Source: Gammaproteobacteria bacterium RIFCSPLOWO2_02_FULL_57_10 (lineage in GTDB: Bacteria; Pseudomonadota; Gammaproteobacteria; Pseudomonadales; Pseudohongiellaceae). From it: 41,451 nucleotides of DNA. How positions within the stretch are numbered: position 1 is the first letter of the stretch; each line of letters opens with the position of its first letter. Below are positions 1 to 41,451 of this stretch, piece by piece. The stretch is from NCBI GenBank assembly GCA_001802565.1, contig MGYS01000090.1, positions 112,220 to 153,670 on the forward strand, given 5' to 3'. The notes beneath the pieces are model-generated. The model made no database searches and was not told where the DNA came from. It was given only the letters and a program-made list of their open reading frames with translations. A program made the translations under genes and the position numbers.

Positions 1-1
1 C

Positions 2-115
2 GGCATGACGTTCGAGCAGGTCACGGCGGCGGCACCGACTGCGAGTTACGATGCGCAATGGGGCGACCCAGCGCGTTTTCTGCAGGCGGTATATACCGAA
101 CTGGGCGGCCAATGA
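2..115 (+). CDS. C-terminal fragment of an upstream gene, possibly MBL-fold metallo-hydrolase (partial at window edge)
   Basis: Open frame from position 2 to TGA at 113-115: GMTFEQVTAAAPTASYDAQWGDPARFLQAVYTELGGQ*. The 'P-T-A-x-Y-D...F-x-x-A-V-Y' tail resembles C-termini of MBL-fold hydrolases; not in the ORF track because its start is outside the window. Confidence 0.5.
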   Translation, partial: GMTFEQVTAAAPTASYDAQWGDPARFLQAVYTELGGQ

Positions 116-195
116 TCCGCTGACAACTGTCTTCGCGATGAGCGACGGAGTTCATCGTACGAACTGTGTCCCATCGCGCAGATCAACTCTGTATA

Positions 196-222
196 CTGCG
201 GCATCATTTAGCGATGCCGCAG
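196..222. other. Perfect inverted repeat (10-bp stem, 7-nt loop) between the first two genes
   Basis: ctgcggcatc-atttagc-gatgccgcag; no T-run follows. Confidence 0.6.
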
Positions 223-292
223 TCCCTCTCTATCGAGCTTTCCGAAAAAGACTGAAGCATCAATAACCGGCTGCCGTACACCAATAATACTC

Positions 293-2911
293 ATGACAGA
301 GCAAGCCAAGATGCCTGACCTTCTCGAACTTTTCACCGATTACCGATGGTCACTTGACGCCAGCAATCAGTTCACCGCAATCAAGAATCTGACTGACTCA
401 CCCAATCCATACTTCAATGCCGAAAAATGCCTCGGCAAGAATATCCTGGAGATCGGCTTCGATACCGATATCAGCCGCGGGTGGGAGCGCCAGCGAGACC
501 TGATCATGGCACGTCAGCCCTTCGCGGATCTCATCCTTGGCTGGTGGGGCGATGGCAATTCAGAAGACAACTACTCAGAGTACTACGTGAGCCTCAGCGG
601 CATGCCGCGATTCGATGACGAGAATCGCTTCATCGGCTACGACGGAGTCGCGCGGGATATCACTGTGCAACAGCGCGAACACATGAGTCTGCTGCGCTTT
701 CGCGAAGCGTTGGACAAGTCCGGAGACTCGATCTATCTCACCGACTGCACGACAATGAAATTTCTCGATGTGAATACCACCGCTTCTGAAAAGATGGGCT
801 ATTCCCGGGCCGAGCTGCTGACCATGGGGCCCGCTGATCTCTGGCTGGCAGACCGCGCCACTGTCGAAAAAAATCTGCGTGCCGTCATCGACGCCGGAGG
901 GGAAGGCATCCGCTCGGAATCCAGGGCCGTCTCGAAAACAGGCCGGCAATCTTTCGCGGAAGTGCACCGACGCGCCGTGAAGATGGGAGATCGTTGGGTC
1001 GTCGTCAGCATTGCGCGTGACGTGACGCTGCGCAAGAGAGCCGAAGAAGCAGCGTTACGACTCGGGCGCATGTATGCGGCACTGAGTGCCACTGAAGAGG
1101 CCATCCTGCGCACACGCACGCCGAGCGCACTCTTCCAGCGTGTCTGCGAAGCGGCGGTAGATGGCGGCAAGTTTCTGACGACAGCCGTCCTGATGATCAG
1201 TCCGGATTCCCAGGAACTGCACGTCGTCGCCGGGAGCGGTCACGGCCTGGAGACGCTGCGCACCACAGACATCTCCATCGACTCCACGCAGCCCTCGGGC
1301 AGGGGTTTGGTGGGCACCGCGTGCCGCACCGGCAAATCACGAATCAGCAACGACTACTGCGCAGACCCCAGCACAGCGCCGTGGCATGCGCTCGCGAAAC
1401 AGATCGGTATCGCTTCCGCAACCGCGGTGCCGGTAAAGCGTGCAGACAAGTGCATCGGGACAATCCTGTTCTACTCGAACGAGAAGTTTGCCTTCGATGA
1501 AGAAATTGTCGCACTGCTCGAACGCATGGCCGAGAGCATGGTCTACGCCCTCGACATGTTCGATCTCGAAGCCGAGAAGTTACGCAGTCGCGATCGCATT
1601 CAGTATCTCGCAACGCACGACGTCCTGACCGATCTGCCCAACCGCGCAATGTTCCAGGAACTGCTGCGCCAGACCATCGAGAATGGCAAACGCTACGATC
1701 GCAAATTCGCCGTCCTTTTCATCGACCTCGACCGCTTCAAGTTGATCAACGACTCCCTGGGACACGAGGCCGGTGACACTCTGCTGAAAGAAATGTCGGT
1801 GCGTTTCAGAAATTGTCTGCGTGGCAGCGACGTCGTTGCCCGACTCGGTGGCGATGAATTCGTGGTATTGCTCAACGAGGTGAGCACTCAGCGCCAGGTG
1901 GCTTCGACAGCGAAGAAGTTGCTGGCCGCCGCCATCAAGTCTTTCAACATCCTCGGCCAGGAGTTCAGAGTCACCGCCAGCATCGGCATCGCATTCTTCC
2001 CACAGGATGCCAGTGATGAGCAGACCTTGATGAAGAATGCCGACATGGCGATGTATCTGGCCAAGGAGGAAGGCAAGAACAACTTCCAGTTCTACTCCGG
2101 CGACGTGCGGACGCACTCGATGGAGCGGATGACACTGGAGACGCAGTTGCGCAGCGCGATCGAGAATAATGAACTGTCGCTGCACTATCAGCCCAAGCTG
2201 GATTCCCGGAGCGGTCGGATCAACGGCGTCGAAGCACTGCTGCGCTGGAACAGCAAGGAGCTCGGGAGTGTGTCACCTCTGCAGTTGCTTCCCATCGCGG
2301 AGGAGACAGGCCTGATCATCCCGATTGGTCGCTGGGTGCTGCAGACTGCCTGCGAACAGAATGTGGCGTGGCTGCGCGAAGGGTTACCCCCTATCTGCGT
2401 CTCGGTCAACCTGTCCATGCGGCAGTTCGAGGATCGGGACCTGCTGACCGACATCGCCGGCGTTCTGCAATCCACAGGCATGGCACCGGAACTGTTGGAG
2501 CTGGAATTGACGGAAAGCATGGTGATGCGCGATATCGATCGTGCCGTCACCCTGCTCAAAGCCATCAAGGACATGGGCGTGCGACTCGCCATCGATGACT
2601 TCGGCACGGGTTACTGTTCGCTGGCACAGATCAAACGTTTCCCGATCGATGTTCTGAAGGTGGATCGCTCATTCATCCGCGAGATATCCCTTGACTCAGG
2701 TGACACGGAAATCACGGCTGCAGTCATCGCGATGGGCAAGACGCTGAGCCTGACAGTGGTTGCAGAGGGCGTGGAAACCTCGGAACAGGAGCAATACCTG
2801 CGGGATCACCATTGTGACGAAATGCAGGGCTATCACTTCAGCAAACCCGTGGTGGCAGCCGAACTCGCAGGGTTGCTGCGCAGCAACAACGACTCACTCA
2901 ATCCTCTCTAG
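293..2911 (+). CDS. PAS-PAS-GAF-GGDEF-EAL bifunctional cyclic-di-GMP turnover protein
   Basis: 872 aa; intact RxxD I-site and GGDEF (RGSDVVARLGGDEF), EAL (GVEALLRW), DDFGTGYCSL; PAS-like N-terminus and GAF-like middle. Confidence 0.93.
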   Translation: MTEQAKMPDLLELFTDYRWSLDASNQFTAIKNLTDSPNPYFNAEKCLGKNILEIGFDTDISRGWERQRDLIMARQPFADLILGWWGDGNSEDNYSEYYVSLSGMPRFDDENRFIGYDGVARDITVQQREHMSLLRFREALDKSGDSIYLTDCTTMKFLDVNTTASEKMGYSRAELLTMGPADLWLADRATVEKNLRAVIDAGGEGIRSESRAVSKTGRQSFAEVHRRAVKMGDRWVVVSIARDVTLRKRAEEAALRLGRMYAALSATEEAILRTRTPSALFQRVCEAAVDGGKFLTTAVLMISPDSQELHVVAGSGHGLETLRTTDISIDSTQPSGRGLVGTACRTGKSRISNDYCADPSTAPWHALAKQIGIASATAVPVKRADKCIGTILFYSNEKFAFDEEIVALLERMAESMVYALDMFDLEAEKLRSRDRIQYLATHDVLTDLPNRAMFQELLRQTIENGKRYDRKFAVLFIDLDRFKLINDSLGHEAGDTLLKEMSVRFRNCLRGSDVVARLGGDEFVVLLNEVSTQRQVASTAKKLLAAAIKSFNILGQEFRVTASIGIAFFPQDASDEQTLMKNADMAMYLAKEEGKNNFQFYSGDVRTHSMERMTLETQLRSAIENNELSLHYQPKLDSRSGRINGVEALLRWNSKELGSVSPLQLLPIAEETGLIIPIGRWVLQTACEQNVAWLREGLPPICVSVNLSMRQFEDRDLLTDIAGVLQSTGMAPELLELELTESMVMRDIDRAVTLLKAIKDMGVRLAIDDFGTGYCSLAQIKRFPIDVLKVDRSFIREISLDSGDTEITAAVIAMGKTLSLTVVAEGVETSEQEQYLRDHHCDEMQGYHFSKPVVAAELAGLLRSNNDSLNPL

Positions 2912-2927
2912 AAGGACACGACAGGCG

Positions 2928-4331
2928 CTAGAACGACACAACGCTCTGAAGATAGAAATAGCGCGTGACTGCAGGAGTATCCGCCCCTGGTAGACGACGC
3001 GCAAAACCGGAAGCGGCATACAGTGCGATGCCGCTCTCGACTGTCAGATTCCCCGGCACCGCATCCCATTGCACACGCGTCTCCAATTGCTGGCCAAGCC
3101 CGCGCCCGGAGCTCCCACTGCTGTCGCGCAATCCTGTGCCGACCCACTGATCTCTCGACTCCGCGAGACGAAACTCACGATGCGCCATCATCAGTCGCAC
3201 GCCTGTCATTGGCGTGGCGGTGATGCGATAGCCGAGTGACACAAGGTTCGAGCGCGAGAACGGTCCGTAGGTGCTGGTGGGTCCGAAGTCGAAACGACGA
3301 TCACCATAGAGCGTGTCGAAACGACCGTTGTCACCATCGGTTGGATCTTCATCGCCCGAGGCGTGATCGAGCTGCAGCTGCAATCTGGGCCTCCAGGCAC
3401 TGTCGAAGGTGTAACCCACTTCGGCGTGGAAGAATCCGGCTCGATGATCGAGCTCGCGCACATCCGTGACCGCCGCTGTCGCGTGTGAGGTGCCACGCTG
3501 TGCGACGGCTTCCAATTCGAAATCGAACTGTTGCGAGGCAGCGGGCCGGAACAGACGTGTGCCGAATGTGTCGAGCCTGCGGTTGGTTCCCGGTTGGTCG
3601 CGCGTATCTCTTTCATTGAGACGCAGATAGTAGAAGTCGCCACGCAGCCACTCTGTCAGAGCGGGCAACTCCGCGAATATCCCCCACAGCCTCTGGGTCT
3701 CACTCTCGCGATCACGCTCTGTGCGATTGTCCAGCAGGCTCGGGAGATCCCCAGGCAGATTCCGCATAGGCAGCACATAGAACGCTTGCAGACGTTTGCC
3801 ATCGGCGAGCCGGAAGTCCGAAGTCAAACCAGTGAAACTGACCGGGGCGCTGCTGTAGCCACTACGTGACATCAGGCGCCTGCTGGCAATGTCCACACTC
3901 TGTCTGCCCAGCTTCATGTCGAGTGTACTGCCCGGCTCTACAAGATCGTTGCTGCGCACACTCACATACAACTGCTGTAGTGCCGCCGTGTTGACGATGC
4001 CATTGCTCAAGGAACTACCCGAGTCTGCCAGTGCCTGCCGCACATCCAGCACTTCCAGTCCCAGCGCTGCATTCTCCCTGCGAAACTCGGCCGTCATGAT
4101 GGTGCGCGACAACAACACCTGATCGCTGCTGCCCTGCCGCCCGGCACGGAACTGGCCGTCGAGACTTTCCGCCCGCAGCAGATGGTTGAATTGAATGCGG
4201 GTCTGGTCCGTAGAGTCGATGAGCCGCCAGGGTTGTGCCGTCTGGGCGTGGATACTACTGGAGACCAATGTGGTAAAAATCACTGTAGTAAAAGCCATTG
4301 TCGTAAAGGGCAGCAGGTATTTGCGTGGCAT
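2928..4331 (-). CDS. Alginate-export-family-like outer membrane porin
   Basis: 467 aa, N-terminal signal peptide, 'KLGRQSVDIASRRLMSRSGYSSAP' typical of alginate_exp-type porins, C-terminal aromatic residue (YFYLQSVVSF). Confidence 0.7.
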   Translation of the reverse strand: MPRKYLLPFTTMAFTTVIFTTLVSSSIHAQTAQPWRLIDSTDQTRIQFNHLLRAESLDGQFRAGRQGSSDQVLLSRTIMTAEFRRENAALGLEVLDVRQALADSGSSLSNGIVNTAALQQLYVSVRSNDLVEPGSTLDMKLGRQSVDIASRRLMSRSGYSSAPVSFTGLTSDFRLADGKRLQAFYVLPMRNLPGDLPSLLDNRTERDRESETQRLWGIFAELPALTEWLRGDFYYLRLNERDTRDQPGTNRRLDTFGTRLFRPAASQQFDFELEAVAQRGTSHATAAVTDVRELDHRAGFFHAEVGYTFDSAWRPRLQLQLDHASGDEDPTDGDNGRFDTLYGDRRFDFGPTSTYGPFSRSNLVSLGYRITATPMTGVRLMMAHREFRLAESRDQWVGTGLRDSSGSSGRGLGQQLETRVQWDAVPGNLTVESGIALYAASGFARRLPGADTPAVTRYFYLQSVVSF

Positions 4332-4439
4332 GAGTGATCTCTGATGGGAAGTAGAGTTGGCGAAGATCGCAAGTCTAGATCACCGGGGCGCTTCTCACAA
4401 TTAACGGTTTATGACAAACAACAATAACGGACCTATCCC

Positions 4440-6506
4440 ATGACACTCCTTCTGAAACTTCCTCTTGATTACATGAGACCTGCGGCGTTGCTGACTGCAA
4501 TTTCACTGACCTCCGCTTCTCACGTCACTGTCGCGCAATCACCGGATGGCGTGCAACTGCAGACACTCCCCGGCGAACTGGTCGTTGAGCCGCCCACGCT
4601 GGAAAATCTCGGCTTCGAATGGTTCATCCGCGGCGACGCCAATCGCAACGCCTCAGTGGCCGTGTCGTATCGCAGGGCAGGCAGCAGCGAATGGAGCGAA
4701 GGTCTGCCCTTGATGCGCATCGGTGACGAGCGCGTGTATGCCGGAACCCAGTTCGATGTGGAACTGCCACCGATGTTCGCGGGCAGTATCATGGATCTCG
4801 AACCTGACACGGAGTACGAAGCGCGTTTCGTGATGAGCGACCCCGATGGCGTCACCGGTGTCGCTGAACAGACTGTACGAGTGCGCACTCGCCCCGAGCC
4901 GATGCCATATGAAGGCGGTAGAGTCTTTCACGTCTATCCGCACGACCACGTCGGTGAACGAATCGAGCCGGCGTTTGAAGGACTGCTGTGCGCCTACAAC
5001 TTTTCCTGCTCCGGCACCGACTGGGCCACGGCAGGCCGACCAAGGGTGCGCGCGGGTGACACGATTCTCGTGCACGCGGGCCTGTATCAATACAACCGTT
5101 ACGAATACACCACCAGCGATGTCAATCGCACCATTCCTCTCGACGGCACCTACTATCTGACAGCTGATGGCACAGAAGAGCAGCCGATTGCCATCAAGGC
5201 AGCGGGCGATGGCGAAGTGATCTTCGATGGCGCTGGCAACTACGCGCTGTTCAATGTGCAGGCCGCCGATTACAACTACTTCGAAGGCATCACGTTCAGA
5301 AATGCGGAGATCGCGATTCTTGCGGGCACGCAATTCATCGTCGGCTCGAAGGGACTGACCGTCAAGAATTCGCGCTTCGAGGATGTCGGGGCGGGCGTGT
5401 TCAGCAACTACTCCGGCTCCAGTAATTTCTATATCGCAGACAACTGGTTCTATGGTCGCAACGATCCACAGCGCATGATCGGCTGGGCTGATCCGCACCT
5501 GTGGAGTCAGTTCAACGGCGTCGATGACCAGATCCATCCGCCCGCGATGGCTTCCTATGTTGCCGTGAAAGTGTATGGACCGGGACACGTCGTAGCGTAC
5601 AACTACATCGCGGATTTTCATGACGGCATCAACGTCGAGACCTATGGCAATCCCGATGGCACTGTCGCGTCCGGCTCGGGCATCTACGGCCCGAAATATC
5701 CGCCGCGCGAGTATTGGGATCGCCGTCCTGTCGCCATCGATTTCTACAACAACTACATCACCAACAGCCACGACAATCCGATCGAGATCGATGGCAGCAT
5801 GCACAACGTGCGCGTGATGCGAAACATGCTGATCAACCATCCCTCGCACGCATTCTGCAATCAACCCGCTCTGGGAGGACCGATCTACTGGATTCGCAAC
5901 ATTGCCTACAATCTGCCGGGTGGATCTTCGCGATTGACTATTGGGTCAACTGGCGCCGTGTTCTACAACAACACGGTGTTCTCGGAGACAGAAGGCACGC
6001 TGCAGAACACGCACTGGCGCAACAATCTGTTCCTCGGCCAGAACGCGACGCCGGTGTTGTTCGACATCACCAGCTACACGAACTACTCGTCGTCTGATTA
6101 CAACGGCTTCTTTGCCACGGAATCATCGACTGCGCCGTTTGCGTGGAATTCGCCACCACTGGATGTGATGGCCGACTATCCTGGCCCGGGCAAGACACCA
6201 CAACTGGAAGAGCGCGCGTTTGGTTCGCTGGCGGAATACTCACAGGCGACCGGCCAGGATCGCAACAGCATCATGGTGGACTACGGCGTGTTCAGGAATG
6301 TGCCGATGCTGGATGCGACAGATGTCGCGAATCTGCAGAACGTGTACGAGGCTGATGATTTCGACTTCAGTCTGGTGCCAGGCTCAGCTCCGGTGGACAA
6401 AGGCGCGCATCTGCCGAATGTCAGCGATGGCTTCAGCGGCGAGGCGCCGGATCTTGGGGCGCTGGAGGTGGGAGCAGAGATGCCGCACTACGGGCCGAGG
6501 AGTTGA
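4440..6506 (+). CDS. Secreted right-handed parallel beta-helix protein with N-terminal Fn3-like region (polysaccharide lyase-like)
   Basis: 688 aa, signal peptide, Fn3-like 'LEPDTEYEARFVMSDPDG', repeated beta-helix rungs (FDGAGNYALFNVQAADYNYFEGITFRNAEIAI...). Confidence 0.75.
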   Translation: MTLLLKLPLDYMRPAALLTAISLTSASHVTVAQSPDGVQLQTLPGELVVEPPTLENLGFEWFIRGDANRNASVAVSYRRAGSSEWSEGLPLMRIGDERVYAGTQFDVELPPMFAGSIMDLEPDTEYEARFVMSDPDGVTGVAEQTVRVRTRPEPMPYEGGRVFHVYPHDHVGERIEPAFEGLLCAYNFSCSGTDWATAGRPRVRAGDTILVHAGLYQYNRYEYTTSDVNRTIPLDGTYYLTADGTEEQPIAIKAAGDGEVIFDGAGNYALFNVQAADYNYFEGITFRNAEIAILAGTQFIVGSKGLTVKNSRFEDVGAGVFSNYSGSSNFYIADNWFYGRNDPQRMIGWADPHLWSQFNGVDDQIHPPAMASYVAVKVYGPGHVVAYNYIADFHDGINVETYGNPDGTVASGSGIYGPKYPPREYWDRRPVAIDFYNNYITNSHDNPIEIDGSMHNVRVMRNMLINHPSHAFCNQPALGGPIYWIRNIAYNLPGGSSRLTIGSTGAVFYNNTVFSETEGTLQNTHWRNNLFLGQNATPVLFDITSYTNYSSSDYNGFFATESSTAPFAWNSPPLDVMADYPGPGKTPQLEERAFGSLAEYSQATGQDRNSIMVDYGVFRNVPMLDATDVANLQNVYEADDFDFSLVPGSAPVDKGAHLPNVSDGFSGEAPDLGALEVGAEMPHYGPRS

Positions 6507-6520
6507 CGTCCCACTTCACC

Positions 6521-6590
6521 CTGTGGGAGCGGGCCCTGCCCGCGATGGAACTTGCACCAAATCAATCGCGGGCAAGGCCCGCTCCCACAG
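6521..6590. repeat. REP doublet (REPIN/BIME-like), GGGC-type stem
   Basis: ctgtgggagcgggccctgcccgcgat ... atcgcgggcaaggcccgctcccacag: two inverted REPs, Pseudomonas-type GTGGGAGCGGGCnnGCCCGCGA. Confidence 0.88.
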
Positions 6591-6599
6591 AATCTGTTT

Positions 6600-7853
6600 C
6601 TATTGCGACAGTTGAATGCGCTCCACTTCACCCATCTGCGAGTAGGCCGAGGTGATGACTCTATCTCCCACCGCAAGACCCTCGCGCACTTCCACAAAGC
6701 GGTTGTTACGCCGCCCTGTGACGATGTCGCGACGCACGGCGTAATTGCCCTCCGCATCCACGACAAACACCCAGTTGCCGCCAGTGTCCTGAATGAAGCC
6801 ACCGAGTGGCAGCAGCAGCGACTCAACAGGATTCCCCAGCGTCAGATCAAGCTGCAGTGTCTGTCCACGACGAATGTTGCCTGGCGTGCCACCTTCGAAT
6901 ATGAGATCCACGGTGAAAGTGCCTTCCGTGATTTCGGGATACACCTTCAACACACTGCCCTGAAACTGCTGGCCCACCAGCGTGAAGCGTGCCGATTGGC
7001 CGGGCGCGACACGGGTCACGTAGTACTCGTCCACTTGCGCGACGATCTTGTACTCGTCGATCACATCGATCTGACCGAGGCGCTGGCCACGAATCTTGTT
7101 CTCACCTATCTCGACAGGCAGTGATGTGAGCTGACCCGCCACTGGCGCGCGCACCAGCAGGTTCTCGAAACTGCTCAGGGAAAGTGCCAGGTTGTCCTGC
7201 AATTTGCTCATCTGACCGGCGATCTGTAGCGTGCGCTCCTTGCGGATGCGCTCCTCCAGCAATTGCCGCTGCATAGTGTTCTCGTGGATTTTCTTCTGGT
7301 ATGCCAGCGAGTCTGAGATCGCGTCGTACTCCTCCTTCGATACCAGCTCGTCGCTCACAAGTTGCTCTAGTCTCTGCTTCTGCCGCTCCAGTACCTTGAT
7401 CTGGTATTCGCTGTCGATCAGCGCTCGCTCGGTCATCAGGCGCGTTGTTTCCAGGCCATTGCTGATATTGGCAAGATTGTTGAGCTGCTCGGTGGTCTGC
7501 GTGTCATTGCTTGCCACCTGCAACTGCAGATCGCCGTTACTCAATTGTAGCAGCGGTTGTCCGGCCTCCACGAAGCTGCCTTCCTCAGCCAGTACTTCTT
7601 CTACGACACCACCGTTGACGGCATCGAGAAACACGCTGGTGAAAGGCTGGATGGTGCCACGAATCGGCGTGACATCCTCGAAGGCGCCCAGTGTCACTTC
7701 CGACACCACAAGTTGCTCTGCGTCAACCCGATAGGTACGAATCGCAGCGTCGGTAAGCATGCCCTGAAGGAACCAGAGTATCCCTGCGACTGCTAAGCCC
7801 ATCGCGCCCCACTGCCAGAGTGGGCGCCTCTTTTTCTCGATAGCTTTATCCAT
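6600..7853 (-). CDS. HlyD/MacA-type periplasmic adaptor subunit of ABC exporter
   Basis: 417 aa; single N-terminal TM, lipoyl/barrel-sandwich segments (GGVVEEVLAEEGSFVEAGQPLLQL, VRAPVAGQLTSLPVEIGE), coiled-coil hairpin. Confidence 0.88.
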   Translation of the reverse strand: MDKAIEKKRRPLWQWGAMGLAVAGILWFLQGMLTDAAIRTYRVDAEQLVVSEVTLGAFEDVTPIRGTIQPFTSVFLDAVNGGVVEEVLAEEGSFVEAGQPLLQLSNGDLQLQVASNDTQTTEQLNNLANISNGLETTRLMTERALIDSEYQIKVLERQKQRLEQLVSDELVSKEEYDAISDSLAYQKKIHENTMQRQLLEERIRKERTLQIAGQMSKLQDNLALSLSSFENLLVRAPVAGQLTSLPVEIGENKIRGQRLGQIDVIDEYKIVAQVDEYYVTRVAPGQSARFTLVGQQFQGSVLKVYPEITEGTFTVDLIFEGGTPGNIRRGQTLQLDLTLGNPVESLLLPLGGFIQDTGGNWVFVVDAEGNYAVRRDIVTGRRNNRFVEVREGLAVGDRVITSAYSQMGEVERIQLSQ

Positions 7854-7873
7854 ATTTCTTCGAGGCCTTACTT

Positions 7874-10294
7874 CTATTCATATCGCAACGCATGCACGGG
7901 ATTCCTTCGGATGGTACTCCAGGATTGCAAGGCCATCGTCAGGAACGCCGACAGAATTGCCAGCGCAGCCGCTGCAGGAAACACCAGAAGATTGATCTCA
8001 TCTCGATAAGCAAAATTCTGCAACCACGCATTGATGGCATACCAGGACAGGACTGACGCGATCACGGAACCGATGCAGACCAGAACGAAGATGTTGCGGA
8101 ACAGCACAGTCATGATCTGGCCGACGCTCGCACCAAATACCTTGCGTATGCCAATCTCGCGGGTTCTGCGTTCAGTGGAGTACGCGCTCAGTCCGAGCAA
8201 GCCAAGACATGAGATCAGGATGCAGACCGCCGCGAACCAGGCAATGATATCGACGATGCGATTCTCGCTGTCATATTGCTGGCGGATGATGTCGTCGAGC
8301 GTGCGATAGTCGAAGGGGAGCTCCGGCATCACTTCACGCCAAATGCCGTCCAGGCGCGCCAACACATCAGGATCTATTCGCTGGTTAAGCGCAATAGTGA
8401 TCCTGACGCTCTGAGCTGCGCGTCGCTCGGGATTAGTCACCGTACTGTAAAAACCTGGATTGGTTTGGCGCAGGATCAACGGTCCAATCGCACTCTGCAG
8501 TCCGGCAAAGTGGAAGTCTCTGACCACGCCCCCGACGATCTCTGTCCCTTCTGCATTTGCTGGCATGCCCGTGCGCTTTCCGATTGGATTGATCCAACCC
8601 ATTTGCTTCACCAGCGTCTCATTCACTACAACAAGATTACGTGCATCGTCGGTCGTGAAGAAACGACCCGCAAGCAACTCCATCCCCATAACATCGAGAT
8701 AACGACTGTCGACGTTCTGAAAGCTCAGAAAATGTGGCTCCAACGCACCATCTTCGTTTTCCAACAGCCAATTCCCAGCATATGACTCCACGCCCGGGTC
8801 CAGCGCCGTCAGCGTGACACCTTTTACCTGCGGCAGACTCTGCATCCGATCCGCAAGCACCGATGTTCGCTCGATGAAGTCTACGCCTTGCACGTCGACG
8901 ACAAGTTTGTTGTCCTTGTCGAAACCCAGCGGTTCGTTCTGGATGTAACGCATCTGCGCCACAATCAACAGACTGCAGGCGATCACGGAGACAGTCACAG
9001 CGAACTGGAAAATTACCAGCAATCGGCGTAGCAACGACTCGGAGCGACTGTTGGAACGGCGCACGCTGCCCGGCATCACCAATTGAGAGGAGAGATAGAA
9101 CGCGGGATACAAACCCGAAAGCAGGCCCAGCAGTAGGCTGCCGAACAAAACCAAAGCAAGAAGAGTGGGTTCACGATAAACAGCAGGCTCCAGAACTCCC
9201 GTAAACAGTTCTGTCACTCCCAATTGCACCAACACTTCAAGGCCTGCCAGCGCCACCACTCCTGCGGTCAGTGCAATGCAGACGGATTCCAGCAGAAACT
9301 GTGAAAGCAACGCTCCGCGTCTCACCCCCAGAACCTTCCGTACAGCCACCTCCTTGAGACGTCCTGCCGAACGAGCTGTCGCGAGATTAATGTAGTTGAT
9401 GCAGGCCACCAGTAGAATCAACGCTCCAATCACCGCGTAGGCATACACAATCAAGAGATTGCCTACCGGTTGGTCGTACTCTATCGACGGACCGTAGTGA
9501 ATATCCGCAATCGGAGTGATGTGCATCGCGTTGCTCAGCCCCGCTCCGCGCAGCAATTCCCCAGTTGTGTCTTCCCAGTATGAGTCAAAGAACGCTGAAA
9601 AATTGGCCGCGTCATAATTGTCCGCCAATACAAAATAGGTATATGTGCTTACCGTAAACAGGGACATCGGCAAGGCAGCCGGTTCCGGGTATGCCAGGCC
9701 GTTGATGGAAAGCAGCACGTCGTACTTGAAGTGGGTATTGCCAGGCTGATCCTCATAGACTAGAGCTACGCGGTAGTCGCGATTGTTGACAGTAATAGTC
9801 TCGCCAATCGAATCGGCACCAGCGAAATGAATTCTATTGAAGCGATTGCTTATCGCAGCCACCCCAGGATCAACCAGCGCAGTATTCATGTCGCCGTAGA
9901 CTGCTCTATGATCAAACACAGCAAAGACGTTATCGTCGGCTTCGTAGACCGCATCCCAGTAAAAAGGCTCTCCCTGCACTCTAATGAGACTTTTCCCCGG
10001 CATCGCCCGGAATCGCACAAATGCTTCGATCGCCGGGTTCTGCGCAGCCAGAGTTGGCGCCATGAAATGCGACATCTGCGCGAACGTGGTGGTGCCAGTG
10101 TTGTTGGTCAGATCAAGTGTTGCGCGATAGATGTTTTCATGTCCTGCGACGTGTTGGTCATAAGTCAGTTCATTCTGCACATGCATGCCGATGAGGAACG
10201 TACAGACGATGGCGACGGAGAGGCCGAGCACGTTGATGCCTGCGTAGAATTTTTCGCGACGCAGGTTGCGTAAAGTGATTTTCAGGTGGGTCAA
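7874..10294 (-). CDS. MacB/FtsX-type ABC transporter permease (permease 1)
   Basis: 806 aa; N-terminal MacB_PCD and FtsX signatures (ATARSAGRLKEVAVRKVLG; STERRTREIGIRKVFGAS; C-term NPVHALRYE). Confidence 0.92.
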   Translation of the reverse strand: MTHLKITLRNLRREKFYAGINVLGLSVAIVCTFLIGMHVQNELTYDQHVAGHENIYRATLDLTNNTGTTTFAQMSHFMAPTLAAQNPAIEAFVRFRAMPGKSLIRVQGEPFYWDAVYEADDNVFAVFDHRAVYGDMNTALVDPGVAAISNRFNRIHFAGADSIGETITVNNRDYRVALVYEDQPGNTHFKYDVLLSINGLAYPEPAALPMSLFTVSTYTYFVLADNYDAANFSAFFDSYWEDTTGELLRGAGLSNAMHITPIADIHYGPSIEYDQPVGNLLIVYAYAVIGALILLVACINYINLATARSAGRLKEVAVRKVLGVRRGALLSQFLLESVCIALTAGVVALAGLEVLVQLGVTELFTGVLEPAVYREPTLLALVLFGSLLLGLLSGLYPAFYLSSQLVMPGSVRRSNSRSESLLRRLLVIFQFAVTVSVIACSLLIVAQMRYIQNEPLGFDKDNKLVVDVQGVDFIERTSVLADRMQSLPQVKGVTLTALDPGVESYAGNWLLENEDGALEPHFLSFQNVDSRYLDVMGMELLAGRFFTTDDARNLVVVNETLVKQMGWINPIGKRTGMPANAEGTEIVGGVVRDFHFAGLQSAIGPLILRQTNPGFYSTVTNPERRAAQSVRITIALNQRIDPDVLARLDGIWREVMPELPFDYRTLDDIIRQQYDSENRIVDIIAWFAAVCILISCLGLLGLSAYSTERRTREIGIRKVFGASVGQIMTVLFRNIFVLVCIGSVIASVLSWYAINAWLQNFAYRDEINLLVFPAAAALAILSAFLTMALQSWSTIRRNPVHALRYE

Positions 10295-10367
10295 AGCAAT
10301 AATCTCTTATGCGTGGAACGTCAAAGTTCTCAAAAAATCTCTAAGTGCTCTGAATCACTATGCGCCG

Positions 10368-12809
10368 CTATTCATAGCGTAGTGAATCTACAGGATTCCG
10401 ATTTGCCGTTTGATATGACTGCCCAGCGATAGTCAGTAATGCCACAGTTGCGCAAATGCCAACGGCTATTACGAATATCACCACGTCAATCGATACACGA
10501 TAATCAATATAAAAACCCTGCTGCCATCTCACAAAGGTAAGGTACGCCAGAATTGAGGCTACAACTGCGGCCACGGAAAGGGCGATCAGTATGCCTCTGA
10601 CCAACAAGAGAATAATTTGCGATGTGGAAGCACCAAGCACTTTCCTGATCCCTATTTCCTTCGTGCGTCGTTGTGTCATGAGGGAAGAAAGACCAAGCAG
10701 GCCCATGCAGGAGATGAAAACACATAGCGCGGCAAACACGCCCATCAGCTTCATCTGGCGTGCTTGGGACTCATATAGCGAATCCAGGTAGTCACTTAGG
10801 TGCCAGAATTCGTAAGGATGGACGGGATCAATATCCTCCATAATCTGGCGCAGAGAATCCACAACGTCTGCCACATTTCCGTCGACAGCTACTGTCAAGT
10901 AACGATACTGCAGCGCACGATCCGACGGAGGGCTGCGACCAAAGTCAGCATTGTCTTGAAACATCAGCAGGGGTTCAATCTGTCTGCCCAAATCATGAAA
11001 ATTGAAGTCCCTGACGACACCGATCACGGAGTAATCGTTGTTCCTGAGCCGTAATCTCTTTCCTATCGGTTCACTCCAACCCATTTCTCGTACCGCAGTT
11101 TCGTTCACCAGGACAGGAAGAACAGAAGCACTCTGATAGGAATCCGAGAAACCTCTGCCATGCAGTATCTGCAGACCCATGACGTCAATGTACGCGGAAT
11201 CAAACGACAGCATTCTGAATGGTGCGGTCTGAAGAACTCCTGAGCTGCTCTCTACCTCGACAAGGTACAGATCATCCATTTGCCCAGGAATTGATCGGCT
11301 TAGAGCAGTACCGGAAATATTTCCGTTAACACCAAGTCTGCTTTCAATCTCAGGAAGTCGTTCTATTGCATCAGCGCCACGCAAGGGAACCACAACTCTA
11401 TTGTCCTTGATAAAACCCAAATCCTGGGTATGGATGAACTGCATCTGGTTGAACATTAGTAACGAACAGGCTATGACGCCAATAGATATGGTTAGCTGCA
11501 CGATAACAAGGAACTGTCGAAGCCATACCGATTGCCGCCCCTGTTTACCAGCAGAGTCCCTCAAGCTGGTCGCAGGAGCGAGAGACGAAAGGTAGAAAGC
11601 TGGATAACTGCCTGCCACTATTCCTAGAATCATCGTCGCAAGAAATACTGTTGCCACTGAATTAATACTGATCGTGGTGATCAGTGATATCTCCTTTCCC
11701 AGCAACGTACTTATAGGGGTTATCTCAAGCAGCACCTGGGCAATTATCCAGCCTGCAATAACTCCGCAGAATGCGAAAAACAGCGATTCGCCGACAAATT
11801 GCGCAATCAGAGTGCTCTTCTCCGCTCCCAGGGTCTTTCGAACACCAATTTCCCTTGATCGCTTCAGTGCTCTGGCTATAGCCAGATTGATATAGTTGAT
11901 AACTGAAACGAACAAGGCAAACAGTCCAATAGCTATCAGCAAGTAAACATACAACCGATGCACTCCGGAGCTGCTGCCGCTTGTGTCTGAGAAAAAATGA
12001 ACTGAGGCGAGAGGCTCCAACTGCAGTCGCATGGTTGATGACAACTCTCTCCCTTTCTCTGCCATATAACGCGCCCAAAAATCGTCGTAGATGGAGGAAA
12101 AGTTGTCAGAGTTGTAACCGTCTGGAAGTAGCAAATAGGTGTAAGCTCCGAGATCCCAAAGGGCATCTCCGATTCGTGATGAATCAACAACGCCGGTCGA
12201 CAAGCGGTGATATGAAAGTAGTACGTCGTATTGCAGATGCGAATTCTCTGGCAGATCTTCAAATACCAGAGAAACGCGAAAAGAGTCGAGATCCGTGGTG
12301 ACAATTTTTCCTATTGGGTCTTCATTTCCGAAGAAGGTTCTGGCAAACGAGTGGCTGATCGCAATGGCGTCCGGCGATGACAATGCGGTAACTGGATCGC
12401 CTTCCATAATGCTGTGCGTGAATACCTCAAATACCTTTTCATCTGCAAAAAAGACATCGTCTTGATAATGAACAGTGTCCCCATAGCGAAAAACGGTGGG
12501 AGAGGTCGGTAACGCCCTGAATCGCACATACTCCTGTATTTCCGGGTAGTCACGTTTCAACAGAGGCCCCAAGGCGAACGAACTTTCAGCGAATCTCTCA
12601 ACTGACCCCTGATTCTCCACCTGACTGGTCACACGATAAACGCGCTCATGCAGAACATTATGTTGATCATAGCTAAGCTCGGTGTATAGGTAACTTGCAA
12701 GTATCAAACATGCGCCTATGCTTAATGCGAGACCGAGGATATTGATTACCGTATAAGTTTTTTCTCGCAAGGCGTTGCGGATAATAATAGTCAAATAGCC
12801 GCTATTCAT
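10368..12809 (-). CDS. MacB/FtsX-type ABC transporter permease (permease 2)
   Basis: 813 aa; ALKRSREIGVRKTLGAE, MTQRRTKEIGIRKVLGAS, C-term NPVDSLRYE. Confidence 0.92.
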   Translation of the reverse strand: MNSGYLTIIIRNALREKTYTVINILGLALSIGACLILASYLYTELSYDQHNVLHERVYRVTSQVENQGSVERFAESSFALGPLLKRDYPEIQEYVRFRALPTSPTVFRYGDTVHYQDDVFFADEKVFEVFTHSIMEGDPVTALSSPDAIAISHSFARTFFGNEDPIGKIVTTDLDSFRVSLVFEDLPENSHLQYDVLLSYHRLSTGVVDSSRIGDALWDLGAYTYLLLPDGYNSDNFSSIYDDFWARYMAEKGRELSSTMRLQLEPLASVHFFSDTSGSSSGVHRLYVYLLIAIGLFALFVSVINYINLAIARALKRSREIGVRKTLGAEKSTLIAQFVGESLFFAFCGVIAGWIIAQVLLEITPISTLLGKEISLITTISINSVATVFLATMILGIVAGSYPAFYLSSLAPATSLRDSAGKQGRQSVWLRQFLVIVQLTISIGVIACSLLMFNQMQFIHTQDLGFIKDNRVVVPLRGADAIERLPEIESRLGVNGNISGTALSRSIPGQMDDLYLVEVESSSGVLQTAPFRMLSFDSAYIDVMGLQILHGRGFSDSYQSASVLPVLVNETAVREMGWSEPIGKRLRLRNNDYSVIGVVRDFNFHDLGRQIEPLLMFQDNADFGRSPPSDRALQYRYLTVAVDGNVADVVDSLRQIMEDIDPVHPYEFWHLSDYLDSLYESQARQMKLMGVFAALCVFISCMGLLGLSSLMTQRRTKEIGIRKVLGASTSQIILLLVRGILIALSVAAVVASILAYLTFVRWQQGFYIDYRVSIDVVIFVIAVGICATVALLTIAGQSYQTANRNPVDSLRYE

Positions 12810-12878
12810 TTGTATATCGCTCGTTATAAGTCCACAGAGAAGCTAGGGTATCGGCGTTTTGGTATGACTCGGCACCTC

Positions 12879-13556
12879 TCAACTATCTGTCTCACTCACA
12901 ATCCGTCCGTCCAACACCCGCACTATTCGTTTTCCCACTGCCGCATCCTCCGGCGAATGCGTCACCATCACAATCGTTGTGCCCTCGTCATTCAGCTTGC
13001 TCAGAATATTCATCACCTCCGCCCCATGCTCACTGTCCAGATTACCCGTCGGCTCGTCCGCAAGAATCATGTTCGGCGAATTCACAATCGCGCGCGCCAC
13101 CGCGACACGTTGTTGCTGTCCTCCTGAAAGCTGCTGCGGAAAATGCTTCATGCGATGCGCCATGTTCATCTTGTCGAGCACCGCTTCCACTTTCTTCTTG
13201 CGCTCGGGGGCAGGTGTCTTCGTGTAGATCAGCGGCAGCTCCACATTCTCGTACACGGTGAGTTCGTCAATCAGGTTGAAACTCTGGAACACGAAACCGA
13301 TGTTCTGCTTGCGCAGCATCGCGCGCTGGCGCTCCGAGTAGGACGACACTTCCTCGCCGAGAAACCAGTACTTGCCGCCATCGGGATTGTCGATCAGGCC
13401 GAGGATGTTCAGCAGCGTGGACTTGCCGCAACCGGACGGACCCATGATAGAGGTGAACTCGCCCTTCTCGATGGTGAGGTTGATGGAGTCCAACGCGGTG
13501 GTCTCCACTTCGTCGGTGCGGAAGAGTTTGGAGAGACCTTCGGTTCTGATGATCAT
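12879..13556 (-). CDS. MacB/LolD-type ABC transporter ATP-binding protein (copy A); start reassigned to 13556
   Basis: Walker A GPSGCGKST, signature LSGGQQQRVAVARA, Walker B MILADEPTG. ORF track opens at 13673, but ATG at 13556 (MIIRTEGLSKLF) matches copy B and lies downstream of the predicted sigma-54 TSS (~13658). Confidence 0.93.
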   Translation of the reverse strand: MIIRTEGLSKLFRTDEVETTALDSINLTIEKGEFTSIMGPSGCGKSTLLNILGLIDNPDGGKYWFLGEEVSSYSERQRAMLRKQNIGFVFQSFNLIDELTVYENVELPLIYTKTPAPERKKKVEAVLDKMNMAHRMKHFPQQLSGGQQQRVAVARAIVNSPNMILADEPTGNLDSEHGAEVMNILSKLNDEGTTIVMVTHSPEDAAVGKRIVRVLDGRIVSETDS

Positions 13557-13668
13557 CGTTGTTCCTTCTGTGAACAGATTGAAAGCCCCGGGTCGACCAG
13601 GGGGGACCAGTAGACCCGGAGGATACGCCGAAGAGGACAGTGCCGCATACAACGTATGACTCATGTGG

Positions 13669-13684
13669 AGCATGGTTTGTGCCA
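13669..13684 (-). promoter_or_regulatory. Sigma-54 (-24/-12) promoter of the ATPase-permease-permease-adaptor operon
   Basis: Minus strand TGGCAC-AAACC-ATGCT versus consensus TGGCACGNNNNTTGCW; GG/GC spacing correct; predicted TSS ~13658, 5' of ATG 13556. Confidence 0.75.
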
Positions 13685-13746
13685 GTCGGTCTTTTCATTG
13701 CAAATCAATCAACTACAGATGATGGCGAATGATGAGGCAATAGAAG

Positions 13747-13763
13747 CGTTTCACATTGGGACA
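13747..13763. promoter_or_regulatory. Predicted response-regulator binding site (UAS)
   Basis: CGTTTCACATTGGGACA; fits yGTwyCAnnnTGraACr palindrome; centre about -97 from predicted TSS. Confidence 0.55.
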
Positions 13764-13770
13764 GGGCGAA

Positions 13771-13787
13771 CGTATCAGAATGGAACA
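13771..13787. promoter_or_regulatory. Predicted response-regulator binding site (UAS)
   Basis: CGTATCAGAATGGAACA; on the minus strand shares TGTTCCATTCTGA with the site at 19288-19304; centre about -121. Confidence 0.6.
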
Positions 13788-14031
13788 GTTTGCACGCTCG
13801 ATTACTACGGTAGCTTCTGGGCCTTTGGCAGACTTCGGTCCCAGCGACTATACTGACCGGACTGCCAACATTTTCCGCAGGCTTACCGCTTGGATACAAC
13901 AAAGCCGTAAAAAACCCGATTTCCAACAAAACAAAGCCATAAAATATCAAACAAGATGATAAAACATGATTGTTAAATATCGTTTTTTCCTGTAATTTGC
14001 CTTTTATCACACTCGCCAGTCTCATTGAATC

Positions 14032-15426
14032 ATGCCTAATACACTGAAAAGAAAGGAATTTTCAGACCTCTCCCGGTGGTCAGACAGCTCCTCGCGCAAG
14101 CCTCTGATCATCCGAGGCGCGCGGCAGGTGGGGAAATCCACGCTTGTGCGTCAATTTTCAACTCTGAGCAACCTGTCTTTGCTGGAAATCAATTTCGAGC
14201 GTAATCCTGAATTCCGGGAAGTTTTCGCCACAAATGACCCCTTGCAGATACTGAGCGCGTTGCACGTGCTGACCGGCCGGAAGGCAACGGCGGGCAGTAG
14301 CCTGCTGTTTCTGGACGAAATCCAGGCTTCGCCGGAAGCCCTCGCGGCACTGCGTTATTTCCACGAGGAGCTACCCGCGTTACACGTGATCGCCGCCGGA
14401 TCTCTGCTGGAATTCACTCTCGCAGACGCGCAGTTCTCCATGCCAGTCGGTCGCATTGAATATTTCCATCTCGGCCCCATGCAGTTCGAGGACTTTGTTG
14501 AAGCCATGGGGCATCCCGAACTGGTGAGCTATCTGCAGAATCTGTCGCTGGAAGATATTCGCAAAGGTGCCATGTTGAAGCCGATTCACGAAAAATGCAT
14601 GAATCTGCTCAAACAATACTGGGTGACAGGAGGGCTTCCCGAAGCGGTTGCCCGCTACGCAACTACTTTGGATTTCAGCGAAGTGGTGAAAGTGCAACGC
14701 GGCATCGTCGACACTTATCGAGACGACTTCAACAAGTACAGCCACGGCAACCTGAATCGGCTGGTGCAACTGGTCTTCGATCAGTTGCCGGTCATGGTCG
14801 GGCGAAAATTCAAGTACTCCCACGTCAGTCGCGACCATCGTGCTGCGGAGCTTGAAGCCGCCTTGCAACAACTTTGCATGGCGCGGATTGCCACGAAAGT
14901 ATTCCACACTTCCGGTAACGGAGTGCCACTTGCCGCCGAGGTGAATCACCGTGCCTTCAAGACCCTGTATCTCGACATCGGCCTGATGTGCGCAGCATTG
15001 CAGTTGAATGTGCTTGATCTCAACAAAGCGGATATCAACCTGATCAACAACGGCGCGCTTGCCGAACAATTCATCGGACAGCAATTGATGTACAGCGGGG
15101 CGCCCCATGAAACACCTGCTCTGTACTACTGGATGCGTGAAGTCACCAACGCGGCAGCGGAACTGGACTATCTGATGACGCAGGGCCCGCATGTCATCCC
15201 CGTGGAAATCAAGTCAGGCACCACGGGTACGCTGAAATCCCTGCATCAGTTTCTAAGCGAAAAGAAACGCGATTTTGCGGTACGATTCAACGCAGACCTT
15301 CCCTCTCTCTTGAGCGACTCCAGAAAACTGACCGATGGCAATAACGTCCATTACGCGCTCCTTTCTCTGCCGCTTTATCTGGTCAATCAGGCTCCGCGTC
15401 TGATTCGTGCGAGCCTGTCCAATTGA
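14032..15426 (+). CDS. AAA family ATPase with DUF4143 C-terminal domain
   Basis: 464 aa; N-terminal 'KPLIIRGARQVGKSTLVRQF' Walker A, 'LLFLDEIQASP' Walker B, C-terminal 'ELDYLMTQGPHVIPVEIKSG' nuclease-like motif typical of AAA_14/DUF4143. Confidence 0.9.
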   Translation: MPNTLKRKEFSDLSRWSDSSSRKPLIIRGARQVGKSTLVRQFSTLSNLSLLEINFERNPEFREVFATNDPLQILSALHVLTGRKATAGSSLLFLDEIQASPEALAALRYFHEELPALHVIAAGSLLEFTLADAQFSMPVGRIEYFHLGPMQFEDFVEAMGHPELVSYLQNLSLEDIRKGAMLKPIHEKCMNLLKQYWVTGGLPEAVARYATTLDFSEVVKVQRGIVDTYRDDFNKYSHGNLNRLVQLVFDQLPVMVGRKFKYSHVSRDHRAAELEAALQQLCMARIATKVFHTSGNGVPLAAEVNHRAFKTLYLDIGLMCAALQLNVLDLNKADINLINNGALAEQFIGQQLMYSGAPHETPALYYWMREVTNAAAELDYLMTQGPHVIPVEIKSGTTGTLKSLHQFLSEKKRDFAVRFNADLPSLLSDSRKLTDGNNVHYALLSLPLYLVNQAPRLIRASLSN

Positions 15427-15438
15427 ATGTCCAGAATT

Positions 15439-15774
15439 TTACTCGTAGCGTAGAGAAAGCACCGGATTCAGATTCGCAATTCTTGCGCACTGAATAACGA
15501 CGGTCAGGATCGCCAGCAGAATCATCACAAGGGTGACCAATATATAGTTGGCAGCGGAAAATATGGCTTGAGAAGAGAAACCCGCATAGAACATGTCGAT
15601 GAAAAGATACGCGAAGGGCCAGGCTACAAGACATGACACCAGCACCGGCCTGAGAAAATCCCAAGTCAGTAACAGAACAATGGAAATGGCTCTGGCTCCA
15701 AGGATCTTTCGTATCCCGACCTCCTTGGTGCGCTTCGTCGTCGAGTAATACGCCAGTGCGAACAATCCTCATGA
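15439..15774 (-). pseudogene. C-terminal remnant of a MacB/FtsX-type ABC permease
   Basis: Encodes only GLFALAYYSTTKRTKEVGIRKILGA...NPVLSLRYE, the last ~110 aa of this permease family; in-frame TGA immediately upstream of GLFALA and no recognisable permease sequence before it. Confidence 0.85.
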
Positions 15775-15831
15775 AATTTAGACCGAGAATCTATCCTCGA
15801 GTGCCAGAAGACAGGACAGTGGAAAACGCAG

Positions 15832-16518
15832 TTACCCAGGGGTGTCCTCAACCCCTTTCTTGGCAAGAAGATTGCGGCTGAAAATCAATCCGCCCACTAC
15901 GCATGTGGCAACGGCAATGACTGGCATGACAAACGTGATAACGAAGGGATCGTCACCAAAATCGAAAAACCAGCCTATGAGCACGAGCACTGTGGCGACC
16001 ATTGTCCACAGAGGCCAGATGATCATGATGAAAATGGAATATCGCAGTTTGGTGAGCCCTGCCCCATAGGAAAGCAGTTCCGGCATGGGGAGGAAGGCGA
16101 TGGCTGCGTGAAAAAACCCTTTCGGCGTTTCAACCTTTTCCACGATGTGTGCAAAAAGACTCCCTTGCTTGTGTGCAATGAAGCGCTCGATGAACGCCTG
16201 CCCAAACAGTCGGCTGATCCAGAATGCAGTCGTGAATCCAATGAGATCTCCTATCGCCACGTAGGCGAGCCCTGGCCACAGCCCAAAGAGCAAGCCGACA
16301 AGCGGATACACTGCTGCGCCGGTAAAAGGGATCACTATGATGGTCAATGCCTTCAATGCGATGAAAGCCAGTGGAATCCAGGGACCGGCGCGCTCCACCC
16401 ATGCCTTGAGCACGTCTATATCGAGTAAAAATGAAAGCACGAATAGAACAAGAATCAGGATACTGATCTTTACTAAATTGAGTTCTTTTTTTTGCATGAT
16501 CTCTGTCATGTCTGGCAT
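15832..16518 (-). CDS. TVP38/TMEM64 (VTT/DedA-like) family membrane protein
   Basis: 228 aa, multi-TM; 'IVIPFTGAAVYPLVGLLFGLWPGLAYVAIGDLIGFTTAFWISRLFG'. Confidence 0.88.
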   Translation of the reverse strand: MPDMTEIMQKKELNLVKISILILVLFVLSFLLDIDVLKAWVERAGPWIPLAFIALKALTIIVIPFTGAAVYPLVGLLFGLWPGLAYVAIGDLIGFTTAFWISRLFGQAFIERFIAHKQGSLFAHIVEKVETPKGFFHAAIAFLPMPELLSYGAGLTKLRYSIFIMIIWPLWTMVATVLVLIGWFFDFGDDPFVITFVMPVIAVATCVVGGLIFSRNLLAKKGVEDTPG

Positions 16519-16694
16519 TGTACAAGATTAGTACGCTCGTTCAAGTAATGAACGATGTGTGAACTTAGAATAAATGTACTGTCCGCAGTATAGATTTCAT
16601 GAATAGGCGCTTAAATGGTGTGAATATGGGCAGATATCACTTTTTCATTTTAAACAAAGTGTTGGCAGCATAAGTCAACCGATTCAAGCAACAC

Positions 16695-16711
16695 TGTACC
16701 GTTATGAAACG
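16695..16711. promoter_or_regulatory. Predicted response-regulator binding site (UAS)
   Basis: TGTACCGTTATGAAACG; centre about -118 from predicted TSS 16821; 22 bp start-to-start from the next site. Confidence 0.55.
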
Positions 16712-16716
16712 CGCAC

Positions 16717-16733
16717 TGTTTCAGTTCAGAACA
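16717..16733. promoter_or_regulatory. Predicted response-regulator binding site (UAS)
   Basis: TGTTTCAGTTCAGAACA inside the larger inverted repeat ACTGTT-N9-AACAGT; centre about -96. Confidence 0.6.
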
Positions 16734-16794
16734 GTAATGCATGATTTTCCGGTTCTGCCTCGCCCAACGGCTTAATTTAAAACAGGTTTGTGAT

Positions 16795-16810
16795 TGGCGT
16801 GGATATTGCG
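16795..16810 (+). promoter_or_regulatory. Sigma-54 (-24/-12) promoter upstream of the permease at 16851
   Basis: TGGCGTGGATATTGCG; GG/GC spacing correct and the TTGC -12 element matches; predicted TSS ~16821. Confidence 0.75.
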
Positions 16811-16850
16811 ACAGATGGGTATCTACCAGATCCCATCAAGAGGACACCCG

Positions 16851-19241
16851 ATGAATTTCACCAGACAACTGTGGCGACAGTTCAAGGCCGACAAGACATT
16901 GTCGGCGATCAACATAATCGGGCTGACAGTCGCGATCACCTGCGCGCTGGTGATATTCAACTACGTCAGTTATCACTTGTCATTCGACAAATTCCACCGG
17001 GACTCAGACAGGATTCATCGTCTGTTGACGCTGGACACCAATCAGCCTGAGCTCCCTCCGTCCACCATGACCACGAATGCACTGGTTCCCGCTATCCGCG
17101 AAGCGATTCCCGAGGTGGAGGCGATCACGCGGTTCATGTATTCGTTGTCGGTTGTATTCCGGCTCGAAGACCGGGTGCATGTCCTGGACTCGGCGTTCCT
17201 GGCGGACCCGGAATTCTTCCAGGTGTTCAGCTTTCCACTGAAAAACGGAGTAAGCGGTGAGATTCTGGATGAACCCAACACGGTGATTCTGTCGCAAAGG
17301 TTTGCGACTCAGATGTTTGGAGACGAGGAACCTGTCGGAAAGAATCTGCGGGTGTTCAACACCCGTGATATGCGGGTGATTGGAATTCTTGAAGATATTC
17401 CGGCCAATTCGCACTTGCAGACCGACGCCATCATCTCCATTCGAGCTGATCCGAATCTGAATACAGAGAGGATGGAAGCCATGCAGAATTCCTGGTTGAC
17501 CATTTTCATGAATGCCTATCTGAAACTGCATGACGGGAGTGATCCTGCAGTGGTTGAGGAAAAGATCAAGCAGCTGATGCGAGAGCGTGAAGAGTCGGGC
17601 TATATAACGACAGAGATGCAATCACTTCACGATATACATCTGCACTCGTCCAACCTCGGCCCCTTTGCGCCGGATGCGGGAAAGGAAGACGTTCGCAAGA
17701 TCTTCGTCCTGATAAGTGTTGCCATCTTGCTGCTGGTGATCGCTGTCTGCAACTTCATCAATCTTGCAACCGCGCGGGCTGTCTCGCGAGCGAAGGAGGT
17801 CGGGGTTCGCAAGATTGCGGGCGCGCATCGCTGGCAGCTCGCTGGACAATTCTTTGCAGAATCCCTGGCATTGATAGCTGTCGCCAGCGCCCTCAGTCTT
17901 TGTCTGGTTGAAGTGCTGTCGCCGTGGATATCAATCGCGGGAATCGAACATCCGCTGGTCTATCTTTTCTCCGATGCGACGAGGGTGCTGATCGCCTTCA
18001 GTAGTCTGACTGCTGTGGCTTTTCTGGCAGCGTTCTATCCTGCGATTGTCCTGAGCTCCCAGAGAACCAGTGCCGCATTGAAAGGCAACTACGCGAAGAG
18101 CGCGACAGGGACAGCGACACGGAAATCGCTGATCGTGGTGCAGTTCACGATCTCCACCGCCGTGATGATCGTGTTGCTGGTCATCAATGCCCAGATTGGG
18201 TTTCTGCAGGATCAGGATCTTGGTTTTGAACCCGAAGGTCTGGTGCATGTCGATTTCAGCGACTCATCGATGTGGCAACAGTATGATGTGCTGGCGAATG
18301 AGCTGAACAACATCCCGCAGATTGAATCATTCACCACCAGCAGCTTTCTGCCAAGCCAGGGCGACTGGGGCAAAAGTGAGTTCGCATCGCTGGAAGGTGC
18401 TCGCGCAGGCTCCGGGGTGCTGGTGAATACGGCCGAAGTGAATGCGTCCTTCCTGCGCACCTACAGTACCAGCCTGCTGATGGGACAGGACTTCAACGAC
18501 GACATGGCCAATTCCGAGCTGAACCCTGTCATCGTGAATCAGGCCGCTGTCGCTCTCTATCAATGGAGTGACACCCCAATTGGAAAAACGCTGCGCATGC
18601 GTGATGGCACCGACCACACCATTGTGGGAGTAACGGAAGATGTGCGGTTTGGTGGACTGCAGAACGTTGTAGAGCCACTGGTCTTGCACTACCAGCAAGA
18701 GGCAACCTGGGTACTGGCCGTACGAATGGGTCCGGAGAACTTGGCGACAGGCCTGGCTGCGCTGCAGGCGGCGTGGGAGAAGGTCTATCCGGAATATCAG
18801 TTCGAGTACGGCATGCTCAGCGACAACATTGCAGGATTGCTCGGTGAGCAGGTGGAGTTTGCCGCGCAGCTCTTCCAGTCGACGTTCATTGCGATATTCA
18901 TTGCATGTCTGGGGTTGTATGGACATGCCGTGTTCAGTGCCCACCAGAACGCCAGGGAAGTGGGTATTCGGAAAGTCTTTGGCGCAACTGCCACCGACAT
19001 TCTGCAGTTGCTGGTCAAGGATTATGGCGTCCTGATACTGATCGCCAACGCGATTGCCTGGCCGATAGCACTCTACCTTTTGAATCTGTGGTTATCGGAA
19101 TTCAGCGAGCGGATTGATGCAGATATCTGGTACTTCGTGCAGGCAGCGCTGATCATCGTTTCAATCGCGGCGCTCACCGTATCGGTCAAAATGAAGCAGG
19201 TGATGGGGACCAACCCTGTCAAAGTGTTGCGCTACGAGTGA
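16851..19241 (+). CDS. MacB/FtsX-type ABC transporter permease (permease 3); start reassigned to 16851
   Basis: MNFTRQLWRQFKADKTLSAINIIGL..., ATARAVSRAKEVGVRKIAGAH, AHQNAREVGIRKVFGAT, NPVKVLRYE. ATG 16851 has an AGAGGA-like RBS; the ORF-track start at 16794 precedes the predicted TSS. Confidence 0.92.
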   Translation: MNFTRQLWRQFKADKTLSAINIIGLTVAITCALVIFNYVSYHLSFDKFHRDSDRIHRLLTLDTNQPELPPSTMTTNALVPAIREAIPEVEAITRFMYSLSVVFRLEDRVHVLDSAFLADPEFFQVFSFPLKNGVSGEILDEPNTVILSQRFATQMFGDEEPVGKNLRVFNTRDMRVIGILEDIPANSHLQTDAIISIRADPNLNTERMEAMQNSWLTIFMNAYLKLHDGSDPAVVEEKIKQLMREREESGYITTEMQSLHDIHLHSSNLGPFAPDAGKEDVRKIFVLISVAILLLVIAVCNFINLATARAVSRAKEVGVRKIAGAHRWQLAGQFFAESLALIAVASALSLCLVEVLSPWISIAGIEHPLVYLFSDATRVLIAFSSLTAVAFLAAFYPAIVLSSQRTSAALKGNYAKSATGTATRKSLIVVQFTISTAVMIVLLVINAQIGFLQDQDLGFEPEGLVHVDFSDSSMWQQYDVLANELNNIPQIESFTTSSFLPSQGDWGKSEFASLEGARAGSGVLVNTAEVNASFLRTYSTSLLMGQDFNDDMANSELNPVIVNQAAVALYQWSDTPIGKTLRMRDGTDHTIVGVTEDVRFGGLQNVVEPLVLHYQQEATWVLAVRMGPENLATGLAALQAAWEKVYPEYQFEYGMLSDNIAGLLGEQVEFAAQLFQSTFIAIFIACLGLYGHAVFSAHQNAREVGIRKVFGATATDILQLLVKDYGVLILIANAIAWPIALYLLNLWLSEFSERIDADIWYFVQAALIIVSIAALTVSVKMKQVMGTNPVKVLRYE

Positions 19242-19287
19242 CACGGTATCTCTCCATAGGAACCACATCGCCCACTCACCATTACAG

Positions 19288-19304
19288 TGTTCCATTCTGA
19301 AACA
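19288..19304. promoter_or_regulatory. Predicted response-regulator autoregulatory site
   Basis: TGTTCCATTCTGAAACA imperfect palindrome ending 2 bp before the predicted -24 element of the regulator gene. Confidence 0.6.
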
Positions 19305-19306
19305 AT

Positions 19307-19322
19307 CGGCGCTAGCATTGCC
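19307..19322 (+). promoter_or_regulatory. Sigma-54-like promoter of the response-regulator/kinase genes
   Basis: CGGCGCTAGCATTGCC; GGC and TTGC elements with correct spacing, two deviations in the -24 box; predicted TSS ~19333, ATG 19350. Confidence 0.6.
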
Positions 19323-19349
19323 CGATCACATTTCAGCAGGAACTCCATA

Positions 19350-20729
19350 ATGACAACAAGAACAGGCGGCAACCTCCTCGTCGTCGACGACGACCGCGAC
19401 GTGCTGCTCTCCGCGCAGATGATCCTCAAGCGCGAGTTCGCCAGCGTGCGCTGCCTGTCCAATCCTTCCGGGCTCAGCGACGAACTCGCCGCCTTCCCAC
19501 CCGACCTCGTTCTGCTGGACATGAACTTCACACGCGGCATGACCAGCGGTGACGAGGGGCTCTACTGGCTGCAGAAGATCAAGGAGACTGATCCTGGCAT
19601 TCAGGTGGTGATGTCCACGGCCTATGGTGAGATCGATCTTGCGGTGCGGGCGATCAAGCTCGGCGCCGCCGACTTCGTGCAGAAGCCGTGGGTCAACGAG
19701 AAGCTGGTGGCGACACTGCGCACTTGCCTGAAGCTGGGCGAATCCCATCGCCGCATCGAGCAGTTACAGCACACGCAGCAGGCACTCAGCGAGGAGATAG
19801 GGCGCGGATTCGCGGCGCTGATTGGCGAGTGCGAGTCCTTTGCGGTCGTGCGTTCGCTGATCGATCGCGTCGCTGCCACCGATGCCAACGTGTTGATCAC
19901 GGGCGAGAACGGCACTGGCAAGGATCTGGTCGCCCACGCCATTCATAACAAGTCTCTGCGGGCCAGTGGACCAATGATCTCGGTGGATATCGGCGCCATT
20001 CCAGCCACGCTGTTCGAGTCTGAGATGTTTGGTCACAACAAGGGTGCGTTTACCGACGCACGTGAGAATCGACCAGGCAAATTCGAACTGGCGACAGGTG
20101 GCACTCTGTTCCTCGATGAGATCGGCAATCTGGACGCTAACACGCAGGCGAAGCTGCTGCGCGCGCTGGAGTCGCGCACGATCACGCGAGTGGGTGGACA
20201 GAAACCCACTCCTATCGACATTCGCCTGATCTGTGCCACCAACGCGTCGGTACCCGATCTCTCGAATCCGGATGTATTTCGCCGCGATCTGCTCTACCGC
20301 ATCAACACAGTGGAAATCCGGCTGCCATCACTGCGCGAGCGTGCTGCGGACATTCCTCTTTTGCTCGAACATTATCGCGACATCTTCGCGCGCAAATACA
20401 ATCGCCCCGAAGCCAGTATTCCGAAAGCCACTGCCACGAAGCTGCAGTCCTACGATTGGCCGGGCAACGTGCGCGAACTGAAGCACGCGGTGGAGCGCGC
20501 CATCATCATTTCTTCCGAAGCGAAACTCACGGTGGAGGATTTCCTGATTGGCACCCGCGTGCAGGAAGAACCGGCGGGAAGCCTGAATCTCGCGGAGCTG
20601 GAAAGGAATGCCATCCGCAATGCGATTCGGCAGTGCGAAGGCAATCTCACACAGGTGGCGAAACTGCTCGGGCTCGGCAGGACGACGCTGTATCGGAAGA
20701 TGGAGAAATATGAACTCGTTGATCAGTAG
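19350..20729 (+). CDS. NtrC-family sigma-54-dependent response regulator
   Basis: Receiver (LLVVDDDRDVLL, LVLLDMNF, VQKPW), AAA+ (GENGTGKDLVAHAIH, GHNKGAFTDA, GGTLFLDEIGNL), Fis-type HTH (NLTQVAKLLGLGRTTLYRKM). Start at 19350 (MTTRTGGNLL). Confidence 0.95.
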   Translation: MTTRTGGNLLVVDDDRDVLLSAQMILKREFASVRCLSNPSGLSDELAAFPPDLVLLDMNFTRGMTSGDEGLYWLQKIKETDPGIQVVMSTAYGEIDLAVRAIKLGAADFVQKPWVNEKLVATLRTCLKLGESHRRIEQLQHTQQALSEEIGRGFAALIGECESFAVVRSLIDRVAATDANVLITGENGTGKDLVAHAIHNKSLRASGPMISVDIGAIPATLFESEMFGHNKGAFTDARENRPGKFELATGGTLFLDEIGNLDANTQAKLLRALESRTITRVGGQKPTPIDIRLICATNASVPDLSNPDVFRRDLLYRINTVEIRLPSLRERAADIPLLLEHYRDIFARKYNRPEASIPKATATKLQSYDWPGNVRELKHAVERAIIISSEAKLTVEDFLIGTRVQEEPAGSLNLAELERNAIRNAIRQCEGNLTQVAKLLGLGRTTLYRKMEKYELVDQ

Positions 20730-22077
20730 CATGAGAGGACACCGTGGTCAGGCAATCCTCTGCGTCGGTCTGTTGCTGCTCGCGATCTTCTTGTTCTGCC
20801 ACAGCATCCTGAGCACGGAATGGGTTGGCACACCGATCCTGTGTGGATTCGTCATCGTGATACTCACGTTAAATCTGATGCGCATGACCGAGCGCAGCAA
20901 CGAGAACTTCACGCAATTCATCAACAACATTTCCCACAACGACTTCTCCAGTACGACGTCGCACTCGAATGCGGAAAGCACGGCACAGAGATTTGTGGAC
21001 GCACAGAGAACGCTGTTGGAGAAGTATCGCAAGCTGAAGGCCGACCGATCGGCCCAACACGAGTACCTGCACCTGGTTGTGGAGCACGTGGACACCGCGC
21101 TGGTGTGTTTCGATGAAACTGGCAATATTGAAATCATCAATCAGGCTGCCAAAGATCTGTTGAAGAGTCGCTACATCAACACACTTGCCAGAATCGAGTC
21201 ACTCAGTCCCGCTTTGGGAGATGCGCTGCAGCAGTTGAAAGCTGGCGAGAATCGCGTGCTGAAAATCAATATCGGCAGTGATAGCGTCCAATTGATCCTC
21301 GCAGCGACGGAGTTTCGCCTTCTCGACCGCGAACACAAGCTGGTTTCCATGCAAAACATCCAGTCAGCCCTTGATGAAAAGGAGATTGAAAGCTGGCAGA
21401 AGCTGATCAAGGTGTTGACCCACGAAATCATGAATTCGATGACACCGATTGTCTCTCTCAGCAACCACCTTGAGAGCGTGGTGCAGGAAGGGGAAGTCAC
21501 AGACAGAGGAGTAACTACCGACGCGGATCAGTACCGGGATATTGTTCAGGGAATCGAGACCATTGCCGCACGCAGTCAGGGCCTGTTGCGATTCGTGCAG
21601 GCGTATCGGTCATTGAGCAACCTGCCGACTCCTGTCCTGACGGATGTCGACGTGCAGAATCTGTTCCAGCGCATGGCTACACTGTTGGAAGAGCGCTTTA
21701 CCAACGCGGGGATCGCTTTTCAATTCAATGTGAAACCGCAGACGCTGAGCGTGGTAGCTGACATCAATCTGATTGAACAGATCCTGCTGAACCTTCTCAA
21801 CAATGCGATTGACGCTGTTGACGGGAGAAGTGAGCCCCGCATCGAACTGACGGCATTCAAACACGAGCATGGCAGGACGATCATTCAGGTCGCAGATAAC
21901 GGCTGCGGCATCGGCAAAGATCAGATCGATAACATCTTCACGCCTTTCTTCACCACGAAGGAAACAGGCACGGGAGTGGGGCTGAGTCTTTCGCGACAGC
22001 TCGCCCGTCTAAATCATGCGTCATTGACAGTCAGCAGTGTGGAAGGCAAAGGCAGCCGCTTTCAGTTGCTGTTCTAA
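20710..22077 (+). CDS. Sensor histidine kinase, two TM helices + PAS + HATPase, partner of the NtrC-type regulator
   Basis: Two adjacent TM segments, PAS-like HLVVEHVDTALVCFDETGNIEIINQAAKDLL, H-box LTHEIMNSMTPI, N-box LLNLLNNAID, G-boxes DNGCGIGKDQIDNIFTPFFTTKETGTGVGLSLSRQL. Start 20710 or 20731. Confidence 0.93.
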   Translation: MNSLISSMRGHRGQAILCVGLLLLAIFLFCHSILSTEWVGTPILCGFVIVILTLNLMRMTERSNENFTQFINNISHNDFSSTTSHSNAESTAQRFVDAQRTLLEKYRKLKADRSAQHEYLHLVVEHVDTALVCFDETGNIEIINQAAKDLLKSRYINTLARIESLSPALGDALQQLKAGENRVLKINIGSDSVQLILAATEFRLLDREHKLVSMQNIQSALDEKEIESWQKLIKVLTHEIMNSMTPIVSLSNHLESVVQEGEVTDRGVTTDADQYRDIVQGIETIAARSQGLLRFVQAYRSLSNLPTPVLTDVDVQNLFQRMATLLEERFTNAGIAFQFNVKPQTLSVVADINLIEQILLNLLNNAIDAVDGRSEPRIELTAFKHEHGRTIIQVADNGCGIGKDQIDNIFTPFFTTKETGTGVGLSLSRQLARLNHASLTVSSVEGKGSRFQLLF

Positions 22078-22748
22078 GTTTCACTCACGATCCTCCCATC
22101 CAGCACCCGCACCATTCGTTTCCCCACCGCCGCATCCTCCGGCGAGTGTGTCACCATCACGATCGTTGTGCCTTCCTCATTCAACTTGCCCAGAATATTC
22201 ATCACCTCGGCACCGTGCTCGCTGTCGAGGTTACCGGTGGGTTCGTCCGCAAGGATCATGTTCGGCGAATTCACAATCGCTCGTGCCACCGCAACACGCT
22301 GCTGCTGACCACCGGAAAGCTGCTGCGGAAAATGTTTCATGCGGTGCGCCATGTTCATCTTGTCGAGCACTGCTTCCACTTTCTTCTTACGCTCGGGGGC
22401 AGGTGTCTTCGTGTAGATCAGTGGCAGCTCCACGTTCTCGTACACCGTCAGCTCATCAATGAGATTGAAACTCTGGAACACAAAACCGATGTTCTGCTTG
22501 CGCAGCATCGCGCGCTGGCGCTCGGAGTAGGACGAGACTTCTTCGTCGAGAAACCAGTACTTGCCGCCGTCAGGATTGTCGATCAGGCCGAGGATATTCA
22601 GCAGCGTGGATTTGCCGCAACCGGACGGGCCCATGATGGACGTGAACTCGCCCTTCTCGATGGTGAGGTTGATGGAGTCCAGCGCAGTGGTTTCCACTTC
22701 GTCGGTGCGGAACAGTTTCGAGAGTCCTTCTGTTCTGATGATAGCCAT
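22074..22748 (-). CDS. MacB/LolD-type ABC transporter ATP-binding protein (copy B)
   Basis: 224 aa, differs from copy A (12879-13556) at only a handful of residues by eye; Walker A/B and LSGGQQQ signature present. Confidence 0.95.
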   Translation of the reverse strand: MAIIRTEGLSKLFRTDEVETTALDSINLTIEKGEFTSIMGPSGCGKSTLLNILGLIDNPDGGKYWFLDEEVSSYSERQRAMLRKQNIGFVFQSFNLIDELTVYENVELPLIYTKTPAPERKKKVEAVLDKMNMAHRMKHFPQQLSGGQQQRVAVARAIVNSPNMILADEPTGNLDSEHGAEVMNILGKLNEEGTTIVMVTHSPEDAAVGKRMVRVLDGRIVSET

Positions 22749-22784
22749 GCCCTTCTATCCTGATTGTTCTCGTTATGTTGATTG

Positions 22785-25250
22785 TTATTCGTAGCGCAGC
22801 GATCGCACTGGGTCGGCGCTTGCTGTGCGGTAGCACTGGATTGCCACCGTGGCGAAAGCCAGTACCACAATGCCGCCTGTCACCAGCAGGTACCACGTGA
22901 ACGAAAATGGCGCTCGCGAAGCAAAGCTCGAATAAAGCAAGTCGATGCCATACCACGCCAGAGGCCATGCGACGAGACAGGCGAGCAGCACGGGCTTCAC
23001 GAAGTCCCAGGCCAGCAGGCGCACGATGACTCCAGAGCTGGCTCCCAACACCTTGCGCACACCCACCTCTTTGGTGCGCCTCGCTGTTGCATAGGACGCG
23101 AGCGCATAGAGTCCGAAGGCAGCAATCATTATCGTGATCGCCGCTGCGGCAAGTGACGCAATACTCAAACCCGTATTGCGCTCGACGATGATGTCGTTGA
23201 GCGACTGCGAAAAGAAATACCGGTTGATCGGACTGTTGCCGCGATGCACTGCCCATGTAGCATCGATATGCGCGAGCGCCGCATCCGTTTGCAACGGATC
23301 GATACGGATGTGCAATGCACGCTGCGGCATGCGAACGCCCATCAGGATGCCGATGGAGCGCTGATCACTCTCCATGCCACTGGCAAGCTGAAAGCGCTTC
23401 ACCACACCGATGACTCGGAAACTCATGTCGCCGATCATGATGATTTCTCCCAGCGCGGCCTCAGGAGATTCGATACCAAAGCGGCGCGCAGTCGCATCCG
23501 TGATGACAGCGCCGTAGGTGTCCGCTGTGTCGCGCTCACTGCCGGGTGGATAGTAGTCCGCAGGGAACTGCTCCGAGAACGTGCGTCCCGCAAGTAACTC
23601 CAGCCCCCACGTTTCGACAAACCCGGTACCGACCACTCCGTACACGATACTGACCGTGTCATTGGGAGCACTGCGTCTGAGTCGCCACTGAAACAGCGGT
23701 GGCGGATTCGGGGCAAGAAAGTTGGCCATGGCCACCGATCTGACTGCCGGGTGCTGCACCAGATCATTGCGCAGTGCGTCGTAGTTGAACGCATCGGCCT
23801 CCTGATTGTTGTAGCGCGTATCCAAGATCACCAGCCCTTCCTTGTCGAAACCGACGTCCATCTCCTGCAGGTAGGCAATCTGCACGTAAGTGGCAATTGC
23901 CAGCAGGATCAGTGCGCTGGAAATCGTGAACTGTGAAGCCGTCACGCCAGCCCTGATCAGTCGGCCCATGCGATCACGAGACACGCCTCCCTTCATGGCC
24001 CGCACTGCTTCGACCTTCGAGATCGACAGCGCGGGCACAATACCGGCAACGGCACCCGTGACCAGCACCAGTGCAAGAAGCAATAAGGCGAGCGAGGAAG
24101 TGAAGAGATCGCTGAACACAAAGTCCGTCGCAGTGAGATTCGTGTAAACCGGAATCGCGATGGCGACGATGGGCAATGCAATCAGCAGCGCAATCACTGT
24201 CAGCAGCATCGACTCCAGCAGAAACTGCCAGATGATGTCTGTGCGAGTGGCACCCAATGCCTTACGCACCCCGATCTCCTTGCTGCGCTGACTGATCTGC
24301 GACAACGACAGGTTCACGTAGTTGATGCACGAGGTCACCAGGATCAGCGTTGCAAACATCATCAGTCCATACAGCACGGTTCTGACACGGGTGTTCTCTG
24401 GTGACGCAAAGTTGTCAAAGGGATTCAGAAAGATATCCGTCACCGGCTGCAGCGACAGATTGAAGCCCAGCGCCTCGGAGAGCGCGAGAAAATCATCCGG
24501 AATGTGACGCTCAAGAAACGCCGGCATGTTGGCGCTGAACCACTCCGGTCCTGTGCCCTCCGGCAGTGTCATGAAGGTCTGCGTACCGCCGAATGTCAGC
24601 CAGTTGTTTCCCCCCATGAAGTTCTCGCCATTGAGCTGCACACCAGTCGCGTGGGATACCACTACCTCCATACGGTGTGTGGCGTTGATCGGTTGATCCT
24701 CGAACACGCCAGTGACCTGCAGATCCGTCGACTCACCAAACGTCAGAGTCTGGCCCAGCGCACTCTCATCTCCGAAGTATTTGGTGACAGCTGTCTCCGA
24801 GAGAAGGACTGTGTTCGGCGCCACCAGCGCACCGTCGATCTCGCCTTCAATGAAGCGTAGATCGAAGATGTGCACAGCATCCGGCTCGGCCCAGAACATG
24901 GAATTCTCGGAGGCTTCGTTGTTGCGGCTGAACACGGCACGAGTCGGGCGAACGCGCGCGATATAGGGGATCTGCTCAGCGAAGTCTGCGCGCAGATGCG
25001 TGGCCTGGGCATCGGACGACGACGCGGTACGATAAGGAACATTGAGTTCGCGAATCTTCATGTGCGTGAGCATGCGATAAGTGTTGGCACGGTTCTCGAT
25101 GTGCGAGTTGGAGGTCTCGGCGAACTGCACATGCATCACCACCAGAATGCTGGCGGCGAGCCCGAGCGCGAGACTCAATATCTTGATTGCGGAAAATATC
25201 GGCTGCTTGCGCATGGCATGCAGCGCAGTGGCGAGGTAACTGAAGAACAT
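22785..25250 (-). CDS. MacB/FtsX-type ABC transporter permease (permease 4); start probably 25250
   Basis: MFFSYLATALHAMRKQPIFSAIKILSLALGLAASI..., ISQRSKEIGVRKALGAT, TARRTKEVGVRKVLGAS, DPVRSLRYE; ORF-track start 25367 adds a non-family N-terminus. Confidence 0.92.
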   Translation of the reverse strand: MFFSYLATALHAMRKQPIFSAIKILSLALGLAASILVVMHVQFAETSNSHIENRANTYRMLTHMKIRELNVPYRTASSSDAQATHLRADFAEQIPYIARVRPTRAVFSRNNEASENSMFWAEPDAVHIFDLRFIEGEIDGALVAPNTVLLSETAVTKYFGDESALGQTLTFGESTDLQVTGVFEDQPINATHRMEVVVSHATGVQLNGENFMGGNNWLTFGGTQTFMTLPEGTGPEWFSANMPAFLERHIPDDFLALSEALGFNLSLQPVTDIFLNPFDNFASPENTRVRTVLYGLMMFATLILVTSCINYVNLSLSQISQRSKEIGVRKALGATRTDIIWQFLLESMLLTVIALLIALPIVAIAIPVYTNLTATDFVFSDLFTSSLALLLLALVLVTGAVAGIVPALSISKVEAVRAMKGGVSRDRMGRLIRAGVTASQFTISSALILLAIATYVQIAYLQEMDVGFDKEGLVILDTRYNNQEADAFNYDALRNDLVQHPAVRSVAMANFLAPNPPPLFQWRLRRSAPNDTVSIVYGVVGTGFVETWGLELLAGRTFSEQFPADYYPPGSERDTADTYGAVITDATARRFGIESPEAALGEIIMIGDMSFRVIGVVKRFQLASGMESDQRSIGILMGVRMPQRALHIRIDPLQTDAALAHIDATWAVHRGNSPINRYFFSQSLNDIIVERNTGLSIASLAAAAITIMIAAFGLYALASYATARRTKEVGVRKVLGASSGVIVRLLAWDFVKPVLLACLVAWPLAWYGIDLLYSSFASRAPFSFTWYLLVTGGIVVLAFATVAIQCYRTASADPVRSLRYE

Positions 25251-25404
25251 GGGGTGTCTCTCGCATCCAATGAGAAGAGGAGAGACAAATGGAATTATGG
25301 AATACTGCATCCTGCCATGGGCGCTCCGTTGACCAAAGGTACCACAAAGAGCGTGGGCTGGAAGCAAAATCTAATAATCAGACTATGACTTGCAGGCATA
25401 CAAC

Positions 25405-25474
25405 CTGTGGGAGCGGGCCTGCCCGCGATTGAACCTGCACTGAAGTCAATCGCGGGCAGGGCCCGCTCCCACAG
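25405..25474. repeat. REP doublet (REPIN/BIME-like), GGGC-type stem
   Basis: ctgtgggagcgggcctgcccgcgattgaacctgcactgaagtcaatcgcgggcagggcccgctcccacag. Confidence 0.88.
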
Positions 25475-25550
25475 TGTCTTGGCTGGCGAAGCCGGACAGG
25501 CGTGTGCTACCTTGCTGGCATGTTTCACACACCAGCATCAGGAAGTACAT

Positions 25551-26480
25551 ATGAGCGACATCATTCTGCACCACTACCCGGCCTCTCCGTTTGCCGAAAA
25601 AATCCGCTGCATCCTCGGCGCCAAACAGCTGGCCTGGAAGTCGGTCATCATCCCCCGCATCATGCCCAAGCCCGATGTCGTGGCACTGACCGGCGGCTAT
25701 CGCAAGACGCCGATCCTGCAGATTGGCGCCAATATCATCTGTGATACTGCGTTGATTGCCCGCAAACTCAATGCGCTTGCTCCAATGCCGGACCTTTACC
25801 CTGCGCATGCCGCCATGAGCGCCGAAGCCATCTCTGCATGGGCCGACGCGGCACTGTTCCAGGCCGCAGTGCCACTTGCCTTCCTGCCGGAAGTGCTGGC
25901 CCAGACCTTCGCAGGCAAGGAGGCCGACATGCAGGCCTTCGTGGCCGATCGGGCCGCCATGCGCAAGGGTTCGCCCTCGCCACGCCTGCCACTGGCCGAG
26001 GCGAAGAACAACTTCACGCTGTTCATCAACAATCTGGAGAGGCAGCTGGCCATCAGCGCGGCCTTCCTCTTCGGCAACTCCCCCACGATCGCCGACTTCT
26101 CCGTCTATCATCCGCTGTGGTTCGTGGCGACCAAGCCGGTAGTGGGCGAGATATTCAATGCCTACCCTAACATTCGTCAGTGGATGGCCAATATCCAGGC
26201 GCTGGGTCACGGTCACAGCACTGACATCACCAGCAGTGAAGCACTGGCCATCGCGAATGGTTCGACGGCGGTGATTTCTGGTGAAGGTTCAGTGCTTCCG
26301 GACTTCAAGCCCGGCGATGCGATCGTGGTAGCACCCACGGACTACGGCATGGACCCCGTGCAGGGCACCATGCTCTATTGCAATGAGTACGAGGTGGTAC
26401 TTTCCCGCAGGGACGAACGCGCAGGTGAAGTGGCAGTGCATTTCCCGCGCGTGAATTATGCGATCAAGAAGGCGGAGTAA
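25551..26480 (+). CDS. Glutathione S-transferase family protein
   Basis: MSDIILHHYPASPFAEKIRCILGAKQLAWKSVIIPRIMPKPDVVALTGGYRKTPILQIGANIICDT: thioredoxin-fold GST N-terminus. Confidence 0.88.
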   Translation: MSDIILHHYPASPFAEKIRCILGAKQLAWKSVIIPRIMPKPDVVALTGGYRKTPILQIGANIICDTALIARKLNALAPMPDLYPAHAAMSAEAISAWADAALFQAAVPLAFLPEVLAQTFAGKEADMQAFVADRAAMRKGSPSPRLPLAEAKNNFTLFINNLERQLAISAAFLFGNSPTIADFSVYHPLWFVATKPVVGEIFNAYPNIRQWMANIQALGHGHSTDITSSEALAIANGSTAVISGEGSVLPDFKPGDAIVVAPTDYGMDPVQGTMLYCNEYEVVLSRRDERAGEVAVHFPRVNYAIKKAE

Positions 26481-26511
26481 CTAACGTTGAGTACCTTTCG
26501 CGGTTACCTGA

Positions 26512-26901
26512 TCAGACTTTCTGAACGAGGCAGGGAGACAAGTTCTTGCCCCGTTTGATGAATTGGGTATCGAAGGTCTTCAGCTCAGTGCATTGCTGGC
26601 TCTGAGAGAGGTGAAATGCGTCCGCGAAGTCCAGACCGGTTTCATGCCAGTTGATCGCACGCGCAACCATCTGCGGGTCATGCAATTGCACGTTCGGCAG
26701 ACCGAATACACTGCGCAGTGATTCGGCAACCTGCCGCGGTTGCAACTGATACGCGGCCCGAAGCACCCACTCTGCCTCGAGAATCACGGAGTCCGGAATG
26801 AATATGTTTTCAGAGGAAAACAATTTCACACTGGCCTTGTATTGCACCGCGTCGTCAGCGGTCAACAGCCTCACAAGAACATTGGTATCAATCGCTATCA
26901 C
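26512..26901 (-). CDS. PIN-domain (VapC-like) toxin; likely GTG start at 26901
   Basis: IAIDTNVLVRLLTADD, acidic LEAEWVLR and FADAFHLSQ residues of PIN domains; overlaps the 3' end of the antitoxin. ORF track extends to 26949. Confidence 0.85.
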   Translation of the reverse strand: MIAIDTNVLVRLLTADDAVQYKASVKLFSSENIFIPDSVILEAEWVLRAAYQLQPRQVAESLRSVFGLPNVQLHDPQMVARAINWHETGLDFADAFHLSQSQQCTELKTFDTQFIKRGKNLSPCLVQKV

Positions 26902-27175
26902 GCCATCGACTCCTGATATCTCTGGCGAGTGACTCCGCGATTTCTGCATCGCTCAGTGGTTTCACGCTGTCCTTCAACATGCCTGCTACAGACGTCAAAT
27001 TCCTGGGTGGAAAGAGCGTAGCCGGTTTCAGCAGAAGACCTTCTTCAGTATCGACCAATTCAAACATCAATCCAGCCTCCCAGCGATGCGCAGCACGCAC
27101 GGATTTGGGGATGATTATCTGCCCCTTGCTGGAAAGTATAGTAGAAAGATTGGAGGTTGCTTTGGAGGATGTCAT
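26888..27175 (-). CDS. AbrB/SpoVT-family antitoxin (VapB-like)
   Basis: LSSKGQIIIPKSVRAAHRWEAGLMFELVDTEEGLLLKP: swapped-hairpin AbrB motif. Confidence 0.87.
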   Translation of the reverse strand: MTSSKATSNLSTILSSKGQIIIPKSVRAAHRWEAGLMFELVDTEEGLLLKPATLFPPRNLTSVAGMLKDSVKPLSDAEIAESLARDIRSRWRDSD

Positions 27176-27240
27176 GGCAGTCTCCTGAAGTAAGACAAGG
27201 GTAAGACTATGCCTTGCATCAGGAGATTGTCAAGTTGCTG

Positions 27241-27268
27241 GATCGCGAGCAGGGCTCGCTCCCACAGG
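27241..27268. repeat. Single REP, GAGC-type stem
   Basis: gatcgcgagcagggctcgctcccacagg: one REP unit without an inverted partner. Confidence 0.75.
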
Positions 27269-27274
27269 GGCGTA

Positions 27275-28132
27275 TCACGCGCTTCGTCGCGTGAGCATCC
27301 CGGTGCGGTAGTCGTTCAGGGCCTGCTCGATCTCTTCGCGCGTGTTCATCACGAACGGGCCGTAGTGCACGATCGGCTCGCCGATGGGTTTGCCGGAAAT
27401 CAGCAGCACTCGTGCCGGCCCTGTCGTCTTGATCTCCACCGCACCACCCTGTCTCGACAGACGTGCAAGGCGTGACTTGCCCACCACCGTGCCATTCACT
27501 TCTGCACTGCCCTCATACACGTACACCATCACTGCGTTGCCATCGGGAACGTCAAAACTTTCTGCGTAAGGCACATCGTTCGCAGCGCTTTCCATCACGA
27601 TATCGAGATAGATCGGCGCGGTGACATCCTTGGTAACGCGACCTTGCAATTGTTCAAGTGATCCCGCGATCGCCTTGATGTAACCACCGTCACGCTTGTA
27701 CACCGGAATGTCCGCAGCGGAGATGTCGCTGTATGACGCAGGCTGCATCTTGTCCTTTGCAGCCAAATTCAACCACAGCTGAAAGCCACGCATGCGCCCT
27801 TCCTTCTGCTGCGGCATCTCCGAGTGAATGATGCCGGACCCGGCCGTCATCCACTGCACGTCGCCATTCTTCAACTCGCCGACATTGCCCATGTGATCCT
27901 TGTGTTGCATGTGGCCTTCGAGCATGTAGGTCACTGTCTCGAAGCCGCGATGCGGATGCGAAGGAAATCCTCCGATATAGTCGCTGGACTCCTCTGAACC
28001 GAACTCATCAAGCATGAGGAAAGGATCGAAGCGCGACAATTCCTGTCCGCCGAACACTCGCATCAGACGCACGCCTGCACCGTCCGAAGTGGCCTGCGCC
28101 ACCAACAGTTCTTCCACTCGTCTTGCACTCAT
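27275..28132 (-). CDS. Pirin family protein
   Basis: 285 aa; FDPFLMLDEFGSEESSDYIGGFPSHPHRGFETVTYMLEG, GDVQWMTAGSGIIHSEMP. Confidence 0.95.
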   Translation of the reverse strand: MSARRVEELLVAQATSDGAGVRLMRVFGGQELSRFDPFLMLDEFGSEESSDYIGGFPSHPHRGFETVTYMLEGHMQHKDHMGNVGELKNGDVQWMTAGSGIIHSEMPQQKEGRMRGFQLWLNLAAKDKMQPASYSDISAADIPVYKRDGGYIKAIAGSLEQLQGRVTKDVTAPIYLDIVMESAANDVPYAESFDVPDGNAVMVYVYEGSAEVNGTVVGKSRLARLSRQGGAVEIKTTGPARVLLISGKPIGEPIVHYGPFVMNTREEIEQALNDYRTGMLTRRSA

Positions 28133-28824
28133 GCAGCTTCTCCTTTCAGCTGTGCTGCGGTTGTATTCGTCTTGTTCGCATCGATCAACAAGGTCTGTAT
28201 CTGTTCACGCGCCTGTTGCAGTCCCTGCGCCCGGAATTGTTCGCCCATGTTGAGACCATCGGCCACCACGATCTCGACATCGGTCATGCCGAGGAAGCCG
28301 AGCAGTGTGCGCAGATAGGGCCTCATGTGATCCGTGACCCCTTCGTCATGCTTGCCGCCCAGCGCCAGGACAAGATACACCTTCTTGCCCGTCACCAGAC
28401 CGACAGAGCCCTTGTCCGTGTACTTGAATGTGACACCGGCCCTGGCGACATGATCGGTCCACGACTTGAGCATGCCAGGTACCGCAAAATTGTACATCGG
28501 CACACCGATCACCAACACGTCTGCCGCCTGCAGTTCAGCAATCAGGGCATCGGAGTAGGCAACCTTGTCACTCTGCCCCTGCGTTCTGTCTGCCGCAGGC
28601 GTGAACAGCGCCTTCAGCCACGCACCATCCAGATAAGGGACCGGGTCCGTCGAGAAGTCGCGAGTGGTCAGTTGCAGATCACCATGAATACGATGCAGAC
28701 CCGCGAGCAGCTCACCGCTCAGTTGGGTGGAAACGCCTTCGTTGCCAGCGCCATCGAACAGGCTGGTCTTCAGTTGCAGTACTTTCTTCACGCTGTTTGT
28801 ATTTGCTGTATGGCTCATCGTCAT
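28129..28824 (-). CDS. azoR: FMN-dependent NADH-azoreductase (AzoR-like)
   Basis: Flavodoxin-like fold; ADVLVIGVPMYNFAVPGMLKSWTDHVARAGVTFKYT; 4-bp overlap with pirin start. Confidence 0.85.
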   Translation of the reverse strand: MTMSHTANTNSVKKVLQLKTSLFDGAGNEGVSTQLSGELLAGLHRIHGDLQLTTRDFSTDPVPYLDGAWLKALFTPAADRTQGQSDKVAYSDALIAELQAADVLVIGVPMYNFAVPGMLKSWTDHVARAGVTFKYTDKGSVGLVTGKKVYLVLALGGKHDEGVTDHMRPYLRTLLGFLGMTDVEIVVADGLNMGEQFRAQGLQQAREQIQTLLIDANKTNTTAAQLKGEAA

Positions 28825-28951
28825 TTTCCTCGTGGCGCTCCGGTCGGCCTTCCGACCTTACGTCAGCCTGTGTAGTTGACGAGACGATATTACGCCTTGA
28901 TATCCGATCTATTTATGCGATTATCAGCTCACAAAGATCGGATTTTTAGAT

Positions 28952-29986
28952 ATGTTGATTGCGCTGGAGCCACGAATGAAAGCACATGCCATAAAAACAC
29001 CCAGAATCTCCCTGGAGCAGTGGGCCGCGTTCAAGGCGGTGATTGACGAGGGCTCCTTTGCCATGGCGGCAGAGGTGCTCAACAAGAGCCAGTCCAGCAT
29101 CAGCTACGCCATCGCCCGACTGAACGAACAGCTTCCCAGCCCGGTGCTCAGACTGGAGGGCCGCAAGGCTGTGCTGACAGATGAAGGCAAGGTGCTGTAT
29201 CGCCGCGCGGCACAGCTTCTGCTGCACGCGGAAGAGACGGAAGACTATGCCAGGATGCTCGCCGAGGGCCTGGAGGCCGAGGTGATACTGGCCGTGGACA
29301 TGCTGCTGGACATTCGCACCATCCTCCCGGCACTGGATGCCCTGTCCACCCGCTACCCCTTCACCCGCGTGCGGATTTTGGAGACCTCGCTCTCCGGCAC
29401 CGAGGAGGCGCTGCTGGAGAAGAAGGCGGACATCGTGATTGGGGGCAAGATTCCCGTGGGCTTCTCCGGCATTCCGGTCAAGCAGATCCGCATGATTCCG
29501 GTCGCGCATCCGGACCACCCGCTCTTCCATCGTGACATCGAAGCCTTGCGGGTGGGCTGCGAAGCCGCAGGCGCGAAGCCCGATCCGCTCGGCGATCCGG
29601 ACGGCATCAACGACTGGGAACTCAAGGCATTCCGGCAGATTGTGCTGCGCGACAGCGGGCAACGCCGGGAGCAGGATGCGGGCTGGCTGGGTTCCGAACA
29701 ACGCTGGACGGTGAGCCACTTTGCCAGCAGCCTGAAGATCCTGCGCTGCGGGTTGGCCTTTGCGTTTCTGCCGCTGGACTGGATCGAGGACGATCTCAAG
29801 GAAGGAAGACTCAAGCAGCTGCCGTTGGCCATCGGTGCCGAGCGCGTCATTCAGCTGTATCTGATGCTGGCGTCCAAGGAAGGTGCGGGCCCGGCCACCC
29901 GGCTGCTGGCTACCACACTGGCGTCCTGTCTGGCCTCAAAAGAGGCAGACAAAAAAATGCCCGGTTCAATGGAACCGGGCAATTGA
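28952..29986 (+). CDS. LysR-family transcriptional regulator
   Basis: N-terminal wHTH 'SLEQWAAFKAVIDEGSFAMAAEVLNKSQSSISYAIARLNEQL'; divergent from azoR/pirin. Confidence 0.93.
   Translation: MLIALEPRMKAHAIKTPRISLEQWAAFKAVIDEGSFAMAAEVLNKSQSSISYAIARLNEQLPSPVLRLEGRKAVLTDEGKVLYRRAAQLLLHAEETEDYARMLAEGLEAEVILAVDMLLDIRTILPALDALSTRYPFTRVRILETSLSGTEEALLEKKADIVIGGKIPVGFSGIPVKQIRMIPVAHPDHPLFHRDIEALRVGCEAAGAKPDPLGDPDGINDWELKAFRQIVLRDSGQRREQDAGWLGSEQRWTVSHFASSLKILRCGLAFAFLPLDWIEDDLKEGRLKQLPLAIGAERVIQLYLMLASKEGAGPATRLLATTLASCLASKEADKKMPGSMEPGN
29951..29981 (-). terminator. Intrinsic terminator on the minus strand, embedded in the LysR 3' end
   Basis: Plus strand aaaaaaa-tgcccggttc-aatg-gaaccgggca: 10-bp perfect stem, 4-nt loop, T7 on the minus strand. 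Confidence 0.75.
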
Positions 29987-30144
29987 GGGCAGGCACATGA
30001 ATAACTGCTCTCTACAACAGACATCCGAGCCCAGAATAACGGCGCAGGAAACCTGTCGCTGCCGTAAAGCAAACAAACCCTGACGAATTTCATGACTTGG
30101 CAAGCATTGGATAAATCGGGCAGGCACCCGGTGAAAATCGAACC

Positions 30145-30207
30145 ATGAGTTTTTCTGACCGGGTTACGAGTTTTACTGACCAGACTACGAGCTTTCCTGA
30201 AGAGCAC
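30145..30207. repeat. Three degenerate 21-bp tandem units
   Basis: atgagtttttctgaccgggtt / acgagttttactgaccagact / acgagctttcctgaagagcac at 21-bp period. Confidence 0.7.
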
Positions 30208-31315
30208 GCTTGCGGAATTCGGTCGGAGTGACGCCTTTCATTTGGCGGAAGGCGTTGTTGAAGGGCGTGATCGACTGGTAGCCGACGGTCAGCGCAATCG
30301 TCAGCACCGGCAGGTGACGCTGGGTGCGATCGGCAAGCATCTGGCTGGCATCCTCGATGCGGTACTCGTGCAGCAGCGCATTGAAATTGCGATAACCCAG
30401 ATGCTTGTTGATCAATGCCCGCAGGCGATACTCGGGCAGATCGACCTTGGTGGCCAGGTTGGCGATGGTCAGCCCGTGCTCGCGATAGACCTTGTCCTCG
30501 CGGAACACCTTGTTGAACCGCTTGACCTCCGACTGCAGCGCATCCTCGGCATGCTCATTGGGCACGAAGGGCGTTACCTTGCGAATCACTCGGCCCAGCG
30601 TCATGTAGTCGAACTTGAGCAGCGAGAGCACCATCACGAAGGTCAGCGCCGCGATCACATGGACGATCACTCTCTGAATGTGACCATAGAGCGGCGATGC
30701 GCTGTTGAGCAGGTAATTTTCCAGAAACACGATCATCAGGATCAGACCGCCCTGCACGCTGACGATCACCCAACGCAGGAAGCGGCGGCTCTCGACCAGA
30801 TCGCTGCGCCAGCCCCGGGCAGTCCAGTACACGGCAAAGGCTGCAAAGAAGAGCTGGATGAAGTCGGGCACCGGGCCCAGCAGGAACTGAGTGATGGTGC
30901 TGTCATTCTGCACGGACAGAAAGGGCGATGGCCGGAAGGAGCGGTAGTTCAGATGGTCGAGCACCAGCTCCACGACCAGCAGTGCAATCAACCAGCGCGG
31001 CGCGCGGGCGCCATCCTGAAAGACGTAGTAGCAGTAGAGCATGAAGAGGCCGGGAATGGAGTTGATCCCGAGATTCAGCACCACGCCCCAGTTACCCGGA
31101 TCAATGCGCAGAGCCGGATCGACGTGGGCCATCGACATGCCGTTGATGAGATAGCAGACGATACCAAAGGCAATCACGAAGAACAGGCGGGCGCTGATGT
31201 CCCTGGGCTCGGTCTTGAGATACCCGAACGCCAGCAGGAGCACTGAAACGATGGCGACAATCTGTGAGAAGAAGAGAAGCAAAGGCAGCTCCGAGGGGGC
31301 GGGATTTCGCAACAC
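30185..31315 (-). CDS. AraC-family transcriptional regulator with N-terminal multi-TM domain
   Basis: 376 aa; seven-TM-like N-terminus, C-terminal AraC HTH 'LTIALTVGYQSITPFNNAFRQMKGVTPTEFRKRAL'. Confidence 0.9.
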   Translation of the reverse strand: MLRNPAPSELPLLLFFSQIVAIVSVLLLAFGYLKTEPRDISARLFFVIAFGIVCYLINGMSMAHVDPALRIDPGNWGVVLNLGINSIPGLFMLYCYYVFQDGARAPRWLIALLVVELVLDHLNYRSFRPSPFLSVQNDSTITQFLLGPVPDFIQLFFAAFAVYWTARGWRSDLVESRRFLRWVIVSVQGGLILMIVFLENYLLNSASPLYGHIQRVIVHVIAALTFVMVLSLLKFDYMTLGRVIRKVTPFVPNEHAEDALQSEVKRFNKVFREDKVYREHGLTIANLATKVDLPEYRLRALINKHLGYRNFNALLHEYRIEDASQMLADRTQRHLPVLTIALTVGYQSITPFNNAFRQMKGVTPTEFRKRALQESS

Positions 31316-31485
31316 GGATATATAAGCACAGTCCGCCAGCTACCTCAATCGAGCCCCGCAAATTGCGCGGATACCCCCAATCATCCCCCGTGTAATTCCT
31401 TTGCGATCGGGACGTGCAGTAGAATGACCGCACTCACCACGGACCTATCAATCGCAGACCAGCAGTAGCAGACGGAATTCCCATC

Positions 31486-32517
31486 ATGAAGACCCTTTTA
31501 TTGTCGCTCAGACGATCGGCCTTGCCGTTGCTGCCTGTGCTGACCATCCCTGTTCTGGCATTCAGCCAGAGTGCCGCTGCACAGAACAGTCTGGAGGATT
31601 GCCTGCGCATCGAGGTATTGAATCCTGCCAACAACAGCAGAACAGTGAACGAGTTGCGGCAAATGTGCGGAGGGACTGCGACACAGACTGCACAGATTGC
31701 ACCGCGCGGCACTGGCCGCACCGTCCCTGTTGCGCCCATTACCGGAGGCATCAATGAGAGCATCAGCGCGTTTTCCGACTCTCCCTACATTCCCTTCTTC
31801 GAGCCTTACAAGAGCAACTACATCGTCTTTGGTTCGTTGAAGAATCAGGACGGCACTGATCCGTTCAGCGGCCAGAACCTCGACATCAAGTTCGAACTGG
31901 GCATGAAGTTCAGAGTCTTCCCGCAGATCGATGGCCTCGCCGCGCTCGCGCCTCTGAAGTTCGGTTACTCCCAGCGCTCATGGTGGGACATTGCGGAATC
32001 GTCGGCACCGTTCAAGGAACACAATTACAACCCGGAACTGTTCTGGGATTTTACCGAGGCACTGGCGCGACCGAGCAGCACACCGCGACTGCATCTGTTC
32101 GACATCGCGGGCTTCGAGCATCAATCCAATGGGCTTGATGGCATACAGTCGCGCAGCTGGGACCGCGTCTACGCGCAACGCGAGTTCAGTCTGAGTGAAA
32201 TGTTCAGCTGGACAGTCAAATTCTGGAGCGTGATGAAGGAAGGTGAATTCAATGAGGACATCACAGATTATCTTGGCAATGCCGAGATCACCACGCACAT
32301 CGATCTGAACAACTGGGCGAACATCAACATCAAGACCATCAAGGGACGCGAGACGGAAAAGATCAGCTATCAGGCGGATCTGATTCTGCCGATGTCGCGC
32401 TGGATCAACAGTCGCTTTGTGCTCAGCTACTACGAAGGCTACGGCGAGGCGCTCATCAGCTACAACCAGAAGACCAAGAGTGTGCGCGCGGGATTCTACT
32501 TCCCTCTTGGTTTCTGA
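31486..32517 (+). CDS. pldA: Outer-membrane phospholipase A
   Basis: YIPFFEPYKSNYIVFGSLKN..., GYSQRSWWDIAESSAPFKEHNYNPELFWDF, GFEHQSNGLDGIQSRSWDRVYA (catalytic His/Ser neighbourhood). Confidence 0.88.
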   Translation: MKTLLLSLRRSALPLLPVLTIPVLAFSQSAAAQNSLEDCLRIEVLNPANNSRTVNELRQMCGGTATQTAQIAPRGTGRTVPVAPITGGINESISAFSDSPYIPFFEPYKSNYIVFGSLKNQDGTDPFSGQNLDIKFELGMKFRVFPQIDGLAALAPLKFGYSQRSWWDIAESSAPFKEHNYNPELFWDFTEALARPSSTPRLHLFDIAGFEHQSNGLDGIQSRSWDRVYAQREFSLSEMFSWTVKFWSVMKEGEFNEDITDYLGNAEITTHIDLNNWANINIKTIKGRETEKISYQADLILPMSRWINSRFVLSYYEGYGEALISYNQKTKSVRAGFYFPLGF

Positions 32518-32530
32518 ATGGTCAGTGTGG

Positions 32531-33556
32531 TTATTGCGTTGCGGTCGCTGCCAGAATCCTGTCCAGCGTGCGCTGATAGGTCGGTGCGAAACTGCCGCCC
32601 AGTGTGACAGCGCTGCGGGCATGTGTTTCAGCCGCTGTCAGTTCTCCCTGCTCGAACAATACCTGCGCGAGATTGTTGTGAGCTGCTGCAAAGTCGGGAT
32701 GATGTTCAAGCACAGTGGCGTAGGCCGTAGCAGCAAAAGCGCGATCCCCTTCGCTATACGCGAGATTGCCGAGTCCCATGCCCAACAATTGACTGTCAGG
32801 CCAGCGTGCCAGCCCCGCACTGTAGGCTGCACTCAGCTGCGCGGCAGACCCGCTTGTCTCGAATGCGGACACTGACTGGAAGTAATCCTCTGCATTGGCG
32901 CTGAGTGGCAACTCGCCGGGTTGCAGGATCACGACCGCCCAGTGCTGTGCGCGACTCCAGGTCTTCTCGAAGACGCGCAACGAGACGCGATAGTCGCGAA
33001 TCACTCCGGAACGCAGAATCACCTCGCCTTCCGTCAGGTCATATCCCACAACGACAGCGTAATGCCACTGTGGAAAACGCGTCAGCGCAAGATTCTGCAT
33101 CACCAGCACCGGACGGCCTGCCTCCACTTCGCGCAGCATCGCATCGAGACTGGGCGGCAACTGATACGAAAGGCGTCCATAACGGCGCGGCGCGGCTAAC
33201 ATCTCGACCTGCAATGATCCCTGCCGTGCAGGCACGTAGACCTGCGAGACGAGTTCGTCGGGAGACACTGTCACAAGGCTCGCATTCAATACGGTGGCGA
33301 GCGCTGCTGGACCGCACTGATATTCTTCCTGAGGAAAGAACGGCACGCTGTCGAGATTGACCGAGGAAACGCGAGCGGGAGAGAGGTTGTTCTGGTGTTG
33401 ATGATGCTGGAGCAGCAGGGCAGACTGGGGCGCCCCGACGCACCCAGTCATGACCAGCAGTAGAGCGGTTACAGCAAAATACCTGAAAGGGGCAGGTTTC
33501 ACGCTTTGTTGTTGACGGCTAGATGGCTGGGAAAATATCGGTGACGCCAGCCACAT
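32531..33556 (-). CDS. C39-like cysteine peptidase lipoprotein with TPR region (PA2778-type)
   Basis: Lipobox-like LLVMTGC; VPFFPQEEYQCGPAALATVLNA (Cys), HYAVVVGYD (His); C-terminal TPR. Confidence 0.82.
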   Translation of the reverse strand: MWLASPIFSQPSSRQQQSVKPAPFRYFAVTALLLVMTGCVGAPQSALLLQHHQHQNNLSPARVSSVNLDSVPFFPQEEYQCGPAALATVLNASLVTVSPDELVSQVYVPARQGSLQVEMLAAPRRYGRLSYQLPPSLDAMLREVEAGRPVLVMQNLALTRFPQWHYAVVVGYDLTEGEVILRSGVIRDYRVSLRVFEKTWSRAQHWAVVILQPGELPLSANAEDYFQSVSAFETSGSAAQLSAAYSAGLARWPDSQLLGMGLGNLAYSEGDRAFAATAYATVLEHHPDFAAAHNNLAQVLFEQGELTAAETHARSAVTLGGSFAPTYQRTLDRILAATATQ

Positions 33557-33902
33557 CCAGCAGGATGAAGATCACGAGTATGCCGATCACGATGCCGAGG
33601 CCTTCACCGGCGGGAAGCGTATCGATCTGCTCGTAGAGTGCATTCAGTTCGCTGCCACTCAGACTGTCTACGCGCTGCTGCGCATCGGCAACATCGACAC
33701 CGCGCTCAACGAGCTGCGCTGCAACATCGTCACGCGAGAAGAAACTTTTCACAGCATCACGCTTGATCTGTGTCTGTTGCTCGAAGGCGAGCTGTTCAGT
33801 GCTGACGATATCCGCCATGGCAGGAACCTGCACGCTCATCATCGTGAACAGCGCCAGTACCAGTGACGCCAGACTCTTGCTCATCATGGAATACTTTTTC
33901 AT
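33519..33902 (-). CDS. Small membrane/secreted protein, PA2779-type partner of the C39 protein
   Basis: 127 aa, signal peptide, 'VAAQLVERGVDVADAQQRVDSLSGSELNALYEQIDTLPAGEGLGIVIGILVIFILLDVAGVTDIFPAI'; overlaps the next gene's start. Confidence 0.8.
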   Translation of the reverse strand: MKKYSMMSKSLASLVLALFTMMSVQVPAMADIVSTEQLAFEQQTQIKRDAVKSFFSRDDVAAQLVERGVDVADAQQRVDSLSGSELNALYEQIDTLPAGEGLGIVIGILVIFILLDVAGVTDIFPAI

Positions 33903-34007
33903 GTTTTCTCCTTTTCTGTCTTGCGACAGAGTTTGTGGTTTTCCATCTTGGTCGTGCTCTTTGCAGACGACCCGGATTCTAGCAGCCGGGATGCGCTTGT
34001 CTGTGAT

Positions 34008-34826
34008 CTATTTCTCCTGATGGATATGCACATCGCGCTGCGGGAAGGGAATGGTGAGCCCTTCCTTGGCGAAGTGTTTGTAGACCTGCTCATTCATCGC
34101 AAAGAATACCGCCCAGTAATCGGCAGCATTCACCCACACGCGTACCACGATATTCACCGAGCTGTCGGCAAGCGCGCCAACGGCGTAAAGGGGCTCTGGA
34201 TCAGCGAGGATACGCGCATCGCGGGACACCAGGTCCCTCAGTACTGAGTAGGCCTTGTCGACGTCATCACCATAGGCTATGCCGAAGGTCCAGTCCACGC
34301 GCCGAATCGGCTGTGTGGAGTAGTTCACAAGCGTGCCGGTCGCCAGCGGGCCATTGGGCACGATCACCGTCTTGTTGTCCGGCGTGGTCAGGACAGTGGC
34401 GAAGATCTGAATTTCCTTCACTGCGCCTGAGTAGCCCTGAGCCTCGATGAAGTCTCCTACCTTGAAGGTCTTGAAGAACAGGATCATCACGCCGCCTGCA
34501 AAATTCTGCAGCGTGCCGGAGAGTGCCAGACCCACCGCGAGACCGGCAGCACCGAGCATCGCGATGAACGATGTCATCTGGACGCCGAGCACGCCGAGCG
34601 CGGTGATATAGACGAGAATCTTGAAGAGGATGCCGAACAGGCTGGAAAGGAAGCTCTGCAGCGAGGGGTCCACCTTGCTCTTCATCAACAACTTCTTGAT
34701 GAAGTCGACCAGAGTGTTGGCCACCCACAAGCCAATCACCAGCGCAAACAGTGCAGCAAGCAGATTCATGCCATAGGTGTATACATAGCCAAGCAGAACT
34801 TCAGAACTGAATTCCATATTTTCCAT
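34008..34826 (-). CDS. mscS: Small-conductance mechanosensitive channel, MscS family
   Basis: LGAAGLAVGLALSGTLQNFAGGVMILFFKTFKVGDFIEAQGYSGAVKEIQIFATVLTTPDNKTVIVPNGPL. Confidence 0.95.
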   Translation of the reverse strand: MENMEFSSEVLLGYVYTYGMNLLAALFALVIGLWVANTLVDFIKKLLMKSKVDPSLQSFLSSLFGILFKILVYITALGVLGVQMTSFIAMLGAAGLAVGLALSGTLQNFAGGVMILFFKTFKVGDFIEAQGYSGAVKEIQIFATVLTTPDNKTVIVPNGPLATGTLVNYSTQPIRRVDWTFGIAYGDDVDKAYSVLRDLVSRDARILADPEPLYAVGALADSSVNIVVRVWVNAADYWAVFFAMNEQVYKHFAKEGLTIPFPQRDVHIHQEK

Positions 34827-34895
34827 CGTGTTTTCCCTCGCAGGTTCCCAGGGTTGTCCCTGTCAATCAGAGTCTGTTGTTCTTGAACCAGGCCT

Positions 34896-35405
34896 TCAGA
34901 GCCTGTTTTCCAGCTGTACTGCAGCCGCCACCAGTGAGTACTCACGAATGGGTTTACCCGCTGCCAGCAACTCTTCCCGCGCCTCGGCATTGCCCGCGTC
35001 CTGAGCATAGTGAGCGGCCTCGTCGGCGCTCAGCGTCGCATCTTCCAGTACGCCATAGACCACGGCTCGTTGCATGCTGGTCTCGGTGGGCACGAAGAAG
35101 GCGTAGTCCTTGAACGTGATGCGGGCATAGCTGTCACCATCGACCAGCAGCATCCAGCAGCCCTTGGCCTGACACACCTCGGTGATCTGGCCCATGACTT
35201 TCACTTCCTGCGCCGCGCCTGAATCCAGAGAGCTGATCGCGGTCTTCAGGGAGACGGCCTCGCCTTCCACGGGCATGGCGGCACCAAAGCTCTGGTGAGC
35301 AACGAAGGCCTCATCGGCGATGACGGCCCCCGTGGCCAGCGCCAGGGCGACACCCGCAGCCTTGAGAAAAGCGGTCGGCAATTTGTTGATCATGATGTTC
35401 TCCAT
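34896..35405 (-). CDS. DUF4920-like periplasmic protein
   Basis: AQEVKVMGQITEVCQAKGCWMLLVDGDSYARITFKDYAFFVPTE; signal peptide. Confidence 0.8.
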   Translation of the reverse strand: MENIMINKLPTAFLKAAGVALALATGAVIADEAFVAHQSFGAAMPVEGEAVSLKTAISSLDSGAAQEVKVMGQITEVCQAKGCWMLLVDGDSYARITFKDYAFFVPTETSMQRAVVYGVLEDATLSADEAAHYAQDAGNAEAREELLAAGKPIREYSLVAAAVQLENRL

Positions 35406-35506
35406 GGGTTGTTTTAACGGCTGAAAGCATTAACCTACAGATGCCGCCGCCCTGTCAATTCGGCAGGACTGGATCGAATACCCATAACAAGAAGACGGAG
35501 TTCCCT

Positions 35507-36811
35507 ATGCCCCATACGCATCACACCAAGCGCGCCCTGCTGGCGCTGACCATCTCCTGCCTGACTGGCGCCTTCGTGGCCAGCTCCGCAAATGCAGGCG
35601 AAGGGACCCTGGCATTCGTTGGTGGCAGGATCGTTGACGGTACGGGAGCCGCCGCCATCGAGAACGGCGTGATTGTCAGCACAGATGGCCGCATCGTCGC
35701 CGTGGGCCCTGCCGCCTCCACTCCGATTCCGGATGGTGCTCAGCAGATCGATGTCGGTGGCAAGACGCTGATCCCCGGCCTCATCAACACCCATGGCCAT
35801 GTCGGTGGTGTGCTGGGGCTGGAGTCCGGCCACTACAACCGTGGCAATGTGCTTCGACAACTGGAACTCTATGCCCGCTACGGCATCACCACAGTCAACA
35901 GCCTGGGTGATGACGAGTTCGAGGGCTTCGAGATCCGCAACGAGCAGAACCCTGTTTTCATCAATCACTCGCGTCTCATGGTCGCCGGGCCCGTGCTGGC
36001 GCCCGCCACGACAGCAGAGGCCATTCGCGCCGTGAACGGCGTTGCCGATCAGAGCGCCAATTTCATCAAGATCCGTGTGGACGACAATCTGGGCCGCAGC
36101 GCCAAGATGGCACCGGAGATCGTCCAGGCGATTGCCGATGAATCAGAAAAGCGCGGCGTACCATTGGCAGTACACATCTACAATCTCGTCGATGCCAAAT
36201 CGACGCTCGCCGCCGGTGCCGATTTCATCGCCCACAGCGTGCGCGATCAGGCGGTGGATGCCGAGTTCATCGATGGGCTCAAGGCAGCAGATGTCTGTTA
36301 TACCCCGACCCTGACCCGTGAGCTGTCCACCTTCGTCTACGAGAGCGAACCCACCTTCTTCAGCGATCCCTTCTTTCTCAAGGACGCGGACCCGGCCGTG
36401 CTGGCCACCTTGCGCGAGCCGGAACGCCAACAGCGCATGCGCGGCAATGAGGGTGCCCAGCACTACAAGAACATCGCACTGCCCAATGCCATGAGCAATC
36501 TGAAGATTCTGTCTGATGCGGGCGTGAAGATCGCGATGGGCACGGACAGCGGACCCGCCGCACGTTTTCAGGGCTACTTCGAGCATCTGGAGATGAGCAT
36601 GATGGTGGACGCGGGAATGACGCCGATGCAGGTGCTGCAGTCAGCGACGAGCGTTGCAGCGGACTGTCTGGGACTGAACTACCTCGGGACACTGGAAGCA
36701 GGCAAGTGGGCAGACATCGTGGTGCTGGATGCCGATCCGCTGGCAGACATCAACAACACGAAGTCCGTCAGCCAGGTGTGGATCGCGGGGAATCTGGTGC
36801 CAACGCCTTAA
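35507..36811 (+). CDS. Secreted amidohydrolase family protein
   Basis: Signal peptide; GKTLIPGLINTHGHVGG, FIKIRVDD, VPLAVHIYN, MGTDSGP, LEAGKWADIVVLDADPL. Start MPHTHHTKR at 35507. Confidence 0.92.
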   Translation: MPHTHHTKRALLALTISCLTGAFVASSANAGEGTLAFVGGRIVDGTGAAAIENGVIVSTDGRIVAVGPAASTPIPDGAQQIDVGGKTLIPGLINTHGHVGGVLGLESGHYNRGNVLRQLELYARYGITTVNSLGDDEFEGFEIRNEQNPVFINHSRLMVAGPVLAPATTAEAIRAVNGVADQSANFIKIRVDDNLGRSAKMAPEIVQAIADESEKRGVPLAVHIYNLVDAKSTLAAGADFIAHSVRDQAVDAEFIDGLKAADVCYTPTLTRELSTFVYESEPTFFSDPFFLKDADPAVLATLREPERQQRMRGNEGAQHYKNIALPNAMSNLKILSDAGVKIAMGTDSGPAARFQGYFEHLEMSMMVDAGMTPMQVLQSATSVAADCLGLNYLGTLEAGKWADIVVLDADPLADINNTKSVSQVWIAGNLVPTP

Positions 36812-36839
36812 CTCTGGGTTGATCACCCGGAAGTGTATG

Positions 36840-37172
36840 TCAGGCACTTCTGGGGGCCAGCATGATAATGGCCATGCCTGTAATCGCTACACATGAACCG
36901 ACAATATCCCACACTGTCGGCTTGATCCCATCGACCGCCCAAAGCCACAGGATGGCAGCGAAAATGTACACACCACCATACGCAGCATATACCCGACCAG
37001 CGGCCGTAGGATGGAGCGAAAGCAGCCAGGCAAACGTCGCGAGGCTGATTGCGGCAGGCACCAGCAGCCAGACACTTTTCTCTTCCTTGAGCCAAAGGTA
37101 GGGGAGATAGCAGCCAATGATCTCTGCAAGTGCAGTGACAAAGAACAAAGCCAGCGTCTTCAATTCAAACAT
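36840..37172 (-). CDS. YnfA/UPF0060 family membrane protein
   Basis: [58 protein letters not shown]. Confidence 0.95.
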
Positions 37173-37246
37173 TTTGCCCTCTCACATTTCGTGATCAAAT
37201 CAGCTTGACCATGGAGTGCACTCCACGCTTCAGCATGCATGATCCA

Positions 37247-38476
37247 TCAGCGCCCGGCATTCTCGAACAGGACAACGTTGGCAGTGGATGAGCCCACTGT
37301 CACGATGTCCACAAAACCATCCGCATTGAAATCCTCGACTGCAAGTCCGGCCACACCAATGCCACCGGCATCCAGCGTGCTGCGCTGCCACGTTTGCGTA
37401 TCGGCCATGTAACGATAGGTGTAGAGACCGAAGGGACTGGAGCGATGACCGGCGATGATTTCGTCACTGCCATCGTTGTTGAGATCGGCCACCACGAGCG
37501 CGTGACCACCCACGAACTCCGAATCGATGACTTCGCGCGCCCACGGTGCCCCTCCCTGCAAAGTGCCGTCAGCATTCGCGCGATACACCACCACTTCATT
37601 GCCGTGCCACGGCTCGATGCTGGCGATGAAGCGTTCGTCTTCCAGAGACCCAACGCCGACTTCACTGCTGCCCTGATTGGGTCGAGTACCACGATTGCCT
37701 GCACCCAGCGTCGTTTGATCGACCATCAATCCACGTGAGGCGAGTTGAAACAGATCAATGCCGCCAAAGCTGGCGGTGAGCAGATCGTCACGGCCATCTT
37801 CGTCCCAGTCCATCACAGTCAAGCCATGGGCCATCTCCAGCTCGTCGGAGATGATGACTTTTCCCCACGGGCTGCTGCGCGGATCGCGTGGAATCGTGTA
37901 GGCCGTCAGTTCTGCGCCAACCGCGTAGTCGGGCTCGGTGGCCCCGATGCCGATGATGGGCAGATTGATCAGCTCCAGCTTGTCATCGCCATTCACATCG
38001 GCCCAGCGCAGACGGTGCGAAGTGGGAATCTTGTCGATCAGGTGTTGCGTCCACTCCTGATTCTTCGTGGGATTGCCTGGGTTCTCCAGCCAGTGCACGA
38101 ATCCGCCCTCGGTGGATGCGCGCAGGTTGAACGCACTGGCCAGCACGATGTCGGTATCGCCATCACCATCGATGTCGTGTGAGGCCGCAGCGATGTTGCC
38201 AGCGGCGGTGGTGCTGATGGTGAACTTCTGCCAATCGGGATTGCGGTACCAGGCGAACTGCGCGGGAGTAGTGGCAAGCGCCACGATATCCGTGCGGCCG
38301 TCACCGTCGATATCCGCCAGCTCGACGCCATAGCCACCGGCAAAGGTGTCGTCGAGCACGCGTCTGTCGAAGCGCTGTGCATCGGCGGCCTGGCAGGCGG
38401 TCAGCAGCAGGCTGAACAGACCGATAAGCTGTAGACGGCAGCGGGAGGGTTTTCTTATCAACATGACATTACTCAC
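37247..38476 (-). CDS. FG-GAP/VCBS-repeat secreted protein
   Basis: Repeated Ca-binding-like motifs DIDGDGRTDIVAL, DIDGDGDTDIVLA, DWDEDGRDDLLTA, DLNNDGSDEIIAG, DFNADGFVDIVTV. Confidence 0.9.
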   Translation of the reverse strand: MSNVMLIRKPSRCRLQLIGLFSLLLTACQAADAQRFDRRVLDDTFAGGYGVELADIDGDGRTDIVALATTPAQFAWYRNPDWQKFTISTTAAGNIAAASHDIDGDGDTDIVLASAFNLRASTEGGFVHWLENPGNPTKNQEWTQHLIDKIPTSHRLRWADVNGDDKLELINLPIIGIGATEPDYAVGAELTAYTIPRDPRSSPWGKVIISDELEMAHGLTVMDWDEDGRDDLLTASFGGIDLFQLASRGLMVDQTTLGAGNRGTRPNQGSSEVGVGSLEDERFIASIEPWHGNEVVVYRANADGTLQGGAPWAREVIDSEFVGGHALVVADLNNDGSDEIIAGHRSSPFGLYTYRYMADTQTWQRSTLDAGGIGVAGLAVEDFNADGFVDIVTVGSSTANVVLFENAGR

Positions 38477-38490
38477 TCGATTCTTGTTAT

Positions 38491-38570
38491 GTGGGAGCGA
38501 GCCGTGCTCGCGATAAATGGCGGTTTGTGTTTCAACGTCACATCGATCGCGAGCAGGCTCGCTCCCACAG
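38491..38570. repeat. REP doublet, GAGC-type stem
   Basis: gtgggagcgagccgtgctcgcgat ... gatcgcgagcaggctcgctcccacag. Confidence 0.85.
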
Positions 38571-38582
38571 GTCAGTGGTTGT

Positions 38583-39320
38583 TCAGCGTTTCATTGTAAT
38601 CAGCATCGCGCCCGCCAGCATCCCCATCGCGGTCATCAGCAGCCACGTGCCACGCGGCACCTTTTCCGTCGGACGATTGAAGTCGGCGCTCACTCCCGGC
38701 ACGCTCCACAAGTCACCGCTGCCAGCGCCGACCACCAGCTGTGCCTTCATGCCCTTCTCCATATGCTGCGTGATGTCGCAGTGCACGAGATAGGTGGCAT
38801 CGTCGCTCGGCACGATGAAACTGCCCATCACGTGCTGGCCGCCGTTGGCCTCCAGATGGAACATGCCCTGCGGATAAAGATAACGCGGCAGACCATGCAG
38901 CATCCACTGGTGACGCACCTGATCGTCGTTGTAGAAATGTATAGTGACACGGCTGCACGGTGGCACCCGATAGTCATGCACATCAAAACCAAACGTGCGG
39001 CCTGCGGCATTGAGTGCGTAGTCGGTGCCTGCACGTACCGTGAACTCGATATCTTCGCTGATGCTCTCGCAGTCCTGCGGCAACACGTCGGAATTGCTGT
39101 TCATCACCATGCCGCGATCGTCGAACTGCATGTTGTGATCGGCGGCGTGCTCATGCTGCGAATGCACTTCCCGCGCCAGCGGTACGCGATCTGCGATGGG
39201 AATGACTTCAATGGTGGAGCTGCCGACCTGTGCGAAACCCTGTCCGCAGCAGAGCATCAGCAGCACCAAGGACGGCAATGCGCGCAACGACAATCGCGAG
39301 TGACTGCGCTCAGCTTTCAT
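38583..39320 (-). CDS. Cupredoxin/multicopper-oxidase-like domain protein
   Basis: CSRVTIHFYNDDQVRHQWMLHGLPRYLYPQGMFHLEANGGQHVMGSFIVPSDDATYLVHCDITQHMEKGM: type-1 copper ligands. Confidence 0.82.
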   Translation of the reverse strand: MKAERSHSRLSLRALPSLVLLMLCCGQGFAQVGSSTIEVIPIADRVPLAREVHSQHEHAADHNMQFDDRGMVMNSNSDVLPQDCESISEDIEFTVRAGTDYALNAAGRTFGFDVHDYRVPPCSRVTIHFYNDDQVRHQWMLHGLPRYLYPQGMFHLEANGGQHVMGSFIVPSDDATYLVHCDITQHMEKGMKAQLVVGAGSGDLWSVPGVSADFNRPTEKVPRGTWLLMTAMGMLAGAMLITMKR

Positions 39321-41001
39321 CGGCGCTCCTCACGACAGGAAACATCAACTTCACGAGGCTGGCCAGCGCCAGTCCGAGTGCGAGACCGAAACCCATCACG
39401 CGCAGCATGAACCAGGCGGTGAATTCCGTCTCTGCTCCACTCGCGCTGGCACCAGCCATGTCATCAGCACGACGATAGAACTCCGGATTGAAGAACATGT
39501 TCATGTCCTCGCCCTGCGAGATCGGCCAACCATCCGGTTGCAGGAATTCGCGATACACGATCGCATTCATGTTGCCACCCGGGGCAATGCCGTTGTTGGT
39601 GATGCCGCGTCCCCCGTGATCGTGCAGCATCCACACGCCGCTGCCATAGGAGTGCAGACCATCGTTGGTGGTGTTCAGAGTGAGATCGGCACGCTGACCC
39701 GGTGCCAGCCAGAACACATCGCGGGTGACCTGCGCCCCTTCACTCTGCAGCACGCCATCGAGATGCGTCGCCGTGGCCTTGTGCCCATGTGGATGCAATG
39801 ACAGCCCTTCGCTGCCCGCATTCAACACGCGCAATCTGATCAGCTCATCGGGCCCGGTCACCACAAGAGATTCGCGGAACGTGTAGGGAAACGAGCGGCC
39901 GTTGAGCGTGTAGTAATCGCTCTCGGATTCGATGAGATTGTAGCCGCCGTGAATCCAGCGCTCGATCTCGACTGGATCATTGCTGCGCTGGATGATGCCG
40001 CTCAGGCCGCTGTCCAGATCGGTGTAATGCAGATCGTATTCCTGCGTGTACGACTCGCGGCTTGACTGCGAAGTGACCCGCACCTGCCCCGCGCCGATGT
40101 TGAGTGTCTGCAATGTGTTGCTCGGCCGATTTTCCTCGACCACGAACATGCCCTGCAGCCCCATCAAAATGTGCGCCTGGGATTGCACGTGGCAATGGTA
40201 GAACGCGGTGCCGGTGCTGCGCGGATTCAGCTCGTAGGTGCGCGCCTCACCGGGCATGAGCGGGTTCTCGCTCGTCATGGTGCCGTCGTTACCCTGACCG
40301 TCTGCTGTCAGATACGTGTGATCGACGCCGTGGAAGTGAATCGTGTGTGGCATGTAGTGCGTGTTCTCGAGCGTCACTTTCACCACATCGCCCTGCTCGA
40401 TGCGCATGCTCGGGGAGGGCAGGCGCAGCAGATCCATCGCCACGTTGGACTCGAAATTCTCCGTGGCCATGCCGAAGGACTTGGGTGCGAATACCCAAAG
40501 ACCAGGTGTTATGCCGGGAGCAAGTGCAAACTGCGCAGTGGGCTCCTGTTCATCAGGAGAGCCACCGTTGAGTTCGGCGACTTCGAGGCGGATGTGGATC
40601 TCGTCGGGGTCGCCATCGCCATCGAGATCGGCGCCTTTGACGACGGCGTCCGGTGCGAGTCCCGCGCGCAGCAGGGTGTCGGTGGACACGTTGTTGGTGC
40701 CCCTGACGAATGCGGCGATGGCATAGGGATTGTCGGCAACGCAGGTGGGCGCGGCGGCTATCTCCACGCCATCGATGGTCTGGGCATCGCGCCAGCCGAG
40801 CAGGTCTTCAGGGCAGGCTTCCTCCGTGGGCGCCATCATCTCGGGCTCGGCGGCAGTCATGTTCGAGCCAGCACTTTCGTCATAGGCAGGTGTGCCGACG
40901 ATCTGCGCAATCTCGAAGCGCAACCGTGGCGGATACCACTGCGGCGGAAACAGGGCGGCACTGAGGACGAGGCCGATGATCAAGAGAACTGCTGCGCGCA
41001 T
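39310..41001 (-). CDS. Multicopper oxidase
   Basis: Copper-ligand clusters HTIHFHGVDH, TAFYHCHVQSQAHILMG, LSLHPHGHKATATH, VWMLHDHGG. Confidence 0.9.
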   Translation of the reverse strand: MRAAVLLIIGLVLSAALFPPQWYPPRLRFEIAQIVGTPAYDESAGSNMTAAEPEMMAPTEEACPEDLLGWRDAQTIDGVEIAAAPTCVADNPYAIAAFVRGTNNVSTDTLLRAGLAPDAVVKGADLDGDGDPDEIHIRLEVAELNGGSPDEQEPTAQFALAPGITPGLWVFAPKSFGMATENFESNVAMDLLRLPSPSMRIEQGDVVKVTLENTHYMPHTIHFHGVDHTYLTADGQGNDGTMTSENPLMPGEARTYELNPRSTGTAFYHCHVQSQAHILMGLQGMFVVEENRPSNTLQTLNIGAGQVRVTSQSSRESYTQEYDLHYTDLDSGLSGIIQRSNDPVEIERWIHGGYNLIESESDYYTLNGRSFPYTFRESLVVTGPDELIRLRVLNAGSEGLSLHPHGHKATATHLDGVLQSEGAQVTRDVFWLAPGQRADLTLNTTNDGLHSYGSGVWMLHDHGGRGITNNGIAPGGNMNAIVYREFLQPDGWPISQGEDMNMFFNPEFYRRADDMAGASASGAETEFTAWFMLRVMGFGLALGLALASLVKLMFPVVRSADES

Positions 41002-41026
41002 ATCGATTCCTGTTTACTACCTTTTT

Positions 41027-41095
41027 TGTGGGAGCGAGCCCTGCTCGCGATAAAGTTCTGCGATCTTCAATCGCGGGCAGGGCCCGCTCCCACAC
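41027..41095. repeat. Hybrid REP doublet (GAGC-type half + GGGC-type half)
   Basis: tgtgggagcgagccctgctcgcgat...aatcgcgggcagggcccgctcccacac. Confidence 0.85.
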
Positions 41096-41450
41096 TTTTC
41101 CTCGTGCTTAGCCAATAGATGCCCTGCAACAGCACCACCAGCGCAATGAACCACGGCAGCGTGCCATAGTCCGGCCCGCCTACTTGGAAGTAGAACACCG
41201 CGTTATAGAGCCGATCATCCTCGGGATGTTCGGCGGTGACAATGCCGATGTAGGTGCCCTTCTCGTCGAAGCGATGATTGACAGTGAACTCGCCCTCAGC
41301 CCTGATGACCGGCGGTTGATAGAAAACCGTCACGGCATCGAGATCCTCGATGGTCTGCACGTCCTCCCAGCGGGCATAGATGCCGAAGTCCTGTTCGTCG
41401 CGGATGATGCGGAAATCCAGGGGCATCTCCTGCAGGAAATTGTGCAGGTA
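41067..41450 (-). CDS. Membrane-anchored protein, partial (5' end outside window); C-terminus runs into REP
   Basis: Frame stays open through the window edge (YLHNFLQEMPLDFRIIRDEQDFG...); C-terminal TM LPWFIALVVLLQGIYWL then TRKSVGAGPARD*. Confidence 0.7.
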   Translation of the reverse strand, partial: YLHNFLQEMPLDFRIIRDEQDFGIYARWEDVQTIEDLDAVTVFYQPPVIRAEGEFTVNHRFDEKGTYIGIVTAEHPEDDRLYNAVFYFQVGGPDYGTLPWFIALVVLLQGIYWLSTRKSVGAGPARD

Positions 41451-41451
41451 C

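Follow-up and report, generated by a model that had tools for sequence, protein, structure and literature searches.

A predicted sigma-54 promoter with tandem activator sites precedes an ABC exporter permease gene and recurs at exporter genes of related bacteria

The window analyzed here, a 41,451-nucleotide stretch of DNA (contig 90, bases 112220–153670) from a 3.39-Mb gammaproteobacterial genome, carries ABC exporter genes together with the genes of a two-component system. Permease 3 (16851–19241, plus strand) is an ADOP-like permease of an ABC exporter in which the MacB_PCD and FtsX domains are duplicated and which lacks an ATPase of its own. Its gene starts at the ATG at 16851, about 30 bases 3′ of the predicted transcription start; a longer reading frame from 16794 covers the promoter and does not represent the permease 3 gene. 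Downstream on the same strand lie the genes for an NtrC-type response regulator (19350–20729), which combines a receiver, a sigma-54 AAA+ domain with the loop GAFTDA and a Fis-type helix-turn-helix (HTH) containing GRTTLYRK, and for its partner histidine kinase (20731–22077), with two predicted transmembrane segments and the H-box LTHEIMNSMTP. On the minus strand, a leftward operon runs from 13556 down to 6600 and encodes ATPase 1 (12879–13556), whose nearest named family is DarD at a score under the cut-off, and, within 6600–12809, two FtsX-type permeases (10368–12809 and 7874–10294) and a HlyD-type adaptor (6600–7853).

The 3′ side of the kinase gene is occupied by permease 4 and ATPase 2 (22074–22748), both leftward. 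ATPases 1 and 2 share about 98% protein identity despite widely different adjoining permeases, suggesting a recent duplication or gene conversion. No activator-site pair is present at permease 4; upstream of it, at 25395–25480, lies a GC-rich inverted repeat (GTGGGAGCGGGC...GCCCGCTCCCAC) resembling a REP element or a terminator. The interval between the two divergent promoters described below contains a permease remnant, an orphan 3′ piece of an FtsX-type gene (15439–15765, minus strand), with an AAA_14/DUF4143 gene on one side and a VTT-domain gene on the other.

The permease 3 promoter TGGCGTGGATATTGCG occupies 16795–16810 on the plus strand, with GG at −24 and GC at −12 separated by 10 bp, as sigma-54 promoters require. 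Setting +1 at 12 bp past the −12 GC places the predicted transcription start at about 16821, from which the centers of the activator sites were counted. The distal predicted site, UAS1 (TGTACCGTTATGAAACG, 16695–16711, plus strand, center about −118), is an imperfect dyad with two mismatches to TGTTYC-N5-GRAACA, and the proximal one, UAS2 (TGTTTCAGTTCAGAACA, 16717–16733, plus strand, center about −96), has a single mismatch. A sequence-only reading of this DNA had proposed a sigma-54 promoter here, preceded by two palindromes 22 bp apart and centered at −118 and −96. The letters and positions of the promoter proved correct, the coordinates and spacing of the sites hold exactly, and the centers agree given a start at about 16821; the larger perfect repeat ACTGTT-N9-AACAGT that it noted at one site lies around UAS2, at 16715–16735. 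The consensus TGTTYC-N5-GRAACA is common to three places in the window, namely this pair, a second pair at 13771/13747 and a palindrome at 19288–19304. An initial guess at the dyad (ACTGTNNC...) had the wrong length and returned chance matches only.

The second pair precedes the divergent ATPase-permease-HlyD operon. Its predicted sigma-54 promoter (TGGCACAAACCATGCT, 13669–13684, minus strand) is accompanied on the same strand by a proximal predicted site (TGTCCCAATGTGAAACG, 13747–13763, center about −97) and a distal one (TGTTCCATTCTGATACG, 13771–13787, center about −121). The two loci had been described as having the same geometry, which is true of the distance from the proximal site to the promoter (78 bp at permease 3, 79 bp at the ATPase operon) and not of the site spacing (22 versus 24 bp). 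A further palindrome (TGTTCACAGAAGGAACA, 13560–13576), with one mismatch to the motif, coincides in part with the ribosome-binding region of ATPase 1; it probably matches by chance.

Both loci also contain a component that was missing from the sequence-only reading, an IHF-like site between the activator sites and the promoter. At permease 3 it is AATTAAGCCGTTG (16765–16777, minus strand), with one mismatch to WATCAANNNNTTR, and at the ATPase operon it is AATCAATCAACTA (13703–13715, plus strand), likewise with one mismatch. Across the promoters compared, an IHF-like match with at most two mismatches falls in this interval in 26 of 31, a count that includes orthologues and is thus not one of fully independent cases, and in these 26 it lies 28–32 bases before the −24 box, on the same strand. 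The source genome encodes IhfA (3′ of pheT) and IhfB (3′ of rpsA), both assigned by eye from their sequences and these neighboring genes, and RpoN, identified by PF04552 (238 bits, over the cut-off).

We then considered how much of this arrangement chance could produce. A plain −24/−12 search of the window gave 13 matches against 16.6 expected in shuffles, so that such a match alone proves nothing. The −24 box of the permease 3 promoter reads TGGCGTG, not TGGCACG, and by an approximate matrix this promoter on its own therefore scores under several other window matches that are themselves probably due to chance. Tandem site pairs fitting the core are a different matter: the window has exactly two of them, compared with 0.04 per window in a first-order Markov simulation, and not one full module arose in 150 simulated windows. 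An accidental juxtaposition of a palindrome pair and a sigma-54-like hexamer pair would fit the ordinary frequency of single −24/−12 matches, but set against the simulations, the presence of exactly two modules in the whole 3.39-Mb genome and their conservation across genera, we give this explanation next to no weight.

The genome-wide tests were pattern searches, in which a composite pattern (−24/−12, gap, site, gap, site), along with a second variant for the ATPase promoter, was run against 137 whole genomes of the family; the near relatives of the source genome are gammaproteobacterial metagenome assemblies. The first pattern returned 24 matches and the variant two more, and all 26 lie 40–362 bp 5′ of a gene for an exporter ATPase or an FtsX/MacB-type permease. 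Backwards patterns, searched on either strand of the same 137 genomes, gave none. In the source genome each pattern matched once, at the permease 3 promoter and at the ATPase operon promoter, respectively. The site spacing was 22–24 bp, with one case of 21, among all fetched loci under looser limits, and the distance from proximal site to promoter was 75–79 bp in the family genomes, except in one weaker match. These results support a sigma-54 promoter with tandem upstream sites for permease 3 and a predicted regulator common to it and the divergent operon, as had been proposed.

Permease 3 has orthologues in G039 (81% identity) and G044 (about 52%) at which both sites and the promoter persist, and in G044 the DNA between these elements is largely unrelated to the permease 3 promoter region. 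Permease and regulator are encoded on separate contigs in G044, and the same is true of a second permease copy in G039, so the element is retained at targets remote from the regulator gene, which is what control in trans would predict. Two genomes with a regulator orthologue and no strict match, G038 and G022, carry the element in a form that departs slightly from the strict pattern. The permease 3 homologue of G022 has no such promoter; it may be co-transcribed, since the gene just 5′ of it looks, by eye, like an adaptor gene. Module-like matches at two distant loci of Bacteroidota were left unused: L041 was not linked to an exporter gene, and L043 has a weak −12 box.

The third occurrence of the consensus, TGTTCCATTCTGAAACA (19288–19304, plus strand), is a predicted operator 5′ of the regulator gene. 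It is the sole zero-mismatch site in the source genome, which also contains 19 one-mismatch sites, two of them in this cluster. The operator overlaps the −35 of a likely sigma-70 promoter, whose putative −10-like box TAGCAT follows at 19313–19318 on the plus strand. In nearly all relatives the regulator gene has a similar and usually perfect palindrome ahead of it, as a rule no more than about 150 bases from the gene start, and in most cases TAGCAT or a comparable −10-like box comes next. The regulator probably limits its own synthesis through the 19288 site, to judge from this overlap. In genus g8 (L009, L010, L012–L016 and L024), the regulator–ATPase intergenic region contains a second sigma-54-like box, approximately TGGCGYYANNNTTGCT, that faces the regulator gene, so that the site pair there may serve two divergent sigma-54 promoters.

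The motif thus seems usable as a plain operator before the regulator gene, and one could read the palindromes upstream of permease 3 in the same way, as operators of a conventional sigma-70 repressor or activator beside an incidental −24/−12 match. Against this stand the recurrence in relatives of both the 75–79-bp distance from site to −24/−12 and the intervening IHF-like site, the restriction of the composite pattern to exporter genes, and the lack of any good sigma-70 promoter in 16700–16850. We consider the sigma-70 explanation very unlikely.

The evidence points instead to sigma-54 control by the NtrC-type regulator encoded in the cluster. Its domains PF00072, PF00158 and PF02954 (receiver, sigma-54 AAA+ and Fis-type HTH) all score over their cut-offs. 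Composite matches were found in 12 of the 14 genomes with an orthologue of this regulator (at least 58% identity) and in 2 of the 123 without one (Fisher 1.4e-13, uncorrected for shared ancestry). The two exceptions are G037 and G091, the latter only 73% complete. Among loci retrieved for their resemblance to the regulator, tandem sites accompany the recognition helix GRTTLYR at 12 of 16 loci and any other helix at 0 of 50 classified loci, again uncorrected for shared ancestry. One of these 12 regulators, that of L042, is 48% identical to ours. This Cyclobacteriaceae locus carries a tandem-site/−24/−12 element (L042:5108–5225) with spacings of 24 and 78 bp beside its GRTTLYR regulator, hinting at conservation across phyla or at transfer. 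Together with the element's retention at permease 3 orthologues and the presence of RpoN and IHF genes, the association with regulator and helix further strengthens the assignment.

The sites and promoter could be real and yet be bound by another enhancer-binding protein, or be shared by several related regulators. The source genome encodes five more sigma-54 activators, G037 has a match without a close regulator orthologue, and relatives such as G136 and G089 contain several paralogues of the regulator. These five activators, however, are 34–39% identical to the cluster regulator, and the site follows the orthologue and its GRTTLYR helix in the comparisons above; moreover, nearly all relatives have a copy of the site ahead of the regulator's own gene. 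Binding by a different protein, or by several, is accordingly improbable, although we rate it above the chance and sigma-70 explanations.

The sigma-54 contact loop of the assigned regulator reads GAFTDA and not exactly GAFTGA, as it does in nearly all orthologues. GAFTDA is listed among the variants expected to keep activity in a survey of Desulfovibrio (PMC4641369). Within the regulator's group, 97 of 116 activators have GAFTDA in place of GAFTGA, and this group may represent a large clade with a variant contact loop. The model of the PEP-CTERM regulator PrsR (TIGR02915) gave the cluster regulator 357 bits, below its cut-off of 503. The partner kinase has two apparent membrane segments joined by a loop of about seven residues, as judged by eye, an arrangement common to most orthologues, and it has no large sensor outside the membrane. 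Kinases that sense either the membrane or a transporter they work with look similar, a lead for what this one may detect.

Taken together, the region very probably serves permease 3 as its enhancer and promoter, at which the phosphorylated NtrC-type regulator would activate exporter genes through sigma-54 and DNA looping. Upon stimulation, the histidine kinase would phosphorylate the regulator encoded downstream, whose dimers would then occupy both 17-bp sites on one face of the DNA, at a distance of about two turns, and form an AAA+ oligomer. An IHF-induced bend between the sites and the −24/−12 promoter would allow this oligomer to reach sigma-54 RNA polymerase and open the promoter. The same element would drive the divergent ATPase-permease-HlyD operon, and with a common element there, permease 3, lacking an ATPase, would be produced alongside its likely partner. 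Nothing resembling a terminator was found from the end of permease 3 to the regulator, so that switching on permease 3 could increase the regulator as well: read-through that extends to the genes of regulator and kinase would provide positive feedback. Conversely, the regulator bound to the perfect site over the likely sigma-70 promoter would block sigma-70 polymerase and provide negative feedback. The inducing signal is probably an envelope-active compound.

This arrangement resembles the enhancer-dependent sigma-54 promoters of the NtrC family, known from NtrC at glnA, NifA at the nif genes and PspF at pspA. It shares with NtrC-family promoters the −24/−12 elements, dyad sites about 100 bp 5′ and an IHF-like site between them, and with NtrC-family systems an activator of receiver-AAA+-Fis-HTH architecture with a partner kinase. 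In contrast to the NtrC, NifA and PspF systems, it features the operator TGTTYC-N5-GRAACA, a rigid geometry of 22–24-bp tandem sites at 75–79 bp from the promoter, and the GAFTDA loop, and the targets found for it are exporter genes without exception.

An enrichment of sigma-54 promoters before FtsX-like ABC permeases (COG0577, COG1136) has been reported for Gammaproteobacteria, Opitutia and Bacteroidia, in passages that call it the first evidence for such a link (PLoS One 2025, PMC12316311). As those passages describe it, that study scored −24/−12 promoters by COG, and the type of target gene is the same as here; searching its text for UAS returned nothing, and its passages on these genes name no activator, operator or spacing. 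The general link between sigma-54 and these permeases is therefore already in print. Searches of open-access literature turned up no account of the activator, operator, IHF-like site or spacing for this group and no characterized sigma-54 two-component system with control over MacB/FtsX exporters, and the operator of the cluster regulator appears to be undescribed. Our analysis provides a concrete, promoter-level case of this statistical link and would assign an operator, a spacing rule and a target set to a regulator of the GAFTDA group of sigma-54 activators. Because all 26 matches precede exporter genes, the pattern has the specificity needed to pick out additional targets in whole genomes, and it can suggest partners among scattered permeases and ATPases and help to find inducing conditions. 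The finding is useful in that it defines a small, testable exporter regulon.

The exporter itself is built like MacAB-TolC, DarBCD (darobactin) and ADOP transporters from an ATPase, FtsX-type permeases with MacB_PCD and a HlyD-type adaptor; unlike in these, the ATPase is unfused to a permease and several permeases accompany each ATPase. The nearest NCBIfam models of the cluster exporter proteins are DarD, ADOP/DarB and DarC. Permease 3 contains only MacB_PCD and FtsX domains, with no fused ATPase, and reached 47 bits with the MacB model (cut-off 966) and 287 bits with the ADOP model (cut-off 622), the latter despite full-length alignment. Likewise, the DarBCD equivalogs scored under their cut-offs (DarD 272/375, DarC 173/450, DarB 106/700), and no biosynthetic gene was recognized nearby among the genes scanned. 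With the exporter proteins under the ADOP and DarBCD cut-offs, no substrate should be assumed.

In the Bce-type flux-sensing modules of Firmicutes, the kinase linked to the FtsX-type permeases has two membrane segments with a very short loop between them and acts with an OmpR-type regulator. Here, too, FtsX-type permeases have a genetic link to a predicted two-segment, short-loop kinase; the cluster differs in its NtrC-type sigma-54 activator and its MacB/ADOP-type permeases. It is conceivable, if rather doubtful, that we are looking at a Gram-negative counterpart of Bce-type detoxification modules, in which a kinase nearly devoid of an extracytoplasmic portion would sense the exporter complex or membrane damage, and a GAFTDA activator would switch on dispersed permeases served by one ATPase under matched positive and negative feedback.
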